NCBI GenBank assembly: GCA_900175165.2
Contig: FWWN02000670.1
Span: forward strand, 125,511 to 189,510
From: Rhizomucor pusillus
Lineage: Eukaryota > Mucoromycota > Mucoromycetes > Mucorales > Lichtheimiaceae
Direction of reading: 5' to 3'
DNA: 64,000 bases
The notes below the pieces were generated by a model, which searched no databases, was not told where the DNA came from, and saw only the letters and a program-made list of their open reading frames with translations. Of this stretch, positions 1 through 64,000 are shown piece after piece. Positions within the stretch are counted from its first letter, which is position 1. Every line of letters begins with the position of its first letter. The translations under genes and the position numbers were made by a program.

Positions 1-985
1 GTGGGAGTAACACTACGGAGTCAGAATACAATTTATATGCATGAAATAGACGTGTATGCAAAGATATTCGATGCATAAGATCAGTAGTGATGGCTGCTCT
101 AGAATCGGCTCAAGTGCAAACACCGTTAACGAAAGGCTGCGAGATCTGGCTTCATGCAGTAACCAGCGAAATAGTATTCCGGCGATTATATCCGAGGTAC
201 ATAGTACCTTTTAGGAACAGGATTTTCATGCAGAGATCATGACTTCCGGCAAGATCCAGGCTAATCAATCGTTGTCTTTCTTGCTCTCGAAACCACAGTA
301 TACGACCTCTTCGCAAAAAGAACCATCCAACAGACGGTGCTCACAGACTGAAGACTCCTCTGGCTGGTGTGGTTTTTAACCTGTCATAGCTGTGGATTCT
401 ACATAAGTACGTGCTTCTCCATAGAAAGTCGAGCTATAGAAAAACATATCGCTGCTAGCGAGGATTTTGGCATAGGCTGCCGATGTGGACAGAAGGTATT
501 CAAGCATCGCTCATTGAGAGAATTTGCAGCACATAAATTGTCTCTGCCTTTTGGTTGCTTCCATATTGAAAAAGAATACAGAAAATGGAATGTCCCTGCA
601 GTTTGGAGTATCCTAGGGCTATCCAACTCCAACAGCCTACGTAATAACTATCCTATGTATATCTGCAACTATTAAGTGGATCTTCTACCATTCTCGTGGG
701 CGTAAATCACTCTTGCCAATTCTCCTTTGCTTTTATCGATTTGAGTCTTGCAACGAAAACTTATTGAATGAAGAAAGAGTTTTAACTGGATATATGCTTT
801 TGAGGAACCAGAATGAAAAAGTTAAATATAAGTATGTACGCTGCAGGGCTCGTTGTAAATGTTGTAGAGCTTAAGCAGGAGTAGCGGTGGTGGTGGTGCA
901 ACCATGTCAAGGTAGCACCAACGCAGGGTGCACAATCCAATTAGAGCTTAGAGCAGATAGTGAACATGGTGATCTTTTCCCCCCA
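1..985. other. upstream region, no recognisable gene
   Basis: Nearly 1 kb with no reading frame that resembles a protein family. A 102-codon frame at 367-675 (+) opens with GTG and has no visible splice context or domain. The frame that leads into the ERF4 gene is open from 887 but only with GTG codons; its first ATG is at 986. The stretch probably contains the ERF4 promoter and 5' leader. Confidence 0.5.
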
Positions 986-2066
986 ATGGATACGGTAACG
1001 AGGCCATCACAGCCAAGGCAGAGAAGCCCTCGCAGCGATACGGATGTACCCCTGTTTCTTGGGAGACGGCATTCATCAGCTAGCAGATCCGGCACTTTAA
1101 ACTGCGGCCACAGACTCCATCGAAAGGCTCTTTCACTCGATACTACTCCTCTTTTACACGGCAGCGCCAGCTCAACTTATTACTCAACCCTCTTCATTAC
1201 TGAGCCTTTAGAGTTCAGTCAGCAAAAACCCCTTTCCGAAACCGCCATTCTTTCACAACCTCGAACTCTCCATTTAGGTAGTCTTATTGAATCAAAACTG
1301 GTCTCATTGTCTTGTTTGTGCTCAGCAGAAGCAAAAGTAGACACAGATCCTCCTTCCTCGACATTCGAAACTCCTGACGACAGACAACCACTTTCTTCCG
1401 GCACCGAATGCGACACTCAGAATGCCATGGTAACAAGACCGGCGAATCCTTCTGAACAAGTTAATCACCAAGCGATCGATCTTACGAGACGTGTGGCAGA
1501 CAGAGCGATTCGAGTTGAACGCGATTATTCTAAAGGTGACGGTATCACCCGTTTTTCAATAGACTACCCTCCACAGCTTACCGGCAAGGTAGTAGAAGAA
1601 AGCGTGGCAGCCTTTCGATGATCTCTATTAATATTAACGGAACGGACGGGTATCGACAATGTAGATTGAACCCGAACAGTTTCAAAAGACAGTGCAAACT
1701 CTCAATAATATACTGCAAGATGCCGAGCAGGTCTCATGGCACTCAGTATTTGATAATGTCATGGAGTGTCTAACGCTGTATACTTGGCCTATTTTCTTTT
1801 CAACTCATTATCAAAAGGCAAGCTTGCAGATCATTGTTAAAATAGTAGGCACATTGTTTACTGACTTTTGTTATCCAGTGCATTCGACGTCTATTATCCT
1901 TTATTCAATCCGAAAATGAATCTATATACCATCCCAGGGGGCTTTCAATATCCAATCCTGTCCGTGCTGCGTTTCTTTTCGTAAGTGTCAATGTAGTTGG
2001 AGTAAAAACCGTTACTTGCTGATCTGCGTTTTACAGCTCGAGATAAAAGTTTACGACAATGTATAA
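986..2066 (+). CDS. ERF4/GOLGA7-like palmitoyltransferase accessory subunit
   Basis: Exons 986-1588, 1665-1817, 1879-1980, 2037-2066 give a 295-residue protein. The N-terminal ~185 residues are Ser/Pro-rich and low complexity. From the end of exon 1 the protein follows the GOLGA7/ERF4 domain: RVERDYSKGD, then IEPEQFQKTVQTLNNIL, THYQK, and a C-terminal block with YHPRGLSISNP. Family knowledge: ERF4 partners the DHHC enzyme ERF2 at ER/Golgi membranes to palmitoylate Ras. Intron 2 (1818-1878) starts with GC (GCAAGC) rather than GT; both frame and the 15-residue spacing to the human protein demand it. Start chosen at 986 because upstream in-frame starts are GTG only. The human protein is far shorter, so the N-terminal extension is fungal-type. 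Identity is confident, the N-terminus less so. Confidence 0.85.
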
Positions 2067-2268
2067 GTGAAGCACAAAATCTACATTTCCCCTGATTTCT
2101 AGTCCTTACTACGTACTCTTTACTATTTCTTTTTTCTCTTCCCTTGTTACGATTAATACATTCCAGACCTTTTGTTCTCATTTCACGAGCTTAATCGATC
2201 TCCAAAAAGAGCGTTAAAATTTTGATTGTGCACGGATATCTCCTTCGTCTTTTCAGCGTCCAACCCGA

Positions 2269-4060
2269 ATGACAGTCGATCCGAGCACGATCCAGCAAGA
2301 GCTACAACTGCAATATCCAGGGCGCTCAAAGCAAATTGAGACTATACTGAAACTGCTAGGTGAGGTCAGTCTGAAGCTACCTGATCGATCGTAGATTGCA
2401 AAGAATTCACAATGAGCGTTGCAGCCCAGTGACACGACTCCACCCAGCATTTTCATTTACGGCCATCCGTCTTCGGGCAAAACAAGCGTTGTCACGTCGA
2501 TATTTGAAAAGACGATGGATAGACGAATGTGGGCTATGATCAACTGTGTCGAGTGTTACACCCCGCGTATGCTGTTCGAACATGCCCTCAATCAATGGTG
2601 CGGTTGGATACCTTCGCGACAGAATCAGTTCAAGACGATATGTCGTGCCGATAACGTACACCAGTTTGTCAGAGTCATTCAGGATGGAGTGGAAATAGAC
2701 GAGGACACAAAAATTCGGCTTGGAGATGACGAGACGCGATATTTGATATTGGATAAGGCGGAACGCTTGCGAGATATGGGTGCGAACTTGTTGCCGGTTC
2801 TTGTCCGTCTATCAGAACTGGCAAGTAAATCAAAAGTCATGTATTGGATTTCGGCTGTTACTGAACGTCAACTCTATAGACCGAGAAGAACGTCTGTGTT
2901 ATCTTGATTAGTACGATTGTTTTTGAGAAATTTCGCGTCAAAGGTGGTGCCTATGAGCCATTTTTAATCCGATTCCCGGAATACACCATGCAGGATACAT
3001 TGACTATATTAAAGTCAAGTTTTCCACCATCCAAACGTCGCGTCCAGCTGCCATCCGTGGATGAAGATGATCAAGAGGAATTTCGCTACATTGATCTGGA
3101 TGACGACTTTATCACCAACTATGCAGAACTCATCTATTCAATCTTCAATCACAATTGCAAAGACTTGAATGAATTACGGTACCTTGCAGCGCTGTTGTTC
3201 CCATTATACCTTCAGCCACTAAAAGACGGACGAGGTATGCATCAGGAAATACTATTTTTCATTTATAAGATACTCAATGTTCTCCTGCAGCAAAACCGCA
3301 GGAACGAGCCAAGCTGTTAAAATTTGCACAACCGTACTTTGCACAAGCAACAGATAAACTCTATCTCAGAGAAATATCGAGTGCCGAATGGACAAAGGAG
3401 ACACACCGCTTAGAAGAAGCATCCATGGAAGACACACCGCTTGATCCATCCCAAATGCTGCGCTCACTGCGACGGAACAGAGGCAAGTGCAATTTGCGGG
3501 AGGATATATTTGGAGCTTTTGCTTACAGACATATATTGCAGGCGAATTTGAACTACCATATTATACAAAGTTCTTGCTGCTGGCAGCATTTCTGGCATCA
3601 TACAATCCACCAAGACTTGACGTTCGATATTTTGCACGATCAGGTGAAGTACGGACCCGCAAGAAAGGCGGAGGCACGCGTAAAACACGACAGGCAGATC
3701 TGGGAGGAAAGGTAAACGAGAAAAAATACTAATTGCAAAGGCAATCAAGTATATATATATATATATATATACTGATGTATGATTTTCAAGATGCGACCGC
3801 AGTTGTTAGGTCCCAAAGCATTTCCCGTGGAGCGAATGCTTGCCATTTTCTACAGCATTATCGATGATACCCTTGAAGACACTATCGATATTGAGACGCA
3901 GATTGCAAGCTTGACTTCGCTGCGGCTGCTTATTCGTGCCAACAATATGGAACGGCTTGAAGCTGCCAAATTCAAATGCAACGTCAGTTTCGAGTTTATC
4001 AAGACTGTAGCAGCTAGCGTACGCTTCGAGATTGGGCAATATCTCTATGACTTTTCCTAG
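2269..4060 (+). CDS. ORC5: origin recognition complex subunit 5
   Basis: Six exons: 2269-2364, 2425-2820, 2880-3234, 3291-3482, 3542-3711, 3791-4060; 492 residues. The N-terminal AAA+ ATPase module has a Walker A motif (GHPSSGKTS), NCVECYTPR, and a Walker B-like segment ([13 protein letters not shown]). The C-terminal ORC5 domain includes [35 protein letters not shown] and the terminal YLYDF. This is the standard ORC5 order and length (human about 435). ORC5 is part of the nuclear origin-binding ATPase complex. Introns 2 (2821-2879) and 4 (3483-3541) begin GCAAGT, and only these donors keep frame with the conserved [25 protein letters not shown] junction (T-E-K-N from exon 3) and with GEFELPYY. 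Intron 5 contains a TA dinucleotide run. The DDRGK1-like gene begins 130 bp downstream on the same strand. Confidence 0.93.
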
Positions 4061-4190
4061 GTTTATTATTGCTGCCGATCGTAATAAACACAAAAGCCAT
4101 CGGCTCGCCTTGAACAAGGTTTTCTTGTTCTATTTGAGACACCCAAGTTTCGCCGACGAGCGCAAAACGGACAGAAGATCTCCCTTTCCA

Positions 4191-5268
4191 ATGGCGAACA
4201 ATGAAATTTCACCCATAGTCTTTATACCCATTGCTCTTTGCTTGCTCGGAATCTTGGGCCTTTTAGATATCTACAACCGGCAACGGCAAGCCCCCATAGA
4301 TGAATCTACGACAACAATAGGTACAGCATTCGTTGGTGAACTTGCGGAATCGCGTGTTCTGACAATACCGTCGCAGCGTCGTTGCGACAGCAGCTCGAAC
4401 AAGACGAGAACGATCTAGAGTTTGAGCCTCCCGCCGAGGCAGCCGACGAAAATGACCCTGGGGAAGGTTCGTCTACGTCCGTGCGTATAAAAAAGATTGG
4501 AAAAAAGAAAGGCGAAAAGTTGAAAAGGAAAGAACAAATGCGGCAATATCGTGAGGTAAAGAACATCAAGACACAGCACATTTTACGTTACTGAGACAAT
4601 ACTAGTATATGGAACATCAACGGGAATTGCGAAGAGCGCAGGATGAAGTGCTTGAGGAAGAGTTTCGACGGCGAAAAGCAGAAGAAGCTATCCGGAGAGA
4701 AGAGGAGGTATGCAGATAAAATCCCATGTACATGGCAATGCAATTAATCACAGGCTGTAACAGGCAGAGAGACGAAGAAAGGAACTTGCAAAGAAGAAGA
4801 GGCAGCAAGAAAAAGAGCTAGAGAAAAAACGGAAAGCAGAAGAAAAGGAGCAGCAGAAGAAACAAGCACGGTTCCAAAAATATCATCAAAAAATCGCAAG
4901 CAAAGTCAAGGTATTACTCTGTGATTCCTGCATCAAATCAGGTTCAAGATATATAACGTCCCGTTTGTAGGAGCTTAAAGTATGTTCTATGGAGGTGCTT
5001 GGAAAAGCCGTAGGGTTGTCGGCAATGGTAAGCTCTCATGGGTTAGGAGCAGGTACGGATGACTGATTACCGACTGCAGGATGCCGAAGAAATATTGCGA
5101 GAGTTGTGCCGCTCATCGTCGGAATACAAGTTATCGCTATGGTCGGGAGAGAACTTTATGTACATTGAAGAGAGAGATTACGAGCGGATAGGACAATGGA
5201 TGGAAGAAAGAGGAAAAGTATCTGTACAAGACGGCGGATTAAGTATGCTGTCGGTCCTAAAGGAATAA
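4191..5268 (+). CDS. DDRGK1 (UFBP1)-like ER-anchored protein
   Basis: Exons 4191-4320, 4377-4555, 4606-4707, 4764-4910, 4971-5027, 5080-5268; 267 residues. An N-terminal hydrophobic segment (about residues 8-27) could be a signal anchor, followed by an acidic region, a long charged Glu/Lys/Arg helix (about residues 70-185) and a C-terminal winged-helix/PCI-like domain containing VLGKAVGLSAMDAEEIL and YIEERDYERIGQWMEERGKV. This is the domain order of DDRGK1, which in animals and plants anchors the UFL1 E3 ligase to the ER for UFM1 conjugation. The motif that names the family is replaced by LWSGE at the matching position. The UFM1 pathway is absent from budding yeast, so presence in a fungus is noteworthy. 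Its stop is only 19 bp from the stop of the convergent ankyrin gene. Confidence 0.75.
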
Positions 5269-5287
5269 TAAAGTGGGGACTGCAGAA

Positions 5288-6206
5288 TCAAATAGTAAGT
5301 TTGGAGATGACCTGCTGTAACCCTTTCATTACATCATCCATAGAATCTTCCTGCACATCAGTTCCTCCCGCTCCCTGTCCTTGAATATTCATGCCCGATA
5401 ACTTCGAAGATATCTCGTCAAGTTCCTGGATGGTATCTGCAAAGGCATCAGAAGGCGAAGGGCCATCGTTCGGCAAATTTTCCCTATTGAAAAAGCGCTT
5501 TAGGAGATCTATAATCTCCAGTACTTGATTCACCATTGTCTGTTGTGATTGGAGATCACTGGATCCATTCTCTTCGCGCAAACGTATTAAAAGATCCAGT
5601 CGTGAATAAGCGAGACTTAGCGGAGACCTAGCACCGAGCCTGTATTGCATTGGAAGTGGCACTCCATCATCTGGTGGCAAAGATGCATGCTTTGGCGGGT
5701 TGACCTTGGCGCCTGCCTCCAGCAATGCGAGAACTGTTGGAACACTGTTTGATATGACTGCAAGGTCCAGCGGTTTGTTTCCCACAATGTCGCCCATGGG
5801 ATTATTTACATCTGCTCCATATCGTATCAATATCCGAACTATCTCTGCTCGTCCTCCAGCACATGCTACCAGCAACGGCGTTCTGAGCTTCGAGTCGCGC
5901 ACCATGTCAGGGTTTATCTTTGGCTCGCTGTGTTGTAAAAGGTGGTTTACTACATCACTCCGTTAATTACATTTACAGTTTTGGGTGATCAGCGAACTTG
6001 CCTCTGTCCACATCGCCTTTAGAACATGCTGTCATGAGTGCTTCACGTTCTCGACTGTTGATAAACATATCCTTCAACGCCGCAGTAGTGGCCGTCGGAG
6101 GCCGCCGTGGGGATATTTTCCCAGCATGACTCGTTCGCAGCAACCGATCGATGCAATCGTTGGGTGTCTTGGAGGAGGAGGAGGAGCTGCCACCTTTAGG
6201 ACGCAT
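5288..6206 (-). CDS. ankyrin-repeat protein, ANKRD54-like
   Basis: Two exons on the minus strand, 6206-6002 and 5949-5288; 288 residues. The start is the first in-frame ATG; the frame is open further upstream only through GTG. The first ~60 residues are Ser-rich and basic, then two to three ankyrin repeats (ALMTACSKGDVDR, RTPLLVACAGGRAEIVRIL, NKPLDLAVISNSVPTVLALL), then a helical tail ending in a Gly-rich stretch, as in vertebrate ANKRD54. The intron (5950-6001, 52 nt) begins GCAAGT. An alternative GT donor is not available in frame. It shares a 131-bp divergent promoter with the phospholipase B gene. The partner and function in fungi are unknown to me; ANKRD54 in animals binds SH3 kinases. 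Confidence 0.75.
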
Positions 6207-6337
6207 GTGTGCAACAGCAGCAGGAGAAAGGGATCCTCGTGACACAAAGGTTTCATGATGGTTACTTATTTGTTCAAATCGGGCGGACCTGCTGGCTGCT
6301 CTCTCAAACCCTTTCTTTCCCGCCAGCCCTATTTTTC

Positions 6338-8062
6338 ATGCAAGCTCTCGTCGTTTTAACCATCTTTGCCTTGCACATATTACTATCGTCAGCAGTAGCA
6401 GCGCAGCAGCAGCTGCAGCAGTTGCAGATTCCTATCCAAAGCAGTAAAGGCGACCCCGATTTGCTGCCATCGCCGTTTACAGTCGAATGGGTGCAGTTGC
6501 TCGAACAATTCTACAATACCTTTGGAGGACATCGAAATGCAAGCCGAGAAGAAGACGAGTGTCCTGTAGAGATACCAGAATTTGCATGCGATGCATTCTA
6601 CTGGCATGATGCTCTAGATAGGCAGCGCAGCGCACGGCACTTGAGACCGCAGGTAAAGTAGGCGCTCCGTTGTTAACCAAGTGTGTGTGGTTGGGTAGAC
6701 ATCTGATTGACGGGATGGTTTGGGGATGATGTGACCCGGATCAGGATATCAGGTCGGTCATTGCTTTGGGTGACAGCATTTCTGCCGGATTTGGCATGCT
6801 TTCAGGTAAATTATAAGCATGTCACGGGTTGACCAGCTTTCATCACTGACCCTCACACCCCAAATTTTGCGGGACGTAAAAGGGCGGCCTCCATTCGCAA
6901 CCATCTGGGAATATCGAGGCAAAGTGTTCTCTGTCGGCATGGATATCGATGAATACACTCTTCCGAACTTTTTGGCGCGATATACTGACACCGAGGGCGG
7001 TCCAGATGGTGTAACTTTCCCGCTATCTCGAGGGAAGGGTCTTGACTTGGCTGTAAGTAGTAATCCAACAACACAGTGTAACCAAATTGTATCTATATGC
7101 TTACATTTTCTTCCATGCTTTCTTCAGGTCAGTGGAGCCAAGGTCCAGGACCTGAATAACGAAGTGGACAAGCTCATCTATCTATTGAATTCTGACAAGC
7201 AGTATCGATCTATCAAGGATGAGTGGAAACTGATCACCATCTTTATTGGTGCAAATAATATCTGTGTACTATGTGAGAAATCGTGGACAGGTCGATCTGC
7301 TATGGCACAGGCTGAAGAATTCGAAAGGCATATGCAGCTTGTCCTAGAAAAGTTGCGCGATAATGTCAGCAAGTCATTTGTGAATCTAGTAGCTCTTTTT
7401 AACGTAACGTCAAATATTTATACTCTTGGCAAGGAATGCTTCGCTAACAAAAATGCATTTAGGTATCGAGCGTATACGAGGCTGCACTCGGAGACCCGTA
7501 CTGCGAATTTGTCTTGAATCCAAATCATTTGCATATTTGCTCTTGTCTTCAGGGCGATTCGGAGCAGCGGCTAGGTAAATATTGACCTGCAGCCTTATCT
7601 AATATGTTCATTGACACAACTATTTAACCTCTGTAGCCGCTGATCTCATGGTCGCAGAATACAATATGCGATTGGAAAAGCTAGCACACAACTCCTCACT
7701 CTTGACTCATGACTTCCACATTGCTTATCAGCCGGGATTCACTGCGTTTCCTGTATCGAAGTACAAACAAGGCTATCTCAGCAGTTTCGACTGGTAAGAA
7801 CTAGAAGGGTAATGTAGGTTCCGTAGTAACTAATTCTTTTCTTTCTCTCTTTACAAGCTTCCATCCAAACAAGTGCGCCAACAAGGTCATGGCTATGACG
7901 CTATGGAATGTAAGCTGGATAGACTGCCTTGACGCATAAGAATTGAACTGATAAGAATGTATGCAGAATATGTTCTCTAGTCCAGCAGAGAAATTAGAGC
8001 CCTACGATATTGAAAACTTGACGTTCAAATGCCCGGGTCCTGACAGACCTTACTTGCAATGA
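6338..8062 (+). CDS. secreted GDSL-type phospholipase B
   Basis: Eight exons: 6338-6652, 6745-6805, 6883-7052, 7128-7403, 7463-7574, 7637-7793, 7858-7909, 7967-8062; 412 residues. It starts with a signal peptide (about residues 1-22, hydrophobic, ending SAVAAQ). SGNH-hydrolase blocks are visible: block I IALGDSISAGFG (catalytic Ser), block III-like IFIGANNIC, and a C-terminal D-x-x-H (FDCFHPN) supplying the other triad members. Paired cysteines fit an extracellular or vacuolar enzyme. Family knowledge: the animal PLB1/AdPLB-like GDSL group removes both acyl chains from phospholipids. Intron 2 (6806-6882) was set so that phase matches GRPPFATIWEYRGK; a nearer acceptor (at CCAG, 6838) breaks the frame. 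Confidence 0.85.
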
Positions 8063-8492
8063 TCAGCATTCTTACAGCATGTTACAGTTTATTGTACTAA
8101 TACTTGTAAAGCATCATTAATAACAGCTGCACTGCTTCTTCTGTAAAATATTGAGTCAAAAATTATGTTGCTGAATATTTTGCAAGACAAGATATTGTCT
8201 TATCATTTATTGTATAAAGAGCCTTGTCCTTGTTGCATTTAGCTGTTTTTTGATGACGTGGAGAACCTCGCAGCGTCGTTTCCGGGTTTCTGGTCCGTAT
8301 CTGAGTACAATTGCGTCGTTGTTCGGCGACGGGCGGACCGACGACTGCTTAGGGCGTTACTTGGCTACCGCTGCTGTGACACAGACCCTTCACAGCAGCG
8401 GACTCTCAAGGGAATAATCGAGGGTGGTGAAAATCGAATCCTCCCTTTCTCCCGACTCCTGCTCTTGCTGCTGCGCTGCACTTGTCGCCCAT
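8063..8492. other. intergenic, phospholipase B to arrestin
   Basis: 430 bp between tandem genes. AT-rich first half (probable 3' end of the phospholipase gene), then a more GC-rich stretch with an 83-codon frame at 8258-8509 that lacks any domain and runs into the arrestin start. I see no gene. Confidence 0.5.
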
Positions 8493-10694
8493 ATGAGGCA
8501 TTTAACTAAAGGCAGCAAGACGATCAACGTCCACCTAAATGAAGAAAAATTCTACTTCCCTGGCGATACCATTAGTGGTAGGCATCGACATTGAATCTCA
8601 GGAACCCGTGCCTGTTTCGTAATCGTGCCCTCTCTTTCTCTCTCTCTCTCGCTCGTGACTTAGGTATTGTAATTGTGCATCCAAAGAGCCCAACCAAGAC
8701 GAACCAAATTCGCTTGAGATTTTCCGGTCAAGTTCATCTCGCTCTAAAGGACAAGGAGACGATTTCTCTCTTTCAAGAGACCAAAACCATCCCTGTATCG
8801 AGCGATGGAAGTTCAAAGTATCATATCTTGGAGGCAAAGCAGCATACATTCGCCTTTGAGTTTACCGTTCCAAAGGATCTACCGAGCAGCATGGAGGTAA
8901 ATAGTATGACGTTCACTATGCATGAAATTGCCAAGCTATACTAACACTGTATCAGTTTGAGAAACGAAAAGCTCGCATTCGGTATACGCTGACTGCTATC
9001 CACGATCGACCAAGGGTGCCAGAATCGCTTTGTGCTAAATCAGAGTATACCGTGCCGATCCTGGAATACGTGGACGTTACTTCGCCGAAATATCAAAAAC
9101 CGCAAGAGTATAATCTCGATTTTACGGTGCCGAAATCAAAAAAACCCCAAAAGAGTCATTTGAAGGCAACCATTCCCAGGCTAGGATATACAAGAGGCGA
9201 GTTTGTACCACTCAGCATGGTATTAAACCACCACGAAGCTCTCGTTCGCAAAACCGGTGTCAAGGTAGAACTTGTAAGAGCAGTGGATATCCGGACAGCT
9301 AGGTAAGAGCTTGTTTTCGAAATGTGTGGCGTCATTTCATTATTGACCAACCGCGCCGCAGGAACAACCTAAGCAAAGAAGATATTTTAAAATCATTCGA
9401 GCATGATGTCAATATCATTGGGCCGTACAACTTTTCACAAACTCTCACATCGCAGCTTCCGTTGCCAACATCAACGCCACCAACGATTAGATACAAGGAC
9501 CAGATCATCGATATTCGTTACAAGATCCGGGTACGGCTTTTCATGAACGGGGGAAGGAATTCAACAGAGACGCACAACCTGGAAATACCATTTATTATTG
9601 GTACCTGGCCGCGGGCGGCAGTGCCTATCGATGACGAAGATGACAACGAACTTTTAGAGAGCATGGGAGAGCTCATGTTGAGCGACAAGGAGGATGATGA
9701 TTTAGGGTTTGATGATGGATCGGTTTCATATGATGGGGATTACGGCCCGCAACCTACGCGCACGTCGTCTGCCTCTGTGACACATCGGCGAAATCTCTCC
9801 AATCCGCTCAATAACCTAAAATCAGCCTCTTCATCGGCGGCGACATTGACTCTGCGCAATAGTCAAATTTATTCCGCAAACAATGGTGTCGTTCGCTCGG
9901 ATTCCAATGCATCAAGGTCGTCGCTGCGGTCGCATGGCTCGGTTAAATCTTACCACTCTAATCAGTCGTGGGATCAGTCGCCAATGTTGTCGCGCAACAC
10001 ATCTATAGGAACCAGCGTCACAACGCCGGAGCAGCAACAGTTTATGGCGAATCACAACATGGCGTTGTCGGCTATTGGGCAGAACTTTTTGAATCGATCG
10101 ACATCGTCACCAGACTTGCTTAATCAGCTCACGCCTGATGGCATGCATTATCAAAGCAACTATCGAGTCCCTGATCCTAGAATGGCTCAACAGTACCAGG
10201 CGAACAGGACGTCGATCCACGAAAATAAAATGATGGATTATCATCAGCAACATGCAACGCCCCGTCCTTATTACGGTATTGAACAACAGCATCAGCAGCA
10301 ACATTATCCACAGCAACTGGCAGCGCCTCCTTCTTATCCTGCTTACACGCCAGCTGGCTACGGCAGTGTTCCTCGTTATCCGTCAGAATATCAACAACCT
10401 CCTACAACGTCTACCAACAATGTGCCGACACATGTTCTTCAGCCGCTGGATAACGCATCCTATCAACCGCGACGATCTGAGAATGCATCGCCAACATTAT
10501 CCTCACCTTCCATGCAAAAAGTGCCTAATCCTTTCCACAGCAATCATAACATGACTGGACCTAGCGCTCAAGTTTCAAGTGATTCCGATGATTCTGACGA
10601 TGACGGCGATTTGTTCCGCATCATTGAAAAGAAGAAGAAGGAGAGGCAGAAACAAGAATGGATGCAACAGCAACAGCAACAGCAACACCAATAA
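8493..10694 (+). CDS. alpha-arrestin (ART-type ubiquitin-ligase adaptor)
   Basis: Exons 8493-8577, 8664-8896, 8956-9302, 9362-10694; 665 residues. The N-terminal ~130 residues form the arrestin_N fold (INVHLNEEKFYFPGDTISG, FSGQVHL, FEFTVPKDLPSSME); the second module spans about residues 150-320 (YTRGEFVPLSMVLNH, IDIRYKIRVRLFM, IPFIIGTWPR). The remaining half is disordered and rich in Ser, Asn, Gln and Tyr/Pro. PY-like motifs recruiting a Rsp5-family ligase are plausible: PPSYPAY is near residue 540. The protein ends in a Lys/Glu helix and a polyglutamine tail. Family knowledge: alpha-arrestins direct endocytosis of plasma-membrane transporters. The ECD-homologue gene converges from the other side, 249 bp away. 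Confidence 0.87.
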
Positions 10695-10854
10695 CAGCAA
10701 TGACTCCATCCACAACCCCACATTTTTGTGTAAATTTCCCCCTTACTTACCGTTATTAACCTTTTTGTACCACTATATCTTAGATCCCGTTCTGCCGTGA
10801 TTTTTCCCTACATATATCGCACTACTACTTTGTCCCCCAGTTCCCGTCCCTCTG

Positions 10855-10860
10855 AATAAA
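10855..10860 (+). terminator. AATAAA poly(A) signal, arrestin gene
   Basis: A canonical AATAAA lies 160 bp past the arrestin stop codon and before the stop of the convergent gene. Probable 3'-end processing signal. Confidence 0.5.
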
Positions 10861-10943
10861 TACTTTTAGTACGACCATGCGTATTACACGCCCTCGAAGC
10901 AAAATAATGCATGTATTTTACAGTGAGCTATCTTGTTGACTAT

Positions 10944-13077
10944 TTACAATGAATTTTCCTCCTCGTCCTTGTCGGCAGGAAGGATCATGCCGAACTGTCC
11001 AAGGATATTTCCTACTGGACCTGGCAAACCTTGTTGACTCTTGTAACTTTCTAATACATTCTTGACCAAGTTCAGCTGGATATCAACAGGAGCATTCTCG
11101 TCTTCTTCATCGACGGTCGTCTTTTCAAAGGAGGCATTGAGCTTATCGTGTCCGTGCACTTCTCGATCCATTTCTTCCATAACCCTAGCCAAATCCTCCT
11201 CATTTTCTTCTGCCTGCGGCTGAGTATCTTTAACTTGTTTCGATACTGCTGTTTCGCTCTTTGCAGGAACCTCCTGAGTTCGAGCAGAAGGAACACCCAG
11301 TGCCTCGTTCAAGATGGCCATGAAACGATCGGTGTCGAAGGATACAGCTCGGTCTTCATCCTCGTATTCGTCCTCCTCCTCGCTATCTTCCTCCTCCTCA
11401 CTGGACTCTTCCTTGCCAGGAAAGTCTACGCCTTCAATTCCGCTCTTGCTCTGCTCCAGGAACTTTTCAAACTTGTTCATCATGGTCTCCAAATCGACTT
11501 TGGGCTCAGCATCGTCATCGTCGTTGTCGGAAGCATCAAAAAGCTCCTCTTGCATATCAGCAATCATCTTGTCGCGTGCTAGGCCCATTCTTTGGATAAG
11601 CATTTCCTCAAGCTGTCGCGGGTCTACATTCATCCAGTCGTCGCTATCTTCAGGTTCCTGATGTTTAGATAAAAGTTCCTGTAGCTTTTCGTCCGAATAG
11701 TCTGCCAGGAGCTCGTCGATCTTTTGTTTTGGAGCGATGCCGTTCAAGACGCTGCTGTGTACAAACAAGTCCTGGTCATCAGCATCCACGTCATCGGATG
11801 TGGTGGGTATAATCTGTTGCTGTGTTTGCGATCGCTCCTGTTGCTCCGCAAACTGCTGCTTCGCTTGCTCTTCTAATTCTCGATACAGCTTCGATCCTGG
11901 GCGCTCATTCCGGAAATACCCCAGCCGGGTTAACTTTTCTATGAAATGCTTGTATTTGCTGTTTCCCTCGTACGAAAACGCTTTTGTTGTATTATCTTTT
12001 GCAGCAATTGAAGAAGAAGAAACGGGAGAGGAATGGCTACCGCTGTTGTCCGTGTAAAGCATTTCCATGCCGCAAGCTAGTTTCATACCCAGTTCTGCTA
12101 CTCGAAACTCGCGTTTCTGAGAGGGTGGAGGGAGGCGAAAAGGTTTAGGCGGATAGAACTTTTGACTGACGGTCTGCGCATAAGTTGTTTTGGTGAATCG
12201 GATGGTTGTCTCTGCAGATGCGGCGGGCGGGAATGTATTCATAAAGGCGCACGCTTTCAATGCAATTGGGTCACGCAAATAAAACGCTTCCACCGCAAGT
12301 GCCAGCAGTTGCGGTTCTTTCAGCAGTACGTACGCTGCACGTTTGGGTAATTTACATCGGGCACGATGTATTTCTTGCTGCGCTGCTTTTGGGTATTCTT
12401 CAATCCTGGACTGTATCGTTTGCTGCACAGCATCGTCTGCTACAGTATTTACGCTCGACTGCCGTACAACCTCAATCGCTTTCTTCTTTTCCAATTTGTT
12501 TCCGCCCGGTATCTGTATAATATCTGCAGGACTACTTGGAAGTGGTATAATGTGCACATTGCCCTGTTTGATAAACACGCGGTTGGAACTGTTGGACGGG
12601 TCGATCCATGAAGGCAGATCCATGGCCGCTTCAATCAATAAAACATCGCCGTCGTTATCCGTGACGCTTATTACAGCATCCTCGATATTTCTCGATATTT
12701 GGTAGAGCATGTAAATTATAAACCATTCGTCGTTGATACAATCTCCAAATCGTGTGATGCCTTGCAGGAACGGGTATGGAGGATCTACAAAGACCGTCAA
12801 CGATCAAATATATATACGGGACACCTGCTACGTTGCACTAGAGTCTTTACTTGCCTCTCTTTTCATCCTGAACGATTTGAAGATAGAATCGATCTTTCTG
12901 CCAAATGTAACCTTCTAGATCTGGTTGCAGCATTGTCCTGATCAAGGCCAGTGACTCTTGCAAATGCTCGATCGTAGCCTCAGTCGTTTCTTTCGGTGGC
13001 AGGTAGACGGAATATTGAACATAGTTTACATCCTTTGATGCCGATGCACCTTTGAAAACATCTTGGAGAGTCTCCAT
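10944..13077 (-). CDS. ecdysoneless (ECD/SGT1 family) homologue
   Basis: Two exons, 13077-12855 and 12784-10944; 687 residues. The start METLQDVFKG is the first ATG; the frame is open upstream only via TTG. Recognisable ECD blocks: YSVYLPP, GITRFGDCINDEWFIIY, DNDGDVLLIEAA, W-I-D-P-S-N-S-S-N-R-V-F, AFYLRDPIALKAC, RVAELGMKLACG, the acidic DSDDWMNVDPRQLEEML segment, and APVDIQLNLVKNVLESYKSQ near the C-terminus. The C-terminal half is very acidic. Family knowledge: ECD works with the splicing and R2TP/PRP8 machinery in animals and complements glycolytic defects as GCR2-like SGT1 in yeast. The single intron (12785-12854) starts with GCAAGT; the overlapping GTAAAG would shift the frame. Confidence 0.9.
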
Positions 13078-13322
13078 TGTATAAGCAGGTCGGAAAGCGA
13101 GGTTGGATCCGACCGACGTCCAAGTCTCCCCGCCCTGTGTCGGGAGTAGCAATGCAACTGGGATCAACGGTTAAGAAATTTGAGCTGAGTTCTTGATCTG
13201 TTTACAAGACTGTAACAACACATGTCACGGTTCAAACTTTTACAGCTGTACATAATATGTGCCAGAGAATAAAATTTTTCAATTCAAAAGTACAAATGCT
13301 TTAATAATATACAATTTTGCAT

Positions 13323-13723
13323 CTATTTAGAAAGCTTGTTGCCGGCGTAAGCTTCCACTTCAATTTCGATTCTCATGCCGGGTTCACTGAGCTTGGTGAC
13401 TCCAATGCAAGTCCAAAGTTTGGAATACGTTTCTTGAACAGTTTAACAACCGTGGGATGAGTAATATCCATATCCATGTGGTAGGTACGAACGCTTTAGA
13501 CATCCTCCCATCCTCGAAGGCCAACTCCCTGGAGAACGTGGTCCACGTTCTGAAACGCGAGTTCAACTTGTTTAATTTGGTCGTGTGGGTCGAGGTTGCC
13601 CTCTCGGTCCCATCCGCCTTGTCCCGAGCACTTGACGCCCACGATTATGGCTGAAGAGTAATGGTAAGGATCGGCGATTTTCACGGCTGGGCCTTCGTCA
13701 ACGTAGTATTTCAAGCTGGACAT
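13323..13723 (-). pseudogene. RidA/YjgF-family (Rid) gene with a stop and a frameshift
   Basis: Begins with a good ATG (13723) and encodes a Rid-family N-terminus (KYYVDEGPAVKIADPY, VKCSGQGGWDREGN, QIKQVELAFQNVDHVLQG). After GWEDV the frame meets TAA (13496-13494) where relatives have Tyr; the same frame then continues SVRTYHMDMD. A second lesion follows about 60 bases later: after RIPNFG one base is missing, and the C-terminus (IGVTKLSEPGMRIEIEVEAY) is in the next frame, ending with TAG at 13323-13325. RidA proteins hydrolyse reactive imines made by PLP enzymes; the conserved Arg is in the distal part. No intron explains both lesions. Either a recent pseudogene or two base-level sequence errors. 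Confidence 0.7.
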
Positions 13724-13760
13724 GGTGGTAAAGACGTGTTAACGTGCCCAGAACCCACGG

Positions 13761-13767
13761 TTTTATA
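13761..13767 (-). promoter_or_regulatory. TATA box of the RidA locus
   Basis: TATAAAA on the minus strand, 38 bp upstream of the RidA ATG. Its preservation suggests the locus was active recently or still is. Confidence 0.5.
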
Positions 13768-14572
13768 GCAGAGAAGTTGACGCGGTAGAACTAATCAGGC
13801 TGTAAGGCTTCGAAATACAAGCATCGTGCATAATACTTCTTTGAAGATCTGGATTTCATCCCCTGCAGCTAGTTAGAAAGACTCGTTAGTGAACGAGGAG
13901 AAAAGATGGTATCTATCATTCATGTATATTTGACAAATTGCTCTGATCTGCTTTGCATGCACAGTGAATAATAATTGCAGTTGCATATAGACATAGGCTC
14001 TTGGCGTGCACGGAGCCACGAACTCAAAATCATACTCACGAAAAGACCAAACCTATGGGAGTTGTCGGATGTTTGCTTTTCTTCTGCTCGGTTCATCCCA
14101 ATCAAATGACGTTGTCAAAACTCGGGAAAACGGTTGACAGCTAAGTAGACACTTCAATCGCTTTTACTGGAGTCTACCGTAATTCTAAACTTGTTAAGAT
14201 CACGGAGCAGCTTAAGTTCTTTGCCGAGCACGGCTGGTGCTATTCATTAGCCTATTTTTCAGCACTCATTCGCACCGACTAAGCTGAATGGATCATATGA
14301 ATACTAAGCTTGCGACCTATAGCGTGTCGCGCGTCATCGAGCGTAATCCATACCACTTATTCAGCAGGCCGGGTCTGTGCGCGGATTACAGTAATCATGT
14401 GACTAAAACCCCGCCTCAGACTGAGCAGTCAATTGTCATCGATCATCCATGGGGAGGGGCAAGAGTATCATTAAACGAAGGACTACTGGCACCATTATTT
14501 CTATGTAATAAATCCTTGTAATTTAATTCGACTTATTTATCTGTACATTTGCAGGTTATTCTTGAATGTAGA
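13768..14572. other. intergenic, no recognisable gene
   Basis: About 0.8 kb upstream of the RidA locus and downstream of the COPI-associated gene. Short frames (13920-14105 minus, 14288-14521 plus) show no domain and no splice partner. Nothing else seen. Confidence 0.5.
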
Positions 14573-15240
14573 TTAATTAGGCGAGTATGTGTTGTTCGCC
14601 TCCACCTTTCTCGTATGAGCAGGCAAAGGATGAGAAACTTGTATACAAGTAATAAGATGATGATTAGGAGGCACTTGTAGGTCCAATCCTTCGGCCCAAA
14701 AGTCTCTGTGATTTTGCCAGTTTATAAACAAAGAGTTTGGAGGAGGCGTTTGCGGCAGCAAGGATACAATAAGGTATGCGAGGCCCAGTGTAAAAGAAAA
14801 GATAGTAACTACAATGTTGAGTAGCTTTTCGCACATGACAAGCCCTCCGAGACTATTAAAAGTTTTATTATTCACAGTGAGTATTTGCAATCTATTTAAA
14901 TGTGACTGAGTTCCCAAAAGATACTTGCAATACAAAGAGAAGACCTTTGCCTCGATGCAATCCAAGAAATCCAAAGTATACTTGTACGAGAGCTGGCGAG
15001 ATCAATTCATGAGCGACTAAACATAAAGAAATCGTGCTAAACTGAAAAGTAAGACGAATGTACTCTTACAGAATGACGCGGTGCTTACGTGCAATAAATA
15101 GCTTGGATAATTTCTCCGAGGGTACCGTCGATAGCTTTCAAGACGGCTGCCGAAAATAACAAGATATATACAGTGATGTTGGCAATGTTCACACCGAGAC
15201 AAAGAAAGTTTTCGACTTTGGCCCGAGATATTCGCATCAT
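14573..15240 (-). CDS. COPI-associated / TVP15-like Golgi membrane protein
   Basis: Exons 15240-15089, 15036-14929, 14852-14573 on the minus strand; 179 residues. Four hydrophobic segments are visible: around LCLGVNIANITVYILLFSAA, IYCTTISLCLVAH, GLLFVFLGGLV, and FSFTLGLAYLIVSLLP. The order, the P-A-L-V-Q-V-Y-F-G-F-L segment before the third helix and the Pro-rich turn PQTPPP after the last helix match the COPI_assoc/TVP15 family of late-Golgi vesicle proteins. An in-frame TAA directly precedes the ATG. Intron 2 (14853-14928) uses a GC donor (GCAAGT); phase 2 to phase 2 is only satisfied this way. The family call is from memory of the pattern, so moderate. Confidence 0.6.
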
Positions 15241-15506
15241 TTAATCGCTGTTCGAGAATAAGAATAGAGCGATTTGAATTCGTCCGAGTATCAGTTGTCA
15301 GTATTCTCGGAACATTTTGACACTTTCAAGTATAATTGACACTGATTTCAATCCAGCTTGTTTGTTGTTACCGAAAATGCGTCACTCTGCAGTGTGTCCA
15401 TAACCACGGACATGCAAACTAGACAAAGACAACTAAGCATGATCTATAATCCTTCTTGTGCAGAGGCATAACTGATGTTAATATAGGAGCATACAATTCA
15501 GCGATA

Positions 15507-15845
15507 TTAAGAGTTTTTCTCAAGGCTTCTCGAAAATGCCTCGTTCGCACAGTTTGGCCCATCCCTGTGCGGGATGACCACGAGTTTCCAAGTGTTTATC
15601 AGCATTTGAAGCACTCTAACATTTCCAACAACAATAGGCGACGGATTGTTTTTGGAAAGAGCAAAGAATGATGTAGAGGGATCATGAAACTTTTTCCCAG
15701 GCATGTAGCACCTGGTTGCTGACACTTGAGCTCCGTCGCGCTTGTGCATGGTAAGATTACTTTTGACGGAGCTTCTGAATATTATCGCAGACGTTACATC
15801 CAAGGGGCGGATGCTTCGGACAGCTCGGGCCTGCCCCTGTTTCAT
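15507..15845 (-). mobile_element. possible degraded Fanzor/TnpB-type C-terminal fragment
   Basis: A 112-codon minus-strand frame without a clear start or neighbours. It carries the succession ATRCY, KKFHDP, then SPIVVGN and HRDGPNCANEAF, which resembles the order of the C-terminal zinc-binding and RuvC-III region in mucoralean TnpB-like ORFs (TSxxCxxC, KFHD, then NRDxxAxxNF). Cysteines of the zinc finger are mostly missing, so if the assignment is right it is a dead copy. The resemblance is weak and from memory. Confidence 0.3.
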
Positions 15846-16117
15846 AGTCTAGCAAACTTTTACATTATTTGAGTTAGTCGGGAATAGAAGACCACAAAGT
15901 TGCATACACATAGATAGCGAACTTGCCATTCATTGGATGGAGACAAGGAGCAAGATCAGTGATTTCGACTTGGCTATATCTATTAAGATAGTGACAGGTA
16001 AAAAACTTAATAAGACTAAAAATACATGAATGCATGCATGTTGACTGACTCGACACATGCAAAGGGGAAAAGTGTCTGCGCGGAGGTGAAGGGAGAGAGT
16101 ACAAAGCCCATCCGTGA

Positions 16118-16124
16118 TATAAAA
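16118..16124 (+). promoter_or_regulatory. TATA box, amino-acid transporter gene
   Basis: TATAAAA 119 bp upstream of the transporter ATG, followed by a pyrimidine-rich leader. Consistent with a TATA promoter and a 5' UTR of roughly 90 nt. Confidence 0.5.
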
Positions 16125-16242
16125 GGCAGCAGTTTCATGGATCAAACCATATATCACTCGAAAAGAGACAATACACTCTCCTCGCATTTAAACCCCACTA
16201 TCTCCGTTTCTTGCTCTTTCCCTTCAAGCACCTCGATTCACA

Positions 16243-18422
16243 ATGGACATTCCTAGTCCTAATCGAAGTGGCAGCGCATCTACAACCGAGATCGCACCTC
16301 GTCTCAGGAATCTCCACCCGTCTCACCTGTCGCCGGACCACCAGTCCCAGTACCTGTACGGTGCTGTGTCTCAGGAGAACGGGGCAATACCAGAGCGATT
16401 ATCCGGCTCATCTTTTACAGAAAGGATAGGCTCTTTTGTCGGCTCATACTCTCGGACGTCCCTCATGTTTATGGCCGAGAACCTGACGGTACCTGGGTCA
16501 GGGCAATTGGTAACTGTTCTACTTTCTTCTATGTCGTCTGATCTGCTGCTAACTAGATGGAAATTGTCAAGCTGGATGAAGAGGAAGATAGACTCTCCAT
16601 GTTCTCTGATGGTCCCTTATCCAGGTAAAGGCGCATGGATAATATAGGGATAGCACGTTCCATATCTATCCATACCGACCGATAGTTCTAGACGTCCATC
16701 CGCTGACGGCACCGATCGATTGCAACGAAGATCCGGATCATACCACTCCCATCTTGACAATGAACGAAGCTCGCTGCTGATGACTGGACTAGATAAAATC
16801 ATGTCAACGCACAGTATCTCCACCGTTGCCGATGATTACCGACTCGTTGCTGCTGTTAGCAAGGAGCCACTAACAGGACATACCACGGCTGCTTTTGATG
16901 AACACAAGAAATCATCGTTTGCGCAATCCATCTTCAACTCCATCAACATTCTGCTGGGCGTGGGTATTTTGGCGCTCCCGCTTGGATTCAAGGTATGTTA
17001 GCATACGGGTTGTCATATGCGTTTGCGCGAAGATTCCAGAAATTGATGAATAACAACTAGTGTGCTGGCTGGGCAATTGGTCTTACCGTATTTGCATTCT
17101 GCTGTCTGTTGACGAATTACACGGCCAAGTTGCTCGGACGCTGTCTTGATGCTGACCCAGAGTCCAAGACATTTGGTGATTTGGCTGGTGCGGCCTTTGG
17201 CATGCGCGGCAGAATTTTCGTTACGGCCCTCTTTGTCACAGAATTGATTACCAACAGGTAACAAGAAAGAGAGAGAGCAAACACTAGTACTTACACGTTA
17301 AACTGATACCGTCGCCTTTTTTCAGCGTTGCTATGGTGGTGTTGCTTAGCGACGGCCTGAACTCCCTATTCCCAGGAATCTTTGATACCCTCACACTTCG
17401 CATCTTGTCGTTCGTCATTCTCACACCTATGCTTTTCTTCCCTGTGCGCTATCTCTCTTATTCAAGTTTGCTTGGTATTATCAGCGCTGTCAGTATCATT
17501 ATCGTCATGCTTGTTGATGGATTCAGCAAACGTGAAGCACCCGGTAGCCTGTGGGAACCTGCGGTAAGCACGCAAATTGGGTCTAATGCAACGTGGAATA
17601 ACTCTTCTTCATGCATTGTACTTAGGATACCGAGATCTGGCCATCAGATTGGATGACGGTGCAGCATAGTTTTGGTCTTATCATGGCCGGCTTTGCTGGG
17701 CACGCCGTGTTTCCGACCGTTCACCGCGATATGGAGAATCCAAAACGCTACGAATCAATGGTGAACTTGACGTACTTGACGACAACTGCAGTTTACTTCG
17801 GCGTAGCTGCATGTGGTTATCTCATGTTCGGCTCACAGACTATGCAGGAGGTAAGAGATTTCTGTTTTAGTCTTTTGTTTACCTTTTCTATCTCTCTCTC
17901 TGTCTATCTCTCTCCTTGCATGCAATGCATGCGCCATTCTGTGTGAACTCCTTTAATGATGCATCTACTAATTAGATCACACAAAATATCATCGCGGTGC
18001 CTGAGTACAATCGTATCCTCAATCGATTAGCTGTCTGGCTCATTGCACTTCAACCAATTGCCAAGTACGGTCTCAATCTCAATCCTGTCAACCTCAGCTG
18101 GCAAATCATGCTCTTTCGACAACCACACGTTGAAGCATGGTGCTCCAGGGCAAGCTGGCGCGAACCTTTTCTGACAATTATTGGCAAGACATTTGTCAGT
18201 GTCTTCATCGTGATACTTGCCTATTTAATACCCGGCTTTGACAAGATCATGGCTCTCATCGGTGCATTCTTTTCGTTCATGATTTCTGGTATCTTTCCAT
18301 TGTTGTGCCACCTGCGCCTTTTCGGAGGAAGCTTGCTCTTTGGAGAGAAGTTACTGCACTGGATACTCATCTTTATTGCTTCGTCCATGGCCATCTCTGG
18401 TACTTTGTGGAGTTTTATTTAG
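16243..18422 (+). CDS. vacuolar-type amino-acid transporter (AAAP/AVT family)
   Basis: Seven exons: 16243-16509, 16557-16624, 16692-16992, 17061-17257, 17326-17563, 17626-17850, 17976-18422; 580 residues. About 200 hydrophilic residues come first, then the Aa_trans domain starting at SIFNSINILLGVGILALPLGFK, continuing through FGDLAGAAFG, GFAGHAVFPTVHRDMENP and NLNPVNLSWQIML to the end. I count ten to eleven hydrophobic segments. This is the architecture of fungal AVT transporters, which exchange neutral amino acids across the vacuolar membrane. The closest yeast paralogues are of the AVT1 type, judged by the long N-terminus. The first intron is only 47 nt. It converges on CIAO1 with 117 bp between stops. 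Confidence 0.88.
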
Positions 18423-18539
18423 AGTATTTGGCTATCAACGCTAGTTGTATGGACATGCCATTGTGTATAGATTTCAAAAAAAGTAACAAAAAGCTAAAGC
18501 AGAAAGTGTGAAAAAAGGAAAAATAATAGTATAATACAA

Positions 18540-19827
18540 TTAATCGTCTTGAACGAATCGCCAGATACGAACAGTGCCATCATCTGCAGCAGATGCTAGC
18601 CAGTCACCGTGATTCTGTGTAGGAAACCAGCTTACATGGTTCACATCATGTACGCCGTGTGCATCTTTGACACTCGCAACAGGTTCCCAGCTAGAAGCTG
18701 GATCGCCCAAATTAGCATCACCTGTGCTCTTTGACTGGAAAATTCGTGTTAGATAACTTGTCTGAATAATTACATAAGTTCACAAAATACCTGTGCAAAG
18801 ATACGGATTGTATTGTCTCCACTGGCGCTAGCAATGTGATTGTTGACCTTTGACCAAGACACAGAGTAGATGCATCGTTCGTGGTAGCCAGATAAAGTGC
18901 AGATAGTGCGGTAATCGCCAGAAGAGCTGGCACTTTGCTGCTCCTGTTTTAATGTCTTCCATATCCGTATAGTTTGGTCATCGGATGCCGATACTAACCA
19001 AGATGGAAATATTTAGCAAGAAACAATATATCGCTCATAGCTCCCGCGCTTATTCGGATATACCTATATAGTCTCCAGTAACGTCAAAATCTAAAGCCCA
19101 CACGGTAGAAGTATGTCCCTTGAGCGTATCAGCGCAGTACCAATCGTCATCGTCCTCGCACCAGATCTTGATTGTGTCATCGTAACTAGCAGATGCCAAA
19201 ATTTCCTTGTGAGGATGCCATGCTACCATTTTCACATCCTGGCTGTGCTCTTGAAGGACGCTTAAGCACTCAAAATCATTATCCGCTTCCACTATTGTGA
19301 AGAATAAATGCAAAGTTTCTACATGCACATGTAGATATTTCATGCTTAGTTACCTTCCCAAATCCATACGCTCTTGTCTCTGCTGCAGGTAGCCAACAGT
19401 TGCCCTGACGACGACCAAGCAACAGATTTTATTTCATTTTCGTGTCCTTCAAGAGTGGCCACACACTCCCATTCGTTTTCTCGAGGGTCGTGTTCCCAGA
19501 TACCCGTCGTAGCATCGAAGCTTGCTGTGGCTATCTCGTTTCCAGAAGGAGACCATGCAACGCTGCGGATAGTGCGCTTGTGTCCTCCATCGAGTACATT
19601 GATGCATTGCCACTGCGACATGTCAGAGTGCGACACCGGCGCCCAGAGGCGCACTGTCTTGTCGCCGGAGCATGTAGCGAGGATCGTTTTCGAAGGGTGC
19701 CAAATAGCTTGCCACACACGATCCTGGTGGCCTTTGAATAATTATAAGTGTGTTGGTAAACTCGTATGAGTAATGAAGAGACTGGATTGCTACCTTCTAG
19801 AGTCGCTACAAGCTCTAAGCGCGGCAT
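18540..19827 (-). CDS. CIA1: cytosolic iron-sulfur assembly WD40 protein CIAO1/Cia1
   Basis: Exons 19827-19794, 19731-19354, 19291-19064, 18993-18791, 18734-18540; 345 residues, close to the usual length. Seven WD repeats: [89 protein letters not shown] with [30 protein letters not shown], and a final blade ending [10 protein letters not shown]. Family knowledge: Cia1 is the docking propeller of the CIA targeting complex that delivers Fe-S clusters to nuclear and cytosolic proteins. The start lies 119 bp from the ATG of the divergent SCOC-like gene. Confidence 0.92.
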
Positions 19828-19946
19828 GTGTTATATGCTCAAGATTATGCGGAGGAGGCAGCTCAGGAGAGGAGGAGATGGATTGAAAAAGCCACTTGAT
19901 CAATGCAGCAGCGCATCATCGCCTTTGTTCGCCGACTCACCCCACT

Positions 19947-20360
19947 ATGGCCGAAAATGGAGCAGATTACGAAATGGAGAATGCAGAGGAGCGTGAGCAG
20001 CTTGTAAGGTAGTAACATTTAACAATACATTGAACGTTTCAGCCGGCAGAAGATCATTGTATATATTTTAGCAACGTTCTCCAGCTTCAGACACAACTAC
20101 GTGGTAAAGTTGAGGCAATCGTATATACAGCGACGGCGGCCCTCTAACGACATTTGCATGCAACAGCTCTGATATCTCGAGTGGACTCTGCACGGAAAGA
20201 ACATAATTCTTTGCTTGCAGAAAATCAAATGCTGCAGAAATACATCAATAATTCACTGACCTCCACGGCTGTCTTTGGTGCGACCGGTGTTGTGGGACAA
20301 ACCGGTGCAACTGCTGCAGCAATGTCCAAATCTTCCAGCTCGACTGATTCCTCACAGTGA
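19947..20360 (+). CDS. SCOC-like short coiled-coil protein
   Basis: Exons 19947-20008, 20072-20103, 20167-20360; 95 residues. An acidic N-terminus, then a heptad-repeat helix (EQLVSNVLQLQTQLRALISR, then ARKEHNSLLAENQMLQKYI) and a Ser/Thr/Gly-rich tail. The pattern L-x-L-Q-x-Q-L followed by SRVD and ENQMLQKYI matches animal SCOC, an Arl1-binding Golgi and autophagy coiled-coil protein. The 32-nt middle exon is held by phase on both sides. It shares a very short divergent promoter with CIAO1. Confidence 0.75.
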
Positions 20361-23007
20361 TTGAACGTCGCAGAGACTACTAGTCGAATCATCATGGTAT
20401 ATCTTTATTGTACAGAAATATATTTATTGTGTTATTTTTCTCCAAAGTGCGAAGCAAATGAAAAGCTTATCTAGACACTACCACCAGCATCACGTTGTTA
20501 TACTCAAAGACAAAGATTCTGAATACCTTTCAAGATCACTGGATTGAAACCTTACGACCTTGTCTCCTAATCGCATATGGTTGCGGCAATGTGTGGCTCT
20601 GCGATAATCCAAACTTTATACGAGCGTCCGAAGAGATAAGGTTTCAACCATTGGATCAAGGCGTAAAGTCTTAAATTTAAAATAGTAATAAGGATATAGA
20701 CGCACTTGATATGTGCATGGGCTGTTCCAGACACCGGTGAAACGAGACTCGTAACGCATCAAACGTACGAGTCAACGAGTATGCAAATTCAATACGTTTC
20801 CAGGTGGCGGGAAAGAATGCCAGGTGAGTTTCGAAGCTAAATCCCGAATAACCGGTGAATCGATGGTCTGGTGTGAATACATACATACAATCGCACCCAA
20901 GCCTTCATTTAAGGTTACATGGAACTGTTGTAATTTCTATGATGATACGGCCCTTAGGCGTATCTTTTAACATTTCGTCGCAATCGACCATTGCGCTCAA
21001 GTCACGGTCAGCTAATTATTAAGGTTACAGGGTGAATGATGCTATAATATACAGGAGTGCGAGGAATTTGGATAAGAATGGAAAGATTTGCTAGCCATAT
21101 TTGTCAATTCTTCTTTGAGGGTCTGCCCGTATTCCAAAAAATGAAATGATTTCCCCTCACTCATTTTAGAGTCGGTTTTTCCTTTGTTAGACACTACAGA
21201 GTGGAGGAATCTACAATTGCTGCGTTGCAAGTAACCATATTCTGCGAGCGACAGGTGGTTCACAGCAGCTCGGAAGGCTAATATTTTTGTACTTATCTGC
21301 ACGAAGCGGGAGACCCGGATTTGTATGTGTGCTGGATGCATGACACGCGGTAGACATATGAAACGGAGCCACTAAATGCTACATATTTTAAAAGGGGTCC
21401 TGCTTTGAATGACATGTAAAAGAATGCAGTGACACCTTTCACAATACCTTGACTGACAGTAAATAGCGATCGATCAAAGTTTGGGACTCCTTCCAAGTAT
21501 GGAAGTGATCTCCATCGAGGCAATTTGCCAGGTGCCTTGATGTGTGTTCGGGCATCTGCCCCTACTTTGTCATTCAAGTGCACATTCCTTGTTGCTGACA
21601 ATAGCTGAATGTTCCCGCCCTTTTCGGGAAAGAAATGACTAGAGCGAGCTTTCTGCAGGTAAAAATGTGATGCAAGCTCATTGTCTGAGTACAGATTGAT
21701 CCGCCGGCGCTTTCGAATACGGCTATTCCGAGTTCAAAGATCGACATGCCTGGGAACCTGTGAATTATGGACAAATAAGAACAGGGAGGGCTGAAGATCG
21801 CTGCTCAAGAGGGGTCTCCAAAACAAAAAGAGCGGTTCGTTACCATTGGCTTTGTTTCAAATTCATGAAGATTACCTGAAGGAGCAGCGGCCGTCACTTG
21901 CCATGAAAGGAACCCAAAGGGGGAACGGATGGGGGACAAGAGAAGTCTTTTCCATCCCAATTGCACCCCTTTCTCCGTCACGCGCTTACCTGCATACTTC
22001 ACCCGCGCAGCAGCAGCATCACCAGCAGCAGCAGCGCAGAAAAGAGAGTGTGTTACCGTGTGTATATGTGCCTCCTTTCGTTCGTCACTCTCTCCCTTCA
22101 CACATTGTCATTGTCCTTTGTTCCCCCCAACAATCCTCCTTCCTTCGTTCTTTGCAACTTTCGGTCGACCAACAAAAAGGTAAACACGCAAAAGCGAACC
22201 TGATAAGATACACAATCCGGAAGCATTTTTTTACTGTCACTTGGCTTGCAATAACATCGTACTCTCCTTATCGTAAGTATTTCGATCATTCAGATTGTTT
22301 CTGTTTCTCTGTGTCTTGTTATTGTTATTATGATTCCCCCGCACTCCCTGCTTTGCTCACGGGACATCGTCATTTTTGTTCTAGTTGCTCTGCGAACGTA
22401 AACACTTGCACACACACCATCAAGAGATTCTCTCCACTGGTCGTTGCCGGTTTCGTTCCCCTTTTCGACTTTTATCTTTTTTTTCCCTTTGATTCTCAAG
22501 CGATCTTCATTTGAAGACACCACACAATTTCATATTGCAAGCATCCCCCCATCCATCCTTTCCCACTTCCTCTCTTCTTCTCCCATCTTCCCACTTCTTT
22601 CTCTATCACTCTTCATTTCCTTCAACTGCTCTTTCGCGCTCGATCCCTTTTCCCACATTCAAGCACGGAGCAAGGGATCCCTTACATTGTATATCGCGCC
22701 TTTTTTTCATCCTTGTTCCCAAGCAACAGACTTCCCTACAGCAATTTCCTTCCTGCATTTACCAGACGTATATTTTGGTCGAGTGAAGCGACTGGGAAGC
22801 ATTTAGTATATTGCATAAAAATATACACCGTATATACAACAATAAGCCAGTCCACTCGACAACGAACTACGACCTGATCTTGAGCCCTACGATTTGAATG
22901 AATCAGCAGTAAACAGCAAAAAAAAAGACAACTTTAAGCGAGAAAATAAAACAAGAATATACGCTCAGCTCTACTCGACAAGAAGAAAGAAAAAGTACGC
23001 CAACATA
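20361..23007. other. 2.6-kb region, probable long promoter/leader of the FAR1-type regulator
   Basis: No supported gene. Minus-strand frames at 21042-21341, 21293-21601 and 21574-21774 have no domain I know and overlap each other. From about 21.9 kb the plus strand is strongly pyrimidine-rich with a CAG/CAC-rich patch (22006-22035) and long CT runs, as expected of a promoter and 5' UTR. A leader intron may exist, but I cannot fix its ends. Confidence 0.45.
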
Positions 23008-25002
23008 ATGACCAACCCTGATCAACTAAGCCTTGCCATGTCAGCGGAGCAGCAGCAGCAGCAAGTCCAGGACCGGCAACAGCAGCAACAGCGACAACCT
23101 CCACGTGTATCGGTGAGTGCTGAGACATTTCGTTACACCAAAATTTTGACAGTTCATAAATGAGACTACCTAGATGGAGCAGCTTTTCGAACGTTTGCTC
23201 AAGCGAACTTTCCCCGACAGCGTCACTGCTATAGAGTACTGTCGCAATCTATGCGCAGAATTTGGCTTTACTGTGAAGCAAGAAGCCAGTGCCAATAGGG
23301 TAACTAGCAAAAGACATGTACTTTTCAGGATCATTGTTAATTGCATATTGCATGACAGAACATCTATGTCTATTGTTCTCGAGAAGGTCTCCCTGATTCG
23401 CAGCGAAATCCAAAGCCCTCACCGCAAAGGAAACGTCCATCTAAACGCTGCGACTGCCGATGGCGCGTCGTGCTATCTGAAAACGAGCACGAACAATGGG
23501 AATTTCGCAAATCTATGAACCCCAACGCCGCAGAGCACAACCATGAAATGATGTCTCCAGACGAAATGGTGAAAGCGTGGCCAAGCGAGGTCAATGAATA
23601 TATTATCCAGCTTGCACGACAGAGACTGCAAACGCATGAAATCAGAGAAGCTGTAAAGCAGCGCTTCCCAAACATCTCCTGGAACGAGCGCAGATTCTAC
23701 AATCGCCTTACAGAGGAACGGAAGCGAATAAAGCAACGAGGTATACTCGATAGATCACAAAGGCTTTTGTTGCTGTCGGCTCGCTTGTGCTCTGTAGTTG
23801 CTGCAAACGATGAGTGGGCGAATAGTGTAGAGCTAGAACTCGCAAGGATGATCGACAACTTTGCACAGCTTTCACGGCTACCTGCTGAGGCAATAGCCTC
23901 ACTTGTTGACTTCCCCGTGGATCTTATCCAGACAGAAGCTCCGGACAAAGCAGCCGCAGCCGCAGGCAGGCATCAATATGCACATAACAACAGCAGCAAC
24001 GACGCGTCGTCCTCCTCCTCCGAGCGCCCGTCACCTTCATCAACGGATATGATGCTAGAAGAACCTTCGCCTGCGAAGAAGCGCAAATCCGTGTCTTCTC
24101 CCCCGAACAGGACATTCGATCCCCCCAAAGCTACGCAGGCCGTTTACGTTCCAAGTTACGTGCTGTATGTGAGGAATCAACCCATGCGTTCATTGTCCGA
24201 ACCATCGTCGCAAAGCCATGTACCTAGTCGTCGTCCTTTGCATGCTTCCTCACCTGATCCATACAACCCACAGCAGCAGCAGCAAGTGCAAGCTTTATCT
24301 AACGCTGCTTTCGGATCAGCTGCGAATATGTTTTCCCTCACGTCGCCAACTGCATCGTCCACCTCATCCACGTCCTCCGTTCCTTTCCATCCGCGACAGT
24401 CGGTACAGCACGCACTTGGCAGACACCTGGAAGCACGGGTTTCGTCTCCTTTGCAGCAATCTGGAATTATCGCGCCGCCTCAGGATCCAGCTGTATCTTT
24501 CATGGCATATAATCAGCAAGCGCAGCAAAATCAACCGCCAGCGCCGCCAGCGCCGCAACATCGACAGCAGCAACAACAGCAGCAGCAACAGCATGCTTAC
24601 AATGTGGCTGTGCCAACATACAATATGTCAAATTCGTTCACGCCGTACAACATGCCCGCCAGCACGCTTGGTACGCCTTCTGACATGCAGTTCGGATTCG
24701 ATAGCGGTCTAGCAACGGCTAACCCTGCAACAGCGTTTGCTCCCGCAGCTCAACGCGCTTCACAGCAACGCCCATCCATGGACCGTGCAGAATCCGCAGC
24801 AACAACAGGCCATCCACACGATCGGCATGCACAGACCACCGCGCCTACAACATCGTCCATGTTTGGATTCTACCCTGCCGTCAAAGAGGAGCAAATGCCT
24901 GACCACCGCGCAACCATGCTTTTTCAGCGTGATCAGCAAGAACAGCAACAAAGGTTGCAGCCCGGTCTATCGCAGCAGGGTTTCGTACCGAACACGCTGC
25001 AT

Positions 25003-25045
<43 letters not shown>

Positions 25046-25110
25046 CGCAAGCGGGCAATTCATCTATGAGTGATCCAAACTTGGCCCATCCTCCGCCTTC
25101 GTGGGCGTAA
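23008..25110 (+). CDS. FAR1-type (WRKY/GCM-fold) zinc-finger transcription factor, Gln-rich
   Basis: Exons 23008-23112, 23174-23299, 23359-25110; 660 residues. After a Gln-rich start, residues ~36-140 hold a FAR1-like DNA-binding domain: a helical segment (FGFTVKQEASANR), NIYVYCSREG, KRCDCRWRVVL and the terminal EHNH, giving a Cys/Cys...His-x-His zinc site. A helix-rich conserved segment follows (VKAWPSEVNEYIIQLARQ; WNERRFYNRLTEERKRIKQR), then a Ser/Pro/Gln-rich tail with long polyglutamine near residue 625. Family knowledge: FAR1 domains derive from MULE transposases and in plants act in light signalling; mucoralean fungi carry several. An in-frame, stop-free 57-nt segment at 23741-23797 could be a retained intron but reads as a plausible helix. 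Likely a nuclear transcription factor of unknown target. Confidence 0.7.
25003..25044 (+). repeat. CAG/CAA repeat encoding polyglutamine
   Basis: Fourteen consecutive CAG/CAA codons in the C-terminus of the FAR1-type regulator; a similar shorter run lies at about 24565-24593. CAA interruptions suggest coding selection rather than simple slippage. Confidence 0.8.
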
Positions 25111-26308
25111 ACAACTATATTTTCTTGTGCTCTCTTTCCCTCACTTGCCATTCACTTAACTTTTATGCCACCTTTTGCAAAAAAAATCGCAGCACTTTCT
25201 TGTCCTACCACGGGAGACAGCTATGCCCTATGCCAACGACAAAATTTCGTCGTTTCTATCATCCATCAAGCTTACTAAGGCGCTAAATCTGATGTTAAAT
25301 CTTTTCGTATATTGCTTTTTGGTTCTCGCATCCCCAAAGCTGTAGATTATAGTTAGTAGTCTGGTATATATTTTTTATCATATGCTGTCCTTTTTTCTTT
25401 CTTTTTTCTTTTCTACCCTGTTGTTGGTCATGTATGCGTTCTATGGTCGGACGTAACAATGACTGAACTATCTTTTCTCCAGCTATATTATATTATACAT
25501 ATACATTATATTTTATAAATATATATACCTTCTTTCTCCTTGTTTTCATATAAACTATTCCATTCTATTATTTATGTTTGTTTGCTTGCGGGAGGCTGAT
25601 CCACGTGTCCAGAGGTTATTTCCTGGTTTTACCCTTGGCAACTTGGCACCATTTTCTTGGGCGGCACACATGCATCAGGAAGGAAAAACCTCACCTCTTT
25701 TTTAAAGAAATTCAACGGATTGAGATAAAAGCGATTGGTTATGTTTCATTTATACTGAAGCAATCATCTGATCCGGATTGGGTTGATCTGATTACTAACA
25801 CACGGTAGAGGTGGGGACAAGCTCATTATCCTTTGCTGAGTAAGCCAAGGCTTACGCTCAGTATCCAACGTATTTTTTCACGCAGCGGCCACGTAAGTCT
25901 GCCAAAAGAGGTAAGAATAGCCCGAATAAGCCCCAAATAGAAATTGCTGCGGCGCCAAGGATCAAACAATAACTGACGGTGTGCAGGGGGAGCGTCGCCA
26001 AGTTGACGATTTACAGGCTGGGTTGCCCATGGCAACGGCGTCAATCTCGTGACGCACTCCTTGGCCAGATGCGCGGGATGGCGGTCCAGAAATTCTGAGT
26101 CATAAAATTGAGGTTACACCAATTGCTGCGGCTGCCGGGCGATAAAAAGAGTAGAAAAATGACGAAGCCCAGGTCACTCTTCTTCTTTTTCTCCCCCTTT
26201 CTTTCTTCCCTTTTCCCTTTCAATACCCGTAAAAAAGCCATTTTTATTCATTTCTTATTATCATTGGCTTCATTTACCCAGTTTTCTGATTTATCACCCA
26301 AATATTGC
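25111..26308. other. intergenic between two transcription-factor genes
   Basis: AT- and T-rich first 500 bp (3' UTR of the upstream gene, with TA runs near 25490-25530), then mixed sequence, then a CT-rich stretch just before the C2H2 gene. GATAAAAAG at about 26140-26148 may serve as its TATA element. No gene recognised. Confidence 0.45.
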
Positions 26309-27811
26309 ATGTCTTCTTCTTCATCTTCTCATACTACCACTCTCAACATTAACGATTTGAACAACCTGCTTTTCGACATGGACTACACCGCCGCTTCAAA
26401 CGAATACCCTCATCCCTCCACCTTTGCTCTCAACCCTAATGAAAATGCATACATCCAAAATGGATCTTCTGCTACTGGTAGGGTGTGCACAGTCACGAGG
26501 TCATGGACATATCGATTGACGGTAAATGCGCAATGCTTGGCATTGGCTCGATTAGCAGGCAAGGAACCTTCTTACAGTTCCTATGACGAAAGAACAATCA
26601 ACTCTCACTGTTCGGAACTGGCTGCCATTCTCGCATATGGCGAATCACTGTCCAATGCCAACAATGGAGAATCATCACGAAGCAGCTATAACGTTGATCA
26701 CTTCACAGGCACACCTGCTGCGCCGTACATGAACACACCTTATTTGGATTCTACCATTACCACACCCTCAACAATGTTTACTCCTGCCATGAGCACCATC
26801 CATGGCTCGCCATATTTTACACCGCAAACCAGCCCAAGTGACAGCTTCCCTGTTGACTCATTAGTGGCAGCTTATCTAGCACAGCCTGCAGCCTGCTTCG
26901 ATGGCGACCCTTCAAGATTGCTTCTCAACAATGATCTTAACGTTAGCAATAACGAAAATGACAGCAATAACAAGTCCAATTTTTACGCTGATGATGACTA
27001 TAAAAACTATATAAACGCAAATCTTGGCAACGTCAAGTCTGAAGTAAACCACAACGGCAACGATGGTGTTGACACCAACGTTGGCAGCACCAGCACCGAT
27101 GTGAACTCTAACACCTATGGCAGCAGTGCCCCGTTGACGTGGCACGATGAGCCAACTGCAGAGTCTTCAAACGGTCTCTTCCCTTCCACCGACGAATTGC
27201 TCAGCTCACTTGGCGGATCAAATCAAGGCATTGCAATCGACTGGAGTTTCATGCACGAATTGAACGGTTTCGCCTGCTCTGGCAACGAGGCAAACGCATC
27301 TAACAACGACAAATCTACCTCAAAGAACGACTCTGAATCACAAAAGGAGAACAACAACAACGCACCACACTCCAATACGGACAACCATGATAACGCAACA
27401 TCAAGTGACCAGTATGCGGTCGCTCCCATTTCTTCTGGCACATCTGGTACACCCCGCAATTCTCGTAAGCGCAAGCTGGACGACAGCGGTCCCACTGTGG
27501 ATGCCAACAAGAACAAGAAGGTCAATACGGAGAATGAACGCCCTTATGAATGCCCAATATGCAAGAGCCGATTCAGCAGGCGCTACAATCTAGGCACCCA
27601 TATGAAGACACATGACAAAAACCGGCAAAAGGAATTCATCTGTTCAACTTGCCACAAGGGTTTCGACCGCAAGCATGACCGTGAACGTCACATTGCAACG
27701 GTCCACCGTGGAGAGCGTCAATTCGCTTGTCTCGACTGCACCCAGTCATTTAGCAGGAAGGACGCACTCAACCGACATATTCAAAAGCACAATCGAGAAG
27801 GACTCGTATAG
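26309..27811 (+). CDS. C2H2 zinc-finger transcription factor (three C-terminal fingers)
   Basis: About 500 residues if read without splicing from ATG 26309; the same frame has an earlier ATG at 26159, which I treat as leader because it would add a Phe-rich stretch downstream of a TATA-like site. The N-terminal two thirds are Ser/Asn/Thr-rich. A nuclear-localisation-like RKRKLDD precedes three consecutive fingers: YECPICKSRF...H-x3-H, FICSTCHKGF...H-x4-H, FACLDCTQSF...H-x3-H, which end six residues before the stop. The segment 26478-26555 starts GTAGGG, ends TTAGCAG, is a multiple of three and free of stops, so it may be an intron; removing it joins SSATG to KEPSYSS. Targets unknown. Confidence 0.75.
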   Translation: MSSSSSSHTTTLNINDLNNLLFDMDYTAASNEYPHPSTFALNPNENAYIQNGSSATGRVCTVTRSWTYRLTVNAQCLALARLAGKEPSYSSYDERTINSHCSELAAILAYGESLSNANNGESSRSSYNVDHFTGTPAAPYMNTPYLDSTITTPSTMFTPAMSTIHGSPYFTPQTSPSDSFPVDSLVAAYLAQPAACFDGDPSRLLLNNDLNVSNNENDSNNKSNFYADDDYKNYINANLGNVKSEVNHNGNDGVDTNVGSTSTDVNSNTYGSSAPLTWHDEPTAESSNGLFPSTDELLSSLGGSNQGIAIDWSFMHELNGFACSGNEANASNNDKSTSKNDSESQKENNNNAPHSNTDNHDNATSSDQYAVAPISSGTSGTPRNSRKRKLDDSGPTVDANKNKKVNTENERPYECPICKSRFSRRYNLGTHMKTHDKNRQKEFICSTCHKGFDRKHDRERHIATVHRGERQFACLDCTQSFSRKDALNRHIQKHNREGLV

Positions 27812-27839
27812 CGCTATATGCTTACCCCATTATGTATTG

Positions 27840-27845
27840 AATAAA
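27840..27845 (+). terminator. AATAAA poly(A) signal, C2H2 gene
   Basis: AATAAA 29 bp past the C2H2-gene stop. Probable 3'-end processing signal. Confidence 0.5.
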
Positions 27846-28637
27846 TAGTATGCTGATTTTCCTAAGTGAGCCTTTGGGCTCTTGAAAACCAAAAAATTGT
27901 ATTTTCGTTTTTTCGTGTTCTATACATACTGCTGTTTTTCCTGTGAAATAAATCATTCGACTTGTCATCTACTCTATTACATTTTCATGCCTAGTGGTCT
28001 AATACTGTTACTCAACCATGTCAACGTTGTCATATCTATTCATTTGCTCGTTTCTATATTGGAGCAATTGCTGTTCGTTGCATTCTATCAACTCTTCTTG
28101 ACTATTTTTGGGGAATAAACTAAAGTAAGCAAAGATGTCAGCATATATTCTACATGAAAAATCCTGCGTTGCGCGAGACGGCTCGAACTTCTGCATTTAT
28201 TACCTACGGGTTTCTCAATGTAACTTGCATGATTTATATTCTCGTTTGACGTAGCCTGTCTGCAGTGACCCCAGGCATTTAGAATGTTGCCCAGTTACTA
28301 AGAACGGAATAGATATGTACTATACCGAACAAACATCATCCACTTCTGCAAACTGTTCTAGATAGAGTCTCAATGTCACCTACTCGTCCAAATCTCGTCA
28401 GATTGCATTATGGCAAACATGTATCTAGGATCGGATATCTAAACAAATTGGGAAAAGGTGACCTACATATGTGTTCTTCATCGAATCTGCTGGTGCAATC
28501 AAAATTGTAGAGATGCTACCCAGCTTAGATACGCTTGATTCATTTCAGCAATATACCCCTGGTATATGTATCGTTCCCTTTTTTCTATTTTTGACTGTCA
28601 ATCGGTACATGCTTTATTTATATCAACCCGAACATGC
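27846..28637. other. intergenic, no recognisable gene
   Basis: About 0.8 kb between the convergent C2H2 gene and the proline-rich hypothetical. AT-rich with short frames on both strands and no domain. Nothing else seen. Confidence 0.5.
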
Positions 28638-29282
28638 TCAGGCATAGGCAGGCATTTCGTAAACATTTCTGGAAGGATAAAGCATCTTTGCAGATGAACA
28701 AGACAAATGATCCGGCATAAGTTCCGTTGTCGCGACGAATGGTGTCGACTGGTTGCTGTAACACGCTGTTGCTGGGTCATACATGATAGTTTGCTGGGGC
28801 GATGACACTGCAAAGTACGGCGGCGGTGGCGGTAATCCAGGAGGAGACGGATGATGATGGTGATGGTGGTGATACTGTAGAAGGAACAGTGGAGGAGGAG
28901 GAGGAGCTCCCGTTAGATGTGGAGGCAGAGCAGGCGGCGGAAAGCACGGTGGATAGAACATTGCTGGTGGGACTGAAGACCCACCCACAGCGAACACGCC
29001 GCCAGCAGCTTGTCTCAAGTTGCTTCTACGCGCAAACATACGGCTGAGAAATGCTCGACACTTGATTCTCTTTATTTTTTTTCTTGTACCGGGCGGTGGT
29101 AGCGGCGGCTGCACCGGCCCAGGCTCGAACCGTTGTTGGAGCAATAGCGAGGAAGAAGTGGTAGCAGGAGGCGGTGATGGCGGTGGTGGCGGAGCAGCAG
29201 CATCCGCTGTTGTTTGATCGAGAGCAGGCAGTTCCATCTTTTGAACGATAGTTCGGCTCCCGTCACTGTCGTAGTCTGACAT
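28638..29282 (-). CDS. hypothetical proline/histidine-rich protein
   Basis: Single-exon frame of 214 residues starting MSDYDSDGSRTIVQKM. It has polyproline tracts (PPPPPSPPP, PPLPPPGTRKK), a basic cluster TRKKIKRIKCR, a Gly/Val patch, a run of seven to eight histidines and a Tyr/Pro-rich tail. I recognise no domain. A Kozak-like ACGACATG context and a long uninterrupted frame support expression, but low-complexity sequence makes frames on both strands open here (plus-strand frames at 28802-29047 and 29020-29217 are antisense). Codon third positions were not tested. Function unknown. Confidence 0.5.
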   Translation of the reverse strand: MSDYDSDGSRTIVQKMELPALDQTTADAAAPPPPPSPPPATTSSSLLLQQRFEPGPVQPPLPPPGTRKKIKRIKCRAFLSRMFARRSNLRQAAGGVFAVGGSSVPPAMFYPPCFPPPALPPHLTGAPPPPPLFLLQYHHHHHHHPSPPGLPPPPPYFAVSSPQQTIMYDPATACYSNQSTPFVATTELMPDHLSCSSAKMLYPSRNVYEMPAYA

Positions 29283-29805
29283 GTCGTGTAAGCAAACGAG
29301 AAGGAATAGGAAGAGGAAGAAAAAAAAAAAAGGGAATAGCCCCCCCAAAAGTTGCAGCGTCGTTCCGGGCATCAAGTGACCTACATCACACAATCTAGCG
29401 CGGTTCCCGCCATCATTGTTTACACACACACACACACAATGACTGCTTGATGGTCCCGATCTATCACATAACAGGATTCCCTGTTGTTTCAACAAATACA
29501 CCGGAACTTTGCGAAGCTGAGCTAAGACGATTCAACATCATTTACTTTGAATCTGTTTGCATGCACCTAGTGACTACGTCTTTGGTGATAATCGTACATA
29601 TCATTGATGATTTCCCGCCGCCCTCTGTAAATATTGAATGATTGCAACTATCGATCGTACAAGATGGATAAGCATTCCTCAAGAAACATCGAAACATGCC
29701 TTTTGCAGAAGAGGACGGTGGCGCACAGACCAACGTGACCGAGGATTTTTTTTCTTCCAGCCTGCCGCCAGACCCAATTTTTACTACAGTCCTGCAGTTT
29801 TCCAA
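29283..29805. other. divergent intergenic region before NSA1
   Basis: Contains a 12-A tract with a C6 tract on the other side (29318-29348), a short CA microsatellite (29422-29438) and pyrimidine-rich sequence near the NSA1 start. Probable shared promoter; no gene seen. Confidence 0.45.
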
Positions 29806-31365
29806 ATGAAGTTTTACACGGGCGATGAAAGCGGTCTAGTCAAAAGTACGTGTAAAAGAGGAACAAACGCATTGCTTATGTTGTGATTGACGGCGTGATA
29901 AATCGTTAGTGGTGATTCCGCCCATTGAGGTGGAAGACGAATCAATTCGACGAAAACGGGCACGAAAATCAGACGATCTCGCCAACAAGGAAGGACCGCA
30001 ACCGACGATCCAGGTCTTCGGGAAAGTGGACAAGACGAAAGCTATTCAGAAAATGCAATGGGGAAAGCTGGACGACAAGAAACAGGCAAGATCGCGAGCG
30101 TGATCTATCGTGCAAGGAAAAGCTCACATTGTACGCGCTTACATAGATTGTCGTTGGACGAAGGAACGGACAAGTGGATTTCATGTGCCCTGAAACTGGA
30201 AGTGTTGTGAGGACCTACAAGGATGAAACTGTTGGTGCTGAGAAAGATCAGGCAGCATTTGTCGGTTTGCATATCACGGACAGGTACCGCCCCAATCTTC
30301 CGGCATGATAAACGATGGAATTTAGCTAATTGTATGCCTAGTCATCTTGTAACATGTACTTCCAAGGGTCGTGTTTCCTATACTTCATTGTCATCATACT
30401 CTGCTACATCCAATCCCAACACAACAACATGCATATCGGAAAACATAGGCACCCACCTGTCCACCATGCGAGTTCACCCGTTGCGCTCGAATTTATTTGC
30501 TATTGGCGGCAAGGACAGAGAAAATGATTTACAGATATTTGACGCCAACGTACTATCGACATCGGTGACTGAATCTCAGGAAGAAAACGCTGCAAACATG
30601 ACAAAGTTCGAAAAGAAGAAGGCAAAGAACAAGGGTTTGCTGTTCCAAGCGAAAAATGTAAAGTATACGACCCTCGAAAGATATAATTAGATGGTCTCTT
30701 TCTGACATGTATTTTTCAAGGTTCCGCGAGATATGCTCGATTTGGACGTTCCTATTTACATCCGAGACTTGCAATTCATGAACGAAGAAGGTACCAAACT
30801 TGCCACTGCTACGCATTATCATCAGGTATTGTATAAAATTGCGTCAATGTGTGAACTAGTGTGTGTGATTGACACGCGGGTTTCGGATCAGATCCGATTA
30901 TATGATACCAAAGCACAGCGACGACCCGTGCATGACTGGAGCATTGGCGTGCATCCTTTAACGTTCCTCCGTGTCGGCAGGAATTACAATGAAGTTATCT
31001 ATGGAGATACACAAACAAACACTGGCATTGTTGATATCCGAACGGGCAAACCTTTGCAGTTCAAGGGTTTCATGGGTGCAGTAACAGATGTCCAGGTTGT
31101 TCCCCAAGCGAGCTTCTCTTCCTCTGAATCTGCAGATTGCAAATTTGCGAGCGTATCCATAGACAGATTCCTGCGGGTACATGAAATGTCATCCAAGTTC
31201 CGCAAAATGGAACACAAGATTTATCTCAAGCAACGCATGACAGCTATTCTTGCAGACGAGGATTACAAGGAACCAGAAAAGGAAGAAAAGGAGGACGAGG
31301 AGGAAGAAGCTATGTGGGAGGCTATGGAGAAGATAGAGGACCACGGAAAGCGGAAAAGACAGTAA
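29806..31365 (+). CDS. NSA1: ribosome biogenesis WD40 protein NSA1/WDR74
   Basis: Exons 29806-29845, 29910-30085, 30147-30283, 30342-30657, 30721-30825, 30892-31365; 415 residues. Starts MKFYTGDESGLVK, matching the WDR74/Nsa1 N-terminus (ESGLVK). WD-type blades include IVVGRRNGQVDFMCPETG, MRVHPLRSNLFAIGGKD, IRLYDTKAQRRPVHDW and FASVSIDRFLRVHE, followed by a charged C-terminal tail ending GKRKRQ. Nsa1 is part of nucleolar pre-60S particles, working with the Rix7/NVL AAA ATPase. Intron 2 (30086-30146) has a GC donor (GCAAGA) after AAACAG; no GT donor gives the phase-0 junction into IVVGRRNG. Confidence 0.9.
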
Positions 31366-31369
31366 TAAA
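31364..31369 (+). terminator. AATAAA overlapping the NSA1 stop codon
   Basis: AATAAA begins on the second base of the TAA stop. It could act as the poly(A) signal in the 175-bp gap before the next gene, giving an unusually short 3' UTR. Confidence 0.4.
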
Positions 31370-31540
31370 GACCACAAGTACATTTCTTCTCCATCATTCA
31401 CATGCTGGCCCCAAAAATTTACCTCGTCCTCGCTGTGCATTACACTTTAAATTCCCACATGTAACTCCCTTTCTCTCTCTTCCTGTGCCACCCCTTCATT
31501 TCTTTATTCTTTGTCCTATCCATTGTTCAAGGATATAAAC

Positions 31541-32362
31541 ATGGCATCTTCAGAGTCTGAAGTTCTCGTTTCGATCGTCGATCACGTTGCTACAGTGACA
31601 TTGAACCGACCTAAACGTGGGAACGCCTTGACGGCAACCATGAACGATCGGCTTTTACAAATCCTGCCCGAACTTGCCAACGATCCCAGCGTCCGAGTGC
31701 TCGTCTTGACCGGTGCAGGCAAGTACTTTTGTACGGGCATGGATCTCTCAGCCTCAGGCGCATCCGATCCAGAAATGGCCAAGGCCGGTTTCCAAAAGGG
31801 CCTCCAAGTATTTGATGCGCTGTATCGATTTCCTAAACCTGTCATTGCGCGCGTCAACGGACCTGCACTCGGAGGAGGCGTCGGTCTCGTGTTTACGACA
31901 GATATTCGCATCGCCGTACAGGATGCCTACTTTGCGTTGACAGAAGTAAAACGCGGCATCATTCCAGCCATTATTTCGCAATACATCGTTCCCGAAGTAG
32001 GAAGCCAAAAAGCGCGCGAATATATGCTCACCGGTCGACGGGTGCCTGCCCAGGAAGCCCTGCCGTACTTGAGCGCGGTCGTGCCTGCCGATGCACTGGA
32101 CACTCGAGTCAAATCGTACGTCGACATGTTGGTCGAATCAGCTCCCGGAGCCATGGCCGATATTAAACGACTTGTTGACGGTGCTGCACACGGCGCGGAT
32201 AAAGAAGAGCACGGACGACTCCAAGAATTCGTACAGGCTGCGTATTTGAAAATGATGCAGTCGGACGAAGCAGCCTACGGGATCATGTCGTTCCTCAACA
32301 AGCAGAAGCCTGACTGGAACGCATTCTTACGAGATAAGAGTGCTAACAACTCCAAACTCTAA
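31541..32362 (+). CDS. peroxisomal enoyl-CoA hydratase/isomerase
   Basis: Intronless, 273 residues. The crotonase fold is clear: VATVTLNRPKRGNALT, VLVLTGAGKYFCTGMDLS (oxyanion-hole region I), PVIARVNGPALGGGVGLVFTTDIRIA (oxyanion hole II) and FALTEVKRGIIPAIIS, where hydratases carry the catalytic Glu (here TEVKRG; the second hydratase Glu is not obvious). It ends in SKL, a canonical type 1 peroxisomal targeting signal. Likely acts on acyl-CoA substrates in peroxisomal beta-oxidation or branched-chain degradation; the exact substrate cannot be told. ATG lies in an AAACATGG context, downstream of NSA1 on the same strand. Confidence 0.88.
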   Translation: MASSESEVLVSIVDHVATVTLNRPKRGNALTATMNDRLLQILPELANDPSVRVLVLTGAGKYFCTGMDLSASGASDPEMAKAGFQKGLQVFDALYRFPKPVIARVNGPALGGGVGLVFTTDIRIAVQDAYFALTEVKRGIIPAIISQYIVPEVGSQKAREYMLTGRRVPAQEALPYLSAVVPADALDTRVKSYVDMLVESAPGAMADIKRLVDGAAHGADKEEHGRLQEFVQAAYLKMMQSDEAAYGIMSFLNKQKPDWNAFLRDKSANNSKL

Positions 32363-33819
32363 ATGATACCAAACGATCATATTTTGTAAGCATACCTTGT
32401 ATTCTGTAGATGGGTGAGAAATAGGAAATTTTGAGAATCAGTAAATCACACCCAAAGAGTTTGGAAAAAAAAGAAAAGATGCGCACCAGCATTCCCGCGC
32501 GCGAACACGTTGCCAATGCCGTCGTTTTATCAGTGATGATTGTGGTGTGACCTACAGGTTTTTCAAAAAATTGTTGGCGCATTGATCCACAATATGGATT
32601 TGCACATTTATCAATTTATTTTATAACAAAGCATCACAAGAAAATGATTAGATCGGCAACGCAAAAGGAATCTTTTGCTTCATCGTACTCCAGTAGATGG
32701 AACTATTTATTCACATTTGGAACATTTTGTTGACGGCATTGCTGACTGTATGGTATCCTAAATACCTTTATGAAAGAAACGCGCGACAACTTATCAATCA
32801 CAATGATATTAAAATAACAATACAAAAGTAACAACCATGTTTTAAAATCCTGAAAAGTCTAGAGAAGCCGGTACCATCTGACTACAGAGATGAGAATTAT
32901 GTATGCAAATATTTACGTTTTCAAAATTACAATATTCGACCAAATTCAACCAAACAACCTTATTGCATTACGGAGACCACCATACTTNATTGTTGTATGC
33001 ATCGGTATCTCCTTGCAAAAGAAGAGACCCAAGCAAAGTATACAGCTGTTATTCATGGACGACAGGACGCATGACAAATGATGATTTCATACATATGATA
33101 TCACGAGAAGAAAGTGATAAATAGATTGGCATTCATATTTTCTTTCTGTGCTCCTTCATCCATGTAGTGAGCTANNNNNNNNNNNNNNNNNNNNNNNNNN
33201 NNNNNNNNNNNNNNNNNNNNNNNNTATATGTATTTTTTGATGGTCACTGGAAACAATCATTATAACTTAACTCTTTCTGGCAGGCACTATAAAGTCTTAT
33301 CTTTCTCATTCAATATTTGCAAGAACAGTTTCTACATGCTGAACAGGAAGCCTTTGTCGACGTAGTCATACAGCACCCGGGCTACCCTTGTCGCCTCTAT
33401 GCCTGGTAAACAAGTTGATATTCTCTTTTTAGACGTAGGCTAACTCGCAGGGACGTTTGACGCGATCGAGCTGCTGACTAAAATTGCAGCAAGGGTTTGC
33501 TTAATGCATGTAAGCAGCTTAAGGAACCAGTAGCGGGTATAGTTTAATACTGTTGTGAGTTAGAAGTTTTCTAGCGTCATTTATTTCTGAACTATTATAA
33601 ATTCCTCCTGTCAAATCGTCTATGACAATGAATCTGTGAAGCCCTTTTTTTCGATGTTCAATGGATTCCTAACAATACCAGTTCCATTCACGATCGCTAT
33701 GCGGTATATTATCATGACGGCTGTCACGCATGTGGCACCAACCTTTAATTTCTGTCATGCGCAGAGTCGGGGGGAGCGCTTTTCTTCTATTATAAGGAAC
33801 TAATAGAAAAATATTCTAG
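32363..33819. other. AT-rich intergenic region with an assembly gap
   Basis: No reading frame of interest. Contains one ambiguous base at 32988 and a run of 50 N. The sequence after the gap leads into a mobile-element remnant, suggesting the gap sits at a repeat. Confidence 0.5.
33175..33224. other. assembly gap (50 N)
   Basis: Fifty unresolved bases, a typical arbitrary scaffold gap, so the true distance between the two sides is unknown. Confidence 0.98.
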
Positions 33820-34634
33820 GTGACAGTACTTCCTGACAATTTCTCTGGAAGTTCTCGATTCCACGCAAAGTCACACACATTTTATCTCGCTACTTCCATA
33901 ACAATTTCGCAAAGTCAGAATAGCATCCCGACGTACATATTTGGACAAAACTTCTGGTATTCCGTGTGCCAGCTCATCCTACGCTTACCTGTATCGAACA
34001 CAAATACAAAGCTCCCAAGCAATTTCTCCGGAGAACACGGATTCTGGGCTTCGTTCTCGGCTCTCCATCCAGATATTCGATATCCATTGAATGTCACAGG
34101 TTATAATGACATCCTTTCCGCAGCCTGCAAGGAAATAGCAAGTGCGTATACAAATCACATCGTAGATAATTTTCAGCGACGGGTTGTATCGTATCTCCAG
34201 TATAAATTGGATAAGTTTGTGTCTGTAATGCGACGAGCTATAAAAATCGGCATTGTGGTATGCTCCAAAGAAGAGAAGCTAGGGGAGAAATCGCGCTCGT
34301 GACTATCAGCGAATACAACACATCACAAGTAAGGGCATTTTATCATTTATGATGAATCACTGGTAAAATACTCAGTCTCATTTATTCATGACAACTTTAG
34401 ATTTGTCATAGCTGCATGTCAAAATCTCTGAAGGAGCTGAAGACGGAGGACGGTGTTACTCACCATGGCATCCTGGATTGCCAAACCCGTGGAATGCTGT
34501 GGAATAGGGACACCAATGCCTCGAAAAATATGTACTTCATTGCAAGAAAAGCCTGGGAAGGCTTTGGTCGCCCCCAAGCCTTCTGTAGACCAAATCAATC
34601 CACCACTGCGAATGTGGGACCCGAAAGGGTTTAG
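33820..34634 (+). mobile_element. decayed Fanzor/TnpB-like RNA-guided nuclease gene
   Basis: Two pieces of one degraded gene. The 5' part (33820-34302) has no ATG but contains ACKEIASAYTNHIVDNFQRR, a segment typical of mucoralean Fanzor N-terminal regions. The 3' part reads VTISEYNTSQ to 34328, then an apparent GTAAGG...TTTAG intron (34329-34400), then ICHSC, ILDCQTRG, MLWNRDTNASKNM and GFGRPQAF. The ordered pattern E-Y-x-T-S-x-x-C-x-x-C ... C ... W-N-R-D-x-N-A-S-x-N is the C-terminal zinc finger and RuvC-III Asp of TnpB/Fanzor proteins. The second zinc pair is broken (C-Q-T-R), the RuvC-I and RuvC-II region is missing between the two parts and the pieces are out of frame. Dead copy; ends unknown. 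Confidence 0.6.
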
Positions 34635-35041
34635 GTTTTTACGGTACGCTTTGCAGTTTATCTTGGATTCTGAATATTATCGAAGTACTAATATTGAGAC
34701 TGCTTCTCTTTAGATGATTCGGTAAGTAAAAACGGATACAAGCCTGTAATACCTGGAATTTTTACTGATTGAGATCGGGTTGGCAACTGCGCTACATGGC
34801 AAATTTGAACCAATATGGCAAGTTTTCTTCCTTAGATCGACAAGAATATTTATTAACTTTATTCCACAGGTTTAAATTTGCCTTGTTTCTGGTGCAATTT
34901 TATGCTCCCAAACGACAACTGTTTTTTAAAAAATACAGTACTCGTGTCGCAACTGCTGAGAGCATGGATTCCCCCAAATTGAAATCCAGATGCATTTGCC
35001 GCTCTCTCACACTTTCGCACTTGTTTCGTCTTTAGCTAGTC
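34635..35041. other. region between mobile-element remnant and Vts1
   Basis: About 0.4 kb with no domain-bearing frame. A plus-strand frame at 34769-35035 ends just before the Vts1 ATG and has a pyrimidine-rich end; it looks like promoter and leader sequence. Confidence 0.45.
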
Positions 35042-36948
35042 ATGCACCCGCGACCTCGGTCTGAAGTTATCGATCCGAGGAAGAATACTTCCGGCGATCG
35101 TAAGTAACTTGAATTTGCATCGTAGAAACTGCATTTGGTCTCCTAATCCTCTCGTGAACAGCCGACAAGGGAAACAGCTGGAGGGAAGACTTACAACACT
35201 ATGAACGCAATCTCGAAGCTATGACTTCAATGAATTTGGATCAGGTATGCTTTGCTAGAATGCTTGAAAGGAAGTCCCTTAACCTTGTATATCTGCAGAG
35301 CTTTAAGGATGAGCTGCATCACGTAGATCAGTGGTTCAGTTTCCTATCAGAAACAGAGAGAACAGCAACTGTTTATACGCTTTTACAACATTCTTCCCAA
35401 GTACAAATACGCTTTTTTATCAGCATACTCCAACAGATGATGAAAAGAGACCCGCTTAATAACTATCTTACACCTGCTAATCCTGACCAAGGTAAGTTTG
35501 TATTGGTACATTGTTCGTGTATAGATGATTTACACACCACCTTTGCAACCGGCAGACATGCAATCACATTTGACGAACGCTATGGCAAAAGCAGAGCTGG
35601 AAGCCAATCAAAGACTCTTGGCAGCAGCTGGCCAGGGGATCCGCCGACCTCCAAGCGCTGGTGCTCGTGGGCAAGGAACTTCATCCATGGATCGACATTC
35701 CTTTGCATTGGGCGATACCGAGGATTACGCGCAACTTATGAATTCCATGGGAACATTGTCGCTGAACAATGGTGGTTTGGAGGATTATGCACGGATACAG
35801 ATTCCTCGCTCCACGGCACGTTCAGCTGCAGGAAACCAATCCATGTTTGCCAACCGCAGCCGCCCACATTCCGTTATTGAGGGTGATACGTCGTTGCTGT
35901 TCCCAACAAGCAGTGGCACATGGCTGAATCCGGCGCCGCAGCAACGATCTTCAATGACTGGTACGATTGGCCGTATGGGATCGGCTGCAGAGCGACCCAA
36001 GTCTGCCGATATTTCTCTGTGGACGCTCCCATCATTAGATATTAGCAGCGAAGATGCTGTGGCGAAGAAGAGAGGAGCAGGAGGAGGAGCAGCAGCGGCA
36101 GGTGGAGCAAACAACTCGCTGCGACCTGCTGGCTGGGGTGCTCCATCTACCATGCAATTTGGAGACTTGTCCTCTCGCCACTTGGACGTGGATCTCGACT
36201 TCAACAGCTGGGAGAAACGGCGACGCGCTGGGCGCAATATACCTAACACGGTTCCGGAAACCGACGAAAGAAACAATGCATCTTCATCCACCTCTGCAGC
36301 AGTCGATGCTGCCAACGTAGTCTTATCATCATACGACCAACCGATGCGTCGTGCTCACTCACCCGTACCGTCTGCGTCTGCGTCTGCACCGTTCAGTCGA
36401 CGACACTTGGCACCACCTGGCATGGAACAGCGCTACGGCCAGTTCTTGAATCCAAATGATGCACAAGCTTTTGAAGAATATGACTATCTAAGTGACCACA
36501 GCGAGGCTTCCAACGTATCTGGCGACCGAGGCCATCACCGTCGCCGTGGCGGTCGCGGTGGTGGACATGGCAATACAGGCGGTCGTACACCTAAAGATAA
36601 AAAGCCTGGTGATGTGGTTGATATGGAATTACTGGAAGGTAACATATAAGAAAGTTTCCACGATACCGGAAACGTTAACTCAAACAACTGAAGATGTTCC
36701 TGCCTGGTTCAGAACACTTCGATTGCACAAGTACAACAACATTTTTGAGTCCATGAAGTGGCAAGATATCATTAAACTTACGGACGAGGAATTGGAAGCT
36801 AAAGGAGTTGCTGCGTTGGGCGCGAGACGCAAGATGCTGAAGGTCTTTGAACAGGTCAAATCGCACTGTGAAGCAAATGTAAGTTAAATTACTTGATATG
36901 ATGCTGTCCTGTTTCCTGACTTTGCGCTTTTAGAACATCAAATACTAG
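35042..36948 (+). CDS. VTS1: SAM-domain RNA-binding protein Vts1/Smaug-like
   Basis: Exons 35042-35099, 35162-35244, 35299-35491, 35556-36638, 36694-36878, 36934-36948; 538 residues. The N-terminus has the Vts1 SSR-like helical region ([48 protein letters not shown]). A long disordered Ser/Gly/Ala-rich middle follows, with RGG-like repeats ([11 protein letters not shown]). The C-terminal SAM domain reads [17 protein letters not shown], then [20 protein letters not shown] and [16 protein letters not shown]. Family knowledge: Vts1/Smaug SAM domains bind CNGG hairpins and recruit CCR4-NOT to repress mRNAs. The last exon is only 15 nt; if that intron is retained the protein ends three residues earlier or so, with little effect. 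Confidence 0.88.
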
Positions 36949-37319
36949 GATACAACTTCTTTTATCACTTTTTTTTTTTTATTTTTCTAAAACTTTTATT
37001 TCACACACCCACACCCACACACACACTCTCTCTCTCTTTCTCTTTCTCTCGACTTAACAACATCTTTTTTGTTGCGAAATCTCTGTTAATTGGATAGCGC
37101 AAGACGCTGTCTGAAGATACAAAACTCAAGGCTTCTCTTCTTTTTGTTTTTATCTCTTTTAGTCCAAAGAATACAATTTCTTCGTTGTTTGCTACGATGA
37201 TACGTGCAACGAGGCGCGAAAAATTCACCCTCCGCGAAATTGTGAAATAGAGGCGCGGCGTCGTGTCCCTCTTTTCTTCTTTACCCTGGCTCGTCTCGAG
37301 ACTATGGCTCATTTTAACC

Positions 37320-37720
37320 CGCAACACCGAACGAACGAGACCGGCACAATGGGGTCTTCATGCATTTGTCTAACCCTAAACATTTAGCTTGGGTCCCTTT
37401 GACGGAACGATTGAGGCGGCGTGATTCAAGGGAAAGGTGGCGCTCCTTGACTGCGAGTCCCAAGTCCACGACGTGGCTGTACGGCCAAGCTGCTTTCGGT
37501 CTGATCAACCGAGAGTGACGAAGGGTAGCTCCCTTTGTCCAATCGCGTGGCAGATTCCTGGAGTTGGCCAACCAAGTAGCATCCGTCTGCTTTCAAAAGT
37601 TCACGGTAACTGGTCAGCCGGATACCCGTGTCATACTTACCCCCCGTGGTTGCACGCTCGCGTAGTCTCTTGGTCTTTGGTGGTTCGGGGCATTTTGGCC
37701 TTGAGAGACGTAAGTAACAA
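37320..37720 (+). ncRNA. candidate structured non-coding RNA with telomerase-template-like 12-mer
   Basis: No credible coding frame. CTAACCCTAAAC at 37370-37381 is two partial copies of the complement of TTAGGG, the form of a telomerase RNA template. Downstream are strong hairpins: CTTGGG/CCCAAG (37388-37393 with 37459-37464), CTTTCGGT/ACCGAGAG (37493-37500, 37508-37515), GACGAAGGG/CCCTTTGTC (37517-37525, 37531-37539). A three-way junction closes with TACTTAC/GTAAGTA (37634-37640, 37710-37716), containing CGTG-GTTG-CACG (37645-37656) and GTCTCT/AGAGAC (37665-37670, 37704-37709). An Sm-site-like ATTTTGG (37692-37698) sits 11 bases before a 5' splice site-like GTAAGT (37710), the arrangement used for spliceosomal 3'-end formation of some fungal telomerase RNAs. 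Ends are guesses; no conserved pseudoknot was confirmed. Confidence 0.4.
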
Positions 37721-37900
37721 AAGCCCTGATCGCGCAGGAAGCCCGTTCGCATTGAAGTTTTGGTTCGGTGCCTTTGTGTCGTCCATTTCGTTCGTTCATT
37801 GGTTGCACACTTTGTCGGTAGCTTTGGATCAAGGCATTCTTGGCTGTGTCAATGGAAATGGATCATGTTAAGTTCTCTAACTGGCATTTTACTCACTGAC

Positions 37901-38055
37901 GGGCATACCCTGAAGGCCTCTCTCTTGCCTAGCGATTGAGACAGAGCTTCGGCTCGTGCTGGATAGTATGTTACGGGTGGTAATCAGCTCACTATACGGG
38001 GCTGGATCCCGTGGAAATTGGCTAAGGCCTGGGTGTCCCAAAGCGTACCTTTTTT
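37901..38055 (+). ncRNA. candidate compact four-way-junction RNA ending at oligo-T
   Basis: A closing stem pairs ACCC+AGGCCT (37907-37910, 37914-37919) with AGGCCT+GGGT (38025-38034), continued inward by TAGC/GCTA (37930-37933, 38021-38024) and ATT/AAT. Inside lie three hairpins: GAGC-TTCG-GCTC (37944-37955, a UUCG tetraloop); ATAGT/ACTAT (37963-37967, 37991-37995) enclosing TTAC-GGGTG-GTAA; and ACGGG/CCCGT (37996-38000, 38008-38012). The strand ends with two T6 tracts, as RNA polymerase III transcripts do. Size about 155 nt. It does not match 5S, U6, SRP or tRNA by eye. CTGAAGGCCT and ACGGGGCT recall RNase MRP/P RNA elements, but the remaining core is not convincing. It may also be the 3' part of one long RNA with the upstream element. 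Confidence 0.4.
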
Positions 38056-38063
38056 ACTTTTTT
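38050..38063 (+). terminator. double oligo-T tract (possible Pol III terminator)
   Basis: Two T6 runs separated by AC directly follow the folded unit above. T6 terminates RNA polymerase III efficiently in fungi. Confidence 0.4.
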
Positions 38064-38643
38064 CCCCTTCGATGCCAAGGCAGGTCTTCGTCCTGAAGGG
38101 GATGGATCCATCAGTTGCCGATGGTGAACTAAGACCTTGGCCCAAAGGTAAGAAGACTTTTCCTTTGAAATAAATGTGCACAATTGGTATATGAAAGAAA
38201 GGCACCTTTATCGATGGTGATGAGAATCACGGCAATGCAGCTTCAGTTCCACTGTGTATTGGATCGCGTTGTCCCACCATTTCCGAGTTTCCGAAGCATT
38301 GTATTCGTGTCTGAGATGATTCAGCATTTAATAGCCTTGTAGGGGATAACGGCTTAACGATCGCAACGCTGATACTCGCTTGTTAAGTCTGATTATAATC
38401 GTTTCCAATAATCAATTTGATTGTAGTCGCAAGCTTAGAAAGCCTCGTTTATTTATTTTACATTACCAAATAAACAGACGTTATTATCACCAGCGAATTG
38501 CTTTCGTTGTTGTTGACATTGCCGTTCGCCGGAGTCTATGCGGAAGTTTAACGGAGAAGGTTTTGTCCACAGTTGCACACACACGCAGTTATTTTCTCCT
38601 CCTTTTTTTCATTCTTTCTCAACCTTCCGTTTCTGCAACAAAC
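38064..38643. other. further foldable sequence and GH8 promoter
   Basis: Contains an interrupted hairpin GCCAA...GGTCTT / AAGACCTTGGC (38074-38088 with 38131-38141), a GNRA-type hairpin GTGAT-GAGA-ATCAC (38217-38230) and a splice-donor-like GGTAAGA (38147). From about 38570 it becomes a pyrimidine-rich leader of the GH8 gene. No coding frame. Confidence 0.4.
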
Positions 38644-40173
38644 ATGGATAGTGTCGAACAGACTTATGTTCAGTGGCGCACAAAGTACGTTTCTTGCATT
38701 TTTACATGGCGGTGACGTTGGAGCCATTGGTTCGGTAGACAACCACGAGTGACACGTTTTTCTCTCGCTTTGCATAGATACCTGCGGTCGTACCAGGATG
38801 GCTTGTATGTATACTACAAGGAGCCCTCAGAAAATGTGCCTGAAATGACCTGCTCTGAGGCGCATGGTAACGAGCTTTGAAAAAATTTATGGTGTGATGG
38901 CTAATGTAACTGACGTTGTCCCGAATATCCAGGTTACGGCATGCTTATTTCCGTCTTGAAGCGCAACCAAATGGATTTTGATGGTACGAGGAGGATAACA
39001 TCTTGGTTTTTCTCACCGTGGTCTTTAATTACATTACTCTACAGGGCTTTACCGATATTTCATGCGATGGCGTAACGAAAAGGGATTAATGCAGTATGTT
39101 GTGCTTCACAAGACGCGTAGCAAAGTGCACGTTCCACTTAAAGATAACATTGCGTCATAGGTGGCAACAAAAGTGCACGCATTCTGGAGAGTTTGTACCG
39201 GGCGACGAAGGAGGTCGAAATTGTGCCACAGGTAAAAAGAGAGAGAGAGAGAGGCTATGCTTCAATTTATAGTTGAACATGTTAACAGCTAAACAATTTT
39301 CCAGACGGCGACGTGGATATAGCAACCGCTCTATTTTTAGCTGCCAAGATATGGGGTCGTGGAGGACAGCATGGCGAAATTGACTATAGGCAAACGGCGG
39401 TCGAACTGGCAGCGGCTGTTTGGGAACATTGTTTCAATCACGAGACCTACATGCCGTTGGTTGGCGACTGGGCAGACCCTGGAGATGATGCCTATTTACT
39501 GACCCGTCCGAGTGATTTTATTCTAAGTGGATATCTTATATTCTACCAAGTAAGGCCACGAGATGAAACAGCTATTATCTGTACATCTGAATTGTTGATG
39601 GCAATTATTTTTATACTTTGCTGCTAGGAAGACACAGCTCGACAGCAGCAATGGGGTCAAGTTGTCAATAACATTATCAATACTGTAAACGGCCAATTGT
39701 CAATGAATCCGCAGACAGGTCTAATTGCCGACTTTTTAAAGCTCGATCCAAGCAGCAAGCTTTACTATCCAGCTCGCGGAGAAGTTTTAGAAAGCGATCA
39801 CGATGGCGACTACAACTGGAACTCTTGCAGAGTGCCGTGGCGTCTAGGTCATTATTACATGTTGACTCGGGACGAACGTATCCGAGGCGTTTTGGAGACA
39901 CAGGCACAATTCTTTGCAGCACAGCTTGCACAGCGCGGTGTTTGTGCGAACGGAGACTGCGGCGTGCGAGCTGGATACCATTTGAGCGGCCACTGCTACG
40001 TTGATTACACAGATATGGCTTTCGTGGCACCGGTCAGCTTCTTGTTCTGGGTACTTGGATGGAACAATCAGTTGCAGCATATTTTGCAGGATATGAATGC
40101 CATGCAAGAAAAGACTTACTTTGGTGAAAGCATAGCCATGCTCTGCTTGTTAGAAGCACATGTACCTTTTTAA
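38644..40173 (+). CDS. glycoside hydrolase family 8 protein
   Basis: Seven exons: 38644-38684, 38778-38866, 38933-38983, 39045-39093, 39161-39231, 39305-39549, 39628-40173; 363 residues. GH8 landmarks in order: MTCSEAHGYGMLISVL (Glu is the expected general acid), DGDVDIATALFLAAKIWG (Asp near the cleavage site), DWADP, TRPSDFILSGY, DYNWNSCRVPWRLGHYY and YVDYTDMAF. Family knowledge: GH8 enzymes cleave beta-1,4 glucans, chitosan, xylan or lichenan and are mostly bacterial. I see no signal peptide from ATG 38644, although the pyrimidine-rich leader happens to be open and hydrophobic in frame without an ATG; a missed 5' exon could add one. Six introns and normal splice sites show it is fungal DNA, not contamination. 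Substrate unknown. Confidence 0.85.
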
Positions 40174-40342
40174 AACAGTTACCGTAGATTTTACTTTTGC
40201 TATACTGTTATATTCAACTAAATCATGAACGTTATTGGATAATTGGAGAATCGAAGCCAGGTGAAAGACTTCGGAGTATCAAGAATCGACTGAGGTTTCA
40301 ATTTCGATCACACACGTTTTCTTTCGTTGTGAGCTATCTACA

Positions 40343-42901
40343 ATGGCAGCAACGTTGGCGAATCAGCCTCAATTGATGCAAAATGGTATAGCTGACACAA
40401 CCGCAACACCTTCCAGCCGCGGATCAACGCCTACGGCCGATGGTAACAACAAGATCGTCGGTATTATTTACCCTCCACCCAACATTCGAGGTACGATGTA
40501 ATTTGAAGCATGGAAACGTTGAAGCAAGTCGTCTTACATTTCAAACAGAAACCGTCGACAAGGCTGCCGAGTTTCTTGCGAATAAACCACAACAGCTTGA
40601 AGATCGTATTCGTGAAAAAGAAAAACATAATCCAAAGTTCTGTTTTCTTAATCCCACCGATCCATACCATGCATACTACCAATTCAAACTTAATGAAGCC
40701 CGCGAAGGCAAAGGTAAATCGCTATTCCGAGGTATCCATTATGACTGCTATTAATGGCTCTTTCCAGCTCCAAAGAAAGCCGCTCCAAAAGAGGACAAGC
40801 CAGTCGAACAGAAAGACAAGACACCTGCTGCGCCCAAAGAACCAGAGTCCTTTGAGTTCTCAGCACCTATGCCTGCCATGTCTGCACAGGATTTGTAAGC
40901 TGAATCATTTATCGTAGTTGGGCGATATATATGAGAGGCTAACGATGCATTGTAGGGACATTATGAAGCTTACGGCACAGTTCGCCGCACGTAACGGTCG
41001 TCAATTCATTAACCAGCTGGCACAACGTGAATCCCGAAACTATCAATTCGATTTTCTTCGTCCATCGCACAGTCTATTTCCGTACTTTACAGAACTCGTT
41101 AAACAGTACACCAAAGTCCTAGCTCCTCCGCGAGATGTCAAGGAGAAATTGATGAAAAATACTACCGACAAATATCACATTTTGGATCGAGTCAAGGAGC
41201 GTGTGGAATGGGTTGCTTGGCAGGAAGCGGAAAAGAAGAAGAAGGAAGATGAAGATGAAAAGGAACGACGTAAGTCTGCAGATAAGAGTGAGAAAATAAC
41301 GAACATAGGAGACTGATTGGGAATCATACAGAGGCCTATGCAAGCATTGATTGGCATGACTTCGTTGTTGTGGAAACTATCGAATTTACAGAAGCAGATG
41401 AGCAGATGGAGTTGCCACCTCCAATGAGTTTGTCTGAACTCGAGAATATGTCTCTTGCACAAAAGAGAATGAATGCTATGGTTGAGCCAGAACAGGAAGA
41501 AAAACCCGGCGACGCAGAAATGGAGGTAAGATTCGGTGTAACATGGAGTATATCGTGGCATGATTATCCTAAGCATTTTTTATCTACGTTTTAGATTGAA
41601 GATGTAGATATGGAAGAGGAAAGCGACAAAGAAGAAGTACCCCCAGCACAGCCAGCACCGCAGGTCAAGGTGCCAGATACGAACATCCCCATCAAAGTTC
41701 GCACAGATTACAAACCCAAAGTTCTCGGCGCAGTGCCACAAAAGGTCAATGAACCGACGCAGATCTGTCCTCGGTGCGGTGAAGCGATTCCTGTATCTGA
41801 GATGGATGAGCATATGCGTATCGAATTGCTGGATCCAAAGTGGAAAGAGCAAAAGCTGGCTGCCGAAGCAAAGAAAAAAGACAGCAATTTGCTTCAGGAA
41901 GGCACCGATGTTGCAAAGATCCTAAAGAATTTCTCTGGTTATCGATCGGATATCTTTGGTACAGAGGAAACAGAAATTGGCAAAAAGATCAAGGAAGCAG
42001 AGGAAGAAGCGAAGAAGAAAGAACGTGTCATTTGGGATGGCCACACAGCGACAGCCAGTCTTGCTACGCAGCGTGCGGCACAAAATACAACCATCGAAGA
42101 ACAAATCGCAGCTATACACAGAAGCAAGGGATTCACAGAGTAAGTGTATAGAGCTGCATGTAATTTAGACAAGTTGCTAATCTATTGTCTTTTTTTTTAT
42201 TTTCAGCGAATCCTACGGACCGCAGATGCCATCCTCGGCTCCACCAGAGCAACAGCAACAACCGCCGCAGCCCGCCTATCATTCTCCCTCCATGCCTCCT
42301 GGACCTCCCCAAGCATATTACGGCTCACCTGTGCCACCTGGACAACCACCGATGCCGGTGCCACCACCACCGCACGGTGCATTCAGCAACCAGTTGCCAT
42401 ACATGCAACCTCCGTCTCATATGCCCGCTCCTCCTATGGGAATGCCACCTATGCATGGTACCGTCCGCAAAGCTGAGGAGAATGTGGAAAGCCCTGATCA
42501 AAAGCGTGCACGTGTCGAAGATGGCACTCCAGCTGAAGGAGAAGCTGAAGGACCAGCAGTAAGTTGGCTCTGTTTTAGTCCTTTAATCAATGTATCATGT
42601 CATCTAACCATTTTACTTCCTTTAGCCTACTATTTCCATCAATATTGTAACGCCCACCTTACCAGAAAAGCCCGAATGGAATCTCAATGGCCAGACATTA
42701 TCTCTCACTGGCTTACCACCTAACACGCTCATTTCCACTGTCAAGGACCGTATTTATTCAATGACTGGCATGCCTGCTGGCAAGCAAAAGTTGACAGGAG
42801 GTGCCAACACGGTCCTCAACAACAGCAAGTCTCTTGAATTTTACAGTTTAGTAGATGGAAGTACTATTACTTTGGGTTTGAAGGATAGGGGCAAGAAATA
42901 A
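40343..42901 (+). CDS. splicing factor 3A subunit 1 (SF3A1/Prp21)
   Basis: Eight exons: 40343-40490, 40549-40713, 40768-40894, 40956-41269, 41332-41525, 41595-42139, 42207-42558, 42626-42901; 706 residues. Two SURP modules (ETVDKAAEFLANKPQQLEDR with FLNPTDPYHAYY; IMKLTAQFAARNGRQFINQL with FDFLRPSHSLFPYF), a charged linker, QICPRCGEAIPVSEMDEHM with RIELLDPKW, a proline-rich stretch and a C-terminal ubiquitin-like domain (LTGLPPNTLISTVKDRIY to LGLKDRGKK). This is the full metazoan-type SF3A1 architecture, longer than yeast Prp21. It is a U2 snRNP component required for branch-site recognition in the nucleus. Introns are 54-69 nt. Confidence 0.93.
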
Positions 42902-43155
42902 AAGTCGTTATTTTCTTTTTTTCATTGGAAAGGTTGACAGGTATCTAATGAAAGGCATCCAGTACTAATAACTACATGATACTCTTCTTGATGACCACGA
43001 TACCGTAAGTTACAATCAGCGTGATGAGCATATATCATGTTGGTTGTAACATCCCCATTCAGCGCAGCGCGTTCTCACGAAAATTCACATGTCGCTGAAC
43101 TTTACGTGTTGGCACTGCCAATCCCCACACACATTTTCCCATTTGTCAATGCGCG

Positions 43156-43162
43156 TATAAAA
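43156..43162 (+). promoter_or_regulatory. TATA box, SCP2 gene
   Basis: TATAAAA 44 bp before the SCP2 ATG, in the 304-bp gap after SF3A1. Confidence 0.55.
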
Positions 43163-43205
43163 ATGCCGCGCTCGCCCATCATTCGTCGGACACATCTTTC
43201 ATACC

Positions 43206-43938
43206 ATGACCGCCGACGAGAAAAACTACAAGCTTGCTGCTGAACTGCTTCTTCCGGAACTTGAGCGCCAGATCCGCGCTGAGAAGGATCTCTGGCCTAA
43301 TTTCAAAGGTCTCTTCATTCTCAACATTACAAAGAAGCGCAAAGTCGTTGCTACCTGGTACACTGAACAGAAAAGAAGAAAGGGGCAAGCAGGCAGCACA
43401 TAACTAACAAACACATTGTCTGTTGGTTTAGGTATCTTCTCTTGCAAGGTATATGCAGATTGCTCGGCCTGTTTCGAGTAACAGTGATCTAATGATTTGT
43501 GGGTTCTCAGGAAAGGATGTTATGCCGCTGATCACAGACGACGAAGAGAAGGCACGTAACTCGGCAAAAGGCAAGGTTCGAACCGTCAAGATTCAAGTGG
43601 ACGACAGCGATTTGATCAACCTTGTCACCGGAGGGTAAGTAAATAACGACAAAAACTCGCTGCAATCCCCTTTTGACATTGCACCATGTAGCATGACCGG
43701 TATCAAGGCCTACATGAGTGGCAAAATTAAAGTTCGCGGCGACTTGATGCTGGCCCAGCGTTTAGAAGAAGTGTTTGACAAGGCTAACGGTCGTGAGGTG
43801 AGGAAAACTTTACACAGACTGGAGGAGATTCGAGAGCCTCTATTAATCCTAATTGTTCCTTTTCCACAGCGTGCCATGGAATTCATCAGAAATAACGAGC
43901 AGGCACTCTCCAATGCAGGTTTCAAGGCCAAGTTGTAA
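43206..43938 (+). CDS. SCP2-domain sterol/lipid carrier protein, likely peroxisomal
   Basis: Exons 43206-43357, 43432-43448, 43511-43634, 43692-43797, 43870-43938; 155 residues. Fits the SCP2 sterol-transfer fold: FILNITKKRKVVATWYLLLQG, VQVDDSDLI-like strand, NLVTGGMTGIKAYMSGKIKV and GDLMLAQRLEEVF. The C-terminus AKL is an accepted PTS1 variant. Exon 2 is a 17-nt microexon encoding YLLLQ; phases on both sides and the WYLLLQGKD reading require it. Probably binds or transfers acyl-CoA or sterols in peroxisomes, where the SKL-bearing enoyl-CoA hydratase of this window may also reside. A TATA box lies upstream. Confidence 0.85.
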
Positions 43939-44078
43939 TAGCTGCAAGTCATTGTTGCCGTATAAACGTGTGGTTTATTCCCCATCCAACGTATATATTT
44001 ACGTATACATATCTGTTGTATTGATCGAGTACTTTTGGTCCTTTTTTTCTTTTGTTTTATCCTCTCTCTCTTTGCTAG

Positions 44079-44563
44079 TTACTGATTCATGGTGCGGAAA
44101 CGTACGACCTCTGTTTCGAACTTTGAGCGCATCGATCGCAGTTCTCCTAGCAGCTGAGTCATTGCATCGTTTAAGCAATCTTCAGGCCGAACACCTGGTT
44201 GTGCTTGAATCTTGATGATGAAATTGTGCTCTAGAGGATGGGGCACCTTGTAACCAGCAAACATGACGCGGGTATCTAACATCAATTGTCTTCCAGCAAA
44301 CCACGTTAACATTGTCTCGCTGGATATTATGTTTCATAAAAGGGCGTGCTTACTGTCGTAACATGTTGCCGAGGGTGTGATCTTCTCGTTCGATCTTGAA
44401 TGTGGCAGCGTTTGGAATCTTTTCGTCGAGTGTCATTTCGACCCTTTATTCATTTGAACTTCGAATTTAGAAATCAATGGAGACATGTTGTTTCCTTTTT
44501 TCTTTTTTACTTTTTGCTGCCCTCAGGGAGGACAAACAACTCGAAACGATCGGGTGCGTTCAT
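44079..44563 (-). CDS. RPB11: RNA polymerase II subunit RPB11
   Basis: Exons 44563-44511, 44443-44354, 44289-44079; 117 residues, the usual length. Reads MNAPDRFELFVLPEG, then IPNAATFKIEREDHTLGNML, MFAGYKVPHPLEHNFIIKIQ and a final helix. These are the alpha-motif hallmarks of RPB11, which heterodimerises with RPB3 in Pol II assembly. A short ATG-TCA-TGA upstream ORF overlaps the start. It is divergent from LSm4, with 235 bp between the ATGs. Confidence 0.93.
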
Positions 44564-44798
44564 GACATTAAGGGAAAGGAAAAGAAGAACAGTGTCGTGT
44601 GCGAGTTGGCCGACAAAGACTATACATATTTGATTTCCCGCGTTAAACCATCACCACCGCCTGCACCAGCACACCTTTTCTTGCAGACTTTTCGTCCCTC
44701 CACGCACGCACAAGGTAAAATATAGATCGCTGCTGGTAATCCAAAGAAAACACAAGTCTTTTCTTGCTCACGCGTTGGTAACAAAGGCTAGGCCCTCA

Positions 44799-45191
44799 AT
44801 GCTCCCACTTTCATTATTACACACAGCCGCCGGACATCCTTTACTGGTCGAACTAAAGAATGGCGAGACATTCAACGGACATCTCGTCAGCTGCGACAAT
44901 TTCATGAATCTGACGTTGCGTGAAGTGATCCAGACCTCACCGGACGGCGACCGATTCTGGCGGCTGCCTGAATGCTATATTCGCGGCAACACGATCAAAT
45001 ATCTCAACGTACCGGAAGAAATCGTGGATATGGTCAAGGAGGAAGAAGGACGGCAACGAAGTATGCGCGGCGGCCGGGGACGCGGTGGCCGAGAGAATGG
45101 ATACAACAATCGCAGCGGCGGTGGCGGCCGTGGAGGACGAGGTGGACAGAATCGAGGACGCGGCAGCGGTATGGGTGGCAATCGAGCATGA
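44799..45191 (+). CDS. LSM4: U6 snRNA-associated Sm-like protein LSm4
   Basis: Single exon, 130 residues. [40 protein letters not shown] (Sm1) and [19 protein letters not shown] (Sm2) are the full Sm fold of LSm4. The tail is an RGG domain (about residues 90-130), as in animal and plant LSm4. It belongs to the LSm1-7 decapping and LSm2-8 U6 complexes; the RGG tail is a methylation and P-body targeting region. Divergent from RPB11. Confidence 0.94.
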
Positions 45192-45540
45192 TCACAGTAG
45201 CAGCGCTGTTATTTCTTCTCTATTTTCAAAACAAGCTTATTCAAGTTATCACCAGTATTTACAATTGAGCACATCAGCACCGTTGAAATGGTAATAAAGA
45301 CCCAAAACTCATATTTCATCTTTTCGAATATATATATATATATCAAAGAATAGATTAAGCCTGTTTAATTGGAAAGCAAGATATAGCATAAAGGAAAAAG
45401 AAAAGAGAAAGAAAAAAGACAAAATTATTATGTAAAGACGATAGGAGATGGATGTGGAGGAGTAGGGAAAAAATATATATACAATAGTACACAAAAACGT
45501 GTGTGTGATATGGATATATCGCTTTTTCTCTCTTTTTTGT
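45192..45540. other. convergent 3' intergenic, LSm4 / OPT transporter
   Basis: 349 bp of AT-rich sequence with AATAAA (45294), a TA microsatellite (45331-45343) and AG-rich tracts. 3' UTRs of both genes; no further gene. Confidence 0.5.
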
Positions 45541-47791
45541 TTAACAAGAGCGTTCGCCATCGACGATCGGGCAAGATCCAGTAAAGACGTTTCCTTCGAC
45601 GCCACAAATGTGGAAAACGGCCTGCAGGATAGCTGAGATACCTTGACCAGCAATCATACCACCAGCTACGCTGTACATAAAATCTTCATGGTGCTTTGGA
45701 GCGAATCTCTTCCAGATCTTGCCAACAGACCAACCAATGAACATGGAAAGAGGAACTTCGGGCTGAGGGTTGATCATGGCGATACCAATAGCAGACATGG
45801 ATGGGAACCAGCTCTGATACTTTTGGGGGATCAAGAGAGTGCGAAGAACAGGCAAAACAACGCCGAGAACAGCGCAGATGGCTGTAACAATGATACAGGC
45901 CTTGCTCAAGGGATCTGCTGCACCAGTCAGCAATTGAGCCACACGCAACCAGGCAGTGACAGCGACGAGACCAAATTCACATTCGTTGGTATTCAAGTTG
46001 GTATCGGTAATGCAAGGATAGGCATCAGCGAAGAGGATAAAGAGACCTACACCGATACCGACAGCGGGAAGGGAAGCAACGACTTGAGCCCAGAACTGGG
46101 AGCGAGGCGAAGCGCCAACAATTTGACCGGTCTTGAGATCGCCTACCATGTCGACAGCTTGGCCGGCAGCAGAACCAGCAATGTTACCAGCCAAAAGGTT
46201 GTTCTTTTGCATTTGTTGGAGTGTATCAGCGGGCATGCGAGCGAAAACAAGCTGTGTCATCTTGCCAATACTGCCAATGGGGTTGATATCAGTCTCACCA
46301 GCCGCTTGGATACCGACAAATGAGAGGAGGAAGGCGCAAATAATGGCGACAATGCTCTGGTAAACAGGCATGCCAAAGTATTCACCCATGATGGCGCAAG
46401 TGTACACAATGCAGACAACGAGGCCGCCAGCCCACCACCAAGTAGGTACTAGCTCGTTCTGTGAGTATTGATCGTCGGGGACTTCTCCGGCATGCGGATC
46501 ATAGTCGGCAGGCTTGGGAACACGGAATACGTTGAACTTGACCCAGTAGTAACCTCTTCTGATAGCTCGGGCGGATTCAAGAACACCACCCTTGGCTGCG
46601 CGCCAGAGTGTTTCGTAGCGGATCAAGAGTTCGGTGATGGAAGACAAGACCATGAGAGCAATGCCAGGCCACAAGAAGAACGACTGGGTTGTCTCGCCCT
46701 TGTCGCTGAAGCCAAGAGGTGCAACAAAGTTGCCGTTGCCAACAGACACGGGACCAATGATACCGTAGATGAAGATGGACGCAATGAAGAAAGACAAGAC
46801 GGTGTTGGTAGGAGTCATCAAGCCGGCGCCGAAGAAAGGCCAGTCAAAGCTGAAGTACCATCCCCAGTCCAAATCGGCGCTGACCATGTTGTAATAGTTG
46901 GCGCGGTAGCCGATCCAGAACAGAATGTGAACTATAGTAAATAAATTACGAAAGATAAGATTCATCTGCATCCAGAAACCCTAATCCACGGGTACAACTC
47001 CGCGGCCGACTTACTAGTTGCGAAGAAGGGCACAAAGTAGCCTATGAGCGACCAGATAAAAGTAAGCGCGAACATGGCACCCATCCACTTTGCTTTTTTC
47101 ATCGCTTCCTTTTCGCCATTGACAGTATCGTGCAAAGCAAGGATAGTCACTGCAGTGGCGCGAGGAGTTGGGAAGGGCAAATCTTGATTGACGACAAAGT
47201 GGCGACGAAGAGGGACGGCAAACAAGAGACCGTAGAAAGCAGCAGAGATGGTGAAGAGGACCAGAGCAGCTGCGTCATTTCTAGGGGTAGTCATGAGGCC
47301 CAACTTATACATGGCTGGAATAGCGGAAACGAAGCCGGTGGACAAACCGCCTGCAGTGGTGGCTGCAGATTGCGCGGTGACGTTTTCTTTAGGACCAAAA
47401 TAGCCACCTCCAAGCGCAGGAGGCAAAATACGGGATAAAGGTTTGATAATGGCGAAGGAAAAGATGGCGCCGAACAAGGAGGCACCAAAAGTCCAACCGA
47501 TCTTGAGACCGAGGTATGTGTTCGAAGCAGCTATTGATTCAAATGGTGAGAAACGGAGAGCATTGTGGCTACGTCCTTGGTCAACCTACAGACTAGACAT
47601 CCGAGCAAAGAACCAACAATCGTCGCTCTCCAAGTGAATTGGTATTCTTCGACGAGCATTTCTGGTATAGAACGTTCGTCGACCTTGACATTTTCATCCT
47701 TGTAAGTCTCCTGCTCATGCTTCTCTGAGCCGATCTTTTCGTCGATTGTGTACTCGATTCTTTCTTCCGGGGATGAGTTTGTATCCCTCAT
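45541..47791 (-). CDS. OPT-family oligopeptide / metal-chelate transporter (YSL-like)
   Basis: Exons 47791-47590, 47530-47015, 46931-45541; 702 residues. About 50 charged residues, then the OPT domain: FTWRATIVGSLLGCLV, NTYLGLKIGWTFGASLFGA, YFGPKENVTAQSAATTAGG, AVPLRRHFVVNQDLPFPTPRA (the OPT signature), GTDINPIG-like GETDINPIGSIGK, NIAGSAAGQAVDMVGDLK, and a terminal GSCPIVDGERSC. At least twelve hydrophobic segments. The PFPTPRA and INPIG motifs place it with the YSL-like OPT branch found in fungi as well as plants, moving oligopeptides or siderophore/metal complexes by proton symport. A large plus-strand frame over exon 3 is its antisense shadow. Confidence 0.88.
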
Positions 47792-50700
47792 GGTAGTGTG
47801 GACGACGATGTAGGAAAGAAAGAAGTGTAAATAAACAAAAGGGCGTTGACAGCAAAGGTTTAAATATGTTTGTGTCCTAGCGGCTTTGATTTGACGGGAA
47901 TCATCACGAGCGCAAAGTTTTGTGAAACAAGCTTTTTGGGCAATTTCTGCTAGGAAAGGAAGTTTGTACCTCGGTAACACAGACCTGCACGGTTCAGCAA
48001 AGAAGAAAAAACTCTCCTCCCAAATCACAAGGCAAAAACTATTCTGGATTCTGACACACACACACACAAAAAATTGCCCGCGGCTTTACCTTGCAACAAG
48101 GAAAAAACGTCAAACCATGCAATATTGCGGAATAAAAATATATACCTTCGAACGAGAAAAAAAGAACTCAAGGTTCTTAGGGATGAATTATTGTCTTTTG
48201 ACGTTCATGCAGAAACAGGAAACTATTCCCAAATACGAATTTCAACAGAAACTCCTTAGTTTCTTTGGTGCGCTTTTTCTCAATGGTCGACGGTTCATCC
48301 ATCAGGCAGGTTTTACCAAATATGTTAATCCAGCGTATCTCGTGGGGGGCTGTAGTGGTAAAGCTATATTTCTATATACTTCAATTCGTCAATTGAGCCT
48401 CAGCGCGGATGTAGATATACACTGCGTATGCCAAGACACCTCACTCTGACTTCCTCTCGACAGAAATACTAAATATTTTGAAGGCATCCCACAGAGCTCT
48501 GCTTTTCAAATATCTGTCGAGAAAAGGAGAAGCAGTAATAATAATCGGGGGATACACCAGATCACCTATTTTGTGTTCGTATTCCTTCTTGTCATCCCTA
48601 TCGCACGCAATACGTTCCTGTTGTTACAAAAGATAAAACATTGGTCGTTTCCTGGGCATCTATCCTCCTTCGGCGCTTGCAATGCATGTTGCACATTCGT
48701 AAATGGTTTAGCCAATGAGCTACATGAGCCGTCTCCCACGATTATAGTCTCGATGGCTGTACGTTTCGCAACAGAATAGTTCGACTCTAGCTGACCATAT
48801 CATTCCATTCTCTTTTTCTTTTTCTGCTACATTTTTACACCATTCGACTCTGGCTTTTGATAGGAGCAAATCGGGATTGCGGACTCGATAACTGGGCCAA
48901 ATTGGGCCGCACTTTGGATTGTGATCCTATTTACCGCGTTAGGGAAACTAGGTATGACAAAGGTCAGAAGATTCCAAAAGTCTCACGCCTCTCAAATGTT
49001 CCTCCCTCTCTCCCCCCCAAAAATCCTCTTCAATGTTCCGCAGTGGTGGGTCGGTGGACCCTTCCCCTTGGCACGCGTCAAAAAGTCCAGTATCCAGGAA
49101 TATGTTTGATAAGAATTATCAAGTGACCCCCTCTGCTTTCAGCGATCTGGGTTGGCTGCGAGACTGACGGAGGGGGAAAAACAGAATGATTTCCATGGAA
49201 GCAACGGAAATCGTTCCGCCTGCCTTTCCATGTTTCCTAGCACTAGCAGCAGCAGCGTAGCCACCAGCAGCAGCAGCAGCAGCACTCTCCGATATGACGG
49301 AATACCAATCAGCACTCGTCAATGGGTCGCTGATTGATTTGCCTTCTCTCTCGGTATTTACCCCGCAACCTCAGTTGACTCATTTCGTAGTAACCTCTCA
49401 TCATCATCCCATCGTTGACCTCCTTCTAAATATACAACAATGTACCTTTTTCGGTGTTTTCGAGCACGGACTTGAATCTGTGGAATTTTGCTTATACAGT
49501 TAAAACTGATGTGCAGTAGCAGTAAGAGATCATCTTCTAGTGGCAACCCGCGGATTATCTCGTCTGTTTATATCCACAAACGACCATGGGGATTTATTAT
49601 TTTCAAGGTCTGCTAGTCATACGTTCCACCATCACAAGGAATCTGCAGCACCACCACTATACTTTCTTTGCGATAATATCAGGATACATTACATTCGTCC
49701 CTATCACTGGAGAATTTCTTCAAAGCGTACTCTACAGGAGCGATAATGTCGCCAATGAAACATCCGCGTTGTAAGAATTGTAACAGGCAATGTAGATGCA
49801 GGTACAAAGGTATTCGCAATTTTTCCATCATGTGACGCACAGTGCCGCAGTCAACTTATTAGGTCAGCATATTCATAAACAGTATAGTCGATTCGCTTCT
49901 TTAGCATTCGCTTACGCAAGTACAGTGCTGGAAGTTGAATTTGATCAACCACCTCACCCAAATTGAGCCAGCCAAGCCCTAAAGATGGATCTTGCCGTTC
50001 AAATTCAACTTCCAGCACTGTAATCATGTACAGCTTGAGCAATTTCTGTCAGTCTCTCCTATTACGTATCTTGAAACTCTCCACGCCAATTGCTGCCCTT
50101 CCCCCCACCACACTCTGTATAAATATCTCACTGTCATTACCATTATTCTACATCTTGCGCAATAAAGTCCACACTAATAGAAAAAAAAAGTTCGCCACAA
50201 CCGATGAAGACCAGCAGCGCCAGGATATTGCTTCGATGTGGACAGACAGCTTGCTTCTGGATGATGCGCCTTCGGGCAACAAGCCAGTCACTGCCTATGA
50301 GTGTTCCGCTCACGTACTTCGCCGGTATTGGGCCTGCTTTTTATACACGGTTCGTGCGTTTAAAGATTTACATGGAAAACAAGACAGATGACATGAAAAC
50401 GTTCAAAGAAGAAAAGTAAAAAGTGCACGTATCTGATGGTCGCCTGGACGCGAAAAAAAGAAGCAATACAGGAATAGTAACCAATTGAATGAAATTGGGA
50501 TAGATATACTCGTCGTATGAGCTGCTGTCACTGTATATATCGCTGAGCCTGTTATACCATTTTCCAATCTCCAACTCAAGCCAGCCATACTTATTCCCAG
50601 CGTTAGGACGACATCCTTGTGGGAGGCCCAACCTGGTCATGCTGATGATCAACATCACTGTCATTGGGAGCCTTGTCAAATAAATTTTCCGGCAAGTCTT

Positions 50701-52197
50701 GCAGGAAGCTATCGCGTGGTGGGTTGAACCAGTTTGGTCGGATCCATGGTGCGTAGCGGTTGTAGTCGACCGTATCTGCTGGGCGTCCCAGCGGCAAGCC
50801 AAATGATATTTGTCAATCCTCCAGTTTCTGAATGGTCGCTTGGATGTTTCGGGCAGATGTCTCCACGGTCGTCTAAACCATTTTCATTTAGCGGAAAAGA
50901 TGTGGGTGTCGTGTCCAGTTCTAGCGACCAATATGGAAGAAGTAGAAATGAGTATGAAACTGATAACTGCTAAATGACGGTACCACTTTCTTCAAACTTC
51001 ATCCCAAATCATATAGACCAGGGTCGTGTAGATGTTTATTTTCTTCGTCTTCGTTCTCAGTAAAGATTCCTCAGTGACGCTCAGTCTCAACGTACTTACT
51101 TTTGTCCCCGTCGCTATCTCTACGCGGCCCAAAACATCACATGGTGTCCGTCGAAAAAATGCTTTTCCCACTTGCTTCAATCGGCCGGATTGAACAACGA
51201 ACGTTGACCAGAGGGCGATGCGTCGATCAAGTCAAATATCGACGACAGGCCAGTACTGATGGTTCATGCGTGATTGTTACTTCTCTTATCGGTTCAATGC
51301 ATTATCAGGCATACCTCATCAACTTATATGCATAATGGGTGGGCACAGTTAGAGCAAGCGTTTTGAAAGTCAGCTGCTGTCTCGCATTGATTGGCCTTAG
51401 TAGCCCCCCCCAAGCGTCATCCGTGGGGGAATTTCCCAGTTACAGTGCTGTAACCCTGGCTGGTGGGAGATTTCGGTTCACTTTCCCACAAACCGGCACC
51501 TCCTCCGCCCTCTTTCTTTTTCCTTTGGCATTGTTCAGTCCTATGCTTGTGCAAACTTGTTATTAATATATGCGAATACTGGTACAGATTCTAAGCTGTA
51601 GACTAGCGTATGTCGTGACAATATATATCAGGATACGATCTAGGGTCCAATTGAGCCATTTGATCAGTTTCTCAGGTTTATAGCAAGATCAATCAGCTGA
51701 ATGCATAAAATGATTTGTTTTGCCATTATCGACTTGACTTGCCGCCCACTGAAGCCGGCTTGTTTGCATACATTAAAGCGTTCGTGGCAGTACCACCGTG
51801 CCTGTTACAACCCGAGCATCTCCATCACTTCCATCACGCAAGAGCTGCTTGGAAATGATTGGATGAGGAACGAGCTGAGAATTGATGTTGGCAAGAAGAT
51901 CATCTAACAAAGAATCGTGTGTTAGAATCTTCGTTTTGACAGCATGCAAAAAAATCTTTATTTACACGTGGATACCTCCATTCTAACTGAAAGATTTCTT
52001 TAATTGCCGTTGCTGAATTCCCTTCTTTATGCCAGAAGTAATGTTCCTGGAAGCCAAACTTGGCAAATGTAAAGTTTCGCAGTCACACGTCGGCATCAAG
52101 CTGATCTCCAAGAGAGATTATCCATCCAGCAATGTGGATGGTCCGCACTGAGTCCGCTCGCCCAGCCGACACCTCTTTTCGTTTTCCATAATATTCA
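47792..52197. other. 4.4-kb gene-poor region
   Basis: I could not support any gene here. Notable content: a perfect inverted repeat (listed separately), a CAG/AGC-rich patch (49246-49283), a pyrimidine-rich leader-like stretch before MTHFR, and short frames without domains. A minus-strand pair of frames (50368-50802 and 50603-50797) includes WIRPNWFNPPRD and YGWLELEIGKWYN, which look protein-like but match no family I know; they could be a decayed gene. Confidence 0.4.
49921..50022. repeat. perfect 24-bp inverted repeat with 54-bp spacer
   Basis: Arms 49921-49944 and 49999-50022 are exact reverse complements (beginning TACAGTGCTGGAAGTTGAAT). Homology stops sharply at both outer edges. It could be a MITE-like relic, the foldback of a short duplication, or a hairpin RNA source. 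No target-site duplication is obvious at the edges. Confidence 0.85.
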
Positions 52198-54350
<2,153 letters not shown>

Positions 54351-54701
54351 ACCAATTCCTTTTTTTTCATCCATGCAATGTAACCTTTATATCTCTTGTC
54401 ATCCTCCCGTTCTTTCTTTCTTTCTTTTTCTTGTCCGTTTGTATTCAACATGCTTGCTATATCACTTTCCTTGTTGCTTTCTCCTTCTACTTATTTCCCT
54501 CTATACATACTTAGTATTCAACTACCACCCCGGGGATGATGATGATGCAATTTCTTCTTCAACCCACATTAATTGTAAATGATAGATTGGACATGTCGTT
54601 TCAACAGACAGATTTTTGTAAAAAAGAATTAAAAAAATAAACTTCAACAGAAACCCAAAAAGTATCAATGTCTTCCTTTAATGTTCATTGTTGCTCGGTT
54701 C
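54351..54701. other. convergent 3' intergenic, MTHFR / AYR1-like
   Basis: 351 bp, T-rich at the MTHFR side (TTTC repeats 54414-54431) and with AATAAA near 54636. 3' UTRs only. Confidence 0.5.
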
Positions 54702-56055
54702 CTAGTTTGCTATCCGTTTGACGTAAATCGTACCCATTCTTCTGGAGAAGAAGTAATCCTTGACAAAGAATGGAAGGTAGTAAAACATCAAGAAAAAGAA
54801 CGAGTTGCTTCCAAATGTCACGTAGCTAGGCGGGCTGCGACGCAGTAACCGTTTTGTGACATGCGCGGTGAAAACATCTGTCGGTGTCGAGCCGGGTCCT
54901 GTTCAAATGTGTTAGCGTTTTAGCTAAACCATACATCATATGTAGTCGACAATCTTATATATATACCTTGCGACATGTTTGCACGTGCAAGAATGTAGTT
55001 TGCTACAGACTGATAAAAGGAGCCTACAAACAAACCGATTATCAGTGTTAGATGCTTAATGAGGAGTAGATAAATATTATTCACCTTCAGGTATATCAAT
55101 TGTTGTCACTGCATTGTTGCCAAAGTTCGAAGTTACTCCTCCAGGAGCGACGAGAATTACTTGGATGCCAAGCGGTGCAAGCTCGAGGCGAAGGGCATCC
55201 GTCATGGAGTGCACTGCAGCCTTGGAGAAGGCATAGACACCTAATAGTAGTTGGATGGTCGTGACAAGTCCGACAAGACTTTTTTTGACTCTTTTTGCTT
55301 ACCTGCCCAGGGAGTAGATGCGTATCCAACGACCGAGCCAATGTTGGCGATCTTGCCTGATCCACGCTTAGCCATATGCGTTGCGACAGCCCGGGTCACA
55401 GCCAAAACGCCGAAAACGTTGGTTTCAACGCATTTGCGTGCGTCGTCGAGATCAATGTCCATCAATGCACCGTTTCCTCTGCAAACGAGTATGGTTATTT
55501 TCTTCCCCTCCATGATCCGACTTTAGAAGCCTTACGGTCGTCCAGCATTGTTGATAAGGATATCTGAGACAAATTCGTCAGTCAGTATTCATGAGTTCGC
55601 CTTATAGTTTTCAACTACCTATCTGGCCAGCTTCGGTAATCACTTGCTGAAAACAGGATTTACCAAGAGATTTAGAACGGATTGGGTATATCACATGAGA
55701 GAAAATAAAAAAGAAATCATACATCAACAACGGATTTGATAGAAGCATTGTCAGTTACATCCAATCGCAAAAGCTTGCATCCGAGCTCTGTGAATTTTGC
55801 ATTTAATACGTTGTGGTTACTTTTGAAAATGCCAGATGAATTTTCACCTTCAAGTCCCTCCATGCTTTCTACACGGCGAGCTGTGGCGTACACTTGGTAG
55901 CCGTTCTTGGCGAATTGCTCGCAGAATGAGTAGCCTGAGAGGTGGTGAGGAGAGACAACGACAACTGTGAGCACCAGAAACTTGAATAGCAGGGCATAGC
56001 ACTAACCAATGCCGCCCTTGGTGCAGCCGGTGATCAGTGCCACAGGTTTAGTCAT
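54702..56055 (-). CDS. short-chain dehydrogenase, AYR1-like acyl-DHAP reductase
   Basis: Eight exons (minus): 56055-56007, 55934-55723, 55646-55619, 55563-55536, 55478-55303, 55240-55085, 55023-54967, 54898-54702; 300 residues. Classical SDR motifs: ALITGCTKGGIG (TGxxxGIG nucleotide site), LRLDVTD, ILINNAG (NNAG), the catalytic Ser in ANIGSV, and YAFSK (YxxxK). The C-terminus has a hydrophobic stretch (FFFLMFYYLPFFV) that could anchor it to membrane, as in yeast Ayr1, an NADPH-dependent 1-acyl-dihydroxyacetone-phosphate reductase of ER and lipid droplets. Two consecutive exons are 28 nt each. Exact substrate is inference; retinol- or steroid-dehydrogenase-like activity is possible. Confidence 0.82.
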
Positions 56056-57440
56056 GTCGAGAAGTGAAAGAGAGCTGCAAGCTGATCGGGTACATACGCG
56101 ACTTAAAAAACGCAGCGGGTTATGCAGCTGTGTAACGCAAGAGGCGTTGGAAGCTCAACAAATACCCGTTACGGTAGAATCATTTTTCAGAGACTTGGGT
56201 CAATTATCCTTGAAAAAAAAAGTTGCAGCAATTAATAAGCATAAGAATGCATACAATGGATCTAAAGGTAACTCAATCAAATATTATTACTTGAGGCATG
56301 GCCTACGGACGGTCGTTTTGGTGTATAGACACGTTTGAATTTACACATGATCCGCTGATCTTTGCGCAGCTTTTTGCTTAAGCGTTGCATGCTCGATGCA
56401 AAGCAAAAAGGATACGCTTACTAATGCATTGAACAAAAAAGCACGGTTCTTGCAGTGCCCGACAATATGGTGAAATACACTTATTTCATTAACGTCAGGA
56501 CTGTAGAAGAACAAGAGTCTGATACTCTTGACCCACTTCTTGGAAATAGACAACGAATGAATTCAATCATATGTACAACAGATCAGCAACTATAATTTAT
56601 TGCTAAAAGCATCCGTTCCATCCTCTCGGATTTCTTCTATACTTCTGTAAATGCTTCGGTAATATCGACTGTCTCTCTTTTTCTATCCTCTGAACTGTGT
56701 ACAAAATCAATGGCATCGGTAGCCGCTGCTTCTTTGAGGACGCGAAATGCTTCCGCCTTATTTACTTTTGTCTTGTTTCATATCTTCCTGAATTAAACAC
56801 ATCCGGTTGCCGACACAACAATCTGCACAAAAGGAGATAGTGTAGGCGGATTGCTGGCAGCGTCCGTGAGCATTGCCATGTCATTCCAACCACAACAACC
56901 ATTGCGCCAGATTGCGTTTGGAGATGGCCACACGAGACTCAGAGAAGAATTCCCACTACACTTCCCTGAATTAAGCAGAAATGCACAACACTAAATTATA
57001 TAAATGTCCTTGAGGATGATTTTTGATTATTTTTTGCGAAGAAACGCGTGTTGTAAGCTCTTACAAGTAATAACTGAATGCACAGACGTATGCCCGTCAG
57101 CGGCATAACCGCGTTGGCCTCCTCCGACGTTCTTCTTCCGCCCCAATCTACAGTGACAAACAAGTTGCCAGCGCACAGTAGCATTGCAGTTTCGCTGAAC
57201 TATCTATTTGCAGATCTCATTCTAGATGGATGGTGCAAAATACGTTGATAAAACCGATCTTGTGCAAAGTAAAAGTAATATCCATAATCCAGAATGCAAA
57301 AAGTATTGAACTCAAAAGATCATACGAGTTTACAAAAGCGGCAAAATGTACCGAGTCCTTTTTTTTATAACGGGGGTGGTGCATATGTATTTACACACCT
57401 TCTTTCGCTTTCTCTTTCACCGCTTCCTTAGACCTACAAA
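56056..57440. other. 1.4-kb intergenic, no recognisable gene
   Basis: Divergent promoters of the AYR1-like and CBS-domain genes. Short frames only; a CT-rich stretch and a T7 run occur just before the CBS-protein ATG. Nothing else seen. Confidence 0.5.
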
Positions 57441-58470
57441 ATGTATATCACGCAAATGAAACCGGATGATCTCCATCTCGCTAAAAACAAGCGAGCGTTA
57501 ATTGCCGTCAGTCCTACCGTGTCCATCCAAACAGCTCTCAACTTGATGCACACAAACAAGATCACTTCACTGCCAATCTTTTCTCACGATAGCACCCAGG
57601 TTGTCAGCATTATCAATCTATTTGATATCCTGCTGTATCTTGTCGGCAGCGCGGATGTGATCAACAAGGAGAAGTTTACGCTCTCGGATCCGGTTGAGAA
57701 CGTGCTCGGCTTGGAAAGTGACCGTGAGAGTTACTGGCTACACAAGACGGACAGTCAAGACACGTTGCTCGCTGCAAGTATATGAAAGTAAAAAGAGAAG
57801 GAGGATTGTCTAACACTAAAGCTCGTCGTCATCTCACTAGACCCTAAGTGCATTTGCCACTGGTGTGCATCGGTCACTTGTAGTGGACTACGAACATCCT
57901 AAAGAGAAAAACTTGTGGCTGCTGTCCCAGACGGATATAATTCGGCACATTCGGTCCCATCCCGATTGTCTCCAAGGTCACGTTGACATTCGTGCGTCCA
58001 TTGCAGACCTGGGGCTCGGCAAGGCACGACCCCTCGCAACCGTTTCGGCAACCCAGTCTGCACTCAGTGGATACAAACTTTTGGCCGAGAAAAATCTCAG
58101 TGGAGTGCCGATCGTTGACAGGTTAGATAGACGAGAAGGAGGCCTGAAAATAATACAAAATCGATACTGATGATCACCGTATAAAAGCGACGGGAACTTG
58201 GTAGGCGACCTGTCTCTGGAAGATCTTCCAAACGCGAATTTGAACAATGCAGAGGAATTGGGTTTGCTGTGCTTGGAATACGTCCGAAAGCGTGGTGCAT
58301 CCAACACTTTGCCTGTTGCAACCCCGGAAACGTCGTTGGAGCAGATTATTGATGCCTTAATTTCTCAAGATACCCACCGCGTCTGGATCAAGCAAGACAA
58401 GGATTCACACAAGGTCATCGGCGTTGTTACAATGTCTGACATTATCGGCTTGATTTGTCAAAAGTCCTAG
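57441..58470 (+). CDS. four-CBS-domain protein (two Bateman modules), SNF4/SDS23-like
   Basis: Exons 57441-57773, 57841-58121, 58188-58470; 298 residues. Four CBS repeats can be followed: LIAVSPTVSIQTALNLM with ITSLPIFS; TGVHRSLVVDYEHP with LLSQTDIIRHIR; PLATVSATQSALSGYKLL with LSGVPIVDSDGNLVGDLS; and LPVATPETSLEQIIDALI ending VVTMSDIIGLIC. Such pairs bind adenine nucleotides; AMPK-gamma (Snf4) and Sds23 are the fungal precedents, and I cannot decide between them. The first intron (57774-57840) opens with GCAAGT, required for the phase-0 junction A/TLSAFATG, and has a consensus TCTAACACTAA branch region. Confidence 0.78.
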
Positions 58471-59154
58471 TTAAGAATAGAACGACGCGGTGTAGCCACC
58501 GGTGCCTGGGACTTCTAGCATATCTCGTTCTTGTTCGCTCAGCAGCAGTCTGCAATGCTTATCTGCTTTTTTGTAAATATAAATTGTTCTCGATCAGCCA
58601 AATAAGAAAGACAGAACATCAATCGACGCATACCTTCAATTTTATATGCCAAGTTTGCTCCGCAAAGCTTTTGCAACTATGAAGCATCTGTATGTGCTTT
58701 GGCGCTGAACATACATGGCGCGCGCTTTACTGTTGCTAAGATTCCGGAGGTCGCACCAGTTATCGTGATCAGTTGTCATCCTTGACGTGAGATAAATCCG
58801 CATGGTCGGATCTGCAGCGCTAGAGGGAGAGAGAGAGAGATAAGAGACAAAATGACGCGATATCTTTGCGTCGTCTTGCAATGAACGATCGAATGGGAGT
58901 GCTCCAATTCGAAATTAATGATGAGAGTTGAGTGTGGAGGAGCAGAAAATTGCGCCATTTCGGGGCGGGTAATACAATCACGCAATCCCCGTACCGGACT
59001 CGTCATGAGGCATCGTCTAAGACGCATGAATGCATAATTTGCATATACACATACACTTGCGCGACCAAAGTTTAGCGTATATAAAACCATCAACAGATGG
59101 GAATACGAGTAACGACCATCTCATTCTCATTAATTTCTTCTTCTCCTACCGATA
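58471..59154. other. intergenic with GA repeat
   Basis: 0.68 kb between tandem genes. Holds a GA microsatellite (58826-58841) and the TauD-type promoter. No gene seen. Confidence 0.5.
59078..59086 (+). promoter_or_regulatory. TATA box, TauD-type dioxygenase gene
   Basis: TATATAAAA 69 bp before the ATG, followed by a pyrimidine-rich leader. Fits a strongly regulated TATA promoter. Confidence 0.55.
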
Positions 59155-60491
59155 ATGTCCTCTGCCGCCGTAATTGATGACAACACCAACAACAATGCAC
59201 CAGGTCCTGCCAAATCCTGGCGAGGCTTCTCTACCACTGGCACCAACTACATCAAAGCCGATTTCCCGGACAAGATCACTGGACCGTCTGTGTGGGATGG
59301 CAAGGAGCTCGAAAAGCAACCCCAGAAATGGATCTACTATGTTACCGAGGAGGATATTGCCGACATTGACCGTGCACTCCAGCATTTCAAGAGCCTCAAC
59401 TTGGAATTGGTACTTTCTATATGCATATTTTATTGAAATCAATCACACTGATCCTTTCTAATGTTAGACTGAAATCAAACCGGAGAACTTTCCCTTGACA
59501 ACGTTCAAAAAGGTCATTGATGACCAAAAGCGCAACTTGTTCGACGGTCTCGGGTTTGGCCTTGTTCGTGGTTTCCCTATCCAAAAGTATGAACGCAAAG
59601 ATCAGGCGGCCATCTTTATGGGCATTGGATCGTATATCGGTATGTTGTACTGATGCTTATATGTAAACGAAAATGCATTGGTAATTGACATTAATTATAT
59701 ATAGGACATCGCAAAGCACAAAACGCAAAGGGACATGTATTGGGTCATGTCAAGGACTTAACCTATGGTTCGACCACCAAGAGTCTGTACAATGCCGAAG
59801 AACCCACAACGCGTATTTACGCAACACGTAAGGCGCAGCCTTTCCACGTCGATGGCACCGATGTAGTTGCGCTTCTCTGCCTTCAAGAAGGATACGAAGG
59901 CGGTCTATCCTCTGTTATTTCATCGCACACAGTCTACAACCGACTTCGAGAAGAACGCCCGGACATTGTCGAGCTCATGAAACAGCCTTGGCTTTGGGAC
60001 AAGTAAGTTTTTCATATATGCTGTTGCTGCTGCTACTGCAGGTCGGTGCATCTTTGTGCTGACAAGATCTATCTTTTAGGAAAAACGAACATGGTCCGGA
60101 TGAAAAGCCATACTTGGAAGCCTCGCCGCTGCTTTACTACAAGGATCGCTTGTTTACATTCTGGGGCCCACACTTTTTCGAAACAATTACACGGTTCCCA
60201 GGCCTGACACTCGAGCCTGAGAAAGCTGAGGCTATGAAGTACATTCAAGAACTGTGTGAACGCGAAGCACTCAACATGAACCTCCAAGTCGGTGATATCC
60301 AATTTGTTCAGAATTACCAGATTTTGCATGCTCGCACTGCTTACACGGATAAACCGGAAAAGACCCGTCATCTGCTTCGCTTGTGGTTGCTGGTCAACGC
60401 CAAAGAAGTAGGATGGGAGATCCCATTCACAAAAGGCGATTTCAACTATGAATTCGCTGCGCACACTACTGTACCTTTGGAAGCTGAATAA
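59155..60491 (+). CDS. TauD/TfdA-family Fe(II)/2-oxoglutarate dioxygenase
   Basis: Exons 59155-59409, 59468-59639, 59705-60002, 60080-60491; 378 residues. The facial triad is visible: H-x-D in FHVDGTDVV, and the distal His in ILHARTAY; the 2-oxoglutarate-binding Arg lies in HLLRLWLL. Other landmarks: GFGLVRGFP, FMGIGSYIG and GEEGG-like EGYEGG. Family members use 2OG and O2 to release sulfite from taurine or other sulfonates, or hydroxylate other small acids; fungal members are often annotated as taurine catabolism enzymes. Substrate cannot be read. It converges with cyanase, 299 bp between stops, and has a clear TATA box. Confidence 0.87.
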
Positions 60492-60790
60492 ACATTGTAC
60501 CATATTTACACTTAAAATACAGTATATGCTAGTCCTTTATTTTGCGTGCGTAGCACTTTGTAGATGTGAAAATACATTGCTTTTCATGGACCGTGCCCCA
60601 ACGGATCTTGTACTCGAGAAATCTGACGGTCTATTTACATCCTCACTTGCAAGCGCATAGCAATTATCTTCCATGAAAGCCATGTATCCAGCTAGAGCAA
60701 CGTTGATGCTTTGAAATCTTGCTCATACACGGTGTTTATTCAACCAAGAGTTTCTCTTTACATCGGATGATCGGGTGGAGTCTGCATGAA

Positions 60791-61583
60791 TTACCATTTT
60801 CGGTAAGGCAGGAATTTGCCATCCAGGGTAATCTTTACACGATCACCCTTTGGATCTTCGACCTAGAAAGGCAATATTAAACTGAACGGCCATACCACAA
60901 AGTTTGTCCATAAATTTCCCATACCTTGTCTACCTGCGCAGTAAAGTCAATGGCCGACATGATACCATCACCAAACTATACAAACAAAATAATGTTTAAG
61001 CGCACCTTTCGATGATGCAAATGCGAGGCAATATTACCTTTTCATGAATGATGGCTTTCAAGGGATAGCCGTATACTTGGAGCATTTCATAAAGACGATA
61101 GAGAACAGGATCGGTGGGCGGAACGGACATCAAACTATGTATGGCGAACGCGATGAGCGCTACCGGGATCCTGCCTGAACATTGTGCATAAACTTACCCT
61201 CCACGGTCAGGATAAAAGTGCTCGCCGAGATCATCCTTGAGATGACTAACGGGGAGGTTCAACACTGCAGAAAGCTTCTCAATCTCTTCATCGCTTGGTT
61301 TGGCCTGGACACAAGTGTGTGTGTGAGTACATTGACACTTTTCGTTCCAGCTTGCCAGTAGTCGGCTCTCACCTGTCCGTAAAATATCGAAGCAACGTAA
61401 ACCTCATTCCTTCCTATCTTCTTGCCAATAGCCTCAAAGCTGAGACCGTGTTCGGTTTAGTTCAACGATCGTCACACGCGATCTCCTCCCATCATACCTT
61501 AGTTTTCTTTCAGCTTTGGCTTTGAACATGCGAGAGTGAAGTGCTGATAGCTTCGGATGGTGCGACTTTAAGATTGTTAACAT
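60791..61583 (-). CDS. cyanate hydratase (cyanase)
   Basis: Exons (minus) 61583-61498, 61439-61373, 61304-61198, 61134-61038, 60975-60925, 60862-60791; 159 residues, normal length. The N-terminal helical part has [20 protein letters not shown] and [19 protein letters not shown]; the C-terminal catalytic part has [36 protein letters not shown] and [18 protein letters not shown]. Catalytic Arg and Glu (YRLYE) and Ser (MSAID) are all present. Cyanase converts cyanate plus bicarbonate to ammonia and CO2 as a decamer. An in-frame TAG lies upstream of the chosen ATG. Convergent with the TauD-type gene. Confidence 0.93.
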
Positions 61584-62999
61584 TGGTATGGAATCATCAT
61601 TTGGCTAGTACGTGTACTTACACTCATTATGCTTACAGTGTGGTTGGTGGAAACGCACCCCAGCCTGACACTCGCCAACAATGCCGTAAACATGTTTTAA
61701 TGACCGACTACTCAGCGCCTTCTTCCCTCTGCGACCTGATCGCTTACTGCACTGCGTAGCTACCGCAGGTTCCACCTCTGATGATAGTAACAGATACCAT
61801 TCAAGGCTGGTTCTTCAACTTCACTAGGCAAACTTGAAAGATAACGGAGGAAAATACGACAGAAATTAAGGATTGTCTATAAATATACGACTGCAAACTG
61901 AGTCCCCTGGCTTCCACTTGATTTGATATCACTGCAGGCAAAGAAACGCCAACATTTAATTCGATAACCCGTATTCGGCAGCCTCAAGCAGTATTATAAG
62001 TCAATTCCCTTCCGGCCGTTATCTAACATGCTTGCTACTGGGAGTATCTCCATTGACTGTACTGCTAGAAAGTTTTACCGATTTCTGGTGATTGATTCTG
62101 TGGATGGAAGCGAAGAAGGTTTGCGCTTGCTTACATCTGCACAGGAAGTCGAGGATTGATTAAGACCGGATTCGACTGGTTTTCAAAGTTGCAAATGATC
62201 CGTCTTTCCAGATCTTAATAAGACAGCTACATACCATTCCAGAGGATGCGAGTGGTATGTAGCCGCTTTGTGCACAGACACAGTCGAGTGTAACTTTTGC
62301 CTGAACCGCTAGGGCCATCAATGTGAATTCCTATTATCCGCACAAGTACTCGGTTCAATCGTATTGGTGATAGTTGGTAAGCATTCGCTTGATCAGCATT
62401 TAGATTGTTGACTCCATTTAGCTCACGCGATAGATATCAACACGTAATTTCGCTGTAGCCTTATTCATAGATTTGTAAGCGATCAGATAGCAGAAATGAA
62501 GGACTGCATGTGGCCTGCTACAAGTTACGCCGCGTTTAACTGCATGGTGAGGCTTGTAGACGAGGGATTCAATTGCATAGAGAGGATAATAAGCTTATCG
62601 GGACGGACATCCGTTGGAATTTTTACCCCACGCGATTAGCATGAAAAGATAGTTATCAGATTTTACATTTTAAGTCATCACATGAGATTTAGAAACCTTC
62701 TTTTGCATATTATTCTTATCGGATTAATTGCAGAGTGTGCTGTTGGATCGTGTGTATACATGTATTGCGTGTGTGCAGGGGGTATGCAATAATAGGGAGA
62801 GATATTTCTGTTTAAACAGGGAAGAAAGAGAAAAAGAAACAAAGAAAGGGAACAAAAATATATTTAGAGACACAATGCGGCAACATTCAGAAGTAGGAGT
62901 GATGATGGTGAGTTTAGTAGCCGCACATTGGAGAATGTAGAGTGGCGGATGGAGTGATGATGATGTTGTTCTTGTTGTTGTTGCTCCTCCACTACAACT
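61584..62999. other. 1.4-kb intergenic, no recognisable gene
   Basis: Apart from a short hairpin (listed) and a purine-rich patch near 62795-62860, I see nothing functional. Short frames carry no domain. Confidence 0.5.
62226..62263. repeat. 11-bp perfect inverted repeat (hairpin)
   Basis: GCTACATACCA (62226-62236) and TGGTATGTAGC (62253-62263) are exact complements; as RNA the stem extends by U-G, U-A and C-G pairs with a 10-nt loop. Not at an obvious gene end. Confidence 0.6.
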
Positions 63000-63999
63000 T
63001 TACCATCTGAGCCGCTCGGCTTTGGACCCCTCGAAACTGTGGGTCATTGCACCTCGATAAAGCTCCTTGATGATCTTGCCTTGCTCAATTGTTTCTTCAA
63101 TGATAGCCCTGCAGTGGCAAGAATTGACCCGCCCGTACCAGACGCCAGTCTTGCCTTGATTGATGTAACAAATGACGTTTCCTGCAAACTTGTGACCTGA
63201 TGCATAATATATCAATTCAAACTGAGCGGACAAATCGTCGAGTGTTTCATGATCGATCCTTACCTCCTATGTGACTGACCATGAATACCGCACACTGATC
63301 TTCCGTGAGATCCTTTTCACGCAAGACATTGTCGAATTCAGCGCCCAGGATAGGTGCAGTGACACCGCAGCGTTTATCGCGTTTCTTGTGCGAGCAAATG
63401 AGGATGAGGTTGTCGTACGGGTTTTTTTGAGCCTTCATTTCCTCGCTGCTGTGGCCGTTCGCAGCTGCTGCGTTTCCATTCTCACCAGATTTCGCGTTCG
63501 ATTCCTCATTTAGATTCGGTAATGGTTTGTTAATATAAGTGTCAAAGAAGTCCTGAGCGCGGTCAGGCGACACGTTGGAAACAATGATGTTGTCAGGTAA
63601 CACAATCACGTCGTATCCATCAGATAACGTCGTATACTGGTTGATCATGGATGTGTTGGTAATCACGCATCGCCACCCCAGTTTTTGGCGTTCTTTATCG
63701 AGAATCTCGGACAATGCAGCTGCTAAACTGCCTTTCTCTTCGTCAATGTGGGAAGTCCAATCGCTTTTGCCTGTCGCAATCAAGATATGACGTCCGTATG
63801 GTTTAGTTGATCCAAGCAGCGGCGAAGTCATATCAAAGTTCAAATACGAAGGGTACTTTTCGTGGTCGTCGCAAGGTGCAGGACAGGAGGAGCAGGCGTC
63901 CTCGACGAGCAGATCGCAGGGTGGAATCTGGTCCTCATCAACCTGAGGACCCATGCTGCCTCCAAGGACTGCTGAGCCAATTCTCTTCAAGAGCGAGCT
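63000..63999 (-). CDS. sucrase/ferredoxin-like protein (thioredoxin-fold 2Fe-2S), 5' end uncertain
   Basis: Exons (minus) up to 63999-63264 and 63196-63000. The first in-window ATG is 63954 (MGPQVDEDQIPP; 295 residues), but the frame stays open to the window edge with a plausible leader (LLKRIGSAVLGGS), so the true start may lie outside. Suc_Fer-like features: CDLLVEDACSSCPAPCDDH, GRHILIATGKSDWTSHI, LILICSHKKRDKRCGVTAPIL, SHIGGHKFAGNVICYI and GVWYGRVNSCHCRAII. The C-x8-C and H-x3-H/C patterns fit the AIM32/Apd1 group, which binds a 2Fe-2S cluster with His and Cys ligands and acts in redox tolerance. A Ser/Gly/Asn-rich insert sits at about residue 165. Confidence 0.82.
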
Positions 64000-64000
64000 C

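Follow-up and report, generated by a model that had tools for sequence, protein, structure and literature searches.

A candidate telomerase RNA in the VTS1-GH8 gap of Rhizomucor pusillus

Introduction

In vertebrates, the telomerase RNA template is CUAACCCUAA. The vertebrate template boundary is made of two parts: a helix stops a few bases short of the template, and the opposite strand of this helix lies just past helix P3 (PMC3603654). The sections of the same paper that deal with Aspergillus describe RNAs of about 1590-2130 nt with TTAGGG-type templates having end repeats of 3-6 nt (two species have the human CUAACCCUAAC), a yeast-like boundary helix, a U-tract close to the 3' terminus and an Sm tract with a 5' splice site beside it. 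The Ustilago RNA is intergenic, with the template at 385-393 and the pseudoknot at 730-780 (PMC10035886), and the likewise intergenic Malassezia RNA has a helix enclosing the core and an Sm-like site (PMC12506658). According to the relevant passages of these two papers, both RNAs rest on the comparison of many species.

Rhizomucor belongs to the family Lichtheimiaceae, as does Lichtheimia corymbifera. For the latter fungus, a ciliate-like telomerase RNA candidate was suggested in 2014; in the corresponding passage it is likened to the shortest ciliate RNAs of ~150 nt and has no homologs in another basal fungus (PMC4133162). In view of this suggestion, the statement of an earlier note on the present locus that no telomerase RNA was known to have been described from the group is not quite right. 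It is the only suggestion found in the open-licence literature searched, in which no telomerase RNA is established for Mucoromycota.

Here we analyze a region of the + strand, ~37320-38150, located between VTS1 and a GH8-like gene of Rhizomucor pusillus, which probably encodes the telomerase RNA of this fungus. The elements shown by computation are the sequence of a template, a pseudoknot of the telomerase type, and a helix around both in a vertebrate-like place. The proposed template is identical to that of vertebrates; helix P1b ends 6 bases before it, and the other strand of P1b starts 4 bases after P3. The human RNA likewise has P3 ending in U-A pairs and a U-rich loop 1. Unlike the vertebrate RNA, the candidate has 281 bases between the template and the pseudoknot, no clear CR4/5 and no match to RF00024. 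With Aspergillus it shares the TTAGGG-type template and a U-tract of similar form near the 3' end, but it is shorter (~780-870 nt), has the P1b-type boundary and lacks a splice site adjoining the tract. With the Ustilago RNA it has in common the intergenic location and a template followed at some distance by a pseudoknot, and with that of Malassezia the intergenic location, the core-enclosing helix and a possible Sm-like site, whereas in contrast to both of them it is known from one species.

Results

Genomic setting, telomere repeat and TERT

The window, i.e. the whole stretch of DNA that was analyzed, is the final 64 kb of contig C14 in an assembly of 24.45 Mb and 353 contigs. VTS1, named from its SAM domain and its relatives, has its stop codon at 36948, and the ATG of the GH8-like gene is at 38644, both on the + strand; the gap between them measures 1695 bases, in agreement with the 1.7 kb reported earlier. 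The named VTS1 relatives are Mucorales, near Lichtheimia, Fennellomyces, Zychaea and Circinella (81 matches, one at 98%, none of them an R. pusillus entry, possibly owing to length limits in the search). The GH8 label is that of the earlier note, and the exon of this gene that was tried has no Pfam match. Within the gap, the block 37201-38160 is G+C-rich (0.518, with flanks at 0.335 and 0.406), and this richness would make its hairpins stable. Other G+C-rich stretches with low coding scores are present in the window, so that the block is no exception.

TERT is found in the same genome, two of its exons matching PF12009 above the cut-off (contig C28). As for the telomere repeat, both TTAGGG x3 and CCCTAAACCCTAAA are absent from the readable assembly, and no TTAGGG or TTTAGGG arrays were found there, in searches that may skip simple repeats. 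A single TTAGGG x2 in the assembly lies inside an apparent gene. No telomere-like tandem repeat was detected in 39 contig ends, some of which are masked, and no TnAGGG arrays in the readable assembly except one internal TAGGGG run. This short run (L075, ~1500-1525; G000:C25:26253-26275) is part of a more extended, repetitive G-rich region, and the sequence continues for at least 1.4 kb on either side. Mucor CBS 277.49, from the same order, has TTAGGG telomeres (PMC11258239), and this repeat is widely conserved in Mucoromycota according to the pertinent part of a review (PMC7952879). A TTTAGGG reading by analogy with Umbelopsis nana, for which the telomere is given as AAACCCT, i.e. TTTAGGG (PMC13042297), was rejected because the organism is probably Rhizomucor, to judge from the exact protein match of the antisense ORF, and because arrays of this repeat did not turn up, although AACCCUAAAC would serve for TTTAGGG as well.

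Covariance searches, to which the earlier note had looked for confirmation, did not provide it. Rfam telomerase models gave no match in the window or in the gap at either gathering or relaxed thresholds, and the only relaxed match to any Rfam family was a lincRNA at chance level. Over the genome, RF00024 and RF02462 gave no match among the first-look candidates that were scored (27 of 61 and 2 of 2513, respectively). These models are built on other groups, and the Ascomycota model matched in no control genome.

Template

The earlier note had reported a 12-mer in the form of a template for TTAGGG, and CTAACCCTAAAC is indeed present as an exact match (Table 1). It contains CUAACCCUAA, which can be read as a single TTAGGG repeat together with a second CUAA that would serve alignment. 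Assuming TTAGGG, the template is longer than one repeat and shorter than two (6 + 4 nt), with its ends repeated. Its mean unpaired probability is 0.60 compared to 0.37 for the whole RNA, and ACCC at 37373-37376 is mostly paired in the nested fold.

Table 1. Features of the candidate telomerase RNA and of the opposite strand, in window coordinates
Feature	Position	Strand	Basis or remark
P1a 5' strand: GCAAC; GAACGAACGAGA; CGGCACAA	37321..37349	+	pairs with 37774-37806
P1b 5' strand GGG-U-CUUC-A-UGC, proposed template boundary	37352..37363	+	pairs with 37734-37744
Linker AUUUGU, 6 nt, from P1b to template	37364..37369	+	unpaired probability 0.86-0.98
Proposed template CUAACCCUAAAC	37370..37381	+	exact match
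Insert between template and pseudoknot, several hairpins	37382..37662	+	fold only
Antisense ORF, hypothetical protein VTP01DRAFT_8288	37426..37752	-	annotated in R. pusillus; coding score -0.032
P2 5' strand UAGUCUCUUGG	37663..37673	+	scan; 9-bp core 37665-37673 / 37701-37709
Loop 1 UCUUUGGUGGU	37674..37684	+	scan
P3 5' strand UCGGGGCAUUUU, A bulge	37685..37696	+	scan and unconstrained folds
P2 3' strand UUGAGAGACGUA, taking in the start of the 5' splice site proposed in the earlier note	37701..37712	+	scan
Loop 2 AGUAAC	37713..37718	+	scan
P3 3' strand AAAAGCCCUGA	37719..37729	+	scan and folds
P1b 3' strand, begins 4 nt after P3	37734..37744	+	folds
P1a 3' strand: UUGUGUCG; UUUCGUUCGUUC; GUUGC	37774..37806	+	folds
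Expected CR4/5 region; one UUNG-loop hairpin GAGC-UUCG-GCUC at 37944-37955	37807..38047	+	scan
Possible Sm-like tract CCUUUUUUACUUUUUU	38048..38063	+	resembles Aspergillus CGGC3-5U7-12; weak
Stable 3' hairpin UCCCCUUCG / UGAAGGGGA	38063..38102	+	sampled pair 0.96
AATAAA, possible polyadenylation signal	38169..38174	+	sequence scan

The motif alone is weak evidence by arithmetic: the earlier estimate that a ten-base match of TTAGGG type occurs by chance about once per 64 kb (six permutations, both strands) is about right. TTAGGGTTAG occurs once in the window, with 0.06 copies expected and at least one copy in 6 of 100 shuffles. In the readable genome, the rival template words gave, among the matches listed, 12 places for CTAACCCTAA, 19 for AACCCTAAAC, 10 for TAACCCTAAC, 6 for CCTAACCCTA and 44 for ACCCTAACC, amounting to 79 distinct places; the survey left out the permutation CCCTAACCCT without a preceding A, shorter templates and masked stretches. 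Genome-wide, the template-like words are several-fold rarer than their own reversals (12 vs 51, 19 vs 72, 10 vs 47, and for the further words 6 vs 43 and 44 vs 151).

Two of these places deserve a mention of their own. At L026 (~1450-1524), CTAACCCTAA stands at the branch-point place in a putative intron of a peroxidase-like gene, so the template word can apparently arise in introns. The longer TTTGTCTAACCCTAA resembles the vertebrate template context, but it is also present at L026 and carries no weight. At L056 (~1488-1525), read in the AACCCTAAAC orientation, two CCCTAAA-like units are followed a few bases on by TTTAGGGT in AT-rich surroundings, making up an inverted telomere-like motif.

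Pseudoknot

A telomerase-type H-type pseudoknot is possible at ~37663-37729, consisting of P2, a U-rich loop 1, P3 ending in UUUU/AAAA and an A-rich loop 2. Judged by its letters, it would be able to form U-A.U triples. The scan behind the following figures required a U-rich loop 1 with UUU, P3 ending in UUU/AAA, an A-rich loop 2 and scores above thresholds, permitting one bulge per helix and a loop 1 of up to 14 nt. Since it was written after the helix had been spotted by eye, its figures should be discounted at least tenfold. At the strict setting, the pseudoknot is the single match on both strands of the window. Other loci, totalling 318,416 strand-bases with overlaps counted, have no match, and one match came up in 15 shuffles of one window strand. 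Local shuffles of 779 bases contained a match in 2 of 8000 cases at the strict setting, in 30 at the middle one and in 95 at the loosest. The two looser settings gave 3 and 11 matches in the window and 3 and 8 in other loci. The score of the pseudoknot, 44, is the highest, the loosest setting giving others of 43 and 42; the human telomerase RNA pseudoknot was recovered by the same scan, also with a score of 44.

When the scan was extended to the template-like loci (over 1510 bases downstream, or 800 in the case of ACCCTAACC), a strict match was found at the candidate and at none of the 78 others. One further locus, L062, had a weak match (score 30) at the loosest setting. A telomerase RNA with a differently shaped pseudoknot would escape the scan. 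A stricter earlier version (loop 1 of at most 11 nt, half U, no bulge) found a pseudoknot neither here nor at 11 further loci, and 4 of 84 background windows contained a match. The sampled pair of P3 has a probability of 1.0 in each of four nested folds made without constraints. The probability of P2 is 0 in nested folds, which is required of a pseudoknot and proves nothing.

Enclosing helix and template boundary

Both the template and the pseudoknot are enclosed by a long helix, P1, which stops short of the template by the length of the linker (Table 1). P1a, P1b and P3 all appear in unconstrained folds with four different boundaries, the sampled pairs being 0.98-1.0 for P1a and 0.88-0.95 for P1b (0.92-1.0 over both in these folds, the value of 0.88 belonging to one further P1b pair). 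A Watson-Crick run as long as that of P1a (10 bp) was equalled in 8 of 1000 shuffles and in 1 of 300 in another set, and the 12-bp run with G-U allowed in 31 of 300. The duplex energy of P1 is only mildly unusual: among 500 shuffles 34 are as good, as are 8 of 420 genomic pairs. From its predicted position upstream of the template, P1b is a plausible template boundary helix.

3' part and ends

Folds and a hairpin scan of 37807-38047 revealed no convincing CR4/5 or P6.1 three-way junction, and the hairpin at 37944-37955 has a UUCG tetraloop of the ordinary kind. The MFE fold contained a long arm upstream of the U-tract (37821-37827/38038-38044), which was rejected, its sampled pair having a probability of only 0.02-0.19. 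The possible Sm-like tract is atypical: it is unlike the yeast consensus and has no 5' splice site adjoining it. GTAAGA is found at 38148. We place the ends of the predicted RNA near 37300 and 38100-38190, giving a length of about 780-870 nt.

Discussion

Telomerase RNA appears to us the likely, and the best-supported, reading of the VTS1-GH8 gap. The central guess of the earlier note thereby stands, but most of the reasons given for it do not: fold energy turned out to be ordinary, the processing motifs fit the pseudoknot better, and it is other elements that carry the case. If transcribed, the candidate RNA would probably be made by RNA polymerase II, since runs of U4 and U6 lie inside it. 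It would bind TERT, and the pseudoknot would assist in keeping the template in the active site. On CUAACCCUAA, TERT would synthesize TTAGGG, the CUAA repeated at both template ends would realign the telomere end after every repeat, and helix P1b, 6 bases upstream, would halt copying at the 5' end of the template.

It is tempting to go one step further, although we regard the following combination as tentative, its failure in some part being slightly the more probable outcome. Mucorales would have a vertebrate-type core of template and pseudoknot in which P1b closes over the pseudoknot, whereas Aspergillus has a yeast-like boundary; P1b would be older than the split of fungi and animals; and the RNA might be cut from the VTS1 transcript. 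The last part is suggested by the start of the candidate ~370 bases past the VTS1 stop codon on the same strand, and it would resemble the origin of the Ustilago RNA from an mRNA. An mRNA-derived telomerase RNA is attributed to Logeswaran 2022 in a passage of a review (PMC12566771). If the telomerase RNA reading is true, a compact RNA with a vertebrate-like core would help to date the parts inherited from the common ancestor of fungi and animals. It would also close a gap in what is known of the evolution of fungal telomerase RNA, a molecule that changes very fast. In addition, VTS1 would become a synteny anchor for finding telomerase RNA across Mucorales.

The main rival is chance, because our comparison rests on one species. 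According to this explanation, which we consider unlikely but by no means negligible, a template-like 12-mer happens to lie in an ordinary G+C-rich intergenic region, and the pseudoknot and P1 were found because they were sought. The number of template-like loci in the readable genome, the ordinary fold energies and the other low-coding G+C-rich stretches of the window are all consistent with it. So are the recurrence of the 15-mer TTTGTCTAACCCTAA in the putative intron at L026, surely by chance, and the shuffled and genomic sequences that equal the duplex energy of P1. Against it stands the rarity of the pseudoknot, both in local shuffles and among the template-like loci, as well as the fact that P1b and P3 form in folds that are blind to the template.

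An improbable alternative is a minus-strand orphan gene, VTP01DRAFT_8288, that encodes a protein of 91 aa in two exons. Removal of a 51-base minus-strand intron at 37590-37640 (GTAAGT...CTGAC...GAAAG) does yield the annotated protein exactly. However, a word-based search of 5.77 billion proteins found no homolog outside the species, there is no Pfam match, and the coding score of this ORF falls between the two classes, only 8 of 104 coding pieces being as low and 64 of 520 wrong-frame pieces as high. As estimated by hand from the frequency of stop codons, chance alone should produce ORFs of such length in a kilobase this rich in G+C. The gene model may be a misannotation antisense to the candidate RNA, and would likely be one if the telomerase RNA reading holds. 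On the + strand, a 144-aa ORF has a wrong-frame-like score and no Pfam match, and a protein search with it matches itself alone.

Very improbable, in our view, is the telomerase RNA in the form drawn by the earlier note, with an Sm site ATTTTGG, a 3' end produced by splicing at GTAAGT (37710) and a length of ~400 nt. The motifs themselves were confirmed (TACTTAC at 37634-37640, ATTTTGG at 37692-37698, GTAAGTA at 37710-37716), including the spacing of 11 bases between the Sm-like site and GTAAGT. The succession of Sm site, 5' splice site and branch point is the order described for Aspergillus and S. pombe in part of PMC3603654, and CTAAC does follow downstream of GTAAGT at 37877. Though uncommon, the combination of Sm site and donor (AT3-6GR, 0-30 bases, GTAWGT) is not confined to this place: it has 4 matches on both window strands, this site included, and 4 in 504,048 strand-bases of other loci. 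It is commoner than the pseudoknot. Splicing at GTAAGT would cut off the 3' strand of P3 and the 3' halves of P1a and P1b. It would also remove the GTAAGTA half of the three-way junction that the earlier note closed by TACTTAC/GTAAGTA, so that its two claims contradict each other, and the junction conflicts with the better-supported structure. Read on the minus strand, TACTTAC becomes GTAAGTA, the donor used in the R. pusillus gene model. ATTTTGG and GTAAGT find a better place in the pseudoknot, namely at the end of P3, the end of P2 and in loop 2. The weakest explanation, to which we give hardly any credence, takes the 12-mer for the branch point and 3' splice site (CTAAC...TTTAG) of an intron missing from the annotation and belonging to a non-coding transcript or a 5' leader. 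In CTAACCCTAAACATTTAG, the distance from branch point to acceptor agrees with that in 25 putative introns defined by pattern in the window (CTAAC being present in 4 of them), and another place with CTAACCCTAA looks like an intron. However, the only donor-like word in 36901-37369 is GTGCAA at 37204, the donor of VTS1 lies 491 bases upstream at 36879, and P1 and the pseudoknot would be left unexplained.

Folding strength was likewise rejected as evidence for the telomerase RNA. The gap had been described as the one strongly folded non-coding locus, which it is not: in 150-base windows starting at 37301-38101, the + strand has z from -1.01 to +1.86, whereas the minus strand at 38101 reaches -2.66. 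Folded whole, 37300-38160 (861 bases) has z of -0.54, and 7 of 20 shuffles fold as well. The strongest folds of the window lie elsewhere, for example at 49901. There, the segment 49921-50022 contains a perfect 24-base inverted repeat with 54 bases between its arms, giving the strongest fold of the window on both strands; possibly, it is a small mobile element or a hairpin RNA.
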